From Streptomyces guryensis (GTDB lineage Bacteria > Actinomycetota > Actinomycetes > Streptomycetales > Streptomycetaceae): a stretch of 64,000 nucleotides of DNA. A model generated the notes under the pieces. The model made no database searches. It was not told where the DNA came from and was given only the letters and a program-made list of their open reading frames with translations. Location of the stretch: positions 1 to 64,000 of the forward strand of contig NZ_JAJSBI010000039.1 in the NCBI RefSeq assembly GCF_021261325.1. Reading direction: 5' to 3'. Made by a program: the position numbers and the translations under genes. Below, piece after piece: positions 1 through 64,000 of this stretch; position 1 is the first letter of the stretch, and the number at the start of each line of letters is the position of its first letter.

Positions 1-121
1 CGTACCGGCCCCGCCCTCCCACAGCATTCCAGCAGTACCTCGACGCACGCGACTTACCCCGGCCACTGTGGTGGCGCCAAGGGAAGTGACGCCCGTCCTC
101 AAGATTCCCGACAGAGTCGCT

Positions 122-244
122 CAGTTGTTGACATCAACGGCGGCCGACAACGCAGGATCGGACCAGACAGGACAAGACATCAAATCGGGCTATGCCTCGA
201 CGATTGCCAGGTCAGACAGGTCGTAGCGAAACCGTCGCCGGTCC
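122..244. repeat. Left copy of 123-bp direct repeat
   Basis: This copy matches 10776-10898 in the same orientation with 5 mismatches in 123 positions. On the minus strand both copies encode the same C-terminal peptide RFRYDLSDLAIVEA followed by TAG, and the differences upstream of it are D/E and R/Q type. The repeat therefore looks like a duplicated gene 3' end plus downstream sequence rather than a classical IS terminus. A 9-bp inverted repeat (247-255 with 263-271) follows directly. The rest of bases 1-388 holds no gene that I can support. Confidence 0.85.
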
Positions 245-388
245 AACACATGCGCAGGCCCAGCGCATGTGACATCCAATGACGACATCAGTCTGGTTCC
301 GCCAAAGTCTGCGCAGCCACCCGCACGCCCCTTACGGGCCTCAGCAAGTCAGGCGTGCAGCCGGTCGGCGGCCGGGGAGGCGGACTCC

Positions 389-826
389 TTATTCCCCGAG
401 CACCAGGCGCTCCAGCGCCTCCCGTGCCCGTGCGTCGGATTGCGCACGGGCCGCGATCGCGATCGCGAGCTCCCGCACCCACTCGTCGAGCGCCACCGGG
501 CGCCGTGAGAGCACCACGCCGCGGACCTCGTTGCACACCTCGCCTTGAGGATGTCCGCCCGTCAGGTTGAGCACGAGGCGCCGCTCGCCGAGGAAGATCT
601 CGACCCGCTCGACGCGGCCGTCGCGCCCGGCGAGCCGATCGGCCATGCCCCGCTTGCGCTCGACGGTGACGGAGCCCGACGGCAGCGCCTCCGAGAGTGT
701 CCCGGTGAGCACCTGGGCGTAGACCTCCAGGTCGGCGGCGTCCCTGCGCAGCGCGGCCGTCAGCAGGTCGACGGAGTCTGCTTCCCCGCCGGCCTCGAAC
801 GGGAGGGGGTCGTGTGGCGAGGTCAT
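389..826 (-). CDS. Hypothetical protein, last gene of YbjQ cluster
   Basis: A 145-aa soluble protein that I do not recognise. The chosen start is the ATG at 826, preceded by a GAGAGG-like ribosome binding site. An upstream in-frame start at 859 adds only low-complexity residues. The middle contains alternating basic and acidic strands (around residues 50-90) and the C-terminus is a long Ala/Arg/Glu-rich helix. There is no signal peptide, membrane segment or cysteine pair. It is the last of three co-directional genes (1752-2693, 878-1738, this one) spaced 13-51 bp apart, so it is probably co-transcribed with the two YbjQ-domain genes and may act with them. Function unknown. Confidence 0.65.
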   Translation of the reverse strand: MTSPHDPLPFEAGGEADSVDLLTAALRRDAADLEVYAQVLTGTLSEALPSGSVTVERKRGMADRLAGRDGRVERVEIFLGERRLVLNLTGGHPQGEVCNEVRGVVLSRRPVALDEWVRELAIAIAARAQSDARAREALERLVLGE

Positions 827-877
827 CGCGGGGCCTCTCGTGGTGTGCGGTTGCTCCAAGTCTGCTGGGCCGGGCGC

Positions 878-1738
878 TCAGCCGTCCAGGCTGAGCACGA
901 TCGTCGGGCGCTCGATGACGTGGTCCTCGCGCAGCGGCCGCACGGCCGTGCCGATCGCGAAGAACTCGGTGGTGTGACCACCCCAGCGGTGGTTGTGCGC
1001 ATTGAGCTGCACGCCGACAACGCCCTCCGCCTGGAGTTCCTCCGCCTCGTGCTGCATCCGCGCCATCGCCAGCTCACGGGCGTCGTACAGGGCCTGCGTG
1101 AACTGCTCGATCTCCACGTTCTTGCCGATGTTGGAGAACATCTGCCCCATCCGCTGGTGCGCGATGTGGTAAACGCAGGTGCCCATCACCATGCCCAGCG
1201 GGGCGTAGCCGGCGCGGATGAGCGTCCAGAAGTCCTGGCCGTTGAGGTCCGAGGTGAACGGCTGACCCTTGAGGTTGCGCCAGCTGCCTCCGTTGCCACC
1301 CGGCGCCGGGTGCTCGGCCTTGACAGCGGTGCCGATGGCGATGAACTCCGCGATGTCGCTGCCGAATTCACGGGCCTCGACGCTGAGCCGCACGCCGACG
1401 ATGCCGTCCGCGCCCAACTGAGCCGCCTCCGCCTCCATGCGGGTCATCGCCAGCTCACGCGCGTGGTACATCGCCTGGCTGAGCGTGGTCAGCTCCTGGT
1501 TCTTGCCCCAGCGGCCCAGCTGGATGCCCACGTGGTAGATCGAGCTGCCCAGTACGAGGCCGATGGGCCGGAATCCCACCTCGCGCACCAGCAGGAACTC
1601 ATTGACCGACAGGTCGCTGGTGAAGATCGAACCCGGCTTGCCCGGCTGCAGCTCGGCCAGCCGCCGCATCGCGTCGGCCGGCACGCCCTGGGCAGGTACG
1701 CCGGCAGGAGTGCCATCGTCGGGGTTGAAGACGGTCAT
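878..1738 (-). CDS. Tandem YbjQ (heavy-metal-binding-like) domain protein
   Basis: A 286-aa protein built of two copies of the same roughly 110-residue module, about residues 35-140 and 155-280. Each has the YbjQ/UPF0145 order: a TSDL strand, a conserved GxVxGSxxYHxG or GTCVYHIA segment, a helix with AREALxRM-type pattern, then a GADGIVGVRL or GVVGVQLN turn and a closing FxAIGTAV strand. YbjQ domains are named for proposed metal binding and form small oligomeric barrels, but their cellular role is unclear. There is no signal peptide or TM segment. It lies 13 bp downstream of the related gene at 1752-2693, so the two probably arose by duplication and are co-transcribed. The domain call is secure; the metal-binding role is inherited from the family name only. 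Confidence 0.8.
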   Translation of the reverse strand: MTVFNPDDGTPAGVPAQGVPADAMRRLAELQPGKPGSIFTSDLSVNEFLLVREVGFRPIGLVLGSSIYHVGIQLGRWGKNQELTTLSQAMYHARELAMTRMEAEAAQLGADGIVGVRLSVEAREFGSDIAEFIAIGTAVKAEHPAPGGNGGSWRNLKGQPFTSDLNGQDFWTLIRAGYAPLGMVMGTCVYHIAHQRMGQMFSNIGKNVEIEQFTQALYDARELAMARMQHEAEELQAEGVVGVQLNAHNHRWGGHTTEFFAIGTAVRPLREDHVIERPTIVLSLDG

Positions 1739-1751
1739 GAACGGTTTCCCC

Positions 1752-2693
1752 TCATCGCGTATCGGTGGCGGGGCGGCGCATGGTCCGCCGGCGTCGTTCC
1801 GGGTCGAGCGGCATCACGGTGAGGGTGCGGGGCGGCTCCTTGCGTGCCGTGAAGCGGGCGACGGTGGTGCCCACCAGCGTCGCCTCAGCCACATGGTCCT
1901 CCTGCTCGTTGTTGCCGCTGCGCATGCAGGACTCGCCCCAGATGCGCAGGTCGCCCGCGGAGAGGATCACGCCGTCGCCGCCTCGCCGCCCGCTCTGCGC
2001 CCGCAGGTGCGCACGGGCGTCGGAGCGCACTGTCTGGACGAGTTCGCTCCAGCCGCTGACCTCGGTGTTGTTCCACGAGCGCGTCTGTGCGCGGGTGCCG
2101 TAGTCGTCGTGGCGTACGCCGATGGACATCCCGTACAGCAGCTCCACCGGGACCCATCCCGCGGTCACCAGCTTGGCGAACCCCTGGCCGTCGAGGTGGC
2201 AGGTGAACGGCTGCGGCGCCCGTACGGTCCCGGCCGCGCGCACCGCGGTCCCGATCACCTTGAACTCCAGGCAGTTGGGCTGCGCCACGAAAGGCGCAAC
2301 CGTCAGCTGTGCCGCGACGACGCCGTCGCCACCCAGGGCCGAGCACTCCGCACTCATCCGGTCGAGGGCCGAGCGACGCGCCTGGTCGAGCACCTCGACG
2401 AGCGCGGCGGACGGGGCGCCACGTCCGGAGAGGGCGACACCCGCGGAGCCACCGCCGAAGGCGTAGCGCGCGCCCGCGTAAAGACAGTCGTGATAGCCCC
2501 AGTACCGGCCGCTGCGGCCCACGTGGTAGACGGCCGAGCCCATGACCTGGCCCACCGGTTCGAACCCCACGGCACGCAGGGCGGCGAATTCACCGGTGGA
2601 CAGCGCCGAGGACCACGTCCCGCTGCTCCGCACCTCCGCGATGCGTGCGGCTGCCACCGGGGGCAGCCCCGCCCCCGTCCATTCCCCGCTCAT
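1752..2693 (-). CDS. Tandem YbjQ-like domain protein, first gene of cluster
   Basis: A 313-aa paralogue of the downstream gene. Two YbjQ-like modules are visible, each with a GxVxGSAVYHVG-type or LLYGMSIGVRHD segment, a helix (RRSALDRM), a GDGVVAAQL-type turn and a terminal IGTAV or VGTTV strand. The C-terminus ends in a basic tail. The start chosen is the ATG at 2693, which begins MSGEWTG just before the conserved region; a longer ORF to 2918 adds Arg-rich, non-conserved residues. As first gene of the three-gene set its promoter should lie in 2694-2800. The two modules are more diverged from each other than those of the neighbour. Function unknown beyond the domain. Confidence 0.75.
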   Translation of the reverse strand: MSGEWTGAGLPPVAAARIAEVRSSGTWSSALSTGEFAALRAVGFEPVGQVMGSAVYHVGRSGRYWGYHDCLYAGARYAFGGGSAGVALSGRGAPSAALVEVLDQARRSALDRMSAECSALGGDGVVAAQLTVAPFVAQPNCLEFKVIGTAVRAAGTVRAPQPFTCHLDGQGFAKLVTAGWVPVELLYGMSIGVRHDDYGTRAQTRSWNNTEVSGWSELVQTVRSDARAHLRAQSGRRGGDGVILSAGDLRIWGESCMRSGNNEQEDHVAEATLVGTTVARFTARKEPPRTLTVMPLDPERRRRTMRRPATDTR

Positions 2694-2875
2694 GAGTTCC
2701 CGCCCATGGACAGCAACTTCCTGCTTCCGGCCCCGACCGAGGGCACATCGGCTCGAGTCTATGCCCGGCCGCCCGGGGCACACGCGGCAGGTGAGGGCGA
2801 CGCACGCGAGCAGGCGGAGAAGCGGACGAAGGAGCTGTGTGAACCGGGGCTCCGTACGGGGGCAATGGCGTGATC

Positions 2876-2906
2876 GTCGGCTCGGCGGACGCCGAAGGGG
2901 GCCGAC
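2876..2906. terminator. Nested hairpin in the 2694-3037 gap
   Basis: GTCGGC at 2876-2881 pairs with GCCGAC at 2901-2906, and inside it TCGGC at 882-886 of the same kilobase pairs with GCCGA at 891-895. The hairpin follows the stop of the LuxR gene on the minus strand and could end its transcript before the YbjQ cluster promoter. No T-run is present. The rest of the 344-bp gap shows no gene. Confidence 0.4.
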
Positions 2907-3037
2907 CTCCGTCCGCATCTGCGGAGACCATCATCGAGCGCATCAAGGAGCCATTACAGCGGCCATGGCGGGCGATGAGACCAGCACCGACCTGCCCGGT
3001 TCGACCCGCTCCGCTGCGCAGCTTCTGCCCGCACCGG

Positions 3038-5800
3038 CTACCCGCTGAGCACGTTGGCGAGTTGGGTGCGGGAGCTGATGCCGAGCTTGGGAAACGCCCG
3101 GTAGAGGTGGTGTCCCACCGTGCGCGGGCTCAGTAGCAGCTGGGTGGCGATCTCCCTGTTGGTCGCGCCGGTCGCGGCGAGCCGCACCACCTCGCGCTCC
3201 TGCGGACTCAGCCGCGCGATCGGCGAGTCCGCAGCGAGCGCCGGGTCGTGGTGCCCGCCCGCCGCCCGCAGCTCGGTCTGGGCCCGCCGCACCCACGGCC
3301 GAGCGCCCACCCGGTCGAAGCGCTCCAGCGCGGCGCGCAGCCGCTCGCGCGCGTCGAGCTTGCGGCGCTGCCGGCGCAGCCACTCGCCGAAGAGCAGCTC
3401 GGTGCGGGCCCGCTCGAAGCTGTCGTCGGCCGAGTGCAGGTCGAGGGCGGCAAGGTAGTGCTCCTCGGCCCGGGAATCCGGTCCGGCAAGGGCCCGGCAG
3501 CGGAGGAGCAGCGCGCCGACCGCGGGCTGCCGGAGGGCGTCCGCGCAGACCGCGAAGGCATCCGCGGGCGCCTTCGCCCGCTCCGGGCGGCCGGCCCGCA
3601 CGGCTGCCTCGACCAGGTCGGGCAGCAGGTGGCGGGCCATCAGCGGGTGACCGGCCTCATCCCGCGCCGTCTCCAGCCGCTCCAGCGCCCGCTGGGTCTG
3701 CCCGGAGCCGAGGTCGAGCAGGCCCAGCGCCCACAGCGCGTCGGAGGTGCCCCGGCCGACGCCCCGCGGGCGGGTGTACTCCAGGGCCAGGTCGGCGAGT
3801 TCACGGGTGCGGTCCTCCTCGCCGCGGGCGGCGGACAGCACGGCGAGCAGGGCGCGCAGGTGGGCGACCCGGTGGTCGAGGTCGTAGTAGTCGGCGAGCC
3901 GCAGCGCCTCGGTGGCGTGCGCCCAGGCGTCGTCGCGCCGACCTAGCGCGAGCTCCACCTGGGCGAGCAGGTGCAGCGTGGTGGGCAGCCAGCCGCCGAC
4001 GCCGCGGTCGCGGCAGTGCGCCACGGCGGCGGAGGCGGCCCGATGTGCGGTCGCGTGGTCGGCGAGCAGATGGCAGTAGTGCCCGGTCATCAGCCGGTCC
4101 ATCAGGCTGACTTCGTCGCGGTCGCAGGCGGCCACCAGCTCGGCGAGCGGCCGCCGCGCGCCACGGACGTCGGGGGCAGCGGGGACGTCGGGGGCAGCGG
4201 GGACGTCGGCGGCGGCCGCATCCTCGTTCTCGTGCCGGGTGTCCTCCGCTTCGGCGAAGAGGTGCGCGGGCACCGCGAGGACCGGTAGACCGGGTGCGCG
4301 GGCCGCGATGCCGGTGATCAGCGCCGCGTCCCCGGTGGCGAACGCCGCGTGCAGCGCGTCCGTCAGCAGCACGGGGAGCTTGTCGGGGCGCTGCGCGGCG
4401 GTCGCGTCCGCGCCCTCGGCGAGGAGCCGGGCGGCCCTCGCCGGGCTGCCGAAGCCGAGCTCGACCACGGCCCGCACCCGGGCGAAGTCCGCCGCCATTC
4501 CAGGGTCCTGCAGCGGCTGCGGCACCTGGTCGGCGAGGGCGCCGCAGCGCTCGTCCTGTCCGGCCTCGCTGGCTCGCTGCGCCGCGCCGATCAGACGCCT
4601 CGCCCGCAGCGCCGGGTCCGCGGTCAGCTGAGCGGCCCGCTCGTAGGCAGCGGAGGCCGACGCCATCGCCTGCCGGCTGTCCGCCCACTCGGCGACCTGC
4701 TCCAGCTCCGCGGCCACCCGCTCGTCCGGCCCGGTTGCCGCCGCTGCCAGATGCCAGGCCCGGCGGTGCGCGTGCCCGACGCCGTCCAGCGTCTGCGCCA
4801 ACGCCAGGTGCGCCGCGATCCGCTCCGCGAGCGGCGCGCTGCGGTAGGCGGCGAGCCGAACCAGCGGATGCCGGAAACGCAGCCCTGTGCCAGAGACGGC
4901 CAGCAGCCCGGCCCGCTCGGCGGGCGCCAGGTCGTCGACCGATCCCCCGGACCGGGCCGCCGCCGCCAGCACTGCGGCCAAGTCCCCGGTGTCGTCCGCG
5001 GCGGCCACCGCGAGGATCCGGCGGGTGGCCTCGGGCAGCCGGCGGATCCGCTCGGCGAGCGACTCCTGCAGCCGGCTCGGCAGCGCCGACGACACCTCTG
5101 GCAGAACCAGCGGCCCCAGTTGGCCGGACCGCTGCGCCGGGGTGAGCGCTGCTGACAGCTCCCGCAGCGCCAGCGGATTGCCTTGCGCCTGGTCGATGAT
5201 CTGCTCGGCGACGTGCGGCGCGAGCCCGGGCAGCAGCGCCGCGGCCGCAGCCCGGTCGATGCCGGTGACGTGCAGGCTGGGCAGCGCCCGCCCGGTGCTG
5301 CCGGGCGAGTCGCCGCGGGCGGCGAAGAGCATCGCAACGCCCTCGGCGCGCAGCCTCCGGGCGGCGAAAGCCAGCACATCCACGGACGGCTGGTCCAGCC
5401 ACTGCACGTCGTCGACGAGACACAGCAGGGGCGTGTCGGCGGCGGCCTCGGCCAGGACGGACAGCGCGGCGAGGGCGACGGTCAGCCGGTCCTGCACCGG
5501 CGCGTCGACGAGGCCGAAGACGGAGCGCAGCGCCTGGGCCTGCGGGGCGGGCAGCCGGTCGAGCACCTCAAGGACCGGCAGGAAGAGCTGGTGCAGCCCG
5601 CTGAAGCCCAGCTCCATCTCGGACTCGATGCCCTCCACACGCAGCACCTGCAGGCCCTTGGCGTGGGCGGCGGCGTGCTCGAGGAGCGCGGTCTTGCCGA
5701 TGCCTGCCTCGCCATGCAGCAGCAGGGCGCCGCTCTCGCCACGCAGGGCGTCGGCGAGCATCAGCTCGATCCGCCGCAGCTCCTCGTCGCGTCCCTGCAT
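3038..5800 (-). CDS. LAL-type LuxR family transcriptional regulator
   Basis: A regulator of about 920 aa with the large ATP-binding LuxR (LAL, MalT-like) architecture. The N-terminal AAA/STAND ATPase has Walker A GEAGIGKT near residue 30 and Walker B LLCLVDDVQWLD near residue 125. A long Ala/Leu-rich helical (TPR-like) middle follows, then a C-terminal LuxR helix-turn-helix with LSPQEREVVRLAATGATNRE and SPRTVGHHLY. Such proteins activate specific target operons after binding ATP and an inducer. ATG 5800 is preferred because a G-rich ribosome binding site precedes it; a GTG at 5836 adds 12 residues. A short tandem repeat near 4170-4210 encodes repeated DVPAAP units. The gene stands alone between the GNAT gene and the YbjQ cluster, so its target cannot be read from context. 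Confidence 0.9.
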   Translation of the reverse strand: MQGRDEELRRIELMLADALRGESGALLLHGEAGIGKTALLEHAAAHAKGLQVLRVEGIESEMELGFSGLHQLFLPVLEVLDRLPAPQAQALRSVFGLVDAPVQDRLTVALAALSVLAEAAADTPLLCLVDDVQWLDQPSVDVLAFAARRLRAEGVAMLFAARGDSPGSTGRALPSLHVTGIDRAAAAALLPGLAPHVAEQIIDQAQGNPLALRELSAALTPAQRSGQLGPLVLPEVSSALPSRLQESLAERIRRLPEATRRILAVAAADDTGDLAAVLAAAARSGGSVDDLAPAERAGLLAVSGTGLRFRHPLVRLAAYRSAPLAERIAAHLALAQTLDGVGHAHRRAWHLAAAATGPDERVAAELEQVAEWADSRQAMASASAAYERAAQLTADPALRARRLIGAAQRASEAGQDERCGALADQVPQPLQDPGMAADFARVRAVVELGFGSPARAARLLAEGADATAAQRPDKLPVLLTDALHAAFATGDAALITGIAARAPGLPVLAVPAHLFAEAEDTRHENEDAAAADVPAAPDVPAAPDVRGARRPLAELVAACDRDEVSLMDRLMTGHYCHLLADHATAHRAASAAVAHCRDRGVGGWLPTTLHLLAQVELALGRRDDAWAHATEALRLADYYDLDHRVAHLRALLAVLSAARGEEDRTRELADLALEYTRPRGVGRGTSDALWALGLLDLGSGQTQRALERLETARDEAGHPLMARHLLPDLVEAAVRAGRPERAKAPADAFAVCADALRQPAVGALLLRCRALAGPDSRAEEHYLAALDLHSADDSFERARTELLFGEWLRRQRRKLDARERLRAALERFDRVGARPWVRRAQTELRAAGGHHDPALAADSPIARLSPQEREVVRLAATGATNREIATQLLLSPRTVGHHLYRAFPKLGISSRTQLANVLSG

Positions 5801-5917
5801 CCGTCCCCGTCCCCCCGGATCCGCCAACCCGGCCACAGTCGGGCCTCGTTGATCGTCACTGTACGCGGACCGGGCGGGACGGACCGGGGACGAACTCGAT
5901 GACGGCGACCGCTGCGC

Positions 5918-6880
5918 CTACGGCGCTTGCTCCTGCTCTGCCACCGGCGCCGACCAGATCATCCGGATCTGCGTGGTCCGGTAGCCGGCCCGGGCGAAGG
6001 CCGCCGCCATCGGGGCGTTCCCGGTGTCGGTGGTGGCGGTGATCAGGTCGGCGCCCGCCTCCGCATGGCTCCTGGTGACCTCGGCGAGCAGGTCGTCCAC
6101 ATAGCCGCGGCCACGGAACTCGGGCAGCACACCGAGGAATCCGACGTTCCGGGCGTAGGGCGTCGCGGAGGGGATCGCCAGTCCGGCGAGCCGCCCGTCC
6201 GGGCCGTACGCCAGCCGCCACCACTCCCGCTCGCCCGGGCAGCCGAGGTAGAACTCCAACTCCTCCCGAGCGGCCGCCTCCACACCCTTCGCGGCCACGT
6301 TCCGGCGGGTCTCGTCGTCCAGGCTGCCGACCGCGATCCGCCGGAACATCCCGAGGAACTCCTCGTCGGAGGCCGGGGCGAAGGTGAGCCGGCTGTCGCC
6401 CCCCGGTCGCGCATCGCTGCTGGTCCACTCCAGCCGCAACCGCTCCACCTCATGGCTGAGGCCGGCGGCCCGCGCGGCGGACCGACGCCAGGCCACCGCG
6501 TCCGCCGCCACCGCATCGTCGCGCCAACCGACCGGCAGCGTCAGGTTGTACAGCGGCGGCTTCGGCGCGCCCGCGGCGGCGAAAGCCTGCAGCCCGGCGG
6601 TGAGCAGCCCGGTCGCCACCCGGGCCCGGTCGCCCGCCGCGGGGTCGACGTGCAGGCAGTCCAGGGCGACCGGGTGGGCGCTGTCCGCCCGGCCCCACCA
6701 CAGGGCGCGGGCCAGCAGCCGCCCGTCGCCGTCCTCGGCGACCCAGGTCCACTCCGGCCGGTACATCCCCTGCCCGAGCTCATCCCGGTAGCGGTCGGAG
6801 TCGATCCAGCCGACGGGTTCGGGGACCGTCACCGCGGCCACGCGTTCGAGATCGGCCCCGGTCGTGGGTCGAAACAGCAT
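5918..6880 (-). CDS. GNAT family N-acetyltransferase
   Basis: A 320-aa protein that ends in a clear GNAT fold. The acetyl-CoA loop reads VLPEFRGRGYVDDLLAEVTR around residues 250-270 and is followed by TDTGNAPMAAAFARAGYR, typical of motif B. The N-terminal half also looks like a degenerate acetyltransferase domain (a GDRARVATGLL segment around residue 85), so this may be a two-domain GNAT. Acceptor substrate unknown. ATG 6880 begins MLFRPTTGADL; the longer ORF to 7078 overlaps the neighbouring gene on the same strand. It lies 8 bp from the DHFR-family gene, and the pair is probably one transcript. Confidence 0.85.
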   Translation of the reverse strand: MLFRPTTGADLERVAAVTVPEPVGWIDSDRYRDELGQGMYRPEWTWVAEDGDGRLLARALWWGRADSAHPVALDCLHVDPAAGDRARVATGLLTAGLQAFAAAGAPKPPLYNLTLPVGWRDDAVAADAVAWRRSAARAAGLSHEVERLRLEWTSSDARPGGDSRLTFAPASDEEFLGMFRRIAVGSLDDETRRNVAAKGVEAAAREELEFYLGCPGEREWWRLAYGPDGRLAGLAIPSATPYARNVGFLGVLPEFRGRGYVDDLLAEVTRSHAEAGADLITATTDTGNAPMAAAFARAGYRTTQIRMIWSAPVAEQEQAP

Positions 6881-6888
6881 CAGTGCTC

Positions 6889-7458
6889 CTAGTGTCGGAC
6901 GTAGCTGGTCAAGGTGGTGCCGGTGAGGAAGACCCGGGTGTCGCTGAGCAGCCAGTCGGCGGGGGCGAAGGGGGCGCGGAACAACGGGATGCCGCTGCCG
7001 GACACGACCGGGTAGCGCTTCAGCAAAAGTTCGTCGATCTCGCCCAGCAGCTGCCCGGCCAGGCTCGCCCCGCCACACAGCCAGATGCCCGCGCCCGGCT
7101 GCCGCTTGAGGCCGCGGACAAGTTCCACCGGGTTCCCCGACACCACCTCCACCTCGGGGTCGGTCCGGGGCAGGGTGGAGGAGAAGACGTACTGCCGCAG
7201 GTGTGGATAGGGGCTGGTGACGCCGATCCGCAGGGCGGGCTCGTAGGTGGCGCGGCCCATCAGGATCGTGTCGAAGACCTTGTTGGGCACGTCGGCCAGA
7301 CCCAGTGCCTCGCGGGCGTGGGCGGGGATCGTCTCGGGGTACTCGCTGAGGATCGCGTCCTTCAGGTCACCGTCGAAGCCGGAGGAGTCGGTCTCCCCGT
7401 CCGGTCCGGCGATGAACCCGTCAAGACTGCAGCCGATGTAGTAGGTGAGCCGACGCAT
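6889..7458 (-). CDS. Dihydrofolate reductase family protein (RibD C-terminal type)
   Basis: A 189-aa protein with the RibD-C/DHFR-like fold. It starts MRRLTYYIGCSLDGFIAGPDG, contains the family's TILMGRATYE motif near residue 80, and has GIWLCGGASLAGQLL near residue 130, which is the NADPH-contacting glycine strand. Length is normal for this group of small reductases. These are commonly annotated as riboflavin-biosynthesis-type or general NADPH-dependent reductases, and the substrate cannot be told from sequence. It is the first gene of a two-gene unit with the GNAT gene. An AGGxxxCC-poor leader precedes the ATG at 7458. Confidence 0.85.
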   Translation of the reverse strand: MRRLTYYIGCSLDGFIAGPDGETDSSGFDGDLKDAILSEYPETIPAHAREALGLADVPNKVFDTILMGRATYEPALRIGVTSPYPHLRQYVFSSTLPRTDPEVEVVSGNPVELVRGLKRQPGAGIWLCGGASLAGQLLGEIDELLLKRYPVVSGSGIPLFRAPFAPADWLLSDTRVFLTGTTLTSYVRH

Positions 7459-7619
7459 GGGCCGCCTTTCACTTCGCTGGGTGACCGTCGGGCGACCGAC
7501 GAGGACAGCCCGAACCTAGGCCCCGGTCACCGCACCGGGCATCGGTCACGACGACCCAATGTGCCAGTCCGACTTGCCGGCCCTTCCCGCTGCCGTCGTC
7601 AGCCGTCGGCCTGGACAAC

Positions 7620-8516
7620 TCCCGGATCGCGGCGGCGCTCCGGACGATCCGCCACCACAGTCAGCCAGACCCGCTCGGCAACGAGTGCCTGCATCGTCTT
7701 GGAGATGTGGTGCTCAACCGGTCCCACACCACGATCAGCGGGGCCTTCAGCAGTTGGTGAGCGCCGTCCACCAGGCGAATGTAGGCCGTCTCGCCCAGCG
7801 AGCGACGCTCGCCCTTGCGGCCGGTATGCCGACGCAGCCGGTAGCACAAACGGGCGGGCAGGCCCGGCCGGAAGCACAGCAGCCCGGCCACCGAGAGCCG
7901 TCCCCGGCCGCGGCCGGAGACCCTGACTCTCGGGGTGATGCCGCGTCGGCCCCAGGTGCGGCCCTTGGGCGGACGGCCGGTCACTCCCGCCTCGTCCTCG
8001 AAGCAGACGAACGCGCCGGTCGCCGCCCGGAGGGTTTTGCCTCCTGCCAGGTCGCCTCCCGCCAAGCGGTGATCGCGTCCTCGTCGCGTTGTCGGGCCGG
8101 GCGGGCATCTGCACGCTGCAGCCCATCCGGTGCAGCAGCCGGGTGACCCCGGAGACGCTGTAGGAGATGTGGAACTTCCGCCCGATCACCGTGCGTACCC
8201 TTGCCGCGGTCCACACCTGGTCGTCCACCCAGCCATGCGCGGCCGGCCCCTCGTCGAGCCACGCTGCGAGCTTGGCCTGCAGGTGGGGGCCGAGCCGGCA
8301 GCCGTAGCCGGAGGGACCTCTGGAACGCAGCGCCTCGCGTCCGTCCGTCCTCCAGGTACGGCGCCACTGGTAGACCGACTTCTCGCTCACCCGTAACTCC
8401 CGGGCAGCGCACGCGACTTCCACGCCCTCCTCGAAGAGGTCAACGGCCCGCATCCGCACCCCTTCGCGGCGCCTGCGCTGCTCGGCGGTCAGCCCGCCCC
8501 CGTCCGGATACCGCAT
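7620..8516 (-). pseudogene. IS630-type transposase, frameshifted remnant
   Basis: The N-terminal part (8516 to about 8100) reads as an IS630-family helix-turn-helix: AARELRVSEKSVYQWRRTWR, then SGVTRLLHRMGCSVQ. The reading then jumps frame near 8095 (RQRDEDAITAWREATW) and again near 8050 (GAFVCFEDEAGVTGRPPKG, where the DE of the catalytic region sits). It shifts once more near 7700 (HISKTMQALVAERVWLTVV). The C-terminus with the last acidic residue is missing. At least three frame changes and the truncation mean it is dead. It lies inside the repeat-bounded islet, consistent with past insertion activity. No clear terminal inverted repeats were identified. Confidence 0.8.
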
Positions 8517-8708
8517 ACCTCCCGCGTACCAGCCCGGACGCATCGCGTCACCGGTCCCGACACGGATCCGGACCCCGAAACGCCGAAGTCAGTAAAAGCT
8601 GTCATTGATCGGCAGCAGCCGCCGTTGGGGGCCGGTGGCATGTCCAAGACGCTGGATCGGCCAGGCGCGTCCTCCCGCAGCAAGCCCAGTCCGGCACCCT
8701 GAAGAAGC

Positions 8709-10404
8709 TCACTTCCCCCCAGCCGCAGGCATCACGGTGGGCTCCGCGAAGAACTGCCAGATCGAGATCACGGCAATGACCTGGGCGATGAGGTAGGCGA
8801 CCTGCAGGGAGTAGTAGCGCATCTGGGAGACGGACAGGAGGAGACCCAGACGACTCTGCCAGTAGCGGCGTTCACCGGAGAAGGTGTCGAGGTCGAGCGC
8901 GATTCCGGTGACGGTGAGGACGACCAGCATCGTCGACGTATAGAGGGCATGGTTTGCGAAGCCTTCCTGGGTGAACCAGCCGCCCAGTCCATCCAGGCCG
9001 ACCGGGAACGGGCAGGCCGGGTGTCAGGGCGAAGCGGGCGCCGCGGACGCCGTTGGCCCACCAGTCGTCCCGTGGTCCTAGTGCCAGGGACGCATCGACC
9101 ACCGACACCTTCGCGGGAAGCCGCTCGCCTGCCGGGGAACCGCTCACAGGCCAGTCGTGCAGCCCGTCCAACTCCGCTTCCAGGTTCTTGCGTTCGGGTC
9201 GGCTGTCGTCCAGGAGCCCTTGGTCGAGGCGGCGGAGTATTGCGTGGGTCTCCCTGTAGTTCCGGGACTTTTCCAGCAGAGTCGCTCGGGCACTGGGGCC
9301 GATGACTGTGGCCAGGGGCCGCCCGGAGGCCTCCAGGGGCTGGGCCAGAACGGCGCTGCGGGCGGGGATCGCCACCACTCCGTACAGGGCCAGCAAGTAC
9401 AGAGGTATCCAGATGACCTGGACAAGTCCGTTGTTCACGTAATGGCCGTCGTCGAGGCCGACTGCGAGAGGGAAGAAGGCAAGGAACAGCAGGCGGTCCG
9501 CCCAGTCGTCCAGGGGCGACGTCGAAGATGGCACCGACGGGGCCGCTGGGGTGGCGCGCCAGGTACGGAGCACGGCGAGCACGGCGAGGCTGGTCAGGAT
9601 CCACGCGTGATCGAGGATCAACTCCTGGCCGTCGGAGGCGGAGTGCACCGCTTCCCAGAGAAAGTTGAGCCGGTGGTCGGTTCCGTACTCGAGGCTTCCG
9701 CGGTCGCTGAGCCAGGTGGCACGCTGCCAGTTCTGCTCCTCCACGAGCGCGAAGCAGACAGCCGTGAACACGGTCCACACGAGGACCGCGGGCACGGCGA
9801 GGCGCAGTTGCAGAACCCGGTCCCGCCCGGGGAAGCGGCGGCTCTGCGGGAGCAGCCCCCCGTCGACGGCGAGCCGCCAGGCCACCGCGACGCAGCCGAG
9901 CAGGGTGAGCGCCATGAGACAGCAGGAGGCCGTGGTCTGAGCGGCGAGTGCGCCGCCCGACGCTTCGTAGGTGTCTGCCCAGCGTGACGGGCGCAGGCCG
10001 AACCACTGCGGCATGCTCATCGTCGCCGCTGGCGGGACGGCCAGCAGCGCACCCGCCGCCCAGAACCGCCAGGCTGGTCGGGCGAAGGAGAACAGCACGG
10101 CGACGGCCCCGAGGGCGAAGGCGTCTCCAAGGAGGATGTTCTGATCCGGCCACGACCATGCCAGGTCGTGCCTCTCCTCGTACCGAAGGATCACGTCGTC
10201 CGTATGGGCCAGCACGAAGAGAACGACGGCCGCGGGGGCCCACACGGCAAGATTGCGCAGAGTACGACGCTGGATGCCACTGGGAGCCGCGGAGCGCCGG
10301 CGATACAGGAGGACCGCGACGAGCAGCAACGCGGACAGCGTCGCCACCCACAGCAGGGCACCGAGCCGGTCGAGTCCCACGGCGATCAGACGATCGCGGT
10401 CCAT
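8709..10404 (-). pseudogene. Multi-pass membrane protein broken by one frameshift
   Basis: From ATG 10404 (MDRDRLIAVGLDRL) the frame encodes about ten hydrophobic segments over some 470 residues, for example ALLWVATLSALLLVAVLLY and VIWIPLYLLALYGVVAI. Near 9000 the frame is lost. A one-base shift restores the reading VGLDGLGGWFTQEGFANHA and continues through two more TM segments (LVVLTVTGIALDLD, VAYLIAQVIAVISIW) to a stop at 8709. The shift sits in a run of G/C, so a sequencing or assembly error is possible; otherwise this is a recent pseudogene of about 565 codons. Family not recognised. A truncated CHAT domain lies in frame directly upstream. Confidence 0.7.
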
Positions 10405-10620
10405 GACCGAGTCGGCACGGGACGAGGCCGTGTGATGGCCGGCGGCGTGCAGGGGCAGGAGGGCGATCGGACCGACGGGGCACCACCACATGCGTGGCCA
10501 GGGCCGGTGTGCCGGGGGCGCGGTGGTGTGGCCGAGGTGTCGCAGTACCGGTTCGGTGATGGTGTCCTGTATCCAGCCGAGGACTTCGAGCAGCTTCTGG
10601 CCCGACACCTTCGCGTTGCC
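10405..10620 (-). pseudogene. C-terminal fragment of a CHAT-domain protein
   Basis: The translation immediately upstream of, and in frame with, the membrane protein contains ITEPVLRHLGHT, then PRMWWCPVGPIALLPLHAAG. That is the signature around the catalytic His of Streptomyces CHAT (caspase-like, HetF/TPR-associated) domains. The family normally continues from this point through the VDR(V)VSSYTPT segment to the catalytic Cys. Here it stops at SVMDR and the membrane protein follows. An in-frame TAG lies a few codons before the GTG near 10647, so no complete CHAT gene is present. The CHAT resemblance is read by eye but the motif is distinctive. Confidence 0.65.
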
Positions 10621-10721
10621 GCCCAGCCGGTGCTCCGACCGGTCCACGGACCGGTCGGCCTATGGCAGCCTCATCGGCTCTGTCTGGTGACCAAGCTCCA
10701 TCTGTCCCAGCCCATGCCAAG

Positions 10722-10789
10722 AGCCCCCCGGAAGACCGAGGGCTCGGGGGCTGATGTCAACGCTGTGGCTGACACCAGTTGTTGACATC
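10722..10789. terminator. Two adjacent hairpins next to right repeat
   Basis: AGCCCCC (10722-10728) pairs with GGGGGCT (10746-10752). Directly after, GATGTCAAC (10753-10761) pairs with GTTGACATC (10781-10789). The second right arm lies inside the repeat copy, so the left repeat copy lacks this hairpin. The pair could terminate the minus-strand transcript arriving from the 18-codon ORF at 10844-10900. Confidence 0.5.
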
Positions 10790-10898
10790 AACGGGGGCCG
10801 ACAACGCAGGATCGGACCAGACAAGACAAGACGTCAAATCGGGCTATGCCTCGACGATTGCCAGGTCAGACAGGTCGTAGCGAAACCGTTGCCGTTCC
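10776..10898. repeat. Right copy of 123-bp direct repeat
   Basis: The partner of 122-244, with identical orientation and 118/123 identities. The offset between copies is 10654 bp. Everything between them (YbjQ genes, LuxR, GNAT, DHFR, IS630 remnant, CHAT/membrane remnants) is absent from the conserved core order, so the repeats probably mark the edges of an inserted or duplicated islet. Confidence 0.85.
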
Positions 10899-10900
10899 AT
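10844..10900 (-). CDS. Possible 18-codon ORF within repeat (or gene 3' end)
   Basis: ATG at 10900 opens MERQRFRYDLSDLAIVEA and stops at TAG 10844. In the left repeat copy the same peptide is kept from the second residue with two conservative changes, but TTG replaces ATG. It could be a short peptide gene or simply the preserved C-terminus of a longer lost gene. No convincing ribosome binding site is seen. Low confidence. Confidence 0.25.
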   Translation of the reverse strand: MERQRFRYDLSDLAIVEA

Positions 10901-11039
10901 CGGAAGTCCCCCACAGCGAGCGCATAGTGTGTGATGCCGTTCCAAGGAGCCCTGACGTCACGTGGGATCACCTGCGTCGAGCGTGACATCACGGCCGCAG
11001 CACCCGATTCGTTCAGTTCACCCCAGGGGGAGTAAGAGC

Positions 11040-12278
11040 ATGCGATCCATAAGGCCGTTCGTCACCGTCCGCCGGGAGAGGGGGGCCCGCCGCAGAACCT
11101 CCCCCGCTCTCGCCGCCGTTGCCCTCGCGTCGGCGCTGGCGCTCACCACCACCGCCTGCAACTCGGGCAACGACAAGGCGGACGGCCAGGCCTCCGCCGC
11201 TTCCTCGGCGACTGACACCGGCAGCAGCGGCGACGGCAAGATCAAGATCCCGGACGACATCAAGAACAAGCTCAAAGAGCACGGGTTCGACATCGACAAG
11301 TGGAAGCACGGGGCCTGGAAGAACTGGAACAAGGACGACTGGCTGCGCGAGGCCGACGACTTCATCAACCCGATCATCAAGGGCCTGTGGAACCCGGACC
11401 GGATGCGGAAGGCCAACGACCCGGACAAGGGCGTCGACAACAACGACCTCTCCGGCGACCAGGGGGTGACCGACCCGACGCCGGCAGCAGTGCAAGCGAA
11501 GGCCGTGGCGCCTACGTACCACGCCAACGCGGCGGCGTCCGGGAAGGTGTTCTTCGACTCCCCCGAGGGCACGATGGTCTGCTCGGCGACGGTCGTGGAG
11601 GACCCGGCCCACCCCGGCAAGTCGAACCTCGTGTGGACGGCGGGCCACTGCGTGCATGCCGGCAAGAAGGGCGGCTGGTACCGCAACATCGCGTTCGTGC
11701 CGTCGTACAACAACGCGGGCAAATCGGCCGCCCAGCTGCAGAACGCCACCAAGGAGGAGGCCGCCCCGTACGGCGTGTGGTGGGGTGACTGGGCGCAGAC
11801 CTCTCAGCAGTGGATCGAGACGGGCGGCGAGACCGGCGGTGACGGTGCCTCGTACGACTACGCCGTCATCCATGTGACGCCGGAGAAGGGCGGCAACGGC
11901 AAGTCGCTGGAGGAGACGGTCGGTTCGGCACTGCCCGTCGACTTCAACGCTCCGGCCGTGCCGAAGGTTCTCAGCATCACCGCGACCGGTTACCCGGCCG
12001 CCGCGCCGTTCGACGGCCAGAAGATGTTCCAGTGCACGGACAAGCCGGGACGGCTGTCGATGAAGACCTCCGACCCGACGATGTACCGCATCGGCTGCAC
12101 CATGACCGGCGGTTCGTCCGGCGGCGGCTGGGTCACGACGGGCTCGGACGGCAAGCCGGCACTGGTGTCCAACACCTCGATCGGCCCGGTGACTTCGGGC
12201 TGGCTGGCCGGACCGCGCCTGGGCGCCGTGGCCAAGGGTGTGTACGACTCGGTCAGCAAGAAGTTCGCCGGTCAGTAG
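11040..12278 (+). CDS. Secreted trypsin-like serine protease (lipoprotein)
   Basis: A 412-aa exported protease. The N-terminus has arginines, a hydrophobic core and the lipobox-like LTTTAC, so it is probably a lipoprotein whose Cys follows residue 38. A charged linker rich in D/K/W leads to a chymotrypsin-fold domain. Its catalytic residues are visible: His in VWTAGHCVHA, Asp in YDYAVIHV, and Ser in GGSSGGGW. This S1-type arrangement (V8-like/trypsin-like) is common in Streptomyces extracellular peptidases. The start is ATG 11040 after a GGGGGAGT ribosome binding site. The gene is monocistronic and is followed by a strong hairpin. Substrate unknown. Confidence 0.9.
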   Translation: MRSIRPFVTVRRERGARRRTSPALAAVALASALALTTTACNSGNDKADGQASAASSATDTGSSGDGKIKIPDDIKNKLKEHGFDIDKWKHGAWKNWNKDDWLREADDFINPIIKGLWNPDRMRKANDPDKGVDNNDLSGDQGVTDPTPAAVQAKAVAPTYHANAAASGKVFFDSPEGTMVCSATVVEDPAHPGKSNLVWTAGHCVHAGKKGGWYRNIAFVPSYNNAGKSAAQLQNATKEEAAPYGVWWGDWAQTSQQWIETGGETGGDGASYDYAVIHVTPEKGGNGKSLEETVGSALPVDFNAPAVPKVLSITATGYPAAAPFDGQKMFQCTDKPGRLSMKTSDPTMYRIGCTMTGGSSGGGWVTTGSDGKPALVSNTSIGPVTSGWLAGPRLGAVAKGVYDSVSKKFAGQ

Positions 12279-12289
12279 AGAGCAACGGA

Positions 12290-12324
12290 GAGCAGGAAGT
12301 GCCGGGCGACCGGCACCCCTGCTC
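12290..12324 (+). terminator. Terminator after serine protease gene
   Basis: GAGCAGG (12290-12296) pairs with CCTGCTC (12318-12324) and the inner TGCCGG/CCGGCA pair flanks a GCGA loop. It starts 11 bp past the protease stop codon. Confidence 0.75.
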
Positions 12325-12362
12325 GTGCTGAAGGCCCGCCCCTCGGTGGGTGCTTTCCAGGG

Positions 12363-13584
12363 GCCGTCGCAACACGTGGTCGTGTTGATCAGGCCGCGAG
12401 CGGTTTGTGCAGGCGCTCGGCCGGGGTTTCCCAGCCGAGCGTTTTGCGTGGGCGCCCGTTGAGTTCGGCGGCGACGGCGTCCAGGTGGTCGCGGGTGTGG
12501 GCGGCAAGGTCGGTGCCCTTGGGTGACTCTGTGTTTGTCGAGCTGGTCGGGATGTCGGTGGCGAGGGTGAAGGCGCCGTGAGTGCCCGTCTTGGAGCCCT
12601 GGTTCCAGGTCAGGGACCGCATGAGGTGGGACGGCAGGGTCTGGACCGTGGTGAGCAGAGCCTCGCGGACGCTCTCGGCGCCGTGGTCGCCGGGCAGGTG
12701 CAGGAGCATGACGTGACGGGTGGCGCGTTCGGTCAGGGTGGCGATGGCCGGCTTCCCGTCCTTGCCGATGATGAGGTCGCCCTCCCGGTGTCCGGGCACG
12801 GCCCGGTCCTCGGCCTCGGCGGGCCGTTCGCTGATCATGACCATGGGGGTGGTGAACCGTGGCCGGCGCTGCTGGGCCTGGCGGCGTGGCCTGCGCCGGG
12901 CGCGGCCGGTGCGCAGGGTGCGGGCCGGTTCGCGGCGCAGTTCGCCCCGGCCCTGGACGTGGAGGGCCTGGTGGACGGTCTCGTGGACCACGTGCATCTG
13001 CGGCCGGTCGGGGACGTGTGGCCGCAGAGCCTGGCAGATCTGCTCGGGGCTCCACCGCAGATGCAGGCGGTCCTGGACGACATCGCGCAGTTCGGGTTCT
13101 GGCCGGTCTTCCCCGGCTCGGGGCAGGGGTCGGCGGGCATCGGCACGGGCCCGGGCGGCGTGCGGGCGGTACTGGCCGTTCGCCGGGTGCCGGTTGCGGC
13201 GGATCTCCCGGCTGTTGGTGGACGGGCTGCGGCCCAGCTCGGCGGCGATCGCCCGGACCGTCGCCTTCTCCCTCAGCCGGTCGGCTCTGTGGAACGGTCG
13301 GACTCGCGCAGGTACCGGGACGGATCAGAGGGCGGCACCACCGCATTGCCCGGTCGTGCCGCCCTCTGATGACGGTCGGCGTTGCGGCCGTTGCGCCACC
13401 GGCGCCCCGGTCTTCTCGTTGATGCCGACGATCCGGCACGCCTCTTTGTTGCTCAGGCCCTGCTGCATGAGCTGGGAGTATGCCTCCCGCTCACGCAACA
13501 GCCGCTTACGCCCCTGAGCCACCGTCCGGATCTCCCGGATCTTGAAGTCCATCGCATCCCCTGGACCGGGGTGTTGCGACGACC
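12363..13584 (-). mobile_element. IS30-family insertion sequence, inactive
   Basis: A 1.2-kb element with imperfect terminal inverted repeats. GTCGCAACAC at 12366-12375 matches GTGTTGCGAC at 13571-13580, and flanking bases also match partly (GG..C side and ACC side). It carries one broken transposase gene on the minus strand. It sits between the protease terminator and hflX. Confidence 0.75.
12389..13552 (-). pseudogene. IS30-family transposase pseudogene
   Basis: The N-terminus from 13552 (MDFKIREIRTVAQGRKRLL, with GLSNKEACRIVGINEKTGA) is a typical IS30 helix-turn-helix. The frame is lost near 13400 and recovered downstream. The catalytic domain is readable from about 12830 (HREGDLIIGKDGKPAIATL, first Asp). 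At the second acidic position the usual DQG reads NQG, in LTWNQGSKT. The segment that normally runs from ATDIPVYF to the NENTNG motif is deleted, and ATDIP is followed almost directly by KGTDLAAHTRDHL. Loss of a catalytic Asp, the internal deletion and the frameshift show it cannot transpose by itself. Confidence 0.85.
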
Positions 13585-13655
13585 ACTTAGAAGGGAAGGT
13601 GCAAGGGGACGGGCCTTCGGCGATTCTCGATTCCGCGGGAATGCAGTCCCGCGGC

Positions 13656-15149
13656 TCAGACGGCCTGTGCCGGGACGTACGGCGCGAGGTCCGCCGCCAG
13701 TTCCTCGTGCACCCGTGCCTTGAGCAGCGTGCCCTCCGGGGTGTGCTCCTCGGAGATCACTTCGCCCTCGTCGTGCGCGCGGGCGACCAGCTTGCCGTGG
13801 GTGTACGGCACCAAGGCCTCGACCTCGACGGACGGCCTGGGCAGCTCGTTGTCGATGAGGGCGAGCAGCTCCTGGATGCCCTTGCCGGTGCGGGCCGAGA
13901 CGGCGATGGAACGCTTCTCCATCCGCATGAGCCGCTGGAGGGTCAGCGGGTCGGCCGCGTCCGCCTTGTTGATCACGACGATCTCGGGTACGTCGGTGGC
14001 GCCGACGTCCCTGATCACCTCGCGTACTGCGGCCAGCTGCTCCTCCGGCGCCGGGTGCGAGCCGTCGACCACGTGCAGGATCAGGTCGGACTCGCCGACC
14101 TCCTCCATGGTGGAGCGGAACGCCTCGACCAGGTGGTGCGGCAGGTGCCGTACAAATCCGACGGTGTCGGCCAGCGTGTACAGGCGGCCGCTTGGGGTCT
14201 CCGCCCGGCGGACGGTCGGGTCCAGGGTCGCGAACAGGGCGTTCTCGACCAGGACGCCCGCGCCTGTGAGGCGGTTGAGCAGGGAGGACTTGCCGGCGTT
14301 GGTGTAGCCGGCGATGGCGACGGACGGCACCCTGTGGCGCTTGCGCTCCTGTCGCTTGATCTCGCGGCCGGTCTTCATCTCCGCGATCTCCCGGCGCATC
14401 TTCGCCATCTTCTCGCGGATCCGTCGCCGGTCCGTCTCGATCTTGGTCTCACCGGGACCACGGGTGGCGAGGCCGCCGCCCTTGCCGCCGCCCATCTGCC
14501 GGGACAGCGACTGACCCCAGCCGCGCAGCCTCGGCAGCATGTACTGCATCTGCGCCAGCGCGACCTGCGCCTTGCCCTCACGGGACTTGGCATGCTGGGC
14601 GAAGATGTCGAGGATCAGGGCCGTACGGTCGATGACCTTGACCTTGACGACGTCTTCGAGGTGGATGAGCTGGCCCGGGCTGAGTTCACCGTCGCAGATG
14701 ACAGTGTCCGCGCCCGTTTCGAGAACGATGTCCCGCAGCTCGTAGGCCTTGCCGGAGCCGATGTAGGTGGCGGCGTCGGGCTTGTCGCGGCGCTGGATCA
14801 CGCCGTCGAGCACCAGCGCGCCCGCGGTCTCCGCGAGGGCGGCGAGCTCAGCGAGGGAGTTCTCCGAGTCCTGCACGGTCCCCGTGGTCCAGACGCCGAC
14901 GAGCACGACGCGCTCCAGGCGGAGCTGGCGGTACTCGACCTCGGTGACGTCCTCAAGTTCGGTGGAGAGGCCCGCCACACGGCGCAGAGCCGCCCGCTCG
15001 GAGCGGTCGAACTGGTCGCCGTCCCGCTCTCCGTCGATCTCGTGGCTCCAGGCGACGTCCTCTTCCATCAGGGCATCGGCCCGAAGCCGCTCGGGGGAGG
15101 TGTGCGCGAAGCGCTCAGTGTCCTGGGAAGGGGATGAAGAGGAGGTCAT
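13656..15149 (-). CDS. hflX: GTPase HflX
   Basis: A 497-aa ribosome-associated GTPase. The HflX N-terminal domain (glycine-rich MGGGKGGGLATRGPGETK linker near residue 225) is followed by a coiled linker of alternating Arg/Lys/Glu. The G domain has G1 GYTNAGKSS, G3 DTVGFVRHLPH and G4 NKAD. HflX splits stalled 70S ribosomes under stress and in actinobacteria affects macrolide tolerance. The start is ATG 15149, with an AAGGA ribosome binding site 5-9 bases upstream on the minus strand. It is monocistronic, beside the M1 peptidase gene on the same strand. Confidence 0.95.
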   Translation of the reverse strand: MTSSSSPSQDTERFAHTSPERLRADALMEEDVAWSHEIDGERDGDQFDRSERAALRRVAGLSTELEDVTEVEYRQLRLERVVLVGVWTTGTVQDSENSLAELAALAETAGALVLDGVIQRRDKPDAATYIGSGKAYELRDIVLETGADTVICDGELSPGQLIHLEDVVKVKVIDRTALILDIFAQHAKSREGKAQVALAQMQYMLPRLRGWGQSLSRQMGGGKGGGLATRGPGETKIETDRRRIREKMAKMRREIAEMKTGREIKRQERKRHRVPSVAIAGYTNAGKSSLLNRLTGAGVLVENALFATLDPTVRRAETPSGRLYTLADTVGFVRHLPHHLVEAFRSTMEEVGESDLILHVVDGSHPAPEEQLAAVREVIRDVGATDVPEIVVINKADAADPLTLQRLMRMEKRSIAVSARTGKGIQELLALIDNELPRPSVEVEALVPYTHGKLVARAHDEGEVISEEHTPEGTLLKARVHEELAADLAPYVPAQAV

Positions 15150-15309
15150 TGGATCCTTACGTCGATGGGGATTCCGGTGCGGCGGTCGCGACAGCAATCA
15201 CTGTGCACAACGTACGAGTACCCCGGGAGATTCCCGCGACCCGTGCCGCGCCGACCCGAAGATGGTCGCACGGCACGGCCCGTCCGGGCATCGCCTTATT
15301 CTCATCGCT

Positions 15310-16860
15310 TCATTTCGCGGATTTCCCAGCCTGCGCGCCGGGCGCGGCCGGCTTCCAGTCCGGGTGACCGGGCATCGGCGGGGTCTTCTCGCCGTACAGC
15401 CAGCCCTTGAAGAAGCCGCTCAGGTCGCGCCCCGAGATCTGGGAGGCGAGCCGTTCATAGTCGGCGGTGGTGGCCGTGCCGTCGCGGTGGAGGTTCACCC
15501 AGGACCGTTCCAGGCGCTCGAAGGCGGGGCGGCCGATCTCCTGGCGCAGGGCATAGAGCGCGAGCGCGGCTCCGTCGTAGACGTTCGGCCGGAAGATGCT
15601 GATCTTCTGACCGGGGTCGGGCGCCTTGGGCGCGGCCGGCGGGCCACCGGCGGCGCGCCAGCCGTCGGAGGCGGCGTATGCGGCCTTCATGCGCGTCTCC
15701 ATCGGCTTGTGGCCCACCTCCTCCGCGTACAGCGCCTCGTACCACGTGGCGTGCCCTTCGTTGAGCCACAGGTCGGACCAGGTCTGAGGACTGACGCTGT
15801 CGCCGAACCACTGGTGGGACAGCTCGTGCACCATGATCGACTCGACGTACCACTTGGGGTAGGTGTGGCCGGTGAAGAGCTCTCTCTCGAAGAGAGAGAG
15901 CGTCTGTGTCTCGAGTTCGAAGCCGGTGGACGCCTGCGCCATGAGCAGGCCGTACGTCTCGAAGGGGTAGCGGCCGACCTTGCTCTCCATCCAGGCGATC
16001 TGGTCGGGGGTCTTGGCGAGCCACGGTCCGAGCTCATTGGCGTCCTTGGTGGGCACGACGTCGCGTACGGGCAGGTGGTGCGGCCCGGTGCGGTGCAGCA
16101 CGGTGGAGCGGCCGATGGACACCTGGGCGAGCTCGGTGGCCATGGGGTGTCGGGTGCGATACGTCCAGGTGGTGGACGTGCCGCTGTGCTCCACGCCGGT
16201 CGGCAGGCCGTTGGCCACGGCGGTGTAGCCGTTGGGGGCGGTGATCCGGATGGTGAACAGCGCCTTGTCGGAGGGGTGGTCGTTGCACGGGAACACCAGG
16301 TGTGCGGCATCGGCCTGGTTGGCCATGGCGAGCCCGTCCTCGGTGCGTACCCAGCCGCCGTCCTGGTCCTTGGCGGCCACGGGGTCGCTGGTGTGCCGCA
16401 CGGTGATCCGCGTCCAGGTGTCCCGGGGCAGCGGCCTGGCGGGCGTGACGACGAGGTCGTCACCCGCGCTGGTGAACGTGGCCGGCTCACCGTTGACCTT
16501 GACCGACTCGACCTTGCCGTGCGCGAAATCGAGGTTGAGCCGGGCCAGGTCCGTGGTCGTCCGGGCGTAGATCGTGGTGGTCGCCTGGAGCGGCTTGCTG
16601 TTGGTGCCGGGATAGGTGAAGGCGAGGTTGTACGACTGCACGTCGTATCCGGGGTTGCCGAGGTCCGGGTAGAGGCGGTCGCCGATGCCCAGGGGTGCCG
16701 GGGGCGAGCTCGCGGCCAGGAGGCAGACGGAGACGGCGGAGGCGAGCAGCGCGGTCGCCTTCAGGCGGCCGGGGGTCCGGGGAGGGCGGCGGAACCGAGC
16801 CGCGATGCCGGGACGCGGGCCGTCGGGTCGTTGGGCCTGGGAGCGCGGGGTGAGCAGCAT
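15310..16860 (-). CDS. Secreted M1 family aminopeptidase
   Basis: A 516-aa zinc metallopeptidase of the aminopeptidase N (M1) family. An Arg-rich N-terminus precedes a hydrophobic signal/anchor segment (LLASAVSVCLLAA, about residues 38-50), which implies export. The gluzincin motif HELSH within MVHELSHQWFGD, with the third ligand Glu in NEGHATWYE, lies around residues 345-370. An exopeptidase GAMEN-like element is less evident. At about 500 aa it is shorter than canonical 850-aa M1 enzymes because the C-terminal domain is absent, as in other secreted actinobacterial M1 proteins. The gene is followed by hflX and preceded by the RSH gene, all on the minus strand. Confidence 0.9.
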   Translation of the reverse strand: MLLTPRSQAQRPDGPRPGIAARFRRPPRTPGRLKATALLASAVSVCLLAASSPPAPLGIGDRLYPDLGNPGYDVQSYNLAFTYPGTNSKPLQATTTIYARTTTDLARLNLDFAHGKVESVKVNGEPATFTSAGDDLVVTPARPLPRDTWTRITVRHTSDPVAAKDQDGGWVRTEDGLAMANQADAAHLVFPCNDHPSDKALFTIRITAPNGYTAVANGLPTGVEHSGTSTTWTYRTRHPMATELAQVSIGRSTVLHRTGPHHLPVRDVVPTKDANELGPWLAKTPDQIAWMESKVGRYPFETYGLLMAQASTGFELETQTLSLFERELFTGHTYPKWYVESIMVHELSHQWFGDSVSPQTWSDLWLNEGHATWYEALYAEEVGHKPMETRMKAAYAASDGWRAAGGPPAAPKAPDPGQKISIFRPNVYDGAALALYALRQEIGRPAFERLERSWVNLHRDGTATTADYERLASQISGRDLSGFFKGWLYGEKTPPMPGHPDWKPAAPGAQAGKSAK

Positions 16861-16980
16861 GGATCACGGCTATCAGCGCGCGCGTGCCGGACGGCGACGA
16901 CTCGCGTTCGGCCCACCCGAATGGGTAGGTCTGGGGTGCGGGTGTACGTCTCAGGCGCCAGGGGGCGCGCGCCTGAGGGC

Positions 16981-19116
16981 TCACACCCCCGGCGTCTGCG
17001 CCCGGCTCACGTCGTAGACCCCGGGTACGTTCCGCATCGCCCGCATCAGCGCGGGCAGGTGGGCCGCGTCCGGAAGTTGGAGTGTGTACGTGTGGCGGAC
17101 GCGCTGCTGGGTCGGGGGTTCGACGGTCGCGGACACGATCTCGGCGCCTTCGAGGGCCATCGCTTCCGTCAGGTCCGCCAGCAGATGGGGGCGGACGAAC
17201 GATTCGGCGAGCAGCGTGACCCGGCACTCGATGGTGTCCCCCCAGCGCACGTCGACTTCCGCGCGCCCCCCGCTCTTCATGCGCTCCACTGCGGCGCACT
17301 CGACGCGGTGGACGGTGACCACACCGCCCCGTACGGCGAAGCCGGTCACCTCGTCGGGCGGTACGGGCGTGCAGCAGCCGGCGAGGCGTACGGTCGCGCC
17401 GGGCTGGTCGACCGTGATGTCGGCGGTGGTGGGGCGGGAAGTCGCTCCCTCGGCGGCGGGCCGGGGAGCGGCCGAGAGCTCCTCGTCGGACTCGTACACC
17501 CGCTCCCGCTCCTCCTCCTGCACCTCCTCGTGCGTCGGGTGCGCCGCGAGCCACCGCTGGATGGCGATACGGGCAGCAGGCGTATGAGCGTGCTCCAGCC
17601 ACTCCCTGGAGGGCTCGGAGGCCGGGTCCTGACCCATGAGGAGCTGGACCGTGTCGCCGTCCCTCAGGACCGTACTCAGCGTCGCCAGGCGGCCGTTGAC
17701 GCGGGCGCCGATGCACGCGTGCGCGTCCTCGCCGTACTGGGCGTATGCGGCGTCGACGCAGGTGGCGCCCTCGGGCAGGCCGAGCGTGCCGCCGTCGGGA
17801 CGGAAGACGGTGATCTCTCGGTCCTGGGCGAGGTCCTCGCGGAGAGTGGACCAGAACGTGTCCGGGTCGGGCGCGGCCTCCTGCCAGTCGAGGAGGCGGG
17901 ACAACCAGCCGGGCCGGGTGGGGTCGACGCGCTCGCCGTCGGCCGGAGCGTGCTCCTCCGGAGGAGGAGCGTAGGGATTGCCGAGCGCGACGACGCCCGC
18001 CTCGGCGGCCTTGTGCATCTGGTGGGTGCGGATGAGGACTTCGGCGACCTGGCCGTCCGCGCGGGCGACCGCGGTGTGCAGGGACTGGTACAGGTTGAAT
18101 TTCGGGACGGCGATGAAGTCCTTGAACTCCGAGACCACGGGTGTCATACAGGTGTGCAGTTCGCCCAGGACGCCGTAGCAGTCCGCGTCCTCGTTCACCA
18201 GCACCAGCAGACGGCCGAAGTCGCAACCGCGCAGCTGGCCGCGCTTGCGGGCGATGCGGTGGACGGAGACGAAGTGCCGCGGCCGGATGACGACTTCGGC
18301 CGGGATGTCGGCGTCGCGCAGCACACCTCGTACCTCGTCGGCGATCTCGGCGAGCGGGTCGTCGGCGCGGGAGGCGTTGTCGACGATCAACTCCCGCGTG
18401 TGCTCGTACTCTTCGGGGTGGAGAATCGCGAAGACCAGGTCCTCCAGTTCGGTCTTCAGCGCCTGGACGCCGAGCCGCTCGGCGAGCGGGATGAGGACGT
18501 CGCGGGTGACCTTGGCGATGCGTGCCTGCTTCTCCGGACGCATGACACCGAGGGTGCGCATGTTGTGCAGCCGGTCGGCGAGTTTGATCGACATCACGCG
18601 GACGTCGCTGCCGGTGGCGACGAGCATCTTGCGGAAGGTCTCGGGCTCCGCGGCGGCGCCGTAGTCGACCTTCTCCAACTTCGTGACGCCGTCGACGAGA
18701 TAGCGGACCTCCGAACCGAACTCCTCGCCGACCTGATCGAGGGTCACATCCGTGTCCTCGACGGTGTCGTGGAGCAGAGAGGCCGTCAAAGTCGTGGTCT
18801 CCGCGCCGAGTTCGGCGAGGATCAGCGTCACGGCGAGCGGGTGCGTGATGTACGGCTCGCCGCTCTTGCGCATCTGGCCGCGGTGCGAGGACTCGGCCAG
18901 CACGTAGGCGCGGCGCAGGGGTTCGAGGTCGGCGCTGGGGTAGTGGGCCCGGTGGGCGTCGACGACATGGCTGATGGCGCTGGGCAGCCGGTCACGGGTG
19001 GCGGGGCCGAGCAGGGCGGCACGGCCGAGGCGGCGCAGGTCGATCCGCGCCCGCCAGCGCGCCGCCGGGCCTGTTACCGGACCTGGGGTCGCGGGATTCG
19101 TGGCCTCCGCACTCAT
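16981..19116 (-). CDS. rshA: RSH family (p)ppGpp hydrolase/synthetase-like protein
   Basis: A 711-aa RelA/SpoT homologue. The HD hydrolase domain is intact: HRGQMRKSGEPYITHP, LLHDTVEDT and LADRLHNMRTL. The synthetase region (about residues 230-350) is divergent, reading RPRHFVSVHRIARK where active synthetases usually show a GRxKxxYSxxxKM pattern, so synthesis may be weak or lost. TGS (REITVFRPDGGTLGLPEGAT) and a C-terminal ACT domain with a GCCTPVPPDEVTGF zinc/hinge segment complete the long-RSH layout. ATG 19116 follows GGAGGT. Its position beside dapF and upstream of the M1 gene fits the second Streptomyces RSH (rshA) rather than relA. The symbol rests on that context. Confidence 0.85.
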   Translation of the reverse strand: MSAEATNPATPGPVTGPAARWRARIDLRRLGRAALLGPATRDRLPSAISHVVDAHRAHYPSADLEPLRRAYVLAESSHRGQMRKSGEPYITHPLAVTLILAELGAETTTLTASLLHDTVEDTDVTLDQVGEEFGSEVRYLVDGVTKLEKVDYGAAAEPETFRKMLVATGSDVRVMSIKLADRLHNMRTLGVMRPEKQARIAKVTRDVLIPLAERLGVQALKTELEDLVFAILHPEEYEHTRELIVDNASRADDPLAEIADEVRGVLRDADIPAEVVIRPRHFVSVHRIARKRGQLRGCDFGRLLVLVNEDADCYGVLGELHTCMTPVVSEFKDFIAVPKFNLYQSLHTAVARADGQVAEVLIRTHQMHKAAEAGVVALGNPYAPPPEEHAPADGERVDPTRPGWLSRLLDWQEAAPDPDTFWSTLREDLAQDREITVFRPDGGTLGLPEGATCVDAAYAQYGEDAHACIGARVNGRLATLSTVLRDGDTVQLLMGQDPASEPSREWLEHAHTPAARIAIQRWLAAHPTHEEVQEEERERVYESDEELSAAPRPAAEGATSRPTTADITVDQPGATVRLAGCCTPVPPDEVTGFAVRGGVVTVHRVECAAVERMKSGGRAEVDVRWGDTIECRVTLLAESFVRPHLLADLTEAMALEGAEIVSATVEPPTQQRVRHTYTLQLPDAAHLPALMRAMRNVPGVYDVSRAQTPGV

Positions 19117-19414
19117 GGGCACCTCCGGCTGCGTGGACCGGCGGACGGGGTGCCCCATGGCGGACACGGCTCAGGGGATGGCAACGGTCCCCCGTCCAGG
19201 CCGGTGCTTGATGCTACCGAGCCCATCACGTGCGGCTGACCGCCTCTCGCCGAGCGTGAAACGGATCACCCATTCGAGCGACGGTCTGCAGGTTTACGGT
19301 TTCGCGCCATGCGACACGAGGCCGCCCATGATTTCGAACGCGCGGTTCTCGCCCCGGAGATACTCCTGTGCGTCCTCCGGCACACAGGCCTCGGATCCCA
19401 AGCCACCGCCCCGT

Positions 19415-20290
19415 TCAGCGAACGAAGGTTTCCAGCCACTCGGGTTCGATTTCGCCCTCCGCGACGATCACTGCGGGGCCGGTCATCTCGATCTCGCCGT
19501 CGGGCTGTTCGGTGATGACCAGGGTCCCGCCGGGCACATCGACGGTGTACGTCGCCGGGTCCCCGGTGACGGCGGGGTCGGCGCCGTCCCGGCGGGCGGC
19601 GGCCACGGCGACGGCGCACGCGCCCGTGCCGCACGAGCGGGTCTCGCCCGCGCCGCGCTCGTGCACACGCAGGGCGACGTGCCGGGGGCCGCGGTCGACC
19701 ACGAACTCCACGTTCACGCCGTCCGGGTAGGCGGAGGCCGGGCTGAACGGCGGTGGTGAGTACAGGGTGCCGGCGTGTGCGAGGTCGTCGACGAACGCGA
19801 CCGCGTGCGGGTTGCCCATGTTCACGTTCCGCGCGGGCCAGCTGCGCTCGCCGACGCTCACCGTGACGTCCCCTTCCGGGAGGCGCGCCCGGCCCATGCC
19901 GACGGTGATGTCACCGTCCTTCGCGATGTGCGCGCTCTTCACGCCCCCGCGCGTGGCCACCGCGAGGTCGCCCTCGCCGACGTATCCGGCGCGCTGGAGG
20001 TAGCGCGCGAACACCCGCACGCCGTTGCCGCACATCTCCGCGATCGAGCCGTCGCCGTTGCGGTAGTCCATGAACCACTCGGCCTCGGCGGCCATGTGCC
20101 GCGCCTCGGGGTGCGCGGCGGACCGCACCACGTGCAGCAGGCCGTCACCGCCGATGCCCGCGCGGCGGTCGCACAGGGCGGCGACGGCGGTCGGGGGCAG
20201 GTCGATGGAGTTCTCGGGGTCCGGCACGATCACGAAGTCGTTCTCCGTGCCGTGACCCTTGAGGAAGGCGATCCGCGTGCGCGTGCTCAT
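19415..20290 (-). CDS. dapF: Diaminopimelate epimerase
   Basis: A 291-aa enzyme that interconverts LL- and meso-diaminopimelate for lysine and peptidoglycan synthesis. Both catalytic cysteines are visible: EMCGNGVRVFARY near residue 95 and SCGTGACAVAVAA near residue 225. The N-terminal KGHGTENDFV motif is also diagnostic. ATG 20290 (MSTRTRIAFLK) is chosen over an upstream start at 20395 that adds non-conserved residues. Its own promoter region, including a shared hairpin repeat, separates it from the upstream membrane-protein gene. Confidence 0.95.
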   Translation of the reverse strand: MSTRTRIAFLKGHGTENDFVIVPDPENSIDLPPTAVAALCDRRAGIGGDGLLHVVRSAAHPEARHMAAEAEWFMDYRNGDGSIAEMCGNGVRVFARYLQRAGYVGEGDLAVATRGGVKSAHIAKDGDITVGMGRARLPEGDVTVSVGERSWPARNVNMGNPHAVAFVDDLAHAGTLYSPPPFSPASAYPDGVNVEFVVDRGPRHVALRVHERGAGETRSCGTGACAVAVAAARRDGADPAVTGDPATYTVDVPGGTLVITEQPDGEIEMTGPAVIVAEGEIEPEWLETFVR

Positions 20291-20401
20291 TCCTCGATCG
20301 TAAGGGACCACCCCGCTGGGAGTGACAGACGGAGGGGTGGTGAGTCCGCTCGGGCCGGTGGGGCGCGCCCACGCGGCGGCGCCGCATGTCGACACAGCCC
20401 C

Positions 20402-20420
20402 GCGCCCCTTTCAGGGGCGC
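20402..20420 (-). terminator. Terminator in a Streptomyces-type interspersed repeat
   Basis: GCGCCCC (20402-20408) pairs with GGGGCGC (20414-20420) one base past the stop of the membrane-protein gene. The following minus-strand sequence (GGGGCGCGGGGCTGTGTCGA, then a GCGGCGCCGCCGCGTGGGCGCG-like continuation to about 20340) resembles a palindromic repeat scattered through Streptomyces genomes. That comparison is from memory. Confidence 0.65.
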
Positions 20421-20421
20421 T

Positions 20422-20925
20422 CTAGCGGAGCCTTGCCACGCGCCACACGGCGAGCACTACAACCGCGGCGACGACCACGACGTATGCCAGGACGACCCGC
20501 CAGTCCGGTCGGCGGCCGGAGCCGCGCTGCGGCAGGCCAGGGCCCGTGTAACCCACCCGGCGGGCGGCCATCATGCCCCAGCCGGCCGCGCAGGAGCAGA
20601 TCAGCAGGCCCAGCATGGCGATGACGGCGCCGCTGTCGCCGAAGTCGAAGGCGAGCGGAAAGGCGAACATCAGGGAGCCGACCGCGGCCAGGGCGACGAT
20701 GGGGGCGAGCTGCCAGATGCGCAGACGGCGCTGCGGGCGCAGCTCGACCTCGACCTCCGGGCCACCGGCGAACAGCTCGTCGGGCTCGGGTCCGTCGTCG
20801 GTCACTCCGCCCTGAGTCTCATCGGGCCCGTCCGGGCTCAGACGGTGCTCGTCCTGCTCCGGTTCACCGCTCTCGACGGTGAGGGGCTCGGTGCCTTGTG
20901 CGGTGTCGCGAGGGCCGGCCTCCAT
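20422..20925 (-). CDS. Conserved actinobacterial membrane protein
   Basis: A 167-aa protein with an acidic, disordered N-terminal third (rich in E, D, G, P). Three hydrophobic segments follow: IVALAAVGSLMFAFPLAF, VIAMLGLLICSCAAGWGMM and VVLAYVVVVAAVVVLAVW, ending in a short basic tail. ATG 20925 is preferred over a TTG at 20943 because a GGGAGGG ribosome binding site fits it. It sits between miaA and dapF. It is probably an integral membrane protein with the acidic segment in the cytoplasm. Function unknown. Confidence 0.7.
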   Translation of the reverse strand: MEAGPRDTAQGTEPLTVESGEPEQDEHRLSPDGPDETQGGVTDDGPEPDELFAGGPEVEVELRPQRRLRIWQLAPIVALAAVGSLMFAFPLAFDFGDSGAVIAMLGLLICSCAAGWGMMAARRVGYTGPGLPQRGSGRRPDWRVVLAYVVVVAAVVVLAVWRVARLR

Positions 20926-21033
20926 CGCCACGCGCCCTCCCAACTAGGACTCCACTTGGTCGATCGAAGCTCGATGATGGCACGGCGCCGGAGGCCGGAA
21001 CGGCGGCCGGAGCGTCCCGATGCCATGACGTGA

Positions 21034-21972
21034 TCAGGCTGTGACCGGTCGTTCGACCAACGCCAGCGCCCGCTGCGGAAGTTCTGTGAGATCCGCCGCA
21101 GCCCCGCTCAGCCAGTGCACCCGCGGGTCGCGCCGGAACCAGGAATCCTGGCGGCGCGCGAAGCGCTTGGTGGCGCGCACGGTCTCGGCCCGCGCCTCCG
21201 CGTCGGTGCACCCACCGGCCAGCGCCGCGAGCACCTGCTGGTAGCCGAGCGCGCGGGCCGCCGTACGCCCCTCGCGCAGGCCCTGCGCCTCCAGCGCGCG
21301 CACCTCGTCCACGAGCCCGGCGTCCCACATCCGGTCGACCCGGCGGGCGATGCGCTCGTCGAGTTCGGGGCGGGCCACGTCGACGCCGATCTGGACGGTG
21401 TCGTAGACCGAGTCATGACCGGGGAGGTTGGCGGTGAAGGGCTGACCGGTGATCTCGATCACTTCGAGGGCCCGGACGATACGGCGGCCGTTGCTGGGCA
21501 GGATCGCCTGCGCCGCCTCGGGGTCCGCGGCGGCCAGTCTGGCGTGCAGCGCGCCGGAGCCGCGCAGCGCGAGTTCCTCCTCCAGTCGGGCCCTGACCTC
21601 GGGGTCGGTGCCGGGGAACTCCAGGTTGTCGACCGCGCCGCGGACGTAGAGGCCGGAGCCGCCGACCAGGATCGGCCAGCGGCCTTCGGCGAGCAGGCCG
21701 TCGATCTTGGCGCGAGCGAGCTTCTGGTACTCGGCGACGGAGGCCGTGACCGTCACGTCCCAGATGTCGAGGAGGTGGTGCGGGATACCGCCGCGCTCCT
21801 CGGGCGTCAGTTTGGCGGTGCCGATGTCCATCCCCCGGTAGAGCTGCATGGAGTCGGCGTTGACGACCTCGCCTCCGAGCTGCCGGGCAAGGAAAACGCC
21901 CAGATCAGACTTTCCGGCTGCGGTCGGTCCGACGACGGCGATGACTCGGGGGGCGGGGGGTGCGGTGCTCAC
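21034..21972 (-). CDS. miaA: tRNA dimethylallyltransferase MiaA
   Basis: A 312-aa enzyme that transfers a dimethylallyl group to A37 of tRNAs reading UNN codons, the step before MiaB. The P-loop reads VVGPTAAGKSDLG at residues 10-22. DSMQLYRGMDIGTAKLTPEE (substrate-binding and tRNA contact) and VGGSGLYVRG are also diagnostic, and the C-terminal region has RRQDSWFRRDPRVHW. The start is GTG at 21972 (VSTAPPAPRV); longer frames to 22170 run into unrelated sequence. miaB is 1.6 kb downstream on the same strand, but two rightward genes and an oppositely placed small gene intervene, so the two are not one operon. Confidence 0.95.
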   Translation of the reverse strand: MSTAPPAPRVIAVVGPTAAGKSDLGVFLARQLGGEVVNADSMQLYRGMDIGTAKLTPEERGGIPHHLLDIWDVTVTASVAEYQKLARAKIDGLLAEGRWPILVGGSGLYVRGAVDNLEFPGTDPEVRARLEEELALRGSGALHARLAAADPEAAQAILPSNGRRIVRALEVIEITGQPFTANLPGHDSVYDTVQIGVDVARPELDERIARRVDRMWDAGLVDEVRALEAQGLREGRTAARALGYQQVLAALAGGCTDAEARAETVRATKRFARRQDSWFRRDPRVHWLSGAAADLTELPQRALALVERPVTA

Positions 21973-22154
21973 CGCACCAGTCTCGCAAACCCCGGGGGCA
22001 CTCCTCGAACGAGTTACGTGACGGCACAGGTGCCGGGTCGTTGCCCGTTGCGAGGTTCTCGCCGCCGGTTTCGGGGGGCGGCGACCCGGGCGGCGCAAAC
22101 GGGCGCACCGGACGACGCGGGATTTCACCCGCACAAGTAACGTATGGAGTGGAT

Positions 22155-22424
22155 ATGGGCGTTTTCGCACGACTTCTGCGGAGGTCGAAGGCTACGGAGG
22201 AGGCGTCAACCGCCGAGGCTCAGGCCGACACACCGACGGCCGAGCCCGCGACGGAGGGGGCGGCAGAGGCGAAGGGGTCGGCCTCGGCCGAGGAGCCCAC
22301 CGAGGGCGATCCGGAGGCGACGGAGGCCGCCGAGGCCGCCTCCGGTGAGAGCGTCGAGATCCCCAAGCAGCAGTCCGCCGAGGAGGCGGCCGACCGCGAC
22401 GCGGGCGAGGACGCCCGCACGTAG
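22155..22424 (+). CDS. Small acidic hypothetical protein
   Basis: An 89-aa protein that starts MGVFARLLRRSK and is otherwise a low-complexity Glu/Ala/Thr/Ser-rich acidic chain, with no TM segment or cysteine. ATG 22155 follows a GGAGTGG ribosome binding site. It lies 63 bp ahead of the antitoxin-like gene on the same strand and diverges from miaA, so the two small genes are probably co-transcribed. Its basic head and acidic, probably disordered tail are typical of small conserved Streptomyces proteins found at this location. Function unknown. Confidence 0.65.
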   Translation: MGVFARLLRRSKATEEASTAEAQADTPTAEPATEGAAEAKGSASAEEPTEGDPEATEAAEAASGESVEIPKQQSAEEAADRDAGEDART

Positions 22425-22487
22425 CCGCCGCGTGCGCGAGTGAGCCGAAGGGGCGTGCCGAGCCCCGGGAACAACGGAAGGTGGACC

Positions 22488-22757
22488 ATGGGTCTCCTGA
22501 ACAACCTGAAAGCCAAGCTCAACCCGGCCAAGGACAAGGTCTCCGGCCTCGCGCAGCAGCACGGGGACAGGATCACGCACGGTCTCGACAAGGCCGCGAA
22601 GGTCGTCGACGAGAAGACCAAGGGCAAGTACAGCGACAAGATCCACACCGGGACCGGCAAGGCCAAGGGCGCCATGGACCGACTCGCGCACAAGGACGGC
22701 ACGGGGACGGCCGGGGGCACGACCGCACCGCCAAGTTCCACGCCGCCTGCTTCCTGA
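22488..22757 (+). CDS. MT0933-like antitoxin family protein
   Basis: An 89-aa protein with the signature MGLLNNLKAKLNPAKDKVSG, a LAQQHGDRITHGLDKAAKVV helix and a VDEKTKGKYSDKI segment. This order defines the MT0933 antitoxin-like family, widespread in actinobacteria. The toxin partner named for the mycobacterial relative is not visible next to it, so an antitoxin role here is only the family label. The C-terminus is a G/T/P-rich tail. The start is ATG 22488 after GGAAGGTGG. Convergent with the dioxygenase-like gene. Confidence 0.75.
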   Translation: MGLLNNLKAKLNPAKDKVSGLAQQHGDRITHGLDKAAKVVDEKTKGKYSDKIHTGTGKAKGAMDRLAHKDGTGTAGGTTAPPSSTPPAS

Positions 22758-22827
22758 ACGGCACGGCACACCGGCGGACGGCCGCGGGGCCCGAGGGCTC
22801 CCGGCCGTCCGCCGTTTACCGGCGCCT

Positions 22828-23565
22828 CTACGACCAGGTCGCGACCATGTACCCCACGCCGTACGGCGCGTCCTCATACAGCAGTGCGCCTGCGAGGCTC
22901 ATGCCCTCGGCCGCGCCCGCAAGGACCTGCCAGGGTGCTCGGCCCGATGCCTTCAGCTCGGACGCCAACTCGGTGTCCAGAGCCTTGAGGGCCGCCACGT
23001 CCGCCGCTCCCAGCGCCCGCGCGACCTCCGCGTCGAAGGGTGCCGCGCGCTCGTCGAGGTAACCGGGGGCCTTGAGCGTGCGGCAGGCACTGGCGTCGCC
23101 CATGACCAGCAGCGCCACCCGCTCGGCCCCGGCGGCGATTTCCCTTCCGACTTGAATACACCGCTCGGATGCCAGAGGTTCCCCCACGCCGAGTCCCTCG
23201 ATCGGGGCGTCGGACCAACCAGTGCGCTCCAGCAGCCACGCGGCCACTGCCAGCGAGGGCGGAAGCGACCGCTCCGACGCCGCCGGGGCCCGGTCTTCGG
23301 GCGCGACGGCCTCGGCCCGGCCGAGCCGTACGTCCATGTCGACGCCGAAACCACGGAAGGAGCCCCGCGTGCCTTCCGGATACACGCCTCGGCCACTCTG
23401 CTCCGCGGGTCCGACCACGACGAGCCGGTCGGGGCGGGCGGCCGCGAGCACACCGAGCGCGTCCGTGCAGGCGGCACGCGCGGCGTCCAGTTCGGCGGCG
23501 GCACCCGCGGCGACCTCGGGCACGAGCAGCGGCGGGCAGGGGCATACGGCGGCGACGACAAGCAT
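22828..23565 (-). CDS. Class III extradiol dioxygenase-like protein
   Basis: A 245-aa protein of the LigB-like (class III extradiol ring-cleavage dioxygenase, subunit B) fold. It has an N-terminal CPCPPLLVPEV segment, an RPDRLVVVGPAEQ strand, then AERVALLVMGDASACR and a C-terminal APYGVGYMVATW. The metal-binding His pair of true LigB proteins is not conserved: the N-terminal motif reads CPCPPLL where a His is expected. A catalytic role is therefore doubtful. The gene lies 54 bp downstream of miaB on the same strand and may be co-transcribed with it. Substrate unknown. Confidence 0.7.
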   Translation of the reverse strand: MLVVAAVCPCPPLLVPEVAAGAAAELDAARAACTDALGVLAAARPDRLVVVGPAEQSGRGVYPEGTRGSFRGFGVDMDVRLGRAEAVAPEDRAPAASERSLPPSLAVAAWLLERTGWSDAPIEGLGVGEPLASERCIQVGREIAAGAERVALLVMGDASACRTLKAPGYLDERAAPFDAEVARALGAADVAALKALDTELASELKASGRAPWQVLAGAAEGMSLAGALLYEDAPYGVGYMVATWS

Positions 23566-23619
23566 GATCGGCAGGGTAACCCCGCCGACTGCCGGCGGAC
23601 ACCGCGCCGGGTGGACAGG

Positions 23620-25137
23620 TCAGTCGCAGCCGCAGCCGCTTCCCGTCGCGACCGGCAGCGGCTCGGGCACGCCGATCTTCGGCAGGCCCAGCAGGACGCC
23701 CGACGGCTTCGCCGCCTCGGCCGCGTTGCGCTTCTCCCAGGCGTCCCCCGCGCGCGTGCGGCGCACGTCGAGGACGGCGCCCTCGGCGAGGAGGTGGTGC
23801 GGGGCCGCGTACGTTATCTCGACCGTGACCACGTCGCCGGGACGCACCTCCTGCCCGGGCTTGGTGAAGTGGACCAGGCGGTTGTCGGGGGCGCGGCCGG
23901 AGAGGCGGTGGGTGGCGCCGTCCTTGCGGCCCTCGCCCTCGGCGACCATCAGCTCCAGGGTGCGGCCGACCTGCTTCTTGTTCTCCTCCCAGGAGATCTC
24001 CTCCTGGAGGGCGACGAGACGCTCGTACCGCGCCTGGACGACCTCCTTCGGGATCTGGTTCTCCATGGTCGCGGCCGGGGTGCCGGGGCGCTTGGAGTAC
24101 TGGAAGGTGAAGGCCTGCGCGAACCGCGCCTCACGGACGGCGTGCAGGGTCTGCTCGAAATCCTCCTCGGTCTCACCCGGGAAGCCCACGATGATGTCGG
24201 TGGTGATCGCGGCGTGCGGGATGGCGGCCCGCACCTTCTCGATGATCCCGAGGTAGCGCTCCTGCCGGTACGAGCGGCGCATCGCCTTCAGGACCGTGTC
24301 CGAGCCGGACTGCATCGGCATGTGCAGCTGGGGCATCACGTTCGGCGTCTCCGCCATCGCCGCGATCACGTCGTCCGTGAAGTCGCGCGGGTGCGGGGAG
24401 GTGAAGCGGACGCGCTCCAGGCCCTCGATCCTTCCGCAGGCGCGCAGCAGCTTGCTGAATGCCTCACGGTCACCGATGTCGGAGCCGTACGCGTTGACGT
24501 TCTGTCCGAGCAGCGTGATCTCGGAGACGCCCTCGGCGACCAGAGCCTCGATCTCGGCGAGGATGTCGCCGGTACGACGGTCCTTCTCCTTGCCGCGCAG
24601 GGCCGGGACGATGCAGAAGGTGCAGGTGTTGTTGCAGCCGACGGAGATCGACACCCACGCCGCGTACGCGCTCTCACGCCGCGTCGGCAGGGTGGAGGGG
24701 AACGCCTCCAGGGACTCGGCGATCTCGACCTGGGCCTCTTCCTGCACGCGCGCGCGTTCCAACAGGACCGGCAGCTTGCCGATGTTGTGCGTGCCGAAGA
24801 CGACGTCCACCCAGGGCGCCTTCTTCACGATGGTGTCCTGGTCCTTCTGCGCGAGACAGCCGCCGACCGCGATCTGCATCCCGGGGCGCTTCGTCTTCAT
24901 CGGGGCGAGGCGGCCGAGGTTGCCGTACAGCCGGTTGTCGGCGTTCTCGCGCACCGCGCAGGTGTTGAAGACGACGACGTCCGCGTCCCCGTCCGACCCC
25001 TCGGGCGCACGCACGTACCCGGCCTCTTCGAGCAGCCCTGACAGTCGCTCGGAATCGTGGACGTTCATCTGGCACCCGTAGGTGCGCACTTCGTAGGTCT
25101 TCTCGCCCACTGCCTGGCTCCGGTCGATGCTGCTCAT
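23620..25137 (-). CDS. miaB: tRNA methylthiotransferase MiaB
   Basis: A 505-aa radical-SAM enzyme that adds the methylthio group to i6A37 of tRNA, after MiaA. The N-terminal MTTase domain carries cysteines in [15 protein letters not shown] and VGGCLAQ for one [4Fe-4S] cluster. The radical-SAM motif is CNNTCTFC near residue 177. A TRAM domain ([15 protein letters not shown]) lies at the C-terminus. The extreme C-terminus has GSGCGCD, a small cysteine cluster seen in actinobacterial members. The start is at 25137. It faces the two-component system across a short gap on the same strand. Confidence 0.95.
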
Positions 25138-25195
25138 GTGACAAGGGTAGGCGGTGCCGGAAGTGTCTCCGGTCGCCCTGTGGACAACCTGGGGT

Positions 25196-25849
25196 TCACG
25201 GCTCGATGAGGCCCGCGCGGATCGCGTAGCGGGTGAGTTCGAGGCGGTCGCGCATGCCCAGCTTGTGCAGCAGGTTCGCGCGGTGACGCTCGACCGTCTT
25301 CGCGCTGATGAAGAGCAGTTCGCCGATCTCCTTCGAGGTGTGGCCCTCGGCGACCAGCTTGAGGATTTCCTCCTCGCGCTCGGTGACCGGCCGCGCGGGC
25401 AGGTCGACGCCCCGGTGCAGGTGGTCCAGGTAGGAACGGACGAGAGCCCGCTCGGCCCCCGGGTACACGAACGGCTCGTCGCGCACGGCCGCCCGGCATG
25501 CCCCCACCAGATCGCGGTCGGCGGCCGACTTGAGGACGTAGCCGCTGGCTCCGGCCTTGAGGGCCTCGAAGAAGTACTGCTCGTTGTCGTACATGGTGAG
25601 CACGAGGATGCGCAGGTCGGGCAGGCGACGGGAGAGTTCGCGGGCCGCCTGGAGGCCCGTCATACGGGGCATGGCGATGTCCAGTACGGCCAGATCGACG
25701 TCACGCGCGCGTGCCAGCCCCACCGCTTCCGCGCCGTCCCCGGCCTCGGCGACCACGGTCAGATCGGGCTCGCCGTCCAGGATGAGCCGCACGCCCTGGC
25801 GTACGAGCGCGTGGTCGTCTGCGAGCAGCACGCGCGCGGGGGATGCCAT
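25196..25849 (-). CDS. NarL/LuxR-type response regulator
   Basis: A 217-aa regulator. The receiver domain has the acidic pair in [12 protein letters not shown], phosphoacceptor Asp in [11 protein letters not shown] near residue 54, and the conserved Lys in GYVLKSAA. The C-terminal LuxR helix-turn-helix reads [20 protein letters not shown] and [13 protein letters not shown]. Its start codon overlaps the stop of the sensor kinase gene (ATGA at 25849), so the two are translationally coupled. Phosphorylated by the neighbouring kinase, it probably binds DNA as a dimer. Target genes unknown. Confidence 0.95.
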
Positions 25850-26886
25850 CAGCGGTCTCCGGCGGTGACGGGTACGCGCAGGCGCACCTCGGTGCCGTCA
25901 TGGTGGCCGGCTTCGAGCGAGAGGTCGGCAGCTATGAGCAGGGCGCGTTCGCGCATGCCGCGGATTCCGGCGCCCTCCGGGGCCGTACCGAGGCCTTTGC
26001 CGTTGTCGCGCACGAGGAGTTCGACGCCGTCGGCGAGCGGCCGGAGGCGGACCTCGGCACGGTCGGCGCCGGCGTGCCGGGCCGTGTTGGTGAGTCCTTC
26101 CTGGGCGACGCGGTAGACCACCAGCTCCGACTGCTCGGTCAACGGTGGCAGGTCGCCGGTGATGTGATGGCGCACCGTCAGCCCATGTGTGGTGAACTCG
26201 GCGGCGAGTGAGCGCAGGGCGCTGACCAGGCCGAGTTCCTCCAGAACGCCGGGGCGCAGCCGACGGGCGATGCGGCGGATCTCGTCCAGGCCGGCCCTGG
26301 TCGCCTCCTGCGCCTGGCCCACCTCCCCGCGCAGCTCCTCGGGGGCGCGGTCGGCGACGCGCTTGAGCTGGAGGAGGACGGCGGTCAGGGTCTGGCCCAC
26401 CTCGTCGTGCAGTTCGCGGGCGATGCGCTGCCGCTCGCGCTCCTGCGCGAGCAGGGCACGGGCCGTGCCGGCCGCGCGTTCGCTCTCCAGCCGGTCGAGC
26501 ATCGCGTTGTACGTCGTGATCAGCTCGGCGGCCTCCGCCGGGCCGGCGACGACCGCGCGGGCGCCGGGGCGCAGCAGGTCCGCGGTGGCCATGGCCCGGC
26601 CGAGCCGCCGCAGCGGAGCAAGCCCGAGACGCAGCACGATCGCGTTGCCGGCCAGCAGCGTGGCCAGACCCACGACGACGACCAGTGCCTCGGCCGGCAG
26701 GACGGGGGTCGACACGGTGACCGGGCCGAGCAGCAGGGCGGCGGCCGCGATCAGGCCCGTGGCGTTGAGGGAGAAGATCCGCCAGAACAGTGACACGGTC
26801 CTCCCCGGTTCCGCGGGCGCTCCCGCTGTGGCTCCGGCCAGCCTCGCCGTCCGTCCCCGGCCGCGTATATCCGTGACGTCACCCAT
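25849..26886 (-). CDS. Sensor histidine kinase (HisKA_3/NarX-like)
   Basis: A 345-aa membrane kinase. Two TM segments (about residues 32-55 and 65-85, FSLNATGLIAAAALLLGPV and EALVVVVGLATLLAGNAIV) are followed by a HAMP-like linker. The HisKA_3 dimerisation helix has the phospho-accepting His in ARELHDEVGQTL, and the HATPase domain has N-box VAQEGLTNTARHA and G-box DNGKGLG. The very short outside loop (about 10 residues) suggests an intramembrane or lipid-linked stimulus. It is coupled to the response regulator gene by a 1-nt overlap and diverges from the KhtT-like gene. Confidence 0.95.
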   Translation of the reverse strand: MGDVTDIRGRGRTARLAGATAGAPAEPGRTVSLFWRIFSLNATGLIAAAALLLGPVTVSTPVLPAEALVVVVGLATLLAGNAIVLRLGLAPLRRLGRAMATADLLRPGARAVVAGPAEAAELITTYNAMLDRLESERAAGTARALLAQERERQRIARELHDEVGQTLTAVLLQLKRVADRAPEELRGEVGQAQEATRAGLDEIRRIARRLRPGVLEELGLVSALRSLAAEFTTHGLTVRHHITGDLPPLTEQSELVVYRVAQEGLTNTARHAGADRAEVRLRPLADGVELLVRDNGKGLGTAPEGAGIRGMRERALLIAADLSLEAGHHDGTEVRLRVPVTAGDR

Positions 26887-26978
26887 GTCGCCACCGTACG
26901 GGCGGATGGCAGCATGCGAATCGGCCGGGGTTGATCACCGGCAGACCATGACCATGCCGCCGGAACAAGGGGAGAAAC

Positions 26979-27464
26979 GTGTCTGCGCCACGTCTGAGGG
27001 CGACGCCGCTGCCGGGCATCGGGGTCCAGTACGACCTGGTGACACGCGACCAACGCCATCTGTCCGTGGTGGCGCACCGCGACGGCGCGCGCACGGTGAA
27101 CGTGTACCGGGCCGACGACCCGGACTCCTGTGCCCAGTCGCTGCGGCTGTCCGGCTCCGAGGCGGGCGCGCTGATCGACGCGCTGAAGCCGTCCCACCAC
27201 AGCGCGAGCCTGCTCTACGCCTCCGACCTGGGGCTGGTCGCCGAGCGGATCGAGGTGGCCGCGCCCTCGCGCTGGAACGGGCGGGTGCTGGGCGACACAC
27301 GGATGCGGACCGAGACGGGCGCGTCGGTGGTGGCGGTGCTGCGCCGGGCCGAGGCGATTCCGTCGCCGGCGCCCGACTTCCGGCTGGCGGGCGGTGACAT
27401 CGTGATCGTCGTCGGCACTCGCGAGGGCGTCGACGCCGCCGCGGCGATACTCGGGCGGGAGTGA
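26979..27464 (+). CDS. TrkA-C/RCK-C regulatory subunit (KhtT-like)
   Basis: A 161-aa soluble protein. The N-terminal half starts PLPGIGVQYDL and has an antiporter-regulator layout. The C-terminal half, about residues 85-158, is an RCK-C/TrkA-C domain, which binds a small ligand such as a cyclic dinucleotide. Its features are VAERIEVAAPSRWNGR and ASVVAVLRR, with GDIVIVVGTREGV at the end. The GTG start at 26979 follows AGGGGAGA. The gene lies 4 bp ahead of the CPA2 antiporter gene, a coupling known from the Bacillus KhtTU K+/H+ antiporter, so it probably gates that transporter. Confidence 0.9.
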   Translation: MSAPRLRATPLPGIGVQYDLVTRDQRHLSVVAHRDGARTVNVYRADDPDSCAQSLRLSGSEAGALIDALKPSHHSASLLYASDLGLVAERIEVAAPSRWNGRVLGDTRMRTETGASVVAVLRRAEAIPSPAPDFRLAGGDIVIVVGTREGVDAAAAILGRE

Positions 27465-27468
27465 ACCT

Positions 27469-28680
27469 GTGCACTCCGCGGTGTTGTTGATCGAGTTCGG
27501 TTCCATCCTCCTCGGCCTCGGCCTGCTCGGCCGGGCCGCCGCCCGCTTTCAGCTCTCGCCCATTCCGCTGTACCTCCTGGCCGGCCTGGCCTTCGGCGAG
27601 GGCGGACTGCTGCCGCTGGGGGCGAGCGAGGAGTTCGTCGCGATCGGCGCCGAGATCGGCGTGATCCTGCTGCTGCTGATGCTGGGTCTGGAGTACACGG
27701 CCGGCGACCTGGTCACCAACCTCAAGTCGCACTACCCGTCGGGCCTGGTCGACTGCGCGCTCAACGCCGTGCCTGGCGCGGCGGCGGCGCTGCTGCTCGG
27801 CTGGGGGCCGGTGGCCGCCGTGGTGCTGGCCGGTGTCACCTGGATCTCGTCGTCCGGGGTCATCGCGAAGGTGCTCGGCGACCTGGGCCGGGTCGGTAAC
27901 CGGGAGACCCCGGTGATCCTCAGCGTCCTCGTGCTGGAGGACCTGGCGATGGCGGTGTACCTGCCCATCGTGACCGCGCTGGTGGCCGGAGCCGGGCTGC
28001 TGGCCGGGAGCGTGACGCTTGCCGTCGCGCTGGGGGCCGCGGGGCTGGTCCTGTTCGTGGCCGTGCGCTACGGGCGCGTCATCTCGCGGTTCGTCTCCAG
28101 TGACGACCCGGAGAAGCTGCTGCTCGTCGTCCTGGGGCTGACGATCCTGGTCGCGGGCGTCGCGCAGCAGCTCCAGGTGTCGGCGGCCGTCGGTGCCTTC
28201 CTGGTCGGCATCGCGCTCTCCGGGGAGGTCGCTGAAGGCGCCCACACGCTGCTGAGCCCGTTGCGGGACCTGTTCGCCGCGGTGTTCTTCGTGTTCTTCG
28301 GGCTGCACACCGACCCGGCCAGCATCCCGCCCGCCCTGCTGCCCGCGCTCGCGCTCGCCCTCGTCACGGCGGCGACGAAGATCGCCACCGGGTACTGGGC
28401 GGCCCGGCGGGCAGGGATCTCCGTCAGGGGCCGCTGGCGCGCGGGCGGTGCTCTGGTGGCGCGGGGCGAGTTCTCGATCGTCATCGCAGGGCTGGCGGTG
28501 AGCGCCGGAATCGAGCCGTCCCTTGGCCCGCTGGCCACGGCGTACGTCCTCATCCTGGTCGTCCTCGGCCCGCTCACCGCGCGCTACACCGAGCCCCTGG
28601 CCCGGCGCCTGAGCGAGCGCTGGAACGCCCGTACGGATTCCTCGCAGACATCGAGAGCGGGCGTGTCGGTGGGCGATTGA
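27469..28680 (+). CDS. CPA2 family cation:proton antiporter (KhtU-like)
   Basis: A 403-aa integral membrane protein with 12-13 predicted TM helices. It has the CPA2 pattern: an LYLLAGLAFGEGGLLPLG entry helix, an ISSSGVIAKVLGDLGR motif with unwound helix 4 region, and a GRWRAGGALVARGEFSIVIA segment near residue 325. It exchanges K+ (or Na+) for H+. The GTG start at 27469 is 4 bp past the KhtT-like stop. The C-terminus runs directly into the repeat array at 28673, whose first unit overlaps the last codons and the stop. Confidence 0.92.
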   Translation: MHSAVLLIEFGSILLGLGLLGRAAARFQLSPIPLYLLAGLAFGEGGLLPLGASEEFVAIGAEIGVILLLLMLGLEYTAGDLVTNLKSHYPSGLVDCALNAVPGAAAALLLGWGPVAAVVLAGVTWISSSGVIAKVLGDLGRVGNRETPVILSVLVLEDLAMAVYLPIVTALVAGAGLLAGSVTLAVALGAAGLVLFVAVRYGRVISRFVSSDDPEKLLLVVLGLTILVAGVAQQLQVSAAVGAFLVGIALSGEVAEGAHTLLSPLRDLFAAVFFVFFGLHTDPASIPPALLPALALALVTAATKIATGYWAARRAGISVRGRWRAGGALVARGEFSIVIAGLAVSAGIEPSLGPLATAYVLILVVLGPLTARYTEPLARRLSERWNARTDSSQTSRAGVSVGD

Positions 28681-29016
28681 CGGTCCTGCCGCAGGTTCGC
28701 GCCGCCGGAGGGCCAACGCGCCGTCGGACATCGATCGGCCGGCAGACGATTGACAGTCCCGCCGCAAGCCCCGCCTCAAGGCACACGCGCTTTCGCGGGA
28801 TCGGCCGGTGGGCGATTGACAGTCCTTCCACAGGCCCCGCCTCAAGTCACACGCGCTTTCCCGGGATCGGCCGGTGGGCGACTGCCGGTCCCGTCGACGG
28901 GCCGCTGCGGGCTCACGCGACCTCGCCGGATCGGCAGGAGGGCGACTGACCGACCCGTCGGCGGGCCGCTGCGAGCGGGCAGGCACGTCGGACGGCCATG
29001 GACTGGGGCGACTGAC
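28673..29016. repeat. Array of six imperfect repeats, ~66-bp period
   Basis: The core GCGATTGAC / GCGACTGAC recurs at 28673, 28746, 28812, 28878, 28942 and 29008, at intervals of 73, 66, 66, 64 and 66. It is usually preceded by CGGCCGGTGG or a close variant and followed by a CC-rich stretch. Units 2 and 3 share a further 25-30 bases (CCCCGCCTCAAG then CACACGCGCTTTC). The first unit overlaps the antiporter stop codon. No ORF explains the array, although the period is a multiple of three. Bases 29017-29293 hold no other gene. Confidence 0.8.
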
Positions 29017-29293
29017 ATCTTCGTTGGCAGGCGCGCTGCACGCACCCTCGGACACCCGTCGCCCGGTGGACGAGCGCCGGCACTTCCGGCGAAGGCTGCG
29101 CCGCAGAACTCACCCCATCGCGGCCCACCTACGGGGCGCCGAACGGGTACCACCCCTACCGGCCGGGGCCACGCCCCAGCGTCCACCCACCGCGGTGCAC
29201 CCCCGGCCCCGCACAAGGGCCGACCCCGCCGACCAGAGCCACCCACCAGCCGCTGGACGACTGCAAGCCAGTGGGCAGTCCCGCCCCGAGACG

Positions 29294-29698
29294 TCACAGA
29301 CCGCCGGGCGCCCACCCCTGTCGGCGCAGTACAGCCGATACGTCCGGGGCCTCGTAGTGGTCGCCCTTGAGGACCTTGCCGTCGGCGCGGCGGGCGACCA
29401 GGCCGTCGGGGCCCAGCTTGGTCATGTTGGAGCGGTGGATCTCGGCGATCACCGCGTCGAGGTCGATGCCGTGGACCAGGGCGGTGCCGTAGGCCACGTA
29501 CACGACGTCCGCCAGTTCGTGGGCGAGCTTGTCGAGTGGGCCGTTGACCGAGACCTCGGCGACCTCCGCGGCCTCCTCCGCGAGGAGTTCTCCGCGGTGG
29601 GCCGCCAGCGGGGGCGGAACCTCGGTGGGCGTACTACGGGCGTCCAGCCCGACGGCGAGGTGGAATTGGCGAACCAGGTCGGCGGGCGATGAGCTCAT
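29294..29698 (-). CDS. MazG-like nucleotide pyrophosphohydrolase
   Basis: A 134-aa all-alpha NTP pyrophosphohydrolase. The helical metal-binding pattern is visible as LLAEEAAEVAEVSVNG (EExxE) around residue 40 and LAHELADVVYVAYGTA (ExxD) around residue 60. These enzymes hydrolyse non-canonical or excess NTPs to NMP plus PPi. HRSNMTKLGPDG and ADGKVLKGDHYEAPD near the C-terminus match the common bacterial MazG-like group. ATG 29698 is at the divergent border with the TAXI gene. Monocistronic. Confidence 0.88.
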   Translation of the reverse strand: MSSSPADLVRQFHLAVGLDARSTPTEVPPPLAAHRGELLAEEAAEVAEVSVNGPLDKLAHELADVVYVAYGTALVHGIDLDAVIAEIHRSNMTKLGPDGLVARRADGKVLKGDHYEAPDVSAVLRRQGWAPGGL

Positions 29699-29810
29699 AC
29701 GGCGACTGTATCGAGCGCCACCGACAACGCCCGGTCGTGATCCCGTTGTGACCCCTGCCCCGGTCAGCAGCCCTGGTCAGCACCGCGTTCCGGCTGGCAG
29801 GATCCCTGCC

Positions 29811-30812
29811 ATGTCCAAGATGTTCCCCCGGATCGGCAGGCGCCGGGCCCTGCAGGGCGCGGCCGCCGGTTTCGTCGCCTTCGGGCTGCTGCTGTGGTGG
29901 CTGCTGCCCCTGGGCGAGGCCCCTCCGAGCGGAACGATCACGTTCAGCACGGGAACGCAGGCCGGGGTGTACCAGCAGTACGGCAAGCTGCTGCGCACCG
30001 CGCTCCGCAAGGACATGCCGAACCTGAAGGTGAAGCTGCTGACCAGCGACGGCTCCCAGGAGAACGTCAGGCGGGTGGCGACCGGCCAGGCCGACTTCAC
30101 CATCGCCGCGGCCGACGCGGTGGAGACGTACGAGCTCGCCGATCACAATCCCGGCGCCGACGAGCTGCGTGGCGTGGCGCGCCTGTACGACGACTATGTG
30201 CAGCTCATCGTGCCGCGCGACTCGGACATCTCGTCCGTCGCGGACCTCAAGGGCAAACGGGTGGCCATAGGGCCGCCCAGCTCAGGTGTGCGGCTGATCG
30301 CCGACCGGGTGCTCAAGGCCGCCGGCATCGACGCGACGAAGGACATCACGCCGTTCGCCGACGGCATCGACACCGGTCCGGAAGGGCTGAAGCAGGGCAA
30401 GATCGATGCGTTCTTCTGGTCCGGTGGGCTGCCCACGGAGGGGCTGCAGAAGCTCGCCCACACCTTCACCTTCCGTTTCGTACCGATCAAGCCCGACCTC
30501 GTCGCCGATCTGCACGACCACAACCGCGCCACCCGTTACTACCGCGCCACCAACATGCCGGAGTCGGCCTACCCCAGCGTCCAGAACGGGGTCGCAGTGC
30601 CGACGCTGGCCGTGTCCAATCTGCTGATGACGCGCAAGGACATGGACCCCCGGCTCACCGAGTGGATCACCCGCACGGTGATCAGGAGCCGTGACGGCAT
30701 CGGCACGATGGTCCACTCCGCGCAGCTCGTCGACCTGCGCACCGCGATCTACACCGACCCACTGGCCCTGCACGAGGGCGCCCGGCGCTACTACCGCTCG
30801 GTCAAGCCGTAG
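29811..30812 (+). CDS. TAXI family TRAP transporter solute-binding protein
   Basis: A 333-aa exported binding protein. The N-terminus has RRR followed by a hydrophobic segment (AAAGFVAFGLLLWWLLPLG), a signal anchor, possibly Tat-type because of IGRRRALQG. The mature part begins ITFSTGTQAGVYQQYGKLL, the hallmark of TAXI (TRAP-associated extracytoplasmic immunogenic) proteins. A VADLKGKRVAIGPPSSGV ligand-loop segment follows. TRAP membrane subunits are not adjacent, which is usual for actinobacterial TAXI genes. Ligand unknown, possibly a small carboxylate or amino acid. It converges with the two-component system at 30856. Confidence 0.88.
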   Translation: MSKMFPRIGRRRALQGAAAGFVAFGLLLWWLLPLGEAPPSGTITFSTGTQAGVYQQYGKLLRTALRKDMPNLKVKLLTSDGSQENVRRVATGQADFTIAAADAVETYELADHNPGADELRGVARLYDDYVQLIVPRDSDISSVADLKGKRVAIGPPSSGVRLIADRVLKAAGIDATKDITPFADGIDTGPEGLKQGKIDAFFWSGGLPTEGLQKLAHTFTFRFVPIKPDLVADLHDHNRATRYYRATNMPESAYPSVQNGVAVPTLAVSNLLMTRKDMDPRLTEWITRTVIRSRDGIGTMVHSAQLVDLRTAIYTDPLALHEGARRYYRSVKP

Positions 30813-30855
30813 GGGTCCACTCCGTCGGGCAAGCCGTAGCGGTACCACCCCTCGG

Positions 30856-32259
30856 TCAGACCGGAGGGCTGTTCCTCGGCACGGACACCGTCACCCTGAG
30901 CCCGTGCGGCTCGTGACGGCCGTACGAGATCGAACCGCCGCCCGCGGCGAGCAGCGTGCGCGAGATGGACAGGCCGAGGCCGGAGCCCTTGATGTTCTGG
31001 TGGCGGCCGCTGCGCCAGAAGCGGTCGCCGACGCGGGCGAGTTCCTCGTCGGTCAGGCCGGGGCCGTTGTCGGTGACCACGACGGTCGAGGTGTCACCGT
31101 CGGCCGCGACCGTGACCTCGACGCACTCGTCCTTCGGCGTGAACTTGACCGCGTTGTCGATCACCGCGTCCAGCGCGCTGGAGAGCGTGACCGGGTCCGC
31201 CCAGGCGGTGGTCGGGGGGCAATTGCCCACCAGCCGGACGCCCTTGGCCTCGGCGGTCGGCGTCCAGGCCGCGACGCGCTCGGCGGTCAGCGCGCCGATA
31301 TCGGTGATCCGCAGGTCGGCGTCGGCGTGCTCGGCCAGGGCCAGGTCGAGCAGGTCGTCCAGGACCTCAGCGAGACGCTTGCCCTCGGTGCGGACCGATG
31401 CGATCTCCTCATTGTCCTCCGGCAGTTCGAGAGCGAGCAGTTCGATGCGCAGCAGCAGCGCCGCAAGAGGGTTGCGCAGCTGGTGCGAGGCGTCGGCGAC
31501 GAAGGCGCGCTGCTGCTCCAGGACGTCCTCGACGTTGTCCGCCATCTCGTTGAACGAGCGGGCCAGGCGCCGGAGTTCCGGAGGGCCACCGGCAGCCGCC
31601 ACCCGGGACTTCAGGCGTCCGCTCGCGATCGCGTGCGTGGTGGCGTCCAGCACCCGTACCGGCCTGAGCACCCAGCCGGTCAGCCTCAGCGCGGCGCCGA
31701 CGGCCAGCAGCATCGCGGCGATCTCGCCCACGCCGATGACCAGCCAGCCGTGCAGGATCCTCGAACGCAGCGCCCCGGTGGGCGAGTCGGTGACGACCAC
31801 CGCGACGACGTCGCCGTCGCGGATGACCGGCGAGGCGACGACCAGACGATGGCGCTGCCAGGGCCACACCTGCTTGGGGTCGTGGCTGCGGCGGCTGAGC
31901 AGCGCCTCCGCGAACGCCTCGCGCACCTCGCCCTTGTCGGGGAGGAAGAAGGTCGGCGGTGCCTGGGCCATGGGGATGTCGGTGCGGCAGAACACCCCGG
32001 CCCGGATGCCGTAGACGCCGTAATAGCTGGCGAGTTCACTGCTCAGCGTGTCGAGGCGCTCGTCAGTGGACGTGCGCGTGGAACTGCAGGCATCGGTGAC
32101 GAACTGGGCGAGGGACGCGAAGCGCGCCGTGTCGTCGATCCGGTCGACGACGACCTTCTGCTGCTGAGCGGAGGCGACGCTCACCGCGAGCGGGATGCCG
32201 AGGGCGAGCAGCACGGCTGCCATCAGGACGATCAGCAGCGGAAGAAGACGAGTACGCAC
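30856..32259 (-). CDS. Sensor histidine kinase, HAMP-HisKA-HATPase
   Basis: A 467-aa membrane kinase. TM1 is at residues 5-30 and TM2 around 170-195, enclosing an extracytoplasmic sensor of about 140 residues. HAMP follows (about 195-245). HisKA contains the phosphorylated His in VADASHQLRNPLAALLL. The HATPase has DNAVKF (N-box), DNGPGL (G1) and GSGLGLSISR (G2). It lies 9 bp downstream of the OmpR-type regulator gene, so the pair is an operon. In Streptomyces this pair sits next to gluABCD, which makes glutamate uptake control a plausible, unproven role. Confidence 0.93.
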   Translation of the reverse strand: MRTRLLPLLIVLMAAVLLALGIPLAVSVASAQQQKVVVDRIDDTARFASLAQFVTDACSSTRTSTDERLDTLSSELASYYGVYGIRAGVFCRTDIPMAQAPPTFFLPDKGEVREAFAEALLSRRSHDPKQVWPWQRHRLVVASPVIRDGDVVAVVVTDSPTGALRSRILHGWLVIGVGEIAAMLLAVGAALRLTGWVLRPVRVLDATTHAIASGRLKSRVAAAGGPPELRRLARSFNEMADNVEDVLEQQRAFVADASHQLRNPLAALLLRIELLALELPEDNEEIASVRTEGKRLAEVLDDLLDLALAEHADADLRITDIGALTAERVAAWTPTAEAKGVRLVGNCPPTTAWADPVTLSSALDAVIDNAVKFTPKDECVEVTVAADGDTSTVVVTDNGPGLTDEELARVGDRFWRSGRHQNIKGSGLGLSISRTLLAAGGGSISYGRHEPHGLRVTVSVPRNSPPV

Positions 32260-32268
32260 CCGTGCACG

Positions 32269-32955
32269 CTACGAGGCCGGGGCGACGAGCCGGTAACCGA
32301 CGCCGCGTACGGTCTCGATCAGGGCCGGCATGCGCAGCTTGGCGCGCAGGGACGCGACATGCACCTCCAGGGTGCGTCCGGTCCCCTCCCAACTGGTGCG
32401 CCACACCTCGCTGATGATCTGCTCCCGACGGAAGACGACCCCTGGGCGCTGCGCGAGGAGGGCGAGGAGATCGAACTCCTTGCGGGTCAGTTGGACAACC
32501 GAACCGTCCACGCTGACCTGCCGCGTGGGCAGCTCGATGAGCATCGACCCGAGGCGCAGCTCGTGGTCGCCGCCCGCCCCGGCGTCCTCGTGGACGCTGC
32601 GCCGGCTGACGGCGTGGATACGGGCGAGCAGTTCCCCGGTGTCGTACGGCTTCACCACGTAGTCGTCGGCGCCGAGGTTGAGGCCGTGGATGCGGGAGCG
32701 GACGTCGGAGCGCGCGGTGACCATGATCACCGGGGTGGCGGTGCGCTTGCGGATCTTGCCGCAGACCTCGTAGCCGTCCTGGTCGGGCAGGCCCAGGTCG
32801 AGCAGGACGACGCCGAAGCCGTCGCCCTCGGGCACCAGTGCCTGGAGGGCTTCCTCGCCGCTACGCGCGTGCGTGACGTCGAAACCGTGCCGTGCCAGAA
32901 CCGCAGAAAGAGCGGCGGCGACATGGTTGTCGTCCTCGACGAGGAGCAGTCTCAT
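32269..32955 (-). CDS. OmpR/PhoB-type response regulator
   Basis: A 228-aa regulator. The receiver domain starts MRLLLVEDDNHVA and has the phospho-Asp in VVLLDLGLPDQDG and Lys in DDYVVKPYDTGE. The C-terminal winged helix has LTRKEFDLLALLAQ and TLEVHVASLRAKL with VRGVGYRL. ATG 32955 is used because the longer frame (to 33063) has no conserved residues. It is divergent from gluA across 300 bp, an arrangement consistent with control of the glutamate transporter or its own operon. Confidence 0.93.
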   Translation of the reverse strand: MRLLLVEDDNHVAAALSAVLARHGFDVTHARSGEEALQALVPEGDGFGVVLLDLGLPDQDGYEVCGKIRKRTATPVIMVTARSDVRSRIHGLNLGADDYVVKPYDTGELLARIHAVSRRSVHEDAGAGGDHELRLGSMLIELPTRQVSVDGSVVQLTRKEFDLLALLAQRPGVVFRREQIISEVWRTSWEGTGRTLEVHVASLRAKLRMPALIETVRGVGYRLVAPAS

Positions 32956-33255
32956 CCGGGCCTCCTTCGGTTCATCGGCCGTACGAACAGGATGGGCACA
33001 AAATGCCTGGCACGCCCGCGCGTGCACCAAGGCAGTCACGCTGATGGACGAGGACGGCGTCAAGTGGGTTCCGGTTGCGGACCGCTTTAGTTACCTGGCC
33101 GATACGCGGCCCCGCCCGCGAGTGCTGTGAAGTGCTACGACACGTGTCCGATTGCTATCGGATCGTGATGCTCAGATTCCCCTCAGATGTAATGACGCTG
33201 GTGGAACGGGGTTACTACTGTCCTCCGAAACCGAGGAGGACGGAGCCCGATAGCG

Positions 33256-34032
33256 ATGACCGAAGTATCGGTGGCCAAGGAAGATGTGGCCGCGACCGGC
33301 GAACTGGTCGTCCTGAAGAGCGTCAACAAGCACTTCGGCGCGTTGCACGTACTCCAGGACATCGACCTGACGATCGCCCGCGGCGAGGTCGTCGTGGTCA
33401 TCGGGCCCTCCGGGTCCGGTAAGTCCACCCTGTGCCGCACCATCAACCGCCTGGAGACAGCCGACTCGGGCTCGATCACGATCGACGGCGAGGCGCTGCC
33501 CCAGGAAGGCAAGGAGCTGGCCCGCCTGCGCGCCGACGTCGGCATGGTCTTCCAGTCCTTCAACCTCTTCGCGCACAAGACCGTGCTCGAGAACGTGATG
33601 CTGGGCCAGATCAAGGTCCGCAAGGCCGACAAGAAGAAGGCCGAGGAGAAGGCCCGGGCCCTGCTCGACCGGGTGGGCGTGGCCACCCAGGCGGACAAGT
33701 ACCCCGCTCAGCTCTCCGGCGGCCAGCAGCAGCGCGTCGCCATCGCGCGGGCGCTGGCCATGGACCCGAAGGTCATGCTCTTCGACGAGCCGACCTCGGC
33801 CCTCGACCCGGAGATGATCAACGAGGTCCTCGAGGTCATGCAGCAGCTCGCCCGCGACGGCATGACCATGATCGTCGTCACCCATGAGATGGGCTTCGCA
33901 CGATCGGCTGCAAACCGCGTTGTCTTCATGGCGGACGGCCGCATCGTCGAGGAGGCTGCGCCCGACCAGTTCTTCAGCAATCCGCGCAGCGACCGCGCCA
34001 AGGACTTCCTGTCGAAGATCCTTCACCACTGA
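33256..34032 (+). CDS. gluA: Glutamate ABC transporter ATP-binding protein
   Basis: A 258-aa ABC ATPase of the polar amino acid uptake group. Walker A reads [14 protein letters not shown], the signature [15 protein letters not shown], Walker [13 protein letters not shown], and the H-loop VTHEMGFAR. It is the first gene of gluABCD, which in actinobacteria imports glutamate. A GGAGGACGGAG ribosome binding site precedes the ATG, and a 300-bp divergent promoter region lies upstream. It energises the GluC/GluD permease pair. Confidence 0.95.
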
Positions 34033-34110
34033 GGTTCGCCCCGCTCAGCCACCGCCGGCTCCCGTCTCTCCGCCGGCGCTCTTCTCTTCACCACCCAAAG
34101 GATGTTCACC

Positions 34111-34953
34111 ATGAAGCTCCGCAAGGTCACCGCCGCCTCGGCCGCCGTACTCGCTCTTGCCGTGGCTGCCACGGCTTGTGGGTCGAGCAACAACGACAAG
34201 GGCAGCGGCTCCTCCTCGGGCGGCGGCAAGAAGATCACCATCGGCATCAAGTTCGACCAGCCGGGCATCGGCCAGAAGACGCCGCAGGGCTACGCCGGCT
34301 TCGACGTCGACGTCGCCACGTACGTCGCCAAGAAGCTCGGCTACAGCGCGGACAAGATCGAGTGGAAGGAGTCGAAGAGCGCCGACCGCGAGACCATGCT
34401 GCAGCGCGGTGACGTCGACTTCATCGCTGCCTCGTACTCGATCACGCCGGAGCGCGAGAAGTCGGTCGACTTCGCCGGCCCGTACCTGCTGGCCCACCAG
34501 GACGTCCTGGTCCGCGCCAACGACAGCTCCATCAAGTCGCCGGCCGACCTCAACAAGAAGAACCTGTGCTCGGTGACCGGCTCGACGTCGGCGCAGAACG
34601 TCCACGACAAGCTGGCCCCCAAGGCCCAGCTGCAGAAGTACCCGACCTACTCGGCGTGTCTGACCGGTCTGCAGAGCGGTGCGATCGACGCACTCACCAC
34701 GGATGACTCGATCCTCGCCGGCTACGCCTCCCAGGCCCAGTACAAGGGCAAGTTCAAGCTGGGCGGCTTCAAGATGACCAACGAAAACTACGGCATCGGC
34801 GTCAAGAAGGGCAGCGCCCTCAAGGCGAAGATCAACAAGGCCCTCGAGGACATGGTCTCCGACGGCTCCTGGGAGACGGCCGTGAAGAAGAACTTCGGCC
34901 CGGCGGGCTACAAGAACGAGCCCGCGCCGAAGATCGGCGTCGTCAAGAGCTGA
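34111..34953 (+). CDS. gluB: Glutamate-binding lipoprotein
   Basis: A 280-aa solute-binding protein. The lipobox reads AVAATACGSS near residue 27, so it is membrane-anchored outside the cell. The SBP_bac_3 domain has GIKFDQPGIG, GFDVDVATYVAKKLGY and YLLAHQDVLVR. It captures glutamate for the GluCD permease. ATG 34111 has a well placed AAGGA; an ATG at 34102 would add three residues. It lies between gluA and gluC, with a 9-bp-stem hairpin following it. Confidence 0.95.
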   Translation: MKLRKVTAASAAVLALAVAATACGSSNNDKGSGSSSGGGKKITIGIKFDQPGIGQKTPQGYAGFDVDVATYVAKKLGYSADKIEWKESKSADRETMLQRGDVDFIAASYSITPEREKSVDFAGPYLLAHQDVLVRANDSSIKSPADLNKKNLCSVTGSTSAQNVHDKLAPKAQLQKYPTYSACLTGLQSGAIDALTTDDSILAGYASQAQYKGKFKLGGFKMTNENYGIGVKKGSALKAKINKALEDMVSDGSWETAVKKNFGPAGYKNEPAPKIGVVKS

Positions 34954-34967
34954 AGCAACGCCTGACA

Positions 34968-34995
34968 GGTGCGCCGTCCTCCGAGGCGGCGCACC
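34968..34995 (+). terminator. Intercistronic hairpin gluB-gluC
   Basis: GGTGCGCCG (34968-34976) pairs with CGGCGCACC (34987-34995), starting 15 bp past the gluB stop. It probably reduces read-through so that the binding protein is made in excess of the permeases, or protects the 3' end of an upstream mRNA fragment. Confidence 0.65.
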
Positions 34996-35028
34996 GGGGC
35001 ATCCCTACACGCGGAAGCGCGGGAGATC

Positions 35029-35697
35029 GTGTTCGACTTTCTTCAAGGTTACGACGTGCTGGGGGCCTTCTGGACGACGGTGCAGCTGACGCTGCTCGCC
35101 GCCGCCGGCTCCCTGGTCTGGGGCACTCTGCTGGCCGCCATGCGCGTCGGCCCGGTGCCTCTGATGCGCGGTTTCGCCACCGTGTATGTGAATACCGTGC
35201 GGAACATTCCGTTGACCGTGATCATTCTGTTCACGTCGCTGGGCCTGGCCAACACCCTGGGCGTCACCCTCGGCGCGAAGGGGGTCATCGACACGCTCAA
35301 CTTCCGGCTCGCCGTTCTCGGTCTGGTCGCATACACGTCGGCGTTCGTGTGCGAGGTGATCCGGTCCGGCATCAACACGGTGCCTGTCGGTCAGGCTGAG
35401 GCCGCCCGCGCGATCGGCCTCAGCTTCTCCCAGGTGCTCAGGCTGGTCGTACTGCCGCAGGCGTTCCGTTCGTCCGTGGGCCCGCTGGCGAACGTCCTGA
35501 TCGCCCTCACGAAGAACACCACGGTGGCCGCCGCGATCGGTGTCGCCGAGGCGGCGACCCTGATGAGGACGATGGTCGAGAAGGAAGCCCAACTCATCCC
35601 GATCGCTGCGATCTTCGCGCTGGGCTTCGTGATTCTGACGCTGCCGACCGGTCTGATCCTCGGCTGGGTGGGCAAGAAGGTGGCGATCAAGCGATGA
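35029..35697 (+). CDS. gluC: Glutamate ABC transporter permease GluC
   Basis: A 222-aa HisM-type permease with five TM helices. The ABC permease EAA-like loop reads QAEAARAIGLSFSQVLRLVV, followed by LPQAFRSSVGPLANVLIAL. The GTG start at 35029 (VFDFLQGYDVL) follows GCGGGAG; the frame opens further upstream to 34969 without conservation. The stop overlaps the gluD start by 4 nt (ATGA). It forms the membrane channel with GluD. Confidence 0.95.
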   Translation: MFDFLQGYDVLGAFWTTVQLTLLAAAGSLVWGTLLAAMRVGPVPLMRGFATVYVNTVRNIPLTVIILFTSLGLANTLGVTLGAKGVIDTLNFRLAVLGLVAYTSAFVCEVIRSGINTVPVGQAEAARAIGLSFSQVLRLVVLPQAFRSSVGPLANVLIALTKNTTVAAAIGVAEAATLMRTMVEKEAQLIPIAAIFALGFVILTLPTGLILGWVGKKVAIKR

Positions 35698-36623
35698 GTT
35701 CCGTTCTCTACGACGCGCAGGGGCCGCGCGCCAAGCGGCGCAACGTCCTCTTCACCGGCATCTTCGTGGTCGCCCTCGCGGCATTGGTGTGGTGGGTGTA
35801 CACCAGCCTCGACGACAAGAACCAGCTCGAGTGGGTGCTGTGGAAGCCATTCTTCGGCACGGAAGCCTGGTCCACATACCTCTGGCCGGGTCTGCAGAAC
35901 ACGTTGAAGGCCGCCGCGCTGGCCATGATCATCGCCCTGCCGCTCGGTGCCGTCCTGGGCATCGCCCGGCTCTCCGACCACGTCTGGGTCCGCGTACCGG
36001 CGTCGGTCGTCGTGGAGTTCTTCCGGGCCATCCCCGTGCTGGTCCTGATGATCTTCGGGCAGGCCCTGTACGCCAACTACACCAACGTCAGTTCGGACGA
36101 CCGCCCACTGTATGCGGTCGTCACCGGCCTCGTGCTGTACAACGCCGCGGTCCTCGCGGAGATCGTCCGGGCCGGCATCCTGGCCCTGCCCAAGGGCCAG
36201 TCCGAGGCGGCCGTGGCGATCGGCATGCGCAAGGGCCAGGTGATGCGGCTCATCCTGCTGCCGCAGTCGGTCACCGCGATGCTCCCGGCCATCGTCAGCC
36301 AACTCGTCGTGATCGTGAAGGACACAGCCCTGGGCGGCGCGGTCCTCACCTTCCCGGAACTGCTCGCGTCCGGCAACACAATGATCGGCTACTACGGCAA
36401 CACCATCGCCACCTTCACGGTCATCGCTGTGATCTTCATTGCGCTGAACTTCTCGATCACGACCTTCGCAGGCTGGCTGGAGGCCAGGCTCAGGCGCAGC
36501 AAGAAGAGCACGGGCGCGGTCCTCGGCGAAGACGCGGTCGAGGTCAACCCGGCAGCGGTGGGCGGTGGCTTCGGGACCGGCGGCGAGGGCGGTGGCATGC
36601 CTGGCAGCAGGACCTACCTCTGA
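35694..36623 (+). CDS. gluD: Glutamate ABC transporter permease GluD
   Basis: A 309-aa permease, larger than GluC because of an N-terminal cytoplasmic/TM segment (NVLFTGIFVVALAALVWWVY) and a C-terminal tail rich in Gly. The EAA loop reads GQSEAAVAIGMRKGQVMRL, followed by ILLPQSVTAMLPAIVSQLV. It overlaps gluC by 4 nt, which indicates translational coupling. A perfect 14-bp hairpin follows and ends the operon. Confidence 0.95.
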   Translation: MSSVLYDAQGPRAKRRNVLFTGIFVVALAALVWWVYTSLDDKNQLEWVLWKPFFGTEAWSTYLWPGLQNTLKAAALAMIIALPLGAVLGIARLSDHVWVRVPASVVVEFFRAIPVLVLMIFGQALYANYTNVSSDDRPLYAVVTGLVLYNAAVLAEIVRAGILALPKGQSEAAVAIGMRKGQVMRLILLPQSVTAMLPAIVSQLVVIVKDTALGGAVLTFPELLASGNTMIGYYGNTIATFTVIAVIFIALNFSITTFAGWLEARLRRSKKSTGAVLGEDAVEVNPAAVGGGFGTGGEGGGMPGSRTYL

Positions 36624-36656
36624 CGGCCAGTCAACCCGCATGGGAGGCACGGAGGC

Positions 36657-36690
36657 ACGGAGGCAGTGGCATGATCGCCACTGCCTCCGT
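36657..36690 (+). terminator. Terminator of gluABCD operon
   Basis: ACGGAGGCAGTGGC (36657-36670) pairs perfectly with GCCACTGCCTCCGT (36677-36690) across a 6-nt loop. Confidence 0.85.
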
Positions 36691-36806
36691 CGCTTGACGC
36701 AAACCCCGCCAATGGGTTGCATACGTTCTGTGATCGTGCACCCTGCTCCAACTTCCTGTTCACATACGTCCGTCAGGACGCCGCCACGAGCAGGGGGCGC
36801 CGCGCC

Positions 36807-38408
36807 GTGGACCCGGTGATCATTGTCGGAGCAGGGCCCGTCGGGCTCACGCTCGCCCTGGCGTTGGCCCGTCAGGAAGTGCCCTGCGTCGTGCTGGACG
36901 AGGGCCCCGGCAAGGACGAACCGCGCCCCGCGCGGACCGTGGTCCTGCGTGAGGACACCGCCGCCCTGCTGGAGCGGCTGACCGGCCAGCCGCTCGCGCA
37001 GCACGGGACCCACTGGGCCGGATGGCGGTCAATGCGGCGCAAGCAGGTGATGCGCGAGGTCACCTTCGGCGGCGACGAACCCGCCCCCCTGCACATCGCC
37101 CAGCACGTCCTGACCGTCGCGCTGCGCGCCGCCCTGGCCACCGAGCCCCTCGTCGAGGTCGCCGTGGACAGCCGCCTCGACACCGTCGAGCAGGAGCCCT
37201 CGGGAGTCACCGCCCACACCCGAGGCCCCAAGGGCACCTGGTGGCGCGGAAGTTACCTGGTCGGCTGCGACGGCCCGCGCTCCACGGTGCGCAAACTGCA
37301 GGACATCCGCTTCCCGGGCCGTACCGCGGTGGAACGACACGCCGTGGCCGCGCTGCGCACGGAACTTCCGTGGGCGGACGAAGCGTTGCTCCATCGGATG
37401 CCGCCGTGGCGGACGTCCGGGCCATCGGCCGCGGAGGTGACCGCCCGCCCCCTCCCGGACGGCGTCTGGCGCCTGGACTGGCTACTGCCACCGGGCAAGG
37501 ACCTGGTCACGCCCGAGCTGCTGCTGGCCCGTATCCGGGAGACCCTGGCCGGCTGGACCGGGGGCCCGACACCGGCGTACGAACTCCTCGACACCGGAGT
37601 CCACACGGTCCACCACCGGCTGGCCCGCCGCTGGCGGGTCGGCCGGGTCTTCGTCGCCGGGGACGCGGCTCACCTTCTCGGAGCACTCGGCGCGCAGGGC
37701 CTCGACGAGGGGCTCAGGGACGCCGACAACCTGGCCTGGAAGCTCGCGCTCGCCTGGCACCACGGGCCGCATGAGGCGCTGCTCGACAGCTACCAGGCGG
37801 AACGACGCGGGGTCGTAGCAGGTCGGCTGCGCGCGGCCGACCAGGCGCTGCCGCTGCTGCGCGGCGGCGGAGGACTGCGCGCGTACGTACCGGGCTCGGC
37901 CCGCGGCCATGACGCGCTGCTCACGGACGGTCACCTGGGGCGTGGATCACTCGGTGCGCCCGGGGCGTACGCGGCCTCCCCGCTGGCGCCCCGGCACCTC
38001 GAAGGCGAGGTCCCCGTGGACACGGCACCCGGCGAGCCGGTCACCGATGTGCGGGTCACCGCAGAGGACGGCACCTTCGTACAGCTACGGGACCGGCTCG
38101 GGTGCGGAGCCCTGCTGGTGGTGCTGGTCGCGCCGGGCACGGGGGTGTGGGACCGCAAGCACTGGGTGACCGCCGGGATCATGCCCCGGCTTGCCGCCGC
38201 GGTGGCCGCACTGCCGCATCCCGCCGAGCTGCTGGTCGCGGAGAGTTACCCCGGCGCCGCGGCCCACACCGTATTGCTGGTACGGCCGGACGGTCACCTG
38301 GTCGCCGCGCTGGGCGGAGTGCGTCCGGCCGACCTCTACTCGGCTGCGGAGGCGACGCTGGGAGGACCGGTGAAAGCGGAGGCCACGGCCGGCTCGCCGT
38401 CAAAGTAA
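36807..38408 (+). CDS. FAD-dependent monooxygenase (PheA/TfdB group)
   Basis: A 533-aa flavoprotein hydroxylase. The N-terminal Rossmann motif is IIVGAGPVGLTLALALARQE. The FAD-binding DG motif is YLVGCDGPRSTVRKL, and the GD motif is RVFVAGDAAHLLGALGAQGLDEGLRDADNLAWKL in shortened form. A C-terminal thioredoxin-like domain ends the chain, as in phenol hydroxylase relatives. GTG 36807 begins VDPVIIVG after AGGGGG; upstream in-frame codons to 36717 are not conserved. It follows the glu terminator and is followed by its own hairpin, so it is a single-gene unit. It probably hydroxylates an aromatic or polyketide-like substrate that I cannot name. Confidence 0.88.
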   Translation: MDPVIIVGAGPVGLTLALALARQEVPCVVLDEGPGKDEPRPARTVVLREDTAALLERLTGQPLAQHGTHWAGWRSMRRKQVMREVTFGGDEPAPLHIAQHVLTVALRAALATEPLVEVAVDSRLDTVEQEPSGVTAHTRGPKGTWWRGSYLVGCDGPRSTVRKLQDIRFPGRTAVERHAVAALRTELPWADEALLHRMPPWRTSGPSAAEVTARPLPDGVWRLDWLLPPGKDLVTPELLLARIRETLAGWTGGPTPAYELLDTGVHTVHHRLARRWRVGRVFVAGDAAHLLGALGAQGLDEGLRDADNLAWKLALAWHHGPHEALLDSYQAERRGVVAGRLRAADQALPLLRGGGGLRAYVPGSARGHDALLTDGHLGRGSLGAPGAYAASPLAPRHLEGEVPVDTAPGEPVTDVRVTAEDGTFVQLRDRLGCGALLVVLVAPGTGVWDRKHWVTAGIMPRLAAAVAALPHPAELLVAESYPGAAAHTVLLVRPDGHLVAALGGVRPADLYSAAEATLGGPVKAEATAGSPSK

Positions 38409-38423
38409 CTCGAAGAGACCTTG

Positions 38424-38460
38424 CTCACCGTCACCGTCTGGTCCACATGGTGACGGTGAG
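38424..38460 (+). terminator. Terminator after FAD monooxygenase gene
   Basis: CTCACCGTCACC (38424-38435) pairs perfectly with GGTGACGGTGAG (38449-38460), 15 bp past the stop. Confidence 0.8.
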
Positions 38461-38663
38461 TTGACCGCCCCGCACCGTCAATGGTGTACTCCGGATCGTG
38501 ACCGACACCTTTGTGCGCCTGTGGCGGAGGGTCCATATGGACCTCGTCCGCTATGCGGGCTGCGTGTGTCGTCCGTCCTGCTGAATTCGCATCCCACCTC
38601 TTCCGCGCGCGCCTTCCAGTGCTGCCGCGCGCCCCCGCGAACTCTTCTTCAGGACGGTGCCAC

Positions 38664-39203
38664 GTGTCTGTCTCTCCTTCCGCCCCTCCCTCCCTCGCCG
38701 CAGCCGCCCAGGTTCCGACGCAGGCGGACCTCCTCGACTTCGTACGGCGTACGGCCGCGGACGCCGAGCTGATCGCCTCACTCCCGCTCGATCCCGAGGG
38801 CCGCACCTGGGTGCGCCTCGAGGGGCCTGGCGGCAGCGAGGCCTGGCTGATCGGCTGGCCGCCCGGCACGGGCACCGGCTGGCACGACCACGCCGAGTCC
38901 GTCGGCGCCTTCGTGACGGCGGCCGGAGAGCTCAAGGAGAACTCGCTCGCTGCCCGGCTGCCCGCCGACGGCTGGAAGACCCTGGAACTCACCGACGGCG
39001 TGGACCGGGAGCGGCAACTGCCGACCGGCAAGGGCCGTGCCTTCGGTCGTCACCATGTCCACGAGGTACTCAACGAGTCCACCGACCGGCACGCGGTCTC
39101 CGTCCACGCCTACTACCCGCCCCTGCCGCAGATCCGCCGCTACAGCCGCGTGGGCCAGGTCCTGCGCCTGGAGCAGGTCGAGCGCCCGGAGGACTGGCAG
39201 TGA
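38664..39203 (+). CDS. Cysteine dioxygenase
   Basis: A 179-aa cupin of the CDO_I family, which oxidises cysteine to cysteine sulfinate. The iron ligands are visible in GWHDHAESVGAF (HxH) and RHHVHEVLN (third His), and the Tyr-rich YYPPLPQIRRY closes the active site. GTG 38664 (MSVSPSAPP) follows AGGACGG; longer upstream frames are unconserved. The stop overlaps the rhodanese start by 4 nt, tying the two sulfur-handling proteins together. Confidence 0.9.
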   Translation: MSVSPSAPPSLAAAAQVPTQADLLDFVRRTAADAELIASLPLDPEGRTWVRLEGPGGSEAWLIGWPPGTGTGWHDHAESVGAFVTAAGELKENSLAARLPADGWKTLELTDGVDRERQLPTGKGRAFGRHHVHEVLNESTDRHAVSVHAYYPPLPQIRRYSRVGQVLRLEQVERPEDWQ

Positions 39204-39631
39204 GCGGGGGCGGTCCGACCCGCGGGCAAGCGGAGAACGTGAGCGAACAGCCCATCGGCATCGACGAGTTGCTGGAGCGGGTGCGCCAGGGCTATGAGCG
39301 GATCGAGCCGAAGGAGGCGCACGCCGCCGCCCACGCCGGCGAGGCACTCCTGGTCGATATCCGATACGCAGCCCTGCGCGAGCGGGACGGCCTGATTCCG
39401 GGCGCACTGGTCGTCGAACGCAACGAGCTGGAGTGGCGCCTCGACCCGCAAGGCAGCCACCGCTTGCCCGAGGCCACGGGTCACGAGGTGCGGGTCGTGG
39501 TGATCTGCAACGAGGGTTACGCGTCGAGCCTCGCGGCGGCATCCCTGCACGGTTTGGGGCTGGGGCGGGCCACGGACCTGGTCGGCGGGTTCCAGGCGTG
39601 GAAGGCGGCGGGGCTGCCGGTGACGTCGTAG
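39200..39631 (+). CDS. Rhodanese-like sulfurtransferase
   Basis: A 143-aa single-domain rhodanese. The active-site loop is VVICNEGYASSLAAASL, with the persulfide Cys of CNEGYAS, and the closing motif DLVGGFQAWKAAGLP is typical. The start is GTG 39200, overlapping the cysteine dioxygenase stop (GTGA); a second GTG at 39239 with its own GGAG would shorten the N-terminus by 13 residues. Coupling with cysteine dioxygenase suggests handling of sulfur released in cysteine oxidation. Ends 171 bp before the convergent recX. Confidence 0.88.
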   Translation: MSGGGPTRGQAENVSEQPIGIDELLERVRQGYERIEPKEAHAAAHAGEALLVDIRYAALRERDGLIPGALVVERNELEWRLDPQGSHRLPEATGHEVRVVVICNEGYASSLAAASLHGLGLGRATDLVGGFQAWKAAGLPVTS

Positions 39632-39802
39632 TGGGTCGGCGATCGGTCGTTGCCGACGCCGGTACTCCGTAGCCGTCCGACATGCTCTCGATGCGGACAA
39701 CCAACGCACCGGCAAGGAGGACCGCGCCGCAGGGTTAGACGGTCAGGCCGTGCTGAGCGCGGCACGTATCCCGGTCGCCACGCCTCGATGGCTCCTGCCC
39801 CG

Positions 39803-40696
39803 TCAGAACCCTTCGTCCCCGAGGAACTCCTTGTCCTCGCCCTCGTCCTCCAGCGCCTGCCGCACCACCCTCAGCGCCATGCCCTCGGAGTAACCCTTGC
39901 GGGCGAGCATCCCCGCAAGGCGGCGCAGCCGCTTGTCCCGGTCGAGGCCACGCGTGGAACGCAGCTTGCGGGCGACGAGTTCGCGCGCGGTCGCCTCTTC
40001 CTGCTCCGAGTCCAGCTGGGAGACGGCCGCGTCGATCAGCGTGGAGTCGACGCCCTTGGTCCGCAGCTCCTGGGCCAGTGCCCGCCGGGCGAGCCCCCGG
40101 CCGTGGTGCCGGGACTCCACCCAGGCGTCCGCGAACGCGCTGTCGTTGATCAACCCGACTTCCTCGAACCGCGACAGCACCTCCTCGGCGGCCTCGTCCG
40201 GAATTTCCCGCTTGCGCAACGCGTCGGCGAGTTGCTTGCGCGTGCGCGGGGTCCCGGTGAGCAGGCGCAGGCAGATCGCCCGTGCCCGCTCCACCGGGTC
40301 CCCTGAGGACTCCTCCTGCTCGGCCCTCGACGAGGAGGAGGAGCCCCCGCCCTCACTGGACGGGTCCCCGCGACGTCGCTGCCGACGCTCGCGGGAGCCG
40401 CCCGCCCCACGGGCCCGGCCGCCACGGCGCGAACCACCACCGGACGAACCGGAACCGTCCGGTCCTCCGTCGTCCGGCCACTCGCTGCCGCCCGGCTCGT
40501 CGCCGTACGACCCCCCGGTGCCGTACGCCGTCGTGCCGCGTGACCTCGCGCGGTCGTGTCCCCCCTGCGCGCCGTGCCCCGCATCGGCCCCGTACGCATC
40601 GCCTTCCGGCCCGGCAAGAGCCGCGTCGCCTCTCCCGCCCCGCCCTCGCGGAGGGTCCGGGTGGGTGTACTCGGCCCAGTCGGTTCGCCGTGTCAT
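39803..40696 (-). CDS. recX: Recombination regulator RecX
   Basis: A 297-aa modulator of RecA filaments. The conserved RecX core (about residues 135-285) has RAICLRLLTGTPRTRKQLADAL-like repeats, RFEEVGLINDSAFADAWVES and GVDSTLIDAAVSQLD. The first 130 residues are a low-complexity Gly/Ser/Arg/Asp extension, longer than the E. coli protein, as is usual in Streptomyces. It starts 3 bp past the recA stop, so it is co-transcribed with recA and expressed under the same DNA-damage control. Confidence 0.93.
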   Translation of the reverse strand: MTRRTDWAEYTHPDPPRGRGGRGDAALAGPEGDAYGADAGHGAQGGHDRARSRGTTAYGTGGSYGDEPGGSEWPDDGGPDGSGSSGGGSRRGGRARGAGGSRERRQRRRGDPSSEGGGSSSSSRAEQEESSGDPVERARAICLRLLTGTPRTRKQLADALRKREIPDEAAEEVLSRFEEVGLINDSAFADAWVESRHHGRGLARRALAQELRTKGVDSTLIDAAVSQLDSEQEEATARELVARKLRSTRGLDRDKRLRRLAGMLARKGYSEGMALRVVRQALEDEGEDKEFLGDEGF

Positions 40697-40699
40697 ACG

Positions 40700-41824
<1,125 letters not shown>

Positions 41825-41867
41825 GGGTTCCACCCGGTTTGCTTGAGTCGATCGCTTCACGTCAAAG

Positions 41868-41890
41868 ACGCTAACGCCTGCCACTGACAA
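41868..41890 (-). promoter_or_regulatory. recA RecA-NDp (LexA-independent) promoter
   Basis: On the minus strand TTGTCAGTGGC (41890-41880), six bases, then TAGCGT (41873-41868) fit the TTGTCRGTGG-N8-TAGNNT consensus known for the RecA/LexA-independent DNA-damage promoter of mycobacterial and Streptomyces recA genes. It lies 44 bp before the recA ATG. Confidence 0.85.
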
Positions 41891-41988
41891 TGCGCCCCGA
41901 CGCCCGTCCGGCCTGTGGATAACTCGGGCACATCCACGTCAAAACCATGCCGAATTACCCGTCGAGAGCTTCGCCGGAGCCTCCATAA

Positions 41989-42000
41989 GAATGGATGTTC
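41989..42000 (-). promoter_or_regulatory. LexA-box-like site upstream of recA
   Basis: GAACATCCATTC on the minus strand differs from the actinobacterial SOS box GAAC-N4-GTTC at one position. It is preceded by TC, as in the extended TCGAAC half site. It lies 165 bp upstream of the recA ATG, outside the RecA-NDp promoter. Confidence 0.6.
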
Positions 42001-42186
42001 GATTTTGGTGTCAAGCGCACCACTCGACGCTTCCGACACTACGTCCGCGGTCCGACAGCGGGCCGGACTCCGAGCCGTGCGGCCTCTGTTCGTGTCTGCG
42101 ACCCACCCCGGCTACTTCTTCCGGCGTACGACGGGTGTCTTCGGCCGGACGACGACCGGAGGGGGCGGTCTCGCGAGGCTGAGGGC

Positions 42187-42993
42187 ATGGAGACCGAGAA
42201 GCTCGCCCGAGAGGGCGGCAGGGCGAAACGCCCCCCTGTCGTCGCAGCCACGGCGGGGGCCCGCCCGTCAGAGCGCCGCTGCCACACCGTAGGCCTCCTC
42301 CTGATCCTCTCCGGACTCGTGCACCTGGTGGTGTTCGCCGTCGACGGCGGCCCCTGGGACGGCCCCGTCTCCTGGCGCAAGCCCGTCACGTTCGGGCTGT
42401 CCTTCGGGATGACGCTGATCGCGGTCACCTGGGTGACGTCGTATCTGCGCATCGGTTCGCGGCTGCGCGCCCTGCTGCTCGTCGTCTTCGCCGCCGACTG
42501 CGTCGTAGAGGTCGGCGGTATCACCCTTCAGGCCTGGCGCCGGGTGCCCTCGCACCTCGACATGGAGACACCGTTCGACACAGCGGTGTCCATGACTCTC
42601 GCGGTGGGCGGTGGTGTCCTCGTCGTGCTGCTCACCATGTTCGCCCTCGCGTCGTTCCGGCATCGGCCCGCAGGTCCCGCGGGGATGGCGCTCGCGGTGC
42701 GCTCCGGCTTCGCGATCCTGCTCGTCGGGCTCGGTTCGGGCGCCGCGATGATCGCGCGCGGTGTCGTGCTCACCCGTACCGGGCATCAGGAGGCGGCATA
42801 TCACTCGACGGCCCCGCTCAAGCCGCTCCACGGAGTCAGCCTGCACGCCGTGCTGGTCCTGCCGGTGCTGGCCCGGCTGCTGTCCGCCACGTCCTGGAGC
42901 GAGCCGGTCCGGCGTCGGATCGTGGCCGCGGCGACCTGTTGCTACGTGGCTGCCGTCATCGGCGCCGGGGTGTGGGCCGTCCTCACGTACTGA
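42187..42993 (+). CDS. Integral membrane protein
   Basis: A 268-aa protein with a basic N-terminus and seven hydrophobic segments, among them VGLLLILSGLVHLVVFAVDG, PVTFGLSFGMTLIAVTWVT and SGFAILLVGLGSGAAMIARG. ATG 42187 (METEKLAREG) was chosen because GAGGCTGAGG precedes it and upstream codons are Arg/Pro-rich. It is divergent from recA and convergent with the AI-2E-type gene. The family is common in Streptomyces near recA but I do not know its function. Confidence 0.75.
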   Translation: METEKLAREGGRAKRPPVVAATAGARPSERRCHTVGLLLILSGLVHLVVFAVDGGPWDGPVSWRKPVTFGLSFGMTLIAVTWVTSYLRIGSRLRALLLVVFAADCVVEVGGITLQAWRRVPSHLDMETPFDTAVSMTLAVGGGVLVVLLTMFALASFRHRPAGPAGMALAVRSGFAILLVGLGSGAAMIARGVVLTRTGHQEAAYHSTAPLKPLHGVSLHAVLVLPVLARLLSATSWSEPVRRRIVAAATCCYVAAVIGAGVWAVLTY

Positions 42994-43021
42994 GTCGGCT
43001 GTTCCCGCATCCGGCCGTGGC

Positions 43022-44290
43022 TCAGGAGGAGGAACCCTCCCCGGACTCCCCCACCGCACCCTGTGCCGCCCCCTGCCGCCGTGTCCACAGCTGCCCCGCG
43101 CGTGTGAGCAGACCCGGCCCCGATCCCCCTCTCCGGTGGCCGTGGACGCGAGGGTCGTCCGTGACGGCGTACCGCTTCACGTACGCCCCCAGGAACGCCT
43201 GCAGCGTGGCGACCGCCGGGATGGCGATCAGCGCGCCGACGGCGCCGAGGAGCGCGGTGCCGGCGATGACCGAGCCGAAGGCTACGGCGGGATGGATGTC
43301 GACGGTCTTCGCGGTCAGCTTGGGCTGCAGCATGTAGTTCTCGAACTGCTGGTAGACCACGACGAAGATCAGCACCCACAGCGCGTACCAGGGATCGACG
43401 GTGAAGGCGATCAGCATGGGCAGGGCGCCCGCGAGGTAGGTGCCGATGGTCGGGATGAACTGGGAGACCAGGCCCACCCAGACGCCGAGCACGGGCGCGT
43501 AGGGCACACCCAGGATCTGCAGCAGGATGTAGTGCGCTATGCCGGAGATGAGCGCCATCAGGCCGCGCGAGTAGATGTAACCGCCGGTCTTGTCGACGGC
43601 GATCTCCCAGGCACGCAGCACCTCGGCCTGCCGCGCGGGCGGCAGTACGGAGCAGATGGCGCGGCGCAGCCGCGGGCCGTCCGCGGCGAAGTAGAACGAG
43701 AACAGCACGATCGTCAGCAGTTGGAAGAGACCGCCGATGACCTGCGCGGACACGTCCAGCACACCGGTGGCGCTGTTCTGCACGTAGTTGCGCAGCCAGT
43801 TGGAGCGGAGCAGTCCCTCCTGGACGTCGACGCGTCTGAGTTCGGTGTGGAAGTGTGTGTTGACCCAGTTGATGACGGAGTCGAGGTAGTTCGGGAACTC
43901 CTCGACGATCTTGATGATCTGACCCGCGAGCATGGAGCCGAGCAGGGTGACGAAGCCCGCCGCCATGATCATTACGGCGAGGAAGACGAAGCCCGTCGCC
44001 AGCCCCCTGCGGATGCCGCGCGAGGCCATCCAGCTCACCGCGGGCTCGATGGCCAGAGCCAGGAAGAACGCGATGAGGACGTTGATCAGCAGGCCGGTGA
44101 GCTGGTGGAACGCCCAAGTGCCCAGCTGGAGAGCCGCGTAGAGGGCAAGGACGAGCACCACGGCGCGCGGCAGCCAGCGCGGCATGCGGACGCTCGGCCC
44201 GGCGGCGTCGGCCAGGGGCGGGCCGGGCGGCGTCGTGCCGAACGGGGATGTGTGCTGGGCCGTCTGCCCGGGCTCGTCAGTGGGTGCCAC
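43022..44290 (-). CDS. AI-2E family transporter (TqsA-like exporter)
   Basis: A 422-aa membrane protein with about eight TM helices in the AI-2E_transport (UPF0118/PerM) arrangement: AVVLVLALYAALQLGTWAF, LLINVLIAFFLALAIEPAV, a large extracytoplasmic loop, then LVSQFIPTIGTYLAGALPML. Relatives export diverse small molecules or sodium, and the quorum-signal link in the name is not assured. The GTG start at 44290 has upstream G-rich sequence. It is followed on the minus strand by the convergent membrane gene. Confidence 0.88.
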   Translation of the reverse strand: MAPTDEPGQTAQHTSPFGTTPPGPPLADAAGPSVRMPRWLPRAVVLVLALYAALQLGTWAFHQLTGLLINVLIAFFLALAIEPAVSWMASRGIRRGLATGFVFLAVMIMAAGFVTLLGSMLAGQIIKIVEEFPNYLDSVINWVNTHFHTELRRVDVQEGLLRSNWLRNYVQNSATGVLDVSAQVIGGLFQLLTIVLFSFYFAADGPRLRRAICSVLPPARQAEVLRAWEIAVDKTGGYIYSRGLMALISGIAHYILLQILGVPYAPVLGVWVGLVSQFIPTIGTYLAGALPMLIAFTVDPWYALWVLIFVVVYQQFENYMLQPKLTAKTVDIHPAVAFGSVIAGTALLGAVGALIAIPAVATLQAFLGAYVKRYAVTDDPRVHGHRRGGSGPGLLTRAGQLWTRRQGAAQGAVGESGEGSSS

Positions 44291-44350
44291 GGATCAAGTC
44301 TCGCCCACTGGTCTGACAATCAACTACCGTCCTGCGATCTTCGTGACCGA

Positions 44351-44545
44351 TCAGTGCTTTTCCCGCGGAACGTCCATGACTGTGCAGACGGCGCGCCACA
44401 CGTCCTTGGCATCCCAGCCGGCGTCGAGCGCCCCGTGCACAGTGCGACCGTCGAGTTCCGCCATCACGTGGTCGCGCGCGAAGGTGTCGGCGTATCCCGG
44501 ACCGAAGTGATCCGCCATCCGCTGCCAGAAGACTGTCAACCGCAT
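44351..44545 (-). CDS. DUF3046 family protein
   Basis: A 64-aa conserved actinobacterial protein reading MRLTVFWQRMADHFGPGYAD and ending VCTVMDVPREKH, typical of DUF3046, which sits near recA in most actinobacteria. ATG 44545 follows GGGGCGGAG; the track of the frame extends upstream to 44593 but without conservation. It is the last core gene before the integrase, 63 bp from the integrase stop, and its start region is the probable left edge of the integrated element. Function unknown. Confidence 0.9.
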   Translation of the reverse strand: MRLTVFWQRMADHFGPGYADTFARDHVMAELDGRTVHGALDAGWDAKDVWRAVCTVMDVPREKH

Positions 44546-44608
44546 GAGCTCCGCCCCATACCTGCAATGACCTGCATGTTTCCTGCCCCTCATACCCCCG
44601 CATGGCCG

Positions 44609-45862
44609 TCAGGGGGTATCCAGGGAGTTCGCCTCCCCACCGAACCAAGCATCCATGGCGCCTCGACCTCGCGTGCCTGCGTCGGGCATGAAGTGCGTGT
44701 ATGTACGCAGAGTAAAGCCAGGGTCGGCGTGCCCAAGCCAGCGGGCGAGGGAGACGATCGACTCGCCTGCTTCGAGCTGGACACTGGCATAGGTGTGGCG
44801 CAGGGCATGGAAGCCGAACTCGCGCGACGGCTCCCACTTGCTCCCGCCCGAATCGGAGTCCACTTTGCCGATCAGTCCCGCGGAGGCGAGCGCGTGCTTC
44901 CAGAGACGCCTGTTCCATGTATCGCGGTTGCACGCGCGCCGCTGCCGGGTAGCCAGGAACAGCGGGTAAGCACGCGGAGCCCAGTCGATGCGCTGCCGTT
45001 CGTTCTGAGGTTCGTGAGGGCTCTCCCACGGGAGCTTCACCGTGACCGGCTGCCAGCGCTTCGCGTGCTGTTCGATGCTGGCCAGGACGCCGGGTGCCGC
45101 ATCAACTACTCGCGTCTTGCCGCCCTTGGGAAGCGCAAAGAAGAGGTGGCCGTCGATCATGCAGACCTGACGCCGGACATGCACGACCCCGTTCTCCGCA
45201 TCAAGGTCCTCCGGAGACAGTCCGAATACCTCGCCCTGGCGCAGGCCGAGCCCCACCGCCAAGTCGACTGCGAGGCGGTATTGCTCCGGGAGCCCAGCGC
45301 GTACCCGCATCGCCTGCTCGCGCGACCACGCCCGCGCCTTCTGCGCAGGCTTGGCCGGCGGCCGAGCGGTGCGGCTCCCCTTCATCGGATGCTTCACCAG
45401 CCTGCCGTCCTCGACGGCGGCCTGGAGGATCGTAGAGAGATGCCCCCAGGTGGTGCGGATCGTCCCGGGCGACAGAGTCTCCTCCATCCGGGCAACCCAT
45501 TCCCGGAGGGCTGGCGCAGTGATGGCGTTCAGCGGCAGCGACCCGAGCGCCGGGAGCACGTGTCCCCATATTCGTCGACGCGCCGCATCTCGGGTGGTTG
45601 CGGCGTATCGCTGGTGCGGCCACCATCGATCCTCCACGTACGAGCGCAGCAGGATCGTTCCTTCACGCGGGTCGACGAACTCCTGCCGCGTCACGTCGGT
45701 TTGAGCATGAGCGAGCCACTGCTTGGCGTCGGTGAGCTTGGTGAAGCTGCGGGCACGGACGCCGGGGATGCCGGCGACCTTGTAACGCTTCCCCTTGCCG
45801 TAGAGCTTGGTCTTCTCCTTGGTTCGTTTGCTGATCCAGCGGTCTTCTATATGTCCTGGCAC
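44609..45862 (-). CDS. Site-specific tyrosine recombinase (ICE integrase)
   Basis: A 417-aa integrase. The N-terminal SAM-like and Arm-binding domain is lysine/arginine rich. The catalytic residues are visible: Arg208 in GLRQGEVFG, His352-x-x-Arg355 in FHALRHTYA, His378 in LGHADPG and the nucleophile Tyr388 in RTYTHFM. It is related to phage/AICE integrases. The GTG start at 45862 follows AGGGAG. The gene reads toward the chromosome, and its 3' end lies 63 bp from the DUF3046 start, so attL probably falls in 44550-44608. The excisionase-like gene diverges from it at 46136. Confidence 0.93.
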   Translation of the reverse strand: MPGHIEDRWISKRTKEKTKLYGKGKRYKVAGIPGVRARSFTKLTDAKQWLAHAQTDVTRQEFVDPREGTILLRSYVEDRWWPHQRYAATTRDAARRRIWGHVLPALGSLPLNAITAPALREWVARMEETLSPGTIRTTWGHLSTILQAAVEDGRLVKHPMKGSRTARPPAKPAQKARAWSREQAMRVRAGLPEQYRLAVDLAVGLGLRQGEVFGLSPEDLDAENGVVHVRRQVCMIDGHLFFALPKGGKTRVVDAAPGVLASIEQHAKRWQPVTVKLPWESPHEPQNERQRIDWAPRAYPLFLATRQRRACNRDTWNRRLWKHALASAGLIGKVDSDSGGSKWEPSREFGFHALRHTYASVQLEAGESIVSLARWLGHADPGFTLRTYTHFMPDAGTRGRGAMDAWFGGEANSLDTP

Positions 45863-46135
45863 TTACTCGACACTCCCTAGAGGACTAGACACCGACATTA
45901 GTTTCGTGTGACGTCAGCCACATCAACTACCGGCAAGTAGGGATGCAGCAGGACGTATCCGGGATCGAGAGGGGCGGAAAGCGGCAACACCTCTACCTTC
46001 CTGGGGTTATCAGGCTTCCGCACCCGAAGATTCTGCCACGCGTTCACCGACACAAACCAGTATGTTGTTTTCGAAGGCAGCCACTCAAACGATCTCCTTC
46101 AAAAGGATATGCGGACACCCTTGGAGGCTCTTGGG

Positions 46136-46420
46136 ATGGGCGAATCCACGCCTGCGATCGAACACGCGACAATTTGGCAATTGCTGGCACCTCCGCAGCT
46201 AGCCGAGCTGCTCGCAGTATCGGAGAAGACGCTGCGCAACTGGCGGAATGACAGCAAGGGCCCGGCTTACATCAAGCTCGACGGCGGCGCCGTCCGCTAT
46301 CCGATGCGAGACGTGTACGCCTGGCTCGATGAGCAGCGCAATGCCTCCGTCCGCTTGCATGCGCAACGCGCTCATGAAATGCGCCCGGTGGAGTCAAAGA
46401 GGTTTCTTGACGTCGCCTGA
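46136..46420 (+). CDS. Excisionase-like HTH protein
   Basis: A 94-aa MerR/excisionase-type helix-turn-helix protein. The core reads PPQLAELLAVSEKTLRNWRND, then PAYIKLDGGAVRYPMRDVY, the DNA-binding wing. It is the usual partner of a tyrosine integrase and promotes excision. ATG 46136 follows GGAGGC at 8-nt spacing; an upstream ATG at 46109 lacks a site. It faces away from the integrase across an AT-richer 270-bp promoter region (45863-46135) that holds no other gene. Confidence 0.85.
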   Translation: MGESTPAIEHATIWQLLAPPQLAELLAVSEKTLRNWRNDSKGPAYIKLDGGAVRYPMRDVYAWLDEQRNASVRLHAQRAHEMRPVESKRFLDVA

Positions 46421-46515
46421 TCCACCCATCCCCATTCCACACAGGGAGGGGATTGCGGTGAACGCTGCCGTCATGCGTCCATCGCGCTCTCTCATCCCCT
46501 TGGATTAAACCAAAG

Positions 46516-46540
46516 AAAGCGGAGCGGGACTCGAACCCGA
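46516..46540 (-). other. tRNA T-arm/3'-end fragment (att-like)
   Basis: On the minus strand the sequence CGGGTTCGAGTCCCG, followed by CTCCGCTTTC, is a tRNA T-arm with the 3' acceptor side. Upstream bases do not make D or anticodon arms, so there is no complete tRNA. Such 3' fragments are left by elements that integrate at tRNA ends. It lies just beyond the excisionase gene rather than beside the integrase 3' end, so it may belong to a different or older element. Confidence 0.55.
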
Positions 46541-46685
46541 AATGTTGACTTCCTCGGCGTGATGTGCCCACTGGTGGGCACACACTCAGTGCCGCTTGCT
46601 TCTGCAGCACCTCGGACTCAGATCGCAGGCATCGCAGTTATCTAACCCAATCGCCATATTCTCCGATCAGACACGCCGTCGGCGT

Positions 46686-46975
46686 GAGTGACCTCGGCTG
46701 AGGAGCAGGCTCGTAGCCGTTGCCGGGCTCCACGCTGAGCAGCGGGTGACCTCCGGGACGCGGAGGAGCGATTGGGCGGTACTCGCCGGACCTCCGGTTC
46801 TCCGGGCGACCTCCGCTGCGCGGAGCAGACCGGTTCATCAACTCCCCATTGATCTGCGCGGTGGTGATCGCCATCGTCTACACCGGGTGACCTCCGCGGG
46901 CGCGGAGCAGACGCGGCGGCCGGTTGGGGCTTGCCCCAGTGCGGCGGGTGGCCTCCGCACATGCGGAGGTCTACC
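46686..46975. CRISPR. Degenerate type I-E-like CRISPR array, no cas genes
   Basis: Imperfect 28-bp units with the core GGTGACCTCCGC and palindromic arms CTCCGC...GCGGAG begin (at the conserved G of GTGACC) at 46688 (poor), 46746, 46806, 46887 and 46948. Intervals are 58, 60, 81 and 61 bp. Type I-E arrays have a 28-29-bp repeat plus 32-33-bp spacer, period 60-61. The best unit is at 46885-46912 and the outer ones are worn. Spacers are distinct from one another. No cas gene lies in the window. The rest of 46421-47085 contains only the T-arm fragment. Confidence 0.5.
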
Positions 46976-47085
46976 GCAGCAGCCACAGACCACTATGGAG
47001 CCAGCGGGATTCGCTTCGCGCCTGCGGACGTACGCCGAGGGGTCGGTGCCCGGCATAGAGGGTGCGTCCCCTCAGCCGTAGCGCA

Positions 47086-47514
47086 TTAAGACGCCGGAGG
47101 ACGTGTGGGAAACGCCGCCTGCCCCATCGCCCGTTCTACCGCGATCTGGATGACAACCCGTTCCGGGTCCGGGGCCGGCGTACGCCCGTATCGCTCTCCG
47201 TATCGGGTGACAGCTTCCTGGACCGCAGAAGCGTCGGTACGGACCTCAGCCGTACCTTCGAGCGTCGCCCAGCGACCGCCGTCGACCTGGCACACCGCCA
47301 CACGGGCCGCGCCGCCGCTCGCAAGGACGTTGGCGACCTTCCTACTGAATTTGCGGGTGATAACTCTGGCTATTCCCGCATCGGCATCGATCGTCACTCC
47401 AACAGGCACCACGTGCGGTCGACCATCGGGGCGCAATGTAGTCAGAGTGCACAGATGGTACTCACGCCAGAACTTCAGGTAGTCATCGGACCGACTCAAT
47501 AGCGCGTTCGACAT
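47086..47514 (-). CDS. PPOX-class F420/FMN-dependent enzyme
   Basis: A 142-aa split-barrel flavoprotein of the pyridoxamine-phosphate oxidase/F420 class. It starts MSNALLSRSDDYLKFWREYH, has TLTTLRPDGRPHVVPVGVTI (the conserved strand-turn) and TRKFSRKVANVLASGGAARV, then RWATLEGTAEVR. ATG 47514 is chosen; the frame to 47568 is less conserved. Such enzymes reduce or oxidise small substrates or scavenge oxidised flavins. It stands alone between the CRISPR-like array and an AT-rich region; it may be cargo or captured chromosome. Confidence 0.85.
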   Translation of the reverse strand: MSNALLSRSDDYLKFWREYHLCTLTTLRPDGRPHVVPVGVTIDADAGIARVITRKFSRKVANVLASGGAARVAVCQVDGGRWATLEGTAEVRTDASAVQEAVTRYGERYGRTPAPDPERVVIQIAVERAMGQAAFPTRPPAS

Positions 47515-47627
47515 GGCCGAAAGCTTAACCTCGCCCGCTGCCCGAACTGTCCCGAAGTGACCGCCCACACACTCACTTCCGACCGGGGATTTAGTACGGA
47601 TTCATCGACTTATATCGTAAGGCAACG

Positions 47628-47777
47628 ATGTCAAATCGTCTCAGATCGATAACAAGTCCCCCGTTCAACATCAACCATGAAATTTATGTACTAAAGCTTG
47701 AAACCGCAGCTCAGCGGGATCATTCGAAGATGATTTCGGTCGATTTGAAACACTTGAGGCCCTTGATCATTTCATGA
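47628..47777 (+). CDS. Possible 49-aa ORF in AT-rich segment
   Basis: ATG 47628 opens a 49-codon frame (MSNRLRSITSPPFNINHEIY, then KLETAAQRDHSKMISVDLKH) in a stretch of about 200 bp that is far richer in A/T than its surroundings. Codon use is unlike the neighbours and the ribosome binding site is weak (AAGG). It could be chance, a transferred gene, or a regulatory region. The remainder of 47515-48074 shows no better gene. Confidence 0.25.
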   Translation: MSNRLRSITSPPFNINHEIYVLKLETAAQRDHSKMISVDLKHLRPLIIS

Positions 47778-48074
47778 TTCGGGCGAGCGGATCAGGCTTT
47801 TCAAGACACGGCCCGTGTGAATACTTGTCTACGTCCAACAGGTGCTCGGCGGCTCCATCGGAGCGGCTCATGGGCCCTCAGATTCTCGTTTGCTCCAGTG
47901 ACATTGACGTGCTGAGGCGAGCTGGAGGTCAGGCACCCTGGCCCGTGCAAGAGGGCACGGCGAGTGCGCAGTCATCGGTGGCTGCGGCCGCTCGCTGCGC
48001 TGTGAAGAGGACGTCATCACTCGGGCGGTCGCGCCCGGCTCGGGGGAGCCATTTCCGGTTGAAAGGTTTACTTC

Positions 48075-48683
48075 ATGTGGTCGGGAAGAGGCAGCCGTGG
48101 CGCCGCTGAGACGAGCCGTCGTAGGTTCGGACGCTGGCGCACAACCGGGAATCGGACGGTGGAGCGAAACCTCCACCGCCGGCTACGGGAAGAGCTGCGC
48201 AGCCTGAAGGTCACCCCTCCTCTGGACGTAGAAGAGCTGGCCAAGGCTCTTAGCGAGAGGCGTGGACGCCCCATCGTCCTCCGGCCTTTTCCCCTGGAGA
48301 AGCCTGGACCGACAGGCCTGTGGGTCGATATGACCGTGAGGGACGTGGTCCTCTACCAGGAGGAGACGACCTGCCTGCACCAGCGGCAGATCATCCTCCA
48401 CGAAGTCCTCCACATCCTCGTCTCCGAGTGGGGGGAAGCCCCAGAGTCTCCGGAAGCCGCCGTCGAGGACTGGGCCGCCCTGGTCCCCGTGCTCGACCCC
48501 GCGCTGATCCGGCGGGTTGCCCGTCGTTGCTCGTACGAGGACCCGGAGGAGTGCTGGGTGGAACTGGCTGCGACGATCATCCTGGAGTGGTCCTCGGTGG
48601 TCGACGCGCTCCCACCTCTGTCGGAAGACCCAGAGGTCCGTCGGGTACAGGCAGCTCTGGGCGACCGGCGAGGGTGGCTGTAG
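48075..48683 (+). CDS. ImmA/IrrE family metallopeptidase
   Basis: A 202-aa protein with the Zn-peptidase motif HEVLH at residues 109-113 (RQIILHEVLHILVSEW), followed by an acidic helix WAALVPVLDP that may supply the third ligand. N-terminal residues are basic. In ICEBs1 the ImmA protease cleaves the ImmR repressor in response to DNA damage or a peptide signal. ATG 48075 has AAAGG 8 nt upstream. It is followed 3 bp later by the MAB_1171c-like gene in the same operon, and a double-HTH repressor stands convergent 2.4 kb away. Confidence 0.85.
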   Translation: MWSGRGSRGAAETSRRRFGRWRTTGNRTVERNLHRRLREELRSLKVTPPLDVEELAKALSERRGRPIVLRPFPLEKPGPTGLWVDMTVRDVVLYQEETTCLHQRQIILHEVLHILVSEWGEAPESPEAAVEDWAALVPVLDPALIRRVARRCSYEDPEECWVELAATIILEWSSVVDALPPLSEDPEVRRVQAALGDRRGWL

Positions 48684-48686
48684 ACC

Positions 48687-49802
48687 GTGGCGAACTATCT
48701 CCTGCTGATCACCGCCGCTGCCACCGTGTGGAGGCTGTATCTGTGGTCACGCGCTCCTCATGACGCTCCCACCCGGTCGGTGGCGCTCACCCTGCTGAGC
48801 CTGAGCCTGTCGAATACAGTCGCCAGGCCCGGGGGCGCCTCCGGCCTCGACATAGTGGCGGGGCACGACATCGCGAAGCTGGTCCAGAACCTTTTGCTGC
48901 TGCTGGCGTGCTACTTCCTGATGTGCTTCTACCTGTACTCGGCCGAAAGGCCGACAGCCCGGCGTCGCGCCCGGGCGGAAGGCGTCGTCGTGGCCCTGGT
49001 GTCCGTGACGATCACTCTCGCGGCCGTGACCGTGTCGCCGGGGGCACTCAGCAAACCGTTCCGCACGGTTGACATGACGATCCCGCAGGTCGCCTTCTTC
49101 TACCTCTGCGCCGGCCTGTACATCACGTACGCGATCGGGGTGGCCGGATGGTGGTCCGCAGGCTATGCCCGTAAGTCGTCTCGCCCTCACGCCACCGGGC
49201 TGTGGATGACTGCGATCGGCCTCGGCACGATGGCGGTGGCTTGCGCCGTCCGGGCGGTCTTCGTCGCCGTCCGCTTCTGCGGGGGATCTGTGCCCCACAA
49301 GCTCACTACCTTGGCCGCGCTCTTGCTGGTGGTGTCGGGCCTGCTCTTCATGGTGGGCATCACTTATTCGGGCGTCCTCGCGAGGATCACCGCCACGCGG
49401 CTGTGGCTGCGTCGGCGCCGGGATCACCGTCGACTGGCTCCGCTGTGGCAGCTGCTGATCGAGGTCTACCCGGAGAACCAGCTGAGGCCCGCGTCTCGTA
49501 CACCGTGGGATCAGTGGCGCGCCCGTGGCGTGCACCGCCGCTACCACCGGCGGATAGTGGAATGCCGGGATGGACTGGTCCATATCAGTCCCTACCTTGT
49601 GGGCAAGGATGATGAAGCCGACCTGCTGCACCTGGAGCCGGTCCAATTGGCCAGACGGCTCCGGCGTGCCTCCGCGGCGATCCAGAAGGGTGCGCCAGTA
49701 CCTGCAAGGGCAGTTCCTCTGGCAGTGCCGCAGGGGGACGAACGGGACTCGGATGTCGACCAGTTGATCGCGGTGTCGGAGGCACTGCGGCTGACCGCGT
49801 GA
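48687..49802 (+). CDS. MAB_1171c-like membrane protein
   Basis: A 371-aa protein. Six or seven hydrophobic segments cover residues 1-235 (for example NLLLLLACYFLMCFYLYSAE and FVAVRFCGGSVPHKLTTLAA). A cytoplasmic C-terminal domain with RRRRDHRRLAPLWQ and RRIVECRDGLVHISPYL follows, a phrase typical of the MAB_1171c putative transporter family. The GTG start at 48687 is 3 bp beyond the ImmA-like stop. The combination of a membrane part with a C-terminal domain suggests sensing or transport of a small signal for the protease/repressor pair, which is inference. Followed 31 bp later by the amidohydrolase gene. Confidence 0.75.
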   Translation: MANYLLLITAAATVWRLYLWSRAPHDAPTRSVALTLLSLSLSNTVARPGGASGLDIVAGHDIAKLVQNLLLLLACYFLMCFYLYSAERPTARRRARAEGVVVALVSVTITLAAVTVSPGALSKPFRTVDMTIPQVAFFYLCAGLYITYAIGVAGWWSAGYARKSSRPHATGLWMTAIGLGTMAVACAVRAVFVAVRFCGGSVPHKLTTLAALLLVVSGLLFMVGITYSGVLARITATRLWLRRRRDHRRLAPLWQLLIEVYPENQLRPASRTPWDQWRARGVHRRYHRRIVECRDGLVHISPYLVGKDDEADLLHLEPVQLARRLRRASAAIQKGAPVPARAVPLAVPQGDERDSDVDQLIAVSEALRLTA

Positions 49803-49833
49803 CCGCAGAAGAACATGGAAGGCGAGAGGCGAC

Positions 49834-51024
49834 ATGTTGATCACCGCCGGCCGGGTCCTGACCGGCTCCGGGACGTACGTCGAGGACGGGGCCGTCTGTA
49901 TCGAAGGTGACTCGATCACCGCCGTCGGGCCGCGTGCCCAAGTCGCTGACCACTCCCGCGTGCAGGAGGCCGACCTCTCGTTTCCCGATGCGACGCTGAT
50001 GCCCGGTCTCATCGACTCCCACGTTCATGTGGTTTTCGACGGCAGCACCGAAGTACTGGCCGCCTTCTCCGGATCGAGCGACGAACAACTGCTGCAAGAC
50101 ATGCGCCGACGCGCGGAGCAGCTCCTGTCGAGCGGTGTAACCACCGTCCGCGACCTGGGAGACCGCAACGGCCTGGCCCTGCGTCTGAGGGAGGAGATCA
50201 GCCGGGACGCCATTCCTGGCCCTTGCATCGTGGCTGCGGGCACGCCGCTGACCACGCCCGGAGGCCACTGCTACTTCCTCGGCGGCGAGGTCTCAGGCGA
50301 AGCCGCGGTCCGTGATCTCGTGCAGCGCAACTTGGCGGCTGGCGCCAGGGTGATCAAGGTGATGGCGAGCGGCGGAGGTCTGACGAAGGACGGGCCGAAG
50401 AGCTGGCAGAGCCAGTTCACCACGGCCGAGCTGCGGGCCCTGGTGGACGAGGCGCATCAGGCCGGCGTGCCGGTGGCCGCGCACGCACACAGCGCGGATG
50501 GCATCTCGGCGGTCGTGGATGCCGGAGTGGACACCATCGAGCACTGCACGTGGATGACCGAGGAGGGTTTCGGGCTGCGCCCGGACGTCCTGAAGAAGAT
50601 CGTCGAGCAGGGCATCGCGGTATGCCCGGCCGTCGGTCCGCACTGGCAGATGGCGGCCCGCGTCTTCGGTGAGGAACGGACGGCCACTCTGTTCGGACAG
50701 GTACGTCAGATGGCCGAGGCCGGCGTCCGGCTCATCGCCGGGACTGACGCCGGAGTGCAGCGGACTGGGTTCGACGGCTCGCTCGCGGGAGCGCTCGGTT
50801 TCTACGCGCACCTGGGTATCTCGAACGCCAAGGTCATCGATATGGCGACGTCTGAAGGCGCAGCAGCTTTGGGTCTGGGCTCCACGACCGGCAAGATCGC
50901 TCCCGGCTACCGCGCTGACCTGCTCCTGGTCGACGGCGATCCGCTCGCCGATCTCGCAGCCCTGAAGGAGGCCAGGGCCGTGTGGGCCTCTGGCCGTCGG
51001 CACGAGCCGAACTCTGGCGAATAG
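49834..51024 (+). CDS. Metal-dependent amidohydrolase
   Basis: A 396-aa amidohydrolase of the imidazolonepropionase-like group. Metal ligands and catalytic residues are complete: H63 and H65 in DSHVHV, the bridging Lys at K175 in VIKVMASGG, H217/H219 in AAHAHS, H237 in EHCTW and D305 in AGTDAG. The start MLITAGRVLTGSGTY and the end GYRADLLLVDGDPL are typical. Substrate unknown; lactones, amides or peptide-like signals are possible. Intact active-site residues on a mobile element suggest selection for function. A 12-bp hairpin separates it from the convergent XRE gene. Confidence 0.88.
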   Translation: MLITAGRVLTGSGTYVEDGAVCIEGDSITAVGPRAQVADHSRVQEADLSFPDATLMPGLIDSHVHVVFDGSTEVLAAFSGSSDEQLLQDMRRRAEQLLSSGVTTVRDLGDRNGLALRLREEISRDAIPGPCIVAAGTPLTTPGGHCYFLGGEVSGEAAVRDLVQRNLAAGARVIKVMASGGGLTKDGPKSWQSQFTTAELRALVDEAHQAGVPVAAHAHSADGISAVVDAGVDTIEHCTWMTEEGFGLRPDVLKKIVEQGIAVCPAVGPHWQMAARVFGEERTATLFGQVRQMAEAGVRLIAGTDAGVQRTGFDGSLAGALGFYAHLGISNAKVIDMATSEGAAALGLGSTTGKIAPGYRADLLLVDGDPLADLAALKEARAVWASGRRHEPNSGE

Positions 51025-51049
51025 ACACCCGCGGCCGTCAGCCGACTGG

Positions 51050-51089
51050 AGCGCCTGTTCCTGGGGTTAACGCCCTCGGAACAGGCGCT
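51050..51089. terminator. Bidirectional terminator between amidohydrolase and XRE gene
   Basis: AGCGCCTGTTCC (51050-51061) pairs perfectly with GGAACAGGCGCT (51078-51089), with a 16-nt loop. It overlaps the stop codon of the minus-strand XRE gene by two bases. Confidence 0.85.
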
Positions 51090-51972
51090 ATTCGTTTGTC
51101 TCGGGGTCTTCCTTGTCCAGCTCGGCTGCAAGGTCGTTCAACATCGACAGAACGTTGGCCGACAGGCCTTCGGGTTTGATCCCGCGGGCCCGGACGCGGC
51201 GTACCTTCCCCTGTTGGGCGGCAGACATGAGGCGCAGTCCCTCGTAGACCTGCCGTACGACAGCGTCGTCCGGCTCGAAGTACAGAGGGGACACCCCGAA
51301 GGTGTGCGCGAGACCTTGGCGGACGACGGGGGCGGCCTCTTCGTCCAAGCCTGTCCGAAGTCGCTCTACCTCCTGGGCGGAGATCACGTGCGCCCCCGCG
51401 TAGGCGTTCACTGACGCAGCGATGTCCTGGTCACCTGGCGCCGTCTGGTCGGGATACGAACGCTCCAGAATCAGGGTGATCTTCTCTGCCAGAGTGCTGG
51501 GTGGTTCTTCAGCAACGAGGGCTGTGGCGGACACACCCTCTTCTTCACTCTGAGCCGCCCCGAAGGACCGTTCCTGTGCCTGGCTCAGCTCGTCCTCGGT
51601 CACCCCGTAGGCCCGAGCCAGAGCCGGGATGTACCTCTCTTTGAGGCGCCGCACCCCTTGCTCCGCCCCTGCCACGGGGCCGTCGCTCTTGGTCCCGATG
51701 ACCTCGGCCATCTCGTACCGGTAGAGGCCTGCGTCGCAGCGCAAGTCCCGGAGATCAGGCAGCCCGTCGCGTGGGAACAGCTCGTCCAGGTCCTGCTTGA
51801 GGACCCGGGCCAGGGCCGACAGTTTCTCCTGGTCGGGCTCGGATGAGCCAAGCTCCCACCCCGCCACCGTCGAATCGCCGACGCCTACACCCGCGGCTAC
51901 GTCGGCCTGCGAGATCTCGGCGGCTCGCCGTACCGAGCGCACACGACCTCTATCGAAGCGTCGAGCAGGCAT
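51088..51972 (-). CDS. Double-HTH XRE family repressor (ImmR-like)
   Basis: A 294-aa regulator. The first HTH_3 domain is at residues 10-65 (AAEISQADVAAGVGVGDSTV, AGWELGSSEPD), with a second at about residues 75-130 (MAEVIGTKSDGPVAGAEQGV). A C-terminal helical part has LVAEEPPSTLAEKITLILER and a final acidic LNDLAAELDKEDPE stretch. The start at 51972 diverges from the promoter of the rightward operon (52014-52042), placing its operator where it can repress that operon. The ImmA-like protease gene is in the same module. Repressor role is inferred from context. Confidence 0.85.
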   Translation of the reverse strand: MPARRFDRGRVRSVRRAAEISQADVAAGVGVGDSTVAGWELGSSEPDQEKLSALARVLKQDLDELFPRDGLPDLRDLRCDAGLYRYEMAEVIGTKSDGPVAGAEQGVRRLKERYIPALARAYGVTEDELSQAQERSFGAAQSEEEGVSATALVAEEPPSTLAEKITLILERSYPDQTAPGDQDIAASVNAYAGAHVISAQEVERLRTGLDEEAAPVVRQGLAHTFGVSPLYFEPDDAVVRQVYEGLRLMSAAQQGKVRRVRARGIKPEGLSANVLSMLNDLAAELDKEDPETNE

Positions 51973-52013
51973 CAGACCTCGTTTTTCCTGCGAACCGAAG
52001 AAACATCGAGCCG

Positions 52014-52042
52014 TTGACTTTTGGGGAGAATCGCGATAGCTT
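52014..52042 (+). promoter_or_regulatory. sigma70-like promoter of the element's rightward operon
   Basis: TTGACT (52014-52019), a 17-nt spacer, then TAGCTT (52037-52042). A TCGC...GCGA-flanked imperfect dyad covers the -10 region (52031-52053) and could be an XRE operator. It lies 277 bp ahead of the first operon gene, and no other gene is visible in 51973-52318. Confidence 0.6.
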
Positions 52043-52318
52043 CAGCTTAGCGAAAAAAGAGGGACTTCGCACCCCTCGGCTTTCGCTCATCCAGTTGTCC
52101 CCAGCGTGGGGAGCTGCTGGACAGAGGGGACGGCCACGCGCACTCCGCGCACGGATCCCCCTCTCAAAACGCCATCGGCGCCCGAGAGTTCGCACCTCTC
52201 GGACGCCAGACAGCTAGTGATCCGCTGCCCCCGACAGGGGCTCAAGATCACTCACACAGCCGCTCCGCGTCCTTTCGCACGGCACTACGGAGCGGCGTAC
52301 CACATAGAGGAGTCTCGC

Positions 52319-52633
52319 ATGTCCCCTACTGCGGACTGCAACCCGAAGCCGGAGATCGCTTCCGGTCCCGCTGAACGGCTGGCTGCACAGCTGACGTCCA
52401 TGCTGCCTGAGGCCGCAGTCGTACAGGTCCGCTTCCAGGGCCCTCGGACCTTGTGGCCCCACCTGGGACTAACCGCCGTGAACGAACGCGGACACGCCCT
52501 TCGGGTACCCCGTGCGAAGGCGCTCACCATCGCACGATGGATCATCCGCTCATTCCCGCAGGCCGGTTGGGCAGCCTCGGGCGGCCACGCCTTCGACCTG
52601 CGGACGGCTCAGCTGCGTCGGCTGGAAGCGTGA
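52319..52633 (+). CDS. Small hypothetical protein, first gene of operon
   Basis: A 104-aa protein with a compact central region LAAQLTSMLPEAAVVQVRFQ, then GLTAVNERGHALRVPRAKAL and RWIIRSFPQAGWAASGGHAF. ATG 52319 follows GAGGAG at 6-nt spacing, a strong site. The stop codon overlaps the next start (TGATG), so the genes are translationally coupled. No known motif; the mixed alpha/beta character and size suggest a small regulatory or transcription-associated protein. Function unknown. Confidence 0.7.
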   Translation: MSPTADCNPKPEIASGPAERLAAQLTSMLPEAAVVQVRFQGPRTLWPHLGLTAVNERGHALRVPRAKALTIARWIIRSFPQAGWAASGGHAFDLRTAQLRRLEA

Positions 52634-53019
52634 TGTCGGCCGTGGCACCGGTGAGCGCGGATCCGGCCTTTATCGGGCCCACCGAGTTGCAGGGGCTCGC
52701 CGCCGTGGTGAACCTGCTGGCTCAGGCCGGCGGCCTCGATGCCCTGCTGAGCAACCGGCTGTCGGAACCTCGCGATAAGCGTATGCAGTTCGGATACAGC
52801 GATGCGGCTGAGCGGCTGAACATTCCGGAGAAGTGGCTACGTGAGCGCATCTCAACGCTGCCCCATCGAAAGTTCGGGAAGTTCGTGCAATTCACGGAGG
52901 AAGACCTCCGCGCAATTTCCGACATGCATTTCGTAAATCCAGGCGCAGTGTCCGAAAGGGGCGGGGAGTCGGCGTTGATGTCACTTCAGCCCTCTAAGCG
53001 CTCACGCAAGCGCTTCTGA
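52633..53019 (+). CDS. Helix-turn-helix protein (MerR/excisionase-like)
   Basis: A 128-aa protein. The HTH_17-type motif FGYSDAAERLNIPEKWLRER is followed by ISTLPHRKFGKFVQFTEEDL, with the R-K-F-G-K wing, placed around residues 56-95. The C-terminus is basic (RSRKRF). It is coupled to the previous gene by TGATG. It resembles a second excisionase or small regulator; integrative elements often carry two such proteins, one for excision and one for control of transfer genes. Role unproven. Confidence 0.75.
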   Translation: MSAVAPVSADPAFIGPTELQGLAAVVNLLAQAGGLDALLSNRLSEPRDKRMQFGYSDAAERLNIPEKWLRERISTLPHRKFGKFVQFTEEDLRAISDMHFVNPGAVSERGGESALMSLQPSKRSRKRF

Positions 53020-53077
53020 TCTCCTCTTGCGCTCGTGCGCGTACAGCGTGCGACGCCGTGAACATCGCGAGACGCAA

Positions 53078-53668
53078 ATGAGCACTGACATATACAGCCT
53101 CATCGAGGCTGCACATCAGGGGAATTGGTCACCTCTCACGGAAGAGGCGAAGAAGGCTCCCGGAAAGCACTGGGCGGAAGACGCTAGATGCTCCAATCAG
53201 GACATTGACATCTTCGTGCCTCTTGGAGACGGACCCCGCAGAAATCCCGATGCTGTGAAACATAGCTTGGGTGCATCCCTGAACCGTCCGCGCAATCTCT
53301 GTGCATCGTGCCCACTGGCAGTGGCTGCCCGATGCCTGGTGGAATCCCTTAGGGATGACGACGAGTTCGGAATCCGGGCTGGCCTTCTGGCTTCGGAGCG
53401 TTCCGCACTACGCGCTGCGTGGCAGCAGCGGGTGAACGAACGCGCCGTCGAGAGTGCCCTTCAGGGCTGTACCACGGCGCTGAGCAAGGTCGACCGGGAT
53501 GCGGTGATTGCTCGATTCGCGACAGACCCCTCATTGGACCCTGCCGCTGTCGCCCGGGGCCTCGGAGTCACGCACGAGTATCTATTGAAGCTCGCGCGAC
53601 GCTACCGGAAGAAGTCCCAATCCAGCCCGGCCGCGCCCTTGCCCGCTGTCAGCGCTGACGCAGCCTGA
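53078..53668 (+). CDS. WhiB-like protein with C-terminal HTH extension
   Basis: A 196-aa protein. The four cluster cysteines are C38 (ARCSNQD), C75 and C78 (LCASC) and C86 (ARCLVES), the C-x37-C-x2-C-x7-C arrangement of WhiB proteins that hold an O2/NO-sensitive [4Fe-4S] cluster. The usual GVWGG turn reads GIRAG. A further 95 residues follow, with a helix-turn-helix-like VARGLGVTHEYLLKLARRYR. WhiB proteins alone bind sigma factors, so this variant may also bind DNA. ATG 53078 sits after GAGACGC. Encoded on the mobile element, it probably links transfer or developmental timing to redox state. Confidence 0.85.
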   Translation: MSTDIYSLIEAAHQGNWSPLTEEAKKAPGKHWAEDARCSNQDIDIFVPLGDGPRRNPDAVKHSLGASLNRPRNLCASCPLAVAARCLVESLRDDDEFGIRAGLLASERSALRAAWQQRVNERAVESALQGCTTALSKVDRDAVIARFATDPSLDPAAVARGLGVTHEYLLKLARRYRKKSQSSPAAPLPAVSADAA

Positions 53669-53694
53669 CAAGCTCCGCGACGAACGATTCTTCC

Positions 53695-53712
53695 CGCAAG
53701 GCAAACCTTGCG
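53695..53712 (+). terminator. Short intercistronic hairpin
   Basis: CGCAAGG (53695-53701) and CCTTGCG (53706-53712) pair perfectly across CAAA, between the WhiB-like gene and the next gene. It probably modulates read-through or mRNA stability. Confidence 0.5.
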
Positions 53713-53730
53713 TTCACGGGAGCCCTCCCC

Positions 53731-54090
53731 ATGCCTCAGAACAACCCCGCCGCTCCGGCCTGCGCAAATCTCGGTTTGGCGATCCAGGAAATAGCTCCCA
53801 TGACAGTTCTTGCCCGCGTGTATCCGGAGCGCCGGTCTGTTACCCATCTCTTCGAATCGGACTTCTACCGCATGCTTATCGACCGGCGAACCGAAGAAAG
53901 AGTTGCGCACATGATCAGGCTCTATTTCGGCAATGCCGCCGACTGGCGCTACGCTCATGATTTCTACCTCCCCACCGGAGCGTTGTACCTCACTCCCGAG
54001 CCGCATCAGAACGGGTACATACCGGAGGACGATCTCTCCTTTGGTCTTTCCCTCACCCGTCGCATAGCGATAGCTGACGGGAGCTACTGA
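53731..54090 (+). CDS. Hypothetical protein upstream of initiator gene
   Basis: A 119-aa protein with no signal peptide or TM segment. Its C-terminal two thirds are rich in aromatic residues (LFESDFYRMLIDRRTEERVA, NAADWRYAHDFYLPTGALYL). ATG 53731 follows GGGAG; a second ATG at 53800 (MTVLARVYPERR) with AGGAA would drop 23 weakly conserved residues. The stop overlaps the next start (TGATG). A longer minus-strand frame here (53602-54123) has poorer codon bias and no ribosome binding site. Function unknown; coupling to the initiator gene suggests a replication-related role. Confidence 0.65.
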   Translation: MPQNNPAAPACANLGLAIQEIAPMTVLARVYPERRSVTHLFESDFYRMLIDRRTEERVAHMIRLYFGNAADWRYAHDFYLPTGALYLTPEPHQNGYIPEDDLSFGLSLTRRIAIADGSY

Positions 54091-54953
54091 TGAGCCACGT
54101 AGTGACCGAACTGGTCTGGTCACAGTCGAAGTCGTGCAGGGGCTCGCGTCTTGTCATGCTGGCACTCGCCCGTGAGGCAGACGATAAGGGCCGGGCCACT
54201 CTGACCCTGGACGAGATATCCGGCCTCACCCAGCTGACTGCGCGCTCGATAACGAAATGCATCGGGGAATTGACGACGCTCGGCGAACTCAGCCGCGAGC
54301 GCGGAGGAGGCGCCTCGAACCCCAACAGCTACTCGATACTCCTATTCGACAAGGGCATCGAGGCCCCCGCCGGATCAGAGACAGAACTTCCACCTACGCC
54401 TCCCGAATCAACAGATGAGAGAACAAGGTTCTACGAAGTTTCTTCCCGGAACTCCCCCTCGACGGACGCAAGTGGGAATTCCCTACCACGAGACTGGGAA
54501 GTTTCTTCCTCGCGTGCCCGTGGTGGTAATACTCCCTACGGGAGTATTACCACCACCCAAAAGCAAGCTAGCTTGCTTCGGTCAAGCAGTGAGAAGCAAG
54601 CGCCCCACCAGGAGTCGGTGAGCGTTCCTGAGGGCGCCAAGGATCTGGTAACAGCCATAACCAATGCCGGAATGCTTGTCGGCTGGCGGCTGACCGAATC
54701 GGAGTGGGATCGGGTAACAGCGCTCGCAGCCCGTTGGGGAAATGAACGGCTGGTCGAGATGATCGTGCGGCGATGGAATACAGTCCGCCCCCCACAGTCG
54801 GCCCGCTACCTGCTTCGCATCTGGGCGGACCTCCCGTCACACGCCCCCGCAGCGGCATCCCAAGAAAACGTCGTTCCCCTGCGTCGACCGCCCGGAGGCT
54901 GGGCGCCTTTTCAGAACACAGCAGAACCCAGTGCTTACCAGAACGGATTTTGA
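54090..54953 (+). CDS. Replication initiator-like helix-turn-helix protein (lambda O-like)
   Basis: A 287-aa protein. The N-terminal winged-helix is like that of phage O/DnaD initiators: SRLVMLALAREADDKGRATL, TLDEISGLTQLTARSITKCI, GELTTLGELSRERGGG. A disordered Ser/Thr/Pro-rich middle (about residues 90-180) is encoded by DNA with several perfect palindromes and repeats (54435-54578). The C-terminal part has LTESEWDRVTALAARWGNER and SARYLLRIWADLPS. The pairing with a DnaC-like ATPase gene directly downstream and the internal palindromes are the layout of lambda O and P with the origin inside O. Start TGATG-coupled. Family identity is by layout, not by a named motif. Confidence 0.7.
   Translation: MSHVVTELVWSQSKSCRGSRLVMLALAREADDKGRATLTLDEISGLTQLTARSITKCIGELTTLGELSRERGGGASNPNSYSILLFDKGIEAPAGSETELPPTPPESTDERTRFYEVSSRNSPSTDASGNSLPRDWEVSSSRARGGNTPYGSITTTQKQASLLRSSSEKQAPHQESVSVPEGAKDLVTAITNAGMLVGWRLTESEWDRVTALAARWGNERLVEMIVRRWNTVRPPQSARYLLRIWADLPSHAPAAASQENVVPLRRPPGGWAPFQNTAEPSAYQNGF
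54435..54578. other. Candidate replication origin inside initiator gene
   Basis: Two direct repeats GAAGTTTCTTCC (54435-54446 and 54498-54509) lie 63 bp apart. A perfect 17-bp inverted repeat GTGGTGGTAATACTCCC/GGGAGTATTACCACCAC (54520-54536 and 54540-54556) has a 3-nt centre. A perfect 18-bp palindrome AAGCAAGCTAGCTTGCTT follows at 54561-54578. Three dense palindromic motifs in 144 bp of coding DNA are far beyond chance and fit an iteron/hairpin origin. Confidence 0.6.
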
Positions 54954-54955
54954 TC

Positions 54956-55678
54956 ATGGCAGAGCCGGAACGCGTAGGCAGCGCCAGGTCAATGCGCCGC
55001 ATGGAACGAATACTCGCCGCGAAAGGAATTCAGGTGTCCGACAGCACCGCCGACGACTCACGGGAAGAAAACCCGGGGGACCGCGAATGGCACCGCCGAG
55101 CCCGCGCCGAATACGCACTGAACCGGTGGCGGACCGCGGCCCCTCCCCGGTTCAGCAACGCTGAGGCGACGATCCCGGAGGTCACCGCGTGGGCTGATCG
55201 CGCTCTCACGGAGAACTCCGCCGCTGGCGCTCTCCTCCTCACCGGCCTGACCGGTACAGGGAAGACGCACCAGGCGTACGGGGCTCTGCGCAGGATCGCG
55301 GCCGGCGGCCCGGACCGGTTCGAACTGATCGCAGTCAACTCGGCGGACATGTACGGCAACCTGCGTCCCTCACAGGTGATGGGCGCGGCGGAACGGGAGC
55401 TGCGAAAGCTCAGCGAAGTTCAGTACCTGCTGCTTGATGACCTCGGCACGGCGAAAACCTCGGAGTGGACCGAGGAGGTGACGTATCGGCTCATCAACTA
55501 CAGGTACAACCACTGCTTGCCGACGATCATCACGTCCAATCTGCCAGCCCGTGACGACAACGGGCCGGACCTGACCGACTTCGTCGGGGCCCGGGTGGCA
55601 AGCCGCCTGGCCGAGATGGTGACCAGCCTCGTGCCGATGATCGGCGCCGACCGGCGGCGCGGCGGGAGGGCGGCCTAA
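54956..55678 (+). CDS. DnaC/IstB-like helicase-loader ATPase
   Basis: A 240-aa AAA+ protein. Walker A is GLTGTGKTHQAYGALRR near residue 100 and Walker B is YLLLDDLGTAKTSEW near residue 160, with sensor-1 TIITSNLPAR and arginine-finger region GARVASRLAEM. These are the features of DnaC, lambda P-adjacent loaders and IstB. An N-terminal Arg-rich helix (VGSARSMRRMERILAAKG) probably binds the initiator or helicase. ATG 54956 is 2 bp past the initiator stop; the longer frame from 54773 overlaps the upstream gene. It probably loads DnaB at the element origin. Confidence 0.88.
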   Translation: MAEPERVGSARSMRRMERILAAKGIQVSDSTADDSREENPGDREWHRRARAEYALNRWRTAAPPRFSNAEATIPEVTAWADRALTENSAAGALLLTGLTGTGKTHQAYGALRRIAAGGPDRFELIAVNSADMYGNLRPSQVMGAAERELRKLSEVQYLLLDDLGTAKTSEWTEEVTYRLINYRYNHCLPTIITSNLPARDDNGPDLTDFVGARVASRLAEMVTSLVPMIGADRRRGGRAA

Positions 55679-56025
55679 TGCCCGTCCGACTTCGAGGTGC
55701 GTCCCGAGACGCCGCAGACTTGTCCACAGCCTGTGGATACGTCGGTCCCGGCAGCCGGTTCGCGAATCCGTTCCGGGCTGGAGACCCCGCTCCCTCTCCC
55801 TTCGGCCCGCCGATGGACTCGGCAGAGGCCGTGGATCTCTTCACCGCCACGCTTCGCGGCCCGGTAGGCCGCTTCTATGCCGCCCGGTTCGCCCGTGCCC
55901 TGCGTGGTCTCGACCTGATGTGCACCTGCCCCCTCGACGTGCCGTGCCACGCAGACATTCTCCTCTGCATTGCTAACGAACCCCGCGACGGCGACACGAT
56001 CCGCTCCCTGGAAGGCCCTCGATGA
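55678..56025 (+). CDS. DUF4326 domain protein
   Basis: A 115-aa protein with the DUF4326 pattern: VRLRGASRDAADLS, then SRFANPFRAG, and the Cys-His end CTCPLDVPCHADILLCI. The family occurs in phages and plasmids and is of unknown role. ATG 55678 overlaps the DnaC-like stop by 1 nt (TAATG), and its own stop overlaps the next start. The cysteines could bind a metal. Confidence 0.8.
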   Translation: MPVRLRGASRDAADLSTACGYVGPGSRFANPFRAGDPAPSPFGPPMDSAEAVDLFTATLRGPVGRFYAARFARALRGLDLMCTCPLDVPCHADILLCIANEPRDGDTIRSLEGPR

Positions 56026-56441
56026 GTCACCCGATCATGTTCGCCGCGGCCCAGCGCCTCGCGACCGCCGAGGAGCGGCGCAAAGCCGCGCGGGAGAACG
56101 CGTTCCGCACCTGGGGTCCGCGGTCCGTCACGGCGGCCTCGAAGTACGCGCGCCGCATCCTGGGTGACACAGCAGTCACCCTCGACTGGGAGGTTCTGGG
56201 TCTCCTTTCCTTCGAAGAACACCTCCAAGCCTTCGCTTCGCTCGACACAGTCGGGGGCCAGCACCTGGAGCTGTACTACAGCGACGAAGGAAGCACGGAA
56301 CGCATCCTGCTGCGTGTGTCGTGCGTGAGTTGCCCCAGTCAGCATGTGCACGAGGTGACGTCCCTGGAACAGCTCGGACAGTTGCTCTCCCAGACACCTG
56401 CATGGGGATCCATCGACCCGCGCGACGGAGGCAACCTCTGA
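56022..56441 (+). CDS. Hypothetical small protein with CxxC...HxH
   Basis: A 139-aa protein with a basic N-terminal helix (FAAAQRLATAEERRKAAREN) and a putative zinc-binding segment RVSCVSCPSQHVHEVTSL. It overlaps both neighbours by a few nt (ATGA and TGATG), as the middle gene of a coupled group. Its zinc-ribbon-like CxxC-x4-HxH with an acidic tail recalls small accessory proteins of plasmids. Function unknown. Confidence 0.7.
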   Translation: MSHPIMFAAAQRLATAEERRKAARENAFRTWGPRSVTAASKYARRILGDTAVTLDWEVLGLLSFEEHLQAFASLDTVGGQHLELYYSDEGSTERILLRVSCVSCPSQHVHEVTSLEQLGQLLSQTPAWGSIDPRDGGNL

Positions 56442-57556
56442 TGTCACGGGCGCACATAGAGGCGACGGCGGCCGAACCGCAAGGGGGCTACACCCTTCGC
56501 GGTATGACGGCCTGGGACCGTTCCGCGATCATCCTGCTCGGCGCGGCCGGCTTCGCGTTCTCATACGACGCACTGCGGCAGATCGCCATCGCGATCCACG
56601 CACGGGAAAGCCTGAGCTACCTGTTTCCGGTGTTCATCGACGGGTTCATTGCGTACGGCGTCCGAGCGATCGTGCTCCTTCGCCACCAGCGCTTCGGCGC
56701 TCGGCTTTACGCCTGGTTCCTCTTCCTTGCGGCCACCGGGGCGAGTCTCGGCGCGAACGCCCTTCATGCCATCACGCTGAACGACGGTCCGCAGGCCGGA
56801 CGGTCCGCACTGCACCTCACGGACAGCGTCGTCGGGGTGCTGTCGACGCTCGCTCCGCTTGCATTGGCGGGCTCCGTACACCTCTACATCCTGATGGCGC
56901 GGACCGCCGAATTGTCAGTCACGGACGGCGCGGACAACGGTCCCGGACCGGTCCGCCAAGAGGTTCCGTCGCTCAATAGGGTCGCGGTTCCGCCGGAACC
57001 TCGTCCGTTGGAGACAACGACAACAACCGAGTCACGAAGCCTTGTCGCCGGTCCGTCCGCAGCAGACAGCTCCGCTGCGGCCCCCGTGGACCTGCGGAAA
57101 CATGAGCCGGACCGAGACTACGAGTCGCGTGCGGACGAGCCCAGTACAGATGCATCTGCGGGTGCGGACGACGCGGACGGGAGCGCCTGCGACATGGGCG
57201 GACCGACTGTCTGCCTCGCGGACCACGGGGCAGCGACGGCGCCCGCGACGGCGGACAAGCCTTCCGTCCCGACGGCGGTCCGCACCCCTGCGGACGGCGA
57301 AAAGCCGTCCGTCCCGGACGGCGCGGAGTACACGCAGGACCGGGAGGCCGACGACGAGTGGCTGGCGGAGCTACTGCCGATCGCACGGGCCGCTTCCCAG
57401 CAGGCCGGACGGATCAGTCGCGACGCGGTGGCAGGGGCCGTCCGCGCACACCAGCCGATCAGCAACGACCGGTTGGGCGTTCTGCTGGCCCGTCTGAAGG
57501 ATGAGGAGGAAGAGGCGGCGAGGACACCCGCCACTGCCTCCAGCGCCCTCTGGTGA
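56441..57556 (+). CDS. DUF2637 (SpdB-like) membrane protein
   Basis: A 371-aa protein. Residues 20-165 contain four hydrophobic segments (IILLGAAGFAFSYDALRQIA, LSYLFPVFIDGFIAYGVRAI, LYAWFLFLAATGASLGANAL, LSTLAPLALAGSVHLYILMA) in the DUF2637 arrangement. This domain is found in Streptomyces conjugative plasmid spread genes of the SpdB type. The C-terminal 200 residues are acidic and Pro/Thr-rich, ending in a helical ISRDAVAGAVRAHQPISNDR segment that looks like a winged-helix. SpdB proteins help intramycelial plasmid spreading through septal cross-walls. A 14-bp hairpin follows. Confidence 0.85.
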   Translation: MSRAHIEATAAEPQGGYTLRGMTAWDRSAIILLGAAGFAFSYDALRQIAIAIHARESLSYLFPVFIDGFIAYGVRAIVLLRHQRFGARLYAWFLFLAATGASLGANALHAITLNDGPQAGRSALHLTDSVVGVLSTLAPLALAGSVHLYILMARTAELSVTDGADNGPGPVRQEVPSLNRVAVPPEPRPLETTTTTESRSLVAGPSAADSSAAAPVDLRKHEPDRDYESRADEPSTDASAGADDADGSACDMGGPTVCLADHGAATAPATADKPSVPTAVRTPADGEKPSVPDGAEYTQDREADDEWLAELLPIARAASQQAGRISRDAVAGAVRAHQPISNDRLGVLLARLKDEEEEAARTPATASSALW

Positions 57557-57576
57557 TCTCATCTCATGAGTGCCCC

Positions 57577-57612
57577 CCGTGGTCTCTGCGACTCGCACCG
57601 CAGAGACCACGG
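57577..57612 (+). terminator. Strong hairpin after DUF2637 gene
   Basis: CCGTGGTCTCTGCG (57577-57590) pairs perfectly with CGCAGAGACCACGG (57599-57612) across an 8-nt loop, 21 bp after the stop. Confidence 0.8.
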
Positions 57613-57641
57613 AAGGCCTGCTTGATCAGGAAGGAATGACC

Positions 57642-58220
57642 ATGTGGCTTCGCCGACGAGACCGGGCGGAGGACGCAGTCCACCCCGACGCCGTGCAAGC
57701 AGCGTCCGCACTCGCGTTTCACCTCCAGAGCGGTGGCGAACTTGTGCCAGTCCAGGTGGACGATCTCCCTCTCGCGGACGGGGAGGTCGCCTTCGCGGAT
57801 GTGACCTGCTCGGCCGCCCGCTTCTACGGAACCGAGGTCGTCTACCCGCAGTCGGCTGGTTTCTTCGAGAACCACCCGACCTTCAGCCGGCGGTGGGTGC
57901 CCAACAACCGCCTCGACGCCCGGCGGCGCCAGGAGGCAGAAGCGGCCGCCGCGCCGCAGTGGCGCGATCACACCGTGGCCCGGGTGGTCCTCACCTCAAC
58001 CGGCGTACGGCTCAGGCCGCGCAAGTCGCCAACCTGGCTGCCGTTCGACCACGCCCTCCTCACCGAAATCACGGCGGGACAGCCCGAGGTAGTGCTCTCA
58101 TACAGCGTGTGCGCGCCCTTGCTCCTCGCCGGCTCAACTGCACCGTGGCTCGGCGTAGCAATCGAGCACCTACTGTACGGCCATAAAGCTCATAGCTCAG
58201 TCTTGCCGAGGTGCTCTTAG
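57642..58220 (+). CDS. Hypothetical protein
   Basis: A 192-aa protein that starts MWLRRRDRAEDAVHPDAVQA. It has a beta-rich region (GGELVPVQVDDLPLADGEVA) and a helix ARRRQEAEAAAAPQWRDHTV, then RVVLTSTGVRLRPRKSPTWL. The C-terminus is moderately hydrophobic (QPEVVLSYSVCAPLLLAGST) and could associate with the membrane. ATG 57642 follows AGGAAGG at 8 nt. Third-position GC is high, as in neighbouring genes. Function unknown; the last gene of the operon before the scarred stretch. Confidence 0.65.
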   Translation: MWLRRRDRAEDAVHPDAVQAASALAFHLQSGGELVPVQVDDLPLADGEVAFADVTCSAARFYGTEVVYPQSAGFFENHPTFSRRWVPNNRLDARRRQEAEAAAAPQWRDHTVARVVLTSTGVRLRPRKSPTWLPFDHALLTEITAGQPEVVLSYSVCAPLLLAGSTAPWLGVAIEHLLYGHKAHSSVLPRCS

Positions 58221-58307
58221 GGAAGCGTGACCAACAGGTTGACTCCGCAATCCGGAATGGCGCGGAGTGCTCGTCAAGGATCGTGGACAGCAACTGGAGG
58301 GCGTCAC

Positions 58308-58385
58308 ATGGAGCGCTCTGGCACCCGTGGCCGTAGAGAATGGGTGACAACATTTTTCGGCGTGGTCATCTGGTTCCACTTATAG
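58308..58385 (+). CDS. 25-aa hydrophobic peptide ORF
   Basis: MERSGTRGRREWVTTFFGVV then IWFHL, a basic head and a short hydrophobic tail. ATG 58308 is preceded by GGAGGG at 6-nt spacing, an excellent ribosome binding site. It resembles small membrane peptides or type I-like toxins in shape only. Absent from gene tracks because of size. Confidence 0.4.
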   Translation: MERSGTRGRREWVTTFFGVVIWFHL

Positions 58386-58462
58386 ACACCTCAGCATCCA
58401 GTCGTGTTCCAGCTCAACGAAAGCAGTATTTGCGCACATCGGTTGCCGCACCGGAAAAACAC

Positions 58463-58494
58463 CTAATTGCAATTAGAAATGTGCTACCGTAGCA
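58463..58494. repeat. Two small palindromes in AT-rich stretch
   Basis: CTAATTGCAATTAG (58463-58476) is a perfect palindrome, and TGCTACCGTAGCA (58482-58494) is a second perfect dyad about an odd central base. They lie in the gap between the convergent small ORFs. Operator or nick-site function is possible. The gap 58386-58627 holds no other gene. Confidence 0.55.
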
Positions 58495-58574
58495 GCCAGT
58501 AGTCCGCACATGAGGTGTGGGCCCCGCACTTCGGTCGACAGCGTCGGCGCGGAGCCCACCGGGCGGAGTGCATC

Positions 58575-58606
58575 GAGGGGGCCTGCCCTGGCCGGTGGGC
58601 CCCCTC
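58575..58606 (-). terminator. Hairpin after minus-strand small ORF
   Basis: GAGGGGGCC (58575-58583) pairs with GGCCCCCTC (58598-58606), positioned 21 bp past the stop of the 49-aa ORF at 58628-58777. Confidence 0.6.
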
Positions 58607-58627
58607 TCATCGTCCAAGGTCAGGCGC

Positions 58628-58777
58628 CTACAACTCCCGCCACACGCAAAGCGTGTAGTAGATGAGCTGCGCGACTACGACCAAGGGCCCCAGCGCACGG
58701 CGGACCCGTGCCCAGAGACGTCGATGTTGCCTCTCCGCCGGCTTTGATCCCTCATCAGGCTCTTGTCCGGCAGTCAT
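58628..58777 (-). CDS. 49-aa small membrane protein
   Basis: MTAGQEPDEGSKPAERQHRR, then LWARVRRALGPL and a hydrophobic VVVAQLIYYTLCVW segment ending REL. A doubled ribosome binding site (GGGAGG and AAAGG within 18 nt) precedes ATG 58777, and a hairpin follows the stop. Single-pass, N-in topology is likely from the positive residues before the TM helix. Too short for a 60-codon cutoff. Function unknown. Confidence 0.55.
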   Translation of the reverse strand: MTAGQEPDEGSKPAERQHRRLWARVRRALGPLVVVAQLIYYTLCVWREL

Positions 58778-58828
58778 TTTACCTTTCACCTCCCTTCACA
58801 TTTAAGCCCCACTAATCGCCAGACAGCG

Positions 58829-58996
58829 TTAAGGGGGGCGAGAATTGCACCACCGAGACTTCTTGACATGCAGGATCTCCGGGCCCTCTGTCTGTAAGTC
58901 GCGGTAGTTGTGATCAACATAGGCGATCGGGTCGAATGAGCCCCAGGGCGCATCCGCATTCTTCACCTGGGCATCCCCCGACCATCTCAAGGTCAT
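58829..58996 (-). pseudogene. N-terminal remnant, possibly SAM-methyltransferase-like
   Basis: A 55-codon frame opens at ATG 58996 with MTLRWSGDAQVKNADAPWGS, continues FDPIAYVDHNYRDLQTEGPE and ends ILHVKKSRWCNSRPP. The PWGSFDPIAYVDHNYRDL phrase recalls the N-terminus of the SCO2525-type actinobacterial methyltransferases, which are about 270 aa. The rest is missing, so it is a stub. This family link is from memory. Confidence 0.4.
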
Positions 58997-59103
58997 TTAC
59001 CTACGGTACCAACACCGCTGGCCCTCTGGATCCCCCTGATGTCAATGTCCCGAGAATTACGTCATGCCCCCTGCAACGGGAAGGGGCGCACCGAGGGCGC
59101 ACC

Positions 59104-59262
59104 ATGGCGAATGCATTCGCGCGGCCTGATCCGGCCTTGAACGGCCGGATTGCCCTGCTCAAGGTGGTCGGAACCCTGCCAAACACGACCTTCCCCGAGG
59201 AGCCGTACCACTACTTCGAGCTGTGCCAGAGCTTCGACATCCACAGCGACGATTCCGCGCTC
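59104..59262 (+). pseudogene. Truncated plus-strand ORF facing a truncated gene
   Basis: From ATG 59104 the plus frame reads MANAFARPDPALNGRIALLK, then VVGTLPNTTFPEEPYHYFEL and CQSFDIHSDDSA, with coding-like third-position GC. Beyond about 59262 it continues only as the antisense of the minus-strand gene 59211-60641. It looks like the 5' part of an unrelated gene joined at a recombination scar. Confidence 0.35.
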
Positions 59263-60641
59263 GCCGACAGGCCGGTGCCCTCGCCGTCCCGGATACGGCG
59301 GCGCCACATGTGGCCGAAGACGTCCTCGGCGAGGGTAAGCAGCCGGTCGTGCGAGGCGAGGTTGCGCGAGAGCGCGCGCAGCTGGATGGTCCGCTTCAGC
59401 AGCTGCGCCGAGAAGTCGTGCATGGACCACGTCAGCGGCGGGCCGAGCCGCTCGCTGCCCTGCACAACCTCGCGCGTCATCCGGCTGGTGATACGGCCGC
59501 GTTCGACGAGGCGTTCCATGACGGCGACGGGGCACGAGCAGCCGTCGTTGGTGGCCTGGTGGCGCATCAGGTCGTGGACGAGGATGGCGGCGACAGAGAG
59601 GGAGAAGTACTCGGACTCCAGTTCCTGTCCCGTCGTACGCCAGGGGATGTCCTCCAGGGGCCAGCGGTCGGGGTCGAAGCGGGCGATGCCCGACCAGTAC
59701 TGCTGGGTCAGCTCCCAGCGCAGCCGCAGCGCCTCGGCGAGCTTCTGCTGTTCGGCGTTGAGCAGGCCCAGGGTGAGGGTGCGCTCGGAGAACAGGTCCT
59801 GGATACCGTCGAGGGCGACCACGGTGAAGTAGAGATACGGCACCGGGTCGGCGGCACCCTTGGGCTGCGGCCCGATGGGTTCGTCGGTCTCGACCTCGGG
59901 GGCGTCCTGCACCAGGCTCCACGACCAGCCGCACTCGAAGAACTGGTTCTCGTCCTTGAGGCCCGCCTGGACGTCGATACCGAGGGAGAGGCTCTCCACG
60001 ATCGCGGCGCGCAGCGCACGGAAGCGGCTCTGGTACATGCTCAGCACCTGCCGCTGCGACAGCCGTCCCTGGCCGAGGAGTTCGACCAGGTTGCGGCCCT
60101 GGGCGGAGTCGGCGTCGAAGGCGTTGACGGTGAAGGAGCGCAGCAGGCTCACCATGGCGGCGGTGAGCCGGTTGCTGGTGGCCGAACGCAGCTCGGCGAT
60201 CGTCTCCTGGATGTCGCTGCGTCTGGTCCTGGTCTCGTAGACCTTGAGGAAGCCGAGCGTCGCCAGGCAGAGAGTGATCGACATGGAGAAGGAGTCGACC
60301 ACGCCGAGCCGGCGCTGTTCCTCGGTGGGCTCCCCCTGGGCCTTGTCCTGGGATCCGAAGTAGTAACCCCCGGCGAAGGTGGGCCTGTTGTCCTCGCCGG
60401 TGTGGGTGCGCATGAAATCGGACGCGGCCTTGACGAGGTTGGCCGGGAGGTCGAGCCGCCCACCGGCCTTCCTCAGGGCCTGCTGGACGTCCTCCTGTGT
60501 GGTGTCCGGGTCGTCCAGCCGGAACGCGGGGATCTCGAAGTCCTGCGCCAGCTGCGCCCCGAGTCCCGCCAGGGCGCCTGACGTGGAAACGCCTAGAATC
60601 CCCAGCTCTCTGTTCACTGTGAGCCGCCTACGGGCGGTCAT
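59211..60641 (-). CDS. Hypothetical protein, ends probably truncated
   Basis: A 476-aa predominantly helical protein. The body from GALAGLGAQLAQDFEIPAFR to MWRRRIRDGEGTGL is coherent, with FNEDQ-like low cysteine content and a SCPVAVMERLVERGRITSRM segment. The N-terminus (VNRELGILGVSTS) uses unusual codons such as CTA. The C-terminus SASAESSLWMSKLWHSSK is antisense to the facing ORF at 59104-59262. Both edges look like junctions. No ribosome binding site is convincing at ATG 60641; a GTG at 60618 is an alternative. I do not recognise the family; it may relate to conserved actinobacterial clusters of unknown function. Confidence 0.5.
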   Translation of the reverse strand: MTARRRLTVNRELGILGVSTSGALAGLGAQLAQDFEIPAFRLDDPDTTQEDVQQALRKAGGRLDLPANLVKAASDFMRTHTGEDNRPTFAGGYYFGSQDKAQGEPTEEQRRLGVVDSFSMSITLCLATLGFLKVYETRTRRSDIQETIAELRSATSNRLTAAMVSLLRSFTVNAFDADSAQGRNLVELLGQGRLSQRQVLSMYQSRFRALRAAIVESLSLGIDVQAGLKDENQFFECGWSWSLVQDAPEVETDEPIGPQPKGAADPVPYLYFTVVALDGIQDLFSERTLTLGLLNAEQQKLAEALRLRWELTQQYWSGIARFDPDRWPLEDIPWRTTGQELESEYFSLSVAAILVHDLMRHQATNDGCSCPVAVMERLVERGRITSRMTREVVQGSERLGPPLTWSMHDFSAQLLKRTIQLRALSRNLASHDRLLTLAEDVFGHMWRRRIRDGEGTGLSASAESSLWMSKLWHSSK

Positions 60642-60692
60642 GTTTGCGCCCGGTGGGGACCAAACCACCCGAAATGGTCTCGCCTGCCACAG

Positions 60693-60732
60693 AAGTCGGA
60701 ACCTAGTTCCAGGAATTAGGTTCCGACTTTTT
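60693..60732 (+). terminator. Orphan intrinsic terminator with T-run
   Basis: AAGTCGGAACCTA (60693-60705) pairs perfectly with TAGGTTCCGACTT (60717-60729), and TTTTT ends at 60732. The inner TTCC/GGAA extends the dyad. It reads rightward but no plus-strand gene ends before it. The gap 60733-61148 shows nothing else. Confidence 0.8.
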
Positions 60733-61148
60733 GGTGATTCGAGTTGTCCGCGAACCCCTGCAAGGATTCAGGCACGGCCAACGCCACAAGGCATTTCCCG
60801 GCCGTTGGAGATCCGCTTTCCGGTCTCCCGCTAATCAAGCAAGGGGGCGATGGCCTTGATATGAGTAACGGCCACTGAAGCTCGACCGTTGCGCACTATG
60901 CCGCAGGTTGAGCATGAACGCTGGATTCGGCGCCGACGCGAAGCGCGATCGAATTCTCCTGTAACCGAGAATCACGACGGACGGTGGCCACAAGGCTCCG
61001 GCCTGATCCTCGAATTCTCCGGCAGCCGTCGATAAAGTCCGCGGGAGGAATCCCCCCTCTTCCCGCGAAGGGGTGGCGCGGACCCCGACCCCACGGGCCG
61101 CGCCACCCAATCTCTCGAAATCCCGTGCACCAAGGTTGTGGTTCCCGC

Positions 61149-61751
61149 ATGCCTCGATACACCCGTTTCATACCTATATATGCCGCAATGGGGATAGTCG
61201 GTTCTCTGGCTGTCCTGTCGACCGGCTGCTCCAGTCCGGACAACGGCCAATCAAAGACCACGACCACACAGCCACACTCCGTCTCGGCGGGCATCACCAA
61301 CGCGACCTCGCCGAGCCCGGGAAGCCCTGTACCACCGCCAACTTCCGTCTTGCCGAAGGACGTTGAGCACACGGCAAGGGCCTTCACCGCAGCCTACGCC
61401 GAGCACGACGCACGCGACGGCAAGGACAGCTCGTACGCCGATGCCGGCGCGCGGGCGGCCAAGCTCGCCTCCGGTGAGCTGGTAGGCATCCTGAGCCAGA
61501 AGCGGCCGGGCCAAGACGCCCCGTGGGCAGCCCTTCGCGCCGAGAAGGCGCGTCAGACGGTGAAGATCGCCTCAGTCGTGGTCCCCGACGGCGCACCCTC
61601 CGTCAGTTGCTCCTCGGCCCTCGTACGAGTCGGCTACACCCTCACGACAACCCCGAAGTCCGGCCAGGCAAGTCACAGCAGCGGACAACTCGTCCTGCGC
61701 ATGGAGCACACCTCCGACGGCTGGCGCGTCACCGCCCTGCCCTGGGCGTGA
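61149..61751 (+). CDS. Lipoprotein of conjugation-like operon
   Basis: A 200-aa lipoprotein. The signal is MPRYTRFIPIYAAMGIVGSL followed by the lipobox AVLSTGC. A Thr/Ser/Pro-rich linker (GQSKTTTTQPHSVSAGITNA) leads to a folded domain with VEHTARAFTAAYAEHDARDG and VSCSSALVRVGYTLTTT. The shape, an outer-face anchored domain of about 130 residues, resembles NTF2-like or TcpC-like soluble domains of conjugation complexes. ATG 61149 is taken; the frame extends to 60984. It is 10 bp ahead of the hydrolase gene, so both probably sit in one operon. Exact family not identified. Confidence 0.75.
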   Translation: MPRYTRFIPIYAAMGIVGSLAVLSTGCSSPDNGQSKTTTTQPHSVSAGITNATSPSPGSPVPPPTSVLPKDVEHTARAFTAAYAEHDARDGKDSSYADAGARAAKLASGELVGILSQKRPGQDAPWAALRAEKARQTVKIASVVVPDGAPSVSCSSALVRVGYTLTTTPKSGQASHSSGQLVLRMEHTSDGWRVTALPWA

Positions 61752-61761
61752 CGGGGTCGCC

Positions 61762-62754
61762 GTGAACAAAGCCATACAAGGCGGCCTGGCGCTCCTCACA
61801 GCAATGATCGTTTCGGCTATGGCCCTACTGACCACGTTCGGCGGGGCTGACAGCGCCTCCGCCCAGGAAACCGGCCCAGGGGGCGACATCCTGACGGACG
61901 CCCCGGTGCCGGGCTGGGTCCGTGAACTCATCAATAAGCATGCAGGCGAGTGCCCGCAGGTCACGGCCTCCCTCTTGGCGGCTCAGCTCTTCCAGGAGTC
62001 GAGCTTCAACCGGGACGCGGAGTCCAAGGACAAGAACGGCAACCCGATCGCACTGGGAATCGCGCAGTTCACGCCTGCGACCTGGGCCGCTCACGGTGTT
62101 GACGGCGACGGAGATGGGGTCAAGGACGTCTTCAACCCCGCCGACGCTATCGCGGCGCAGGCGAAGTACGACTGCACGCTTGCCGAAGAGGTCAAGGGGG
62201 TGCCCGGGGACTCGACGGACAACATGCTCGCCGCATACAACGCGGGCGGCGGTGCCCTGATCCATTTCGGTGGTATCCCGCCTTACTCCGAGACGCGCGA
62301 CTACGTCCGGAACATCCGCCAGCTGGCGGCGAAGTGGGCCGCCGCAGTCCCGCCGAATGCCCCGGCCGGCAAGGGCGCTGCCCGCGCCATCGCCGCCGCG
62401 AAGACGGCCCTGGGCACCTGGTACCAGTGGGGCGGCAGCTGCATCTCGCCGTACAAGGGCGAGGGCGGCTGCGACTGCTCGTCGCTCACCAAGATGGCCT
62501 GGTCCTCAGCGGGCGTGAACCTCCCCCGGGTCACGTACGACCAGGTGCACGCCGGGACCGCCGTCACGAGCATTGCTCAACTCACCCCGGGTGACCTGTT
62601 GTTCAGTGTCCCCGGCAGTGCTGGGCCTGAGCACGTGGGCATGTACATCGGCGACGACCAGGTCATCGACGCCCCTCACACAGGGGCCCAGGTGCGGATC
62701 AAACCGCTCAGTTACTGGAAAGCGCAGATTATCGCGATGCGGCACGTCGGCTGA
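61762..62754 (+). CDS. Bifunctional lytic transglycosylase and NlpC/P60 peptidase (VirB1-like)
   Basis: A 330-aa exported cell-wall hydrolase. A signal anchor covers residues 5-28. The SLT-like lytic transglycosylase (residues 45-190) has catalytic Glu79 in LFQESSFNRDAES and ALGIAQFTPATWAAHGVDGD. The C-terminal NlpC/P60 domain has Cys239 in GGCDCSSLTKMAW, His291 in PEHVGMYIGDDQ and His306 in APHTGAQV. Two-domain enzymes of this type make the opening in peptidoglycan for Gram-positive conjugation machines. The GTG start at 61762 lies 10 bp past the lipoprotein gene. Confidence 0.92.
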   Translation: MNKAIQGGLALLTAMIVSAMALLTTFGGADSASAQETGPGGDILTDAPVPGWVRELINKHAGECPQVTASLLAAQLFQESSFNRDAESKDKNGNPIALGIAQFTPATWAAHGVDGDGDGVKDVFNPADAIAAQAKYDCTLAEEVKGVPGDSTDNMLAAYNAGGGALIHFGGIPPYSETRDYVRNIRQLAAKWAAAVPPNAPAGKGAARAIAAAKTALGTWYQWGGSCISPYKGEGGCDCSSLTKMAWSSAGVNLPRVTYDQVHAGTAVTSIAQLTPGDLLFSVPGSAGPEHVGMYIGDDQVIDAPHTGAQVRIKPLSYWKAQIIAMRHVG

Positions 62755-62978
62755 TCACCGCCTTATTGCCTCTTGGGGCGAAGAAGCGGTGTGCCAGTGC
62801 CCTGATATCTGCCGAAATTCCAACGCATCAGGCCTGCCTCATACAGAGCCGATAAATGCGCCGCACCCACCCGATCCATTTGAAGCCCACTCTGCGGTTG
62901 AACCTAGGCCGCTGACGCCTTCCGTGAATCGCCCGAATGGGCAAGTCCCATGAAGAACCATCCACCGAAAGGAATCCG

Positions 62979-63329
62979 ATGAATCTCCGTACCTCGCGCC
63001 TGGCCGCCTCGGCCGTGCTGGCGTTGTCGCTGACCGCAAGCGTCTCGGTGTCCGCCATCTCGACGGCCAGTGCTGCCGAGATGCCGTGCAAGCCGGGGGC
63101 CTATTTCGAAATCCACGGCAGCGGCGTGCACCTCCGCGCGGGGGCCGGTGTCGGCTACAAGTCCCTGGGCCTTTTGTACAAGGGCGACTGGGGACGAAAG
63201 CTGGAAAAGAAGGGGAGCTGGATCAAGTTGAGGCTCGGGCAGAGGTCGCGTTCGGGGCTGGCCAAGGGCACGACGGGCTGGGTCGCATCGCGATACGCCT
63301 ACGACTGCACGCCGATGCAGCTCGACTGA
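62979..63329 (+). CDS. Secreted SH3b domain protein
   Basis: A 116-aa exported protein. Signal peptide residues 1-33 (AASAVLALSLTASVSVSAIS, cleaved after SASA). The bacterial SH3 domain follows, with GVHLRAGAGVGYKSLGLLYK and KGSWIKLRLGQRS, then GTTGWVASRYAYDC. SH3b domains bind cell-wall glycopeptides. ATG 62979 is preceded by GAAAGGAA. It is 224 bp after the hydrolase gene; this gap shows no gene. Confidence 0.85.
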   Translation: MNLRTSRLAASAVLALSLTASVSVSAISTASAAEMPCKPGAYFEIHGSGVHLRAGAGVGYKSLGLLYKGDWGRKLEKKGSWIKLRLGQRSRSGLAKGTTGWVASRYAYDCTPMQLD

Positions 63330-63394
63330 TCCGGAATTTTCCACGCCCAGGGAACCCCCTCCCATTCGATATCCAAAGCAATAGAGGAAAGAAC

Positions 63395-63733
63395 ATGCAC
63401 AACTTCCTGTCGGCCGCGGCCGACCCTGCCTTGCACACGACCCTCGCCGCCGGAGTCGACGTCGTGTCCGGCGTGAAGCCGGACTGGGGCCCCTTCGGGA
63501 AGCTCGGCAACACGGCCAAGGTCATCCTCGGCGTCATCGCCGCCGTCGTCCTCGTCGTCGGCGCTGGCGCGTTCCTCGCGGGCATCGGCAAGTCCAAGGG
63601 GTGGTTCGGTGAAGGCCACTCCACCATGGAGAGCTCGCGCGGCAAGGGCATGATGGTCGGCGGTCTGACCTGCATCTTCCTCGTGGCCTCCTTCGGCACC
63701 ATCTTCGTCATCACGTACGGCATGGGTGTGTGA
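63395..63733 (+). CDS. Two-TM small membrane protein (VirB2/TrbC-like)
   Basis: A 112-aa protein. A hydrophilic N-terminus of 35 residues is followed by two hydrophobic helices: VILGVIAAVVLVVGAGAFLAGI and MMVGGLTCIFLVASFGTIFVI in shortened form. They are joined by a Gly/Lys-rich cytoplasmic loop (GKSKGWFGEGHSTMESSRGK). This size and topology is that of T4SS pilin-like VirB2/TrbC proteins. ATG 63395 follows GAGGAAAG. Its position after the cell-wall hydrolase fits a conjugation operon. Identity is by topology only. Confidence 0.65.
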   Translation: MHNFLSAAADPALHTTLAAGVDVVSGVKPDWGPFGKLGNTAKVILGVIAAVVLVVGAGAFLAGIGKSKGWFGEGHSTMESSRGKGMMVGGLTCIFLVASFGTIFVITYGMGV

Positions 63734-63736
63734 CCC

Positions 63737-64000
63737 ATGACCTCCCGATCCCGAAGGAGGAACGACTCCTCCAGGAAGGCGGCCGGAGCAGGCAAGCCGT
63801 CGGCCAAGCTCTGGGGCGTCGCACTCGCCGGGGCAGCAATGGTCACTGCGGCCGGAGTGATCGTCAGTCTGGCCACGGGCAACCCCCGCGCCTCCGCTCC
63901 GACCGCGTCAGCACCTGCCCACTCGGCACCGCAGAAGGGCGGAGTGGGCATACGTGAGCTGGATGGCGTCCCCGTGGGCTACCCGCACACACAGGCCGGC
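63737..64000 (+). CDS. Membrane-anchored protein, cut by window edge
   Basis: A partial gene; ATG 63737 lies 3 bp past the previous stop. It has a basic head MTSRSRRRNDSSRKAAGAGK, then a TM segment LWGVALAGAAMVTAAGVIVS and an outside Ala/Ser/Pro linker. A conserved-looking IRELDGVPVGYPHTQAG opens a folded domain at the right edge. The layout recalls a conjugation assembly protein with a single N-terminal TM. Sequence continues beyond the window. Confidence 0.7.
   Translation, partial: MTSRSRRRNDSSRKAAGAGKPSAKLWGVALAGAAMVTAAGVIVSLATGNPRASAPTASAPAHSAPQKGGVGIRELDGVPVGYPHTQAG

What the first reader, a model, noticed from the sequence alone, without database searches (positions are those of the whole stretch)
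48075..52053. ImmA protease - membrane protein - amidohydrolase - XRE repressor switch
In ICEBs1 an ImmA metalloprotease cleaves the ImmR repressor to release the element. Here an ImmA/IrrE gene and a double-HTH XRE gene flank two co-transcribed genes: a MAB_1171c-like membrane protein and an amidohydrolase with a complete active site. A promoter abuts the repressor and drives the replication/transfer operon. One reading is that a small signal is sensed or moved by the membrane protein, degraded by the amidohydrolase, and controls protease action on the repressor. That would be a signal-gated ICE switch not described in this form to my knowledge.
Basis: inference. Interest (0 to 1): 0.72.

Follow-up and report, generated by a model that had tools for sequence, protein, structure and literature searches.

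The report
Conjugative-element switch with swappable sensor cassette
A mobile DNA element of Streptomyces carries a repressor that appears to be tied to a protease, a seven-helix membrane protein and a hydrolase; a similar receptor-protease-regulator trio is widespread in actinobacteria, so it may be a general way of letting an outside signal turn genes, or a mobile element, on.

Summary
In detail: an ICE with ImmA-like protease, DUF6545/MAB_1171c membrane protein and amidohydrolase in one operon, convergent with an XRE repressor gene. (2) The ICE repressor is two HTH domains fused to that EspR domain, whose recognition region has turned from basic (+3.8) to acidic (-3.0): a receiver rather than a DNA reader, I infer. 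(3) It faces a conserved promoter (17-nt spacing in 35 of 39) with a palindrome, driving excisionase, replication and T4SS genes. (4) DUF6545 is predicted 7TM, N-out/C-in. (5) The enzyme slot varies: amidohydrolase, HAD, NUDIX or nothing; the window's sensor cassette comes from another ICE lineage than its repressor. Best reading: signal, DUF6545, ImmA, loss of XRE via its EspR domain, then excision and transfer; the hydrolase tunes the signal. Anatomy is shown; proteolysis, ligand and gating are inferred. A new variant of the ImmA/ImmR switch.

The parts
44609..45862 (-). tyrosine integrase of the ICE
   Evidence: Pfam Phage_integrase 1.3e-12
47086..47568 (-). F420-dependent PPOX-class oxidoreductase, divergent from the ImmA operon; a homologue is in 31 of 39 fetched class A loci
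   Evidence: TIGR03618 95 bits, cut-off 79; counts
48075..48683 (+). ImmA/IrrE-like metalloprotease (HEVLH)
48687..49802 (+). DUF6545 / MAB_1171c membrane protein, predicted 7 TM helices, N-out C-in, cytosolic C-terminal domain
49834..51024 (+). prolidase/carboxypeptidase-like amidohydrolase with complete metal centre
51088..51972 (-). XRE repressor: HTH1 (residues 10-66), HTH2-like (74-144), variable linker (about 145-158), EspR-like domain (159-281)
51995..52009 (.). palindromic operator candidate CCGAAGAAACATCGA
   Evidence: symmetry kept across variants
52014..52042 (+). promoter TTGACT-17 nt-TAGCTT towards the excision/replication/transfer operon
52036..52054 (.). second conserved element ATAGCTTCAGCTTAGCGAA over the -10 and presumed start
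   Evidence: single match in the window, 0 in shuffles; second symmetry peak
52319..52633 (+). first gene of the controlled operon, unknown (104 aa; start chosen here by eye from GAGGAG-ATG)
   Evidence: no Pfam hit for 52265-52630; homologues
52633..53019 (+). excisionase-like HTH protein (start chosen by eye; searched from the second codon)
   Evidence: phrog_1840 excisionase 5.6e-10; Pfam HTH_17 only 0.025
53027..53668 (+). WhiB-like regulator
   Evidence: Pfam Whib 3.3e-10
54090..54953 (+). replication initiation protein
   Evidence: phrog_6643 1.3e-13
55034..55678 (+). DnaC-like helicase loader
   Evidence: phrog_50 8.5e-33
61762..62754 (+). NlpC/P60 plus transglycosylase protein, probably the cell-wall hydrolase of the T4SS

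Best explanation
The block is the master switch of a Streptomyces ICE, built by joining a phage-type repressor to a widespread actinobacterial signalling trio. Shown by sequence: an XRE protein gene faces a conserved promoter with a palindrome that drives excisionase, replication and T4SS genes; the XRE protein ends in an EspR-like domain homologous to the stand-alone HTH regulator that mostly accompanies ImmA and DUF6545 elsewhere; that domain has lost the basic residues of its recognition region; the trio ImmA-DUF6545-amidohydrolase has a different lineage in the window than the repressor and backbone, so it moves as a cassette. Inferred: the 7TM protein DUF6545 binds an extracellular or membrane-borne small molecule and, through its cytosolic domain, releases or activates ImmA; ImmA recognises the EspR domain and cleaves or inactivates the XRE repressor; the promoter opens and the ICE excises, replicates and transfers. 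The amidohydrolase, a carboxypeptidase/prolidase type, destroys (less likely, makes) a peptide or N-acyl amino acid signal and so sets the threshold or marks cells that already carry the element.
For: Of 80 loci: four-gene block in 36, ImmA in 76, EspR domain within 5 kb in 71 and none elsewhere in 1.597 Mb (the profile was built from class A fusions, so that half matches by kinship). Reciprocal: of 52 EspR matches in 61 genomes 30 were examined; 24 have ImmA and 22 DUF6545 within the 1.5 kb flanks. All 25 examined loci of the fused XRE (11 of the amidohydrolase type, 14 others; 26 found) have ImmA. Fusion domain against stand-alone EspR homologues: hhalign E 1.7e-19; the stand-alones against M. 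tuberculosis EspR: 3.3e-28. Recognition region +3.84 (32 rows) against -3.02 net charge (40 rows). Promoter 35 of 39, palindrome peak. Excisionase second in the operon. ICE backbone homologue in 35 of 39 class A loci. Predicted 7TM, N-out/C-in. Metal centre intact. ICEBs1 precedent: ImmR represses the excisionase, ImmA cleaves ImmR, RapI is proposed to raise ImmA activity (PMC6540685, passages).
Against: No proteolysis, binding or expression data. ImmA and XRE are in separate convergent units. The XRE operator is not enriched upstream of the ImmA operon (mean best score 6.0, shuffled 6.1), so no feedback loop of that kind. The amidohydrolase is absent in 2 of 39 class A loci and in 14 of 80 loci in all, and replaced by HAD, NUDIX or nothing in other fusions. 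The coupling is not complete: 9 of 80 loci have no EspR-like domain nearby, 4 of 80 no ImmA (two at contig ends; L099 and L105 with full flanks); 5 of 30 EspR loci have neither ImmA nor DUF6545 in the flanks; class-wide EspR was seen in 21 of 30 DUF6545 loci. Direct sequence match of the XRE tail to EspR is weak (E 0.04). NCBI calls DUF6545 a putative transporter. The GPCR-like fold match is not significant by Foldseek (E 0.05).
Confidence: 0.45

Rival explanations
1. Antibiotic or xenobiotic sensor of BlaR1/BlaI logic: DUF6545 senses a toxic peptide or amide, ImmA removes the regulator, and the co-transcribed hydrolase detoxifies the compound; ICE activation is a stress escape.
For: The enzyme slot holds amidohydrolase, HAD, NUDIX or, in two chromosomal loci, an FAD monooxygenase after DUF6545 (L049, L132). 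Class B modules can lie beside biosynthetic genes such as a lasso-peptide-type set in L108. MAB_1171c mutant phenotypes in M. abscessus concern biofilm and drug susceptibility (PMC8707978, passages).
Against: The XRE operator was not found upstream of the hydrolase operon, so the hydrolase would not be induced by the same event; several modules have no enzyme in the slot.
Confidence: 0.25
2. The ImmA-DUF6545-amidohydrolase trio is cargo that merely sits beside the repressor; the XRE is regulated by something else, such as RecA or host factors.
For: The trio or pair occurs without ICE genes in the flanks (15 of 21 class B, 10 of 10 class C loci). The window's trio and its XRE/backbone belong to different lineages.
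Against: All 25 examined loci of the fused XRE have ImmA nearby, on at least two ICE backbones and with different enzymes; the repressor carries the very domain that partners the pair elsewhere.
Confidence: 0.15
3. Toxin-antitoxin or addiction module (XRE plus M78-type pair) that stabilises the ICE.
For: XRE-ImmA pairs have been annotated as toxin-antitoxin (recalled); weak NCBIfam hits of stand-alone HTHs to a repressor/antitoxin model, far below its cut-off.
Against: A protease with intact motif, a membrane protein and an enzyme in one operon, and a repressor facing excision genes, fit regulation better; for S. mutans TnSmu1 a section is headed as evidence that immR is not an antitoxin, and loss of conjugation genes let immR be deleted (PMC10233336, abstract and section list).
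Confidence: 0.07
4. DUF6545 is a transporter that exports or imports a signal or drug and has no direct contact with ImmA.
For: NCBI family name 'putative transporter'; the M. abscessus paper also treats MAB_1171c as a transport gene.
Against: Seven predicted TM helices with a conserved cytosolic domain; the 50 structural rows shown are all 7TM receptors, none a transporter, though the values are near the helical background.
Confidence: 0.2

Closest known systems
ICEBs1 ImmR/ImmA (and TnSmu1 ImmR/ImmA)
   Same: XRE repressor of an excision/transfer operon plus an HExxH ImmA-type protease on the ICE
   Different: here the repressor has two HTH-like domains and an EspR-like C-terminus, and the protease is in a separate convergent operon with a membrane protein and a hydrolase; a Rap/Phr pair was not searched for
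IrrE/DdrO of Deinococcus
   Same: metalloprotease-repressor logic; the first HTH of the XRE model aligns to DdrO (Z 10.0)
   Different: the XRE has extra domains, and a membrane protein accompanies the protease
BlaR1/BlaI/BlaZ (recalled)
   Same: membrane sensor, metalloprotease, repressor and hydrolase in one system
   Different: sensor and protease are separate proteins here and the hydrolase operon lacks the repressor's operator
EspR (M. tuberculosis)
   Same: the stand-alone partner is an EspR homologue (3.3e-28); the fusion carries the fold
   Different: the fusion has lost the basic recognition region and is attached to another DNA-binding head
pSAM2 Pif conjugal immunity
   Same: a hydrolase carried by an actinobacterial conjugative element; NUDIX in three relatives of this switch; Pif acts in the recipient against redundant transfer, mechanism unknown (PMC3218068, passages)
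   Different: the window carries an amidohydrolase, and no immunity has been tested
Cc2672 L-arginine carboxypeptidase (3mtw) and Xaa-Pro dipeptidase-like amidohydrolases
   Same: best PDB match 1.5e-44, metal centre kept
   Different: 231.5 bits against the NF051886 cut-off of 500; substrate unknown

Membership tests
ImmA/ImmR-type ICE switch | XRE repressor facing a promoter for excisionase and transfer genes | tested here: met
   by sequence only:
ImmA/ImmR-type ICE switch | HExxH protease carried by the same element | tested here: met
ImmA/ImmR-type ICE switch | protease gene directly next to the repressor gene in one unit (ICEBs1 order, recalled) | tested here: not met
   separate convergent units with DUF6545 and amidohydrolase between them
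ImmA/ImmR-type ICE switch | protease cleaves the repressor | not testable with these tools
   needs biochemistry
ImmA/IrrE peptidase family (PF06114) | family profile match | tested here: inconclusive
   0 hits for the window protein; 12 of 18 aligned members, best 8.7e-4
ImmA/IrrE peptidase family (PF06114) | HExxH plus downstream Glu | tested here: met
   H109, E110, H113 and E159 invariant in 18
MAB_1171c/DUF6545 | score above the curated cut-offs | tested here: met
   303 vs 100 bits; 75.6 vs 24.4 bits
EspR family (XRE C-terminus) | homology over the domain | tested here: met
   hhalign E 1.7e-19; VIA Z 9.2, rmsd 3.7, 81 aligned; direct phmmer only E 0.04
EspR family (XRE C-terminus) | basic DNA-recognition region | tested here: not met
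   mean net charge -3.02 in 40 fusions, +3.84 in 32 stand-alones
7TM receptor | seven TM helices, N-out and C-in | tested here: met
   prediction only:
7TM receptor | significant fold match to GPCRs | tested here: inconclusive
   Foldseek E 0.05; VIA Z 14.3, rmsd 4.9, 224 aligned, near the helical background
Xaa-Pro dipeptidase (NF051886) | score above cut-off | tested here: not met
   231.5 vs 500 bits
BlaR1/BlaI | protease and sensor in one membrane protein (recalled) | tested here: not met
   separate ORFs
pSAM2 Pif conjugal immunity | NUDIX domain in the element's hydrolase | tested here: not met
   amidohydrolase in the window's slot; NUDIX in L222, L232, L235
Toxin-antitoxin | toxicity without the antitoxin | not testable with these tools
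   needs experiment

The most novel reading that the evidence does not exclude
EspR-ImmA-DUF6545 is a pan-actinobacterial three-component signalling system (7TM receptor, soluble metalloprotease, DNA-binding substrate). ICEs captured it by grafting the EspR domain as a degradation/receiver tag onto their repressor, and use it to sense potential recipients: a small molecule reaches the receptor only when neighbouring cells lack the element, because the element's own hydrolase (amidohydrolase, HAD or NUDIX) destroys it. Receptor and hydrolase would set specificity and be swapped between elements as one cassette.
Probability: 0.22. Interest if true: 0.88.

Novelty: new variant of a known kind. 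Interest (0 to 1): 0.72.

Why it matters
It would give a function to DUF6545/MAB_1171c, a membrane family matched in 37 of 197 sampled genomes of the class (26 over the curated cut-off) and named in only one paper of the library searched. It links three families usually annotated separately (EspR-like HTH, ImmA/IrrE, 'putative transporter') into one module that sits on ICEs and beside biosynthetic genes. The EspR-domain fusion points to a testable substrate for the protease. The exchangeable hydrolase would make the old question of how Streptomyces elements recognise suitable recipients (conjugal immunity) directly testable.

Tried and rejected
Defence system: of the four proteins only the XRE had PADLOC hits at E 0.1, to HTH parts of its head. 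Phage origin: no DUF6545 match in the phage records and none confirmed in viral contigs; 2 plasmid records. Repressor feedback on the ImmA operon: the XRE operator is not enriched upstream of ImmA; another motif (CACGTA[CA][TG]GTC in 19 of 40, at most 1 of 40 in 200 shuffles) suggests another regulator, not followed. Other XRE operator copies in the 81.7 kb contig: none of comparable score (21.2 at 51995, next 14.2). ImmA against PDB: no hit with the profile or the single sequence. DUF6545 profile against PDB: no hit. Ccr1 of S. coelicolor (PMC11272600, abstract and term search) looked like a candidate but its text has neither EspR nor IrrE. Attachment sites were not mapped: the contig ends inside or near the element.

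Literature: nine searches, seen as listings, showed no title or abstract on this arrangement; the library is open-access papers only. Two Streptomyces ICE papers were term-searched: one mentions a HTH-Nudix protein on ICE01 (PMC9513070), the other has none of the six terms (PMC10711302). In PMC3218068 (passages) AICEs are said to share a cluster of an HD phosphohydrolase, a Nudix hydrolase and an XRE regulator, a related theme.

Limits of the counts: one search kept 80 of 191 DUF6545 relatives (best by score to a query rich in class A). L112 and L127 (split ORFs) are not in the DUF6545 tree. Of 26 fused-XRE matches one (G028:C555, contig end) was not fetched with context; of the 14 others DUF6545 was found in 11 by profile and in L232 by Pfam, not in L226 and L228; L229 has another gene order. 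Of 52 EspR matches, 30 were examined. One search listed more matches than the 30 loci examined. An earlier count gave ImmA 74 of 80; the count is 76.
Full report
What is there. From 44.6 kb on it holds an ICE beside genes that I recognise as recA and recX (recalled, not searched): a tyrosine integrase (44609-45862), an F420-dependent PPOX oxidoreductase (47086-47568), then ImmA-like protease, DUF6545 membrane protein and amidohydrolase in one direction and the XRE gene in the other. To the right, past the conserved promoter, come a 104-aa unknown, an excisionase (phrog_1840, 5.6e-10), a WhiB protein, a replication initiation protein and a DnaC-like loader, and further on an NlpC/P60-transglycosylase, a VirB4-like ATPase (AAA_10, 2.7e-7) and a coupling protein (TraG-D_C 3e-25, 70423-71757 of the contig).

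How common the block is. A scan of one genome per species kept the 80 best of 191 DUF6545 relatives. ImmA lies within 1.2 kb upstream in 76 of 80, an amidohydrolase within 2.5 kb downstream in 66 of 80. 39 of 80 have the convergent EspR-tailed regulator ('class A': 36 complete four-gene blocks, 2 without amidohydrolase, 1 with only the tail recognised), 31 have a stand-alone EspR-like gene upstream in the same direction (21 with amidohydrolase = class B, 10 without = class C), 10 have neither in the expected place. Homologues of the window ICE's replication/transfer genes lie within the fetched flanks in 35 of 39 class A, 6 of 21 class B, 0 of 10 class C and 0 of 10 others. In the genus the distribution is patchy: DUF6545 at E 1e-30 in 19 of 150 genomes, the amidohydrolase at E 1e-60 in 32 of 150.

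The missing partner. Outside class A the set is EspR-like HTH, ImmA, DUF6545. A profile of 15 stand-alone HTHs matches M. tuberculosis EspR at 3.3e-28. An EspR-like domain lies within 5 kb of DUF6545 in 71 of 80 loci and nowhere else in 1.597 Mb (the profile came from class A fusions). The reverse search, EspR first, gave 52 matches in 26 of 61 genomes; of 30 examined, ImmA is in 24, DUF6545 in 22, neither in 5. In the window's own genome the EspR profile finds three places: the window's XRE, one gene next to ImmA-DUF6545 (C56) and one next to an ImmA gene (C3); the ImmA profile (which already contains the window's and three others of them) finds five, each beside an EspR-like or DUF6545 gene. 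Across the class, DUF6545/MAB_1171c is in 37 of 197 genomes and 17 of 90 genera; of 30 loci examined, ImmA in 29, EspR in 21, amidohydrolase in 3.

The repressor is a fusion. The ICE XRE protein is 294 aa: a P22-c2-like HTH, a second HTH-like domain, a linker that varies in length (model confidence under 50 at 146-155), and an EspR-like domain. Profile comparison of this last domain with the stand-alone regulators gives E 1.7e-19, although the single sequence matches EspR only at 0.04. Its recognition region has changed from a mean net charge of +3.84 (32 stand-alone rows) to -3.02 (40 fusion rows), so it probably no longer reads DNA; the head does. The class A DUF6545 proteins (39 rows, window included) lie on one side of a 100/100 branch together with L053 and L079, two loci where the regulator was not found. 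I infer that ImmA or DUF6545 recognises the EspR domain, and that the ICE repressor acquired it as a handle.

The control region. Between xre and the first ICE gene the sequence is strongly conserved: a 15-bp palindrome (CCGAAGAAACATCGA in the window; symmetric variants such as CCGAGGAAACCTCGG and CTGGAGTAGATCCAG), TTGAC, 17 nt, TAGCTT, and a second conserved element over the -10 and presumed start. The promoter pattern is in 35 of 39 sequences, each time with 17 nt, and in at most 2 of 39 in shuffles. Symmetry at the palindrome is 9.7 of 14, the highest of the offsets tried, median 3.3; 33 of 39 sequences could be anchored. The operator is not enriched upstream of ImmA. So the XRE protein most likely controls one divergent promoter, with excisionase second in its operon; in ICEBs1 ImmR likewise represses the excisionase and downstream genes (PMC6540685, passages).

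The membrane protein and the enzyme. DUF6545 is predicted with good confidence (pLDDT 82) as seven TM helices plus a cytosolic helical domain; lysine/arginine counts in 61 aligned sequences fit N-out/C-in. The 50 fold rows shown are all 7TM receptors (Z 14.3 to 12.1) but close to the background for helical bundles and not significant in Foldseek: I take this as 'receptor-like topology', no more. The amidohydrolase is closest to an L-arginine carboxypeptidase (3mtw, 1.5e-44) and prolidases, with seven candidate metal-centre residues kept in 64 or 65 of 65. That points to a peptide or N-acyl amino acid substrate rather than a lactone (inference).

Exchangeable parts. Searching with the double-HTH head alone gave 26 matches in 25 of 150 genomes, all with an EspR-like tail. 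Eleven are of the amidohydrolase type; of the other 15, 14 were fetched with context, and all 14 have ImmA (profile, 47 to 83 bits), 12 a DUF6545 gene. The slot between DUF6545 and XRE holds a HAD hydrolase in 6, a NUDIX hydrolase in 3, no gene in 3, a P450 on the other strand in 1; in L229 the order differs (HAD was checked by Pfam in 2 of the 6, the others by their near-identical starts; NUDIX in 3 of 3). The window itself is a mosaic: its XRE, excisionase, replication protein and DnaC-like protein are closest to one group of ICEs (up to 77, 87, 84 and 94 percent identity), its ImmA, DUF6545 and amidohydrolase to another (up to 77, 78 and 79 percent, in loci L025, L026 and L054 whose XRE is 52 to 62 and DnaC, where found, 46 to 47), with the junction between amidohydrolase and XRE; the DUF6545 tree (100/100) and the XRE tree (98 and 95, quick method) place it so. 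The cassette therefore moves as a unit against the repressor, and the repressor must remain compatible with it if the switch works as I think.

Mechanism. Shown: block, coupling, fusion, promoter, metal centres. Inferred: signal to DUF6545, to ImmA, to loss of XRE, to excision and transfer, with the hydrolase acting on the signal. The pSAM2 immunity factor Pif, a NUDIX hydrolase acting in the recipient to prevent redundant transfer by an unknown mechanism (PMC3218068, passages), makes a self-recognition role for the hydrolase attractive, especially as NUDIX enzymes occupy the same slot in three relatives. Against it, some switches have no enzyme, and the operator does not control the hydrolase. 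I put the whole chain at 0.45 and the self-recognition reading at 0.22.

Novelty. ImmA-repressor switches on ICEs are known. New here, as far as nine searches of the open-access library show, are the EspR-ImmA-DUF6545 set, its capture by ICEs through a domain fusion, and the exchangeable enzyme. I file it as a new variant of a known kind.

Noticed in passing
L107, L108, L120 about 5.2-7.7 kb: A class B module (EspR-like, ImmA, DUF6545, amidohydrolase) sits beside lasso-peptide-type genes (PqqD-like, transglutaminase-like, asparagine-synthase-like; Pfam checked in L108 only) and a gene that looks GntR-like (recalled).
   Followed up: partly
L038:9095-10672: An integrase gene that also carries a LacI-type HTH domain (Pfam LacI 1.3e-12 within a phage integrase).
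   Followed up: no
L049:9994-11406, L132:11089-12258: ImmA-DUF6545 followed by an FAD-dependent monooxygenase instead of an amidohydrolase.
   Followed up: partly
window 47568-48075: The region upstream of ImmA holds a different conserved motif in relatives (CACGTA[CA][TG]GTC in 19 of 40), perhaps for another regulator shared with the divergent F420-dependent oxidoreductase gene; the exact motif is not in the window.
   Followed up: partly
window 51050-51089: A 12-bp inverted repeat (AGCGCCTGTTCC / GGAACAGGCGCT) between the convergent amidohydrolase and XRE genes looks like a two-way terminator (read by eye; the scan did not list it).
   Followed up: no
window 59211-60668, minus strand: A gene with high coding score but no clear family inside the T4SS region, on the opposite strand; possibly cargo.
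   Followed up: no
contig C33 74092-76092 (L046): A 666-aa protein with pentapeptide repeats to the right of the T4SS genes; possibly cargo.
   Followed up: no
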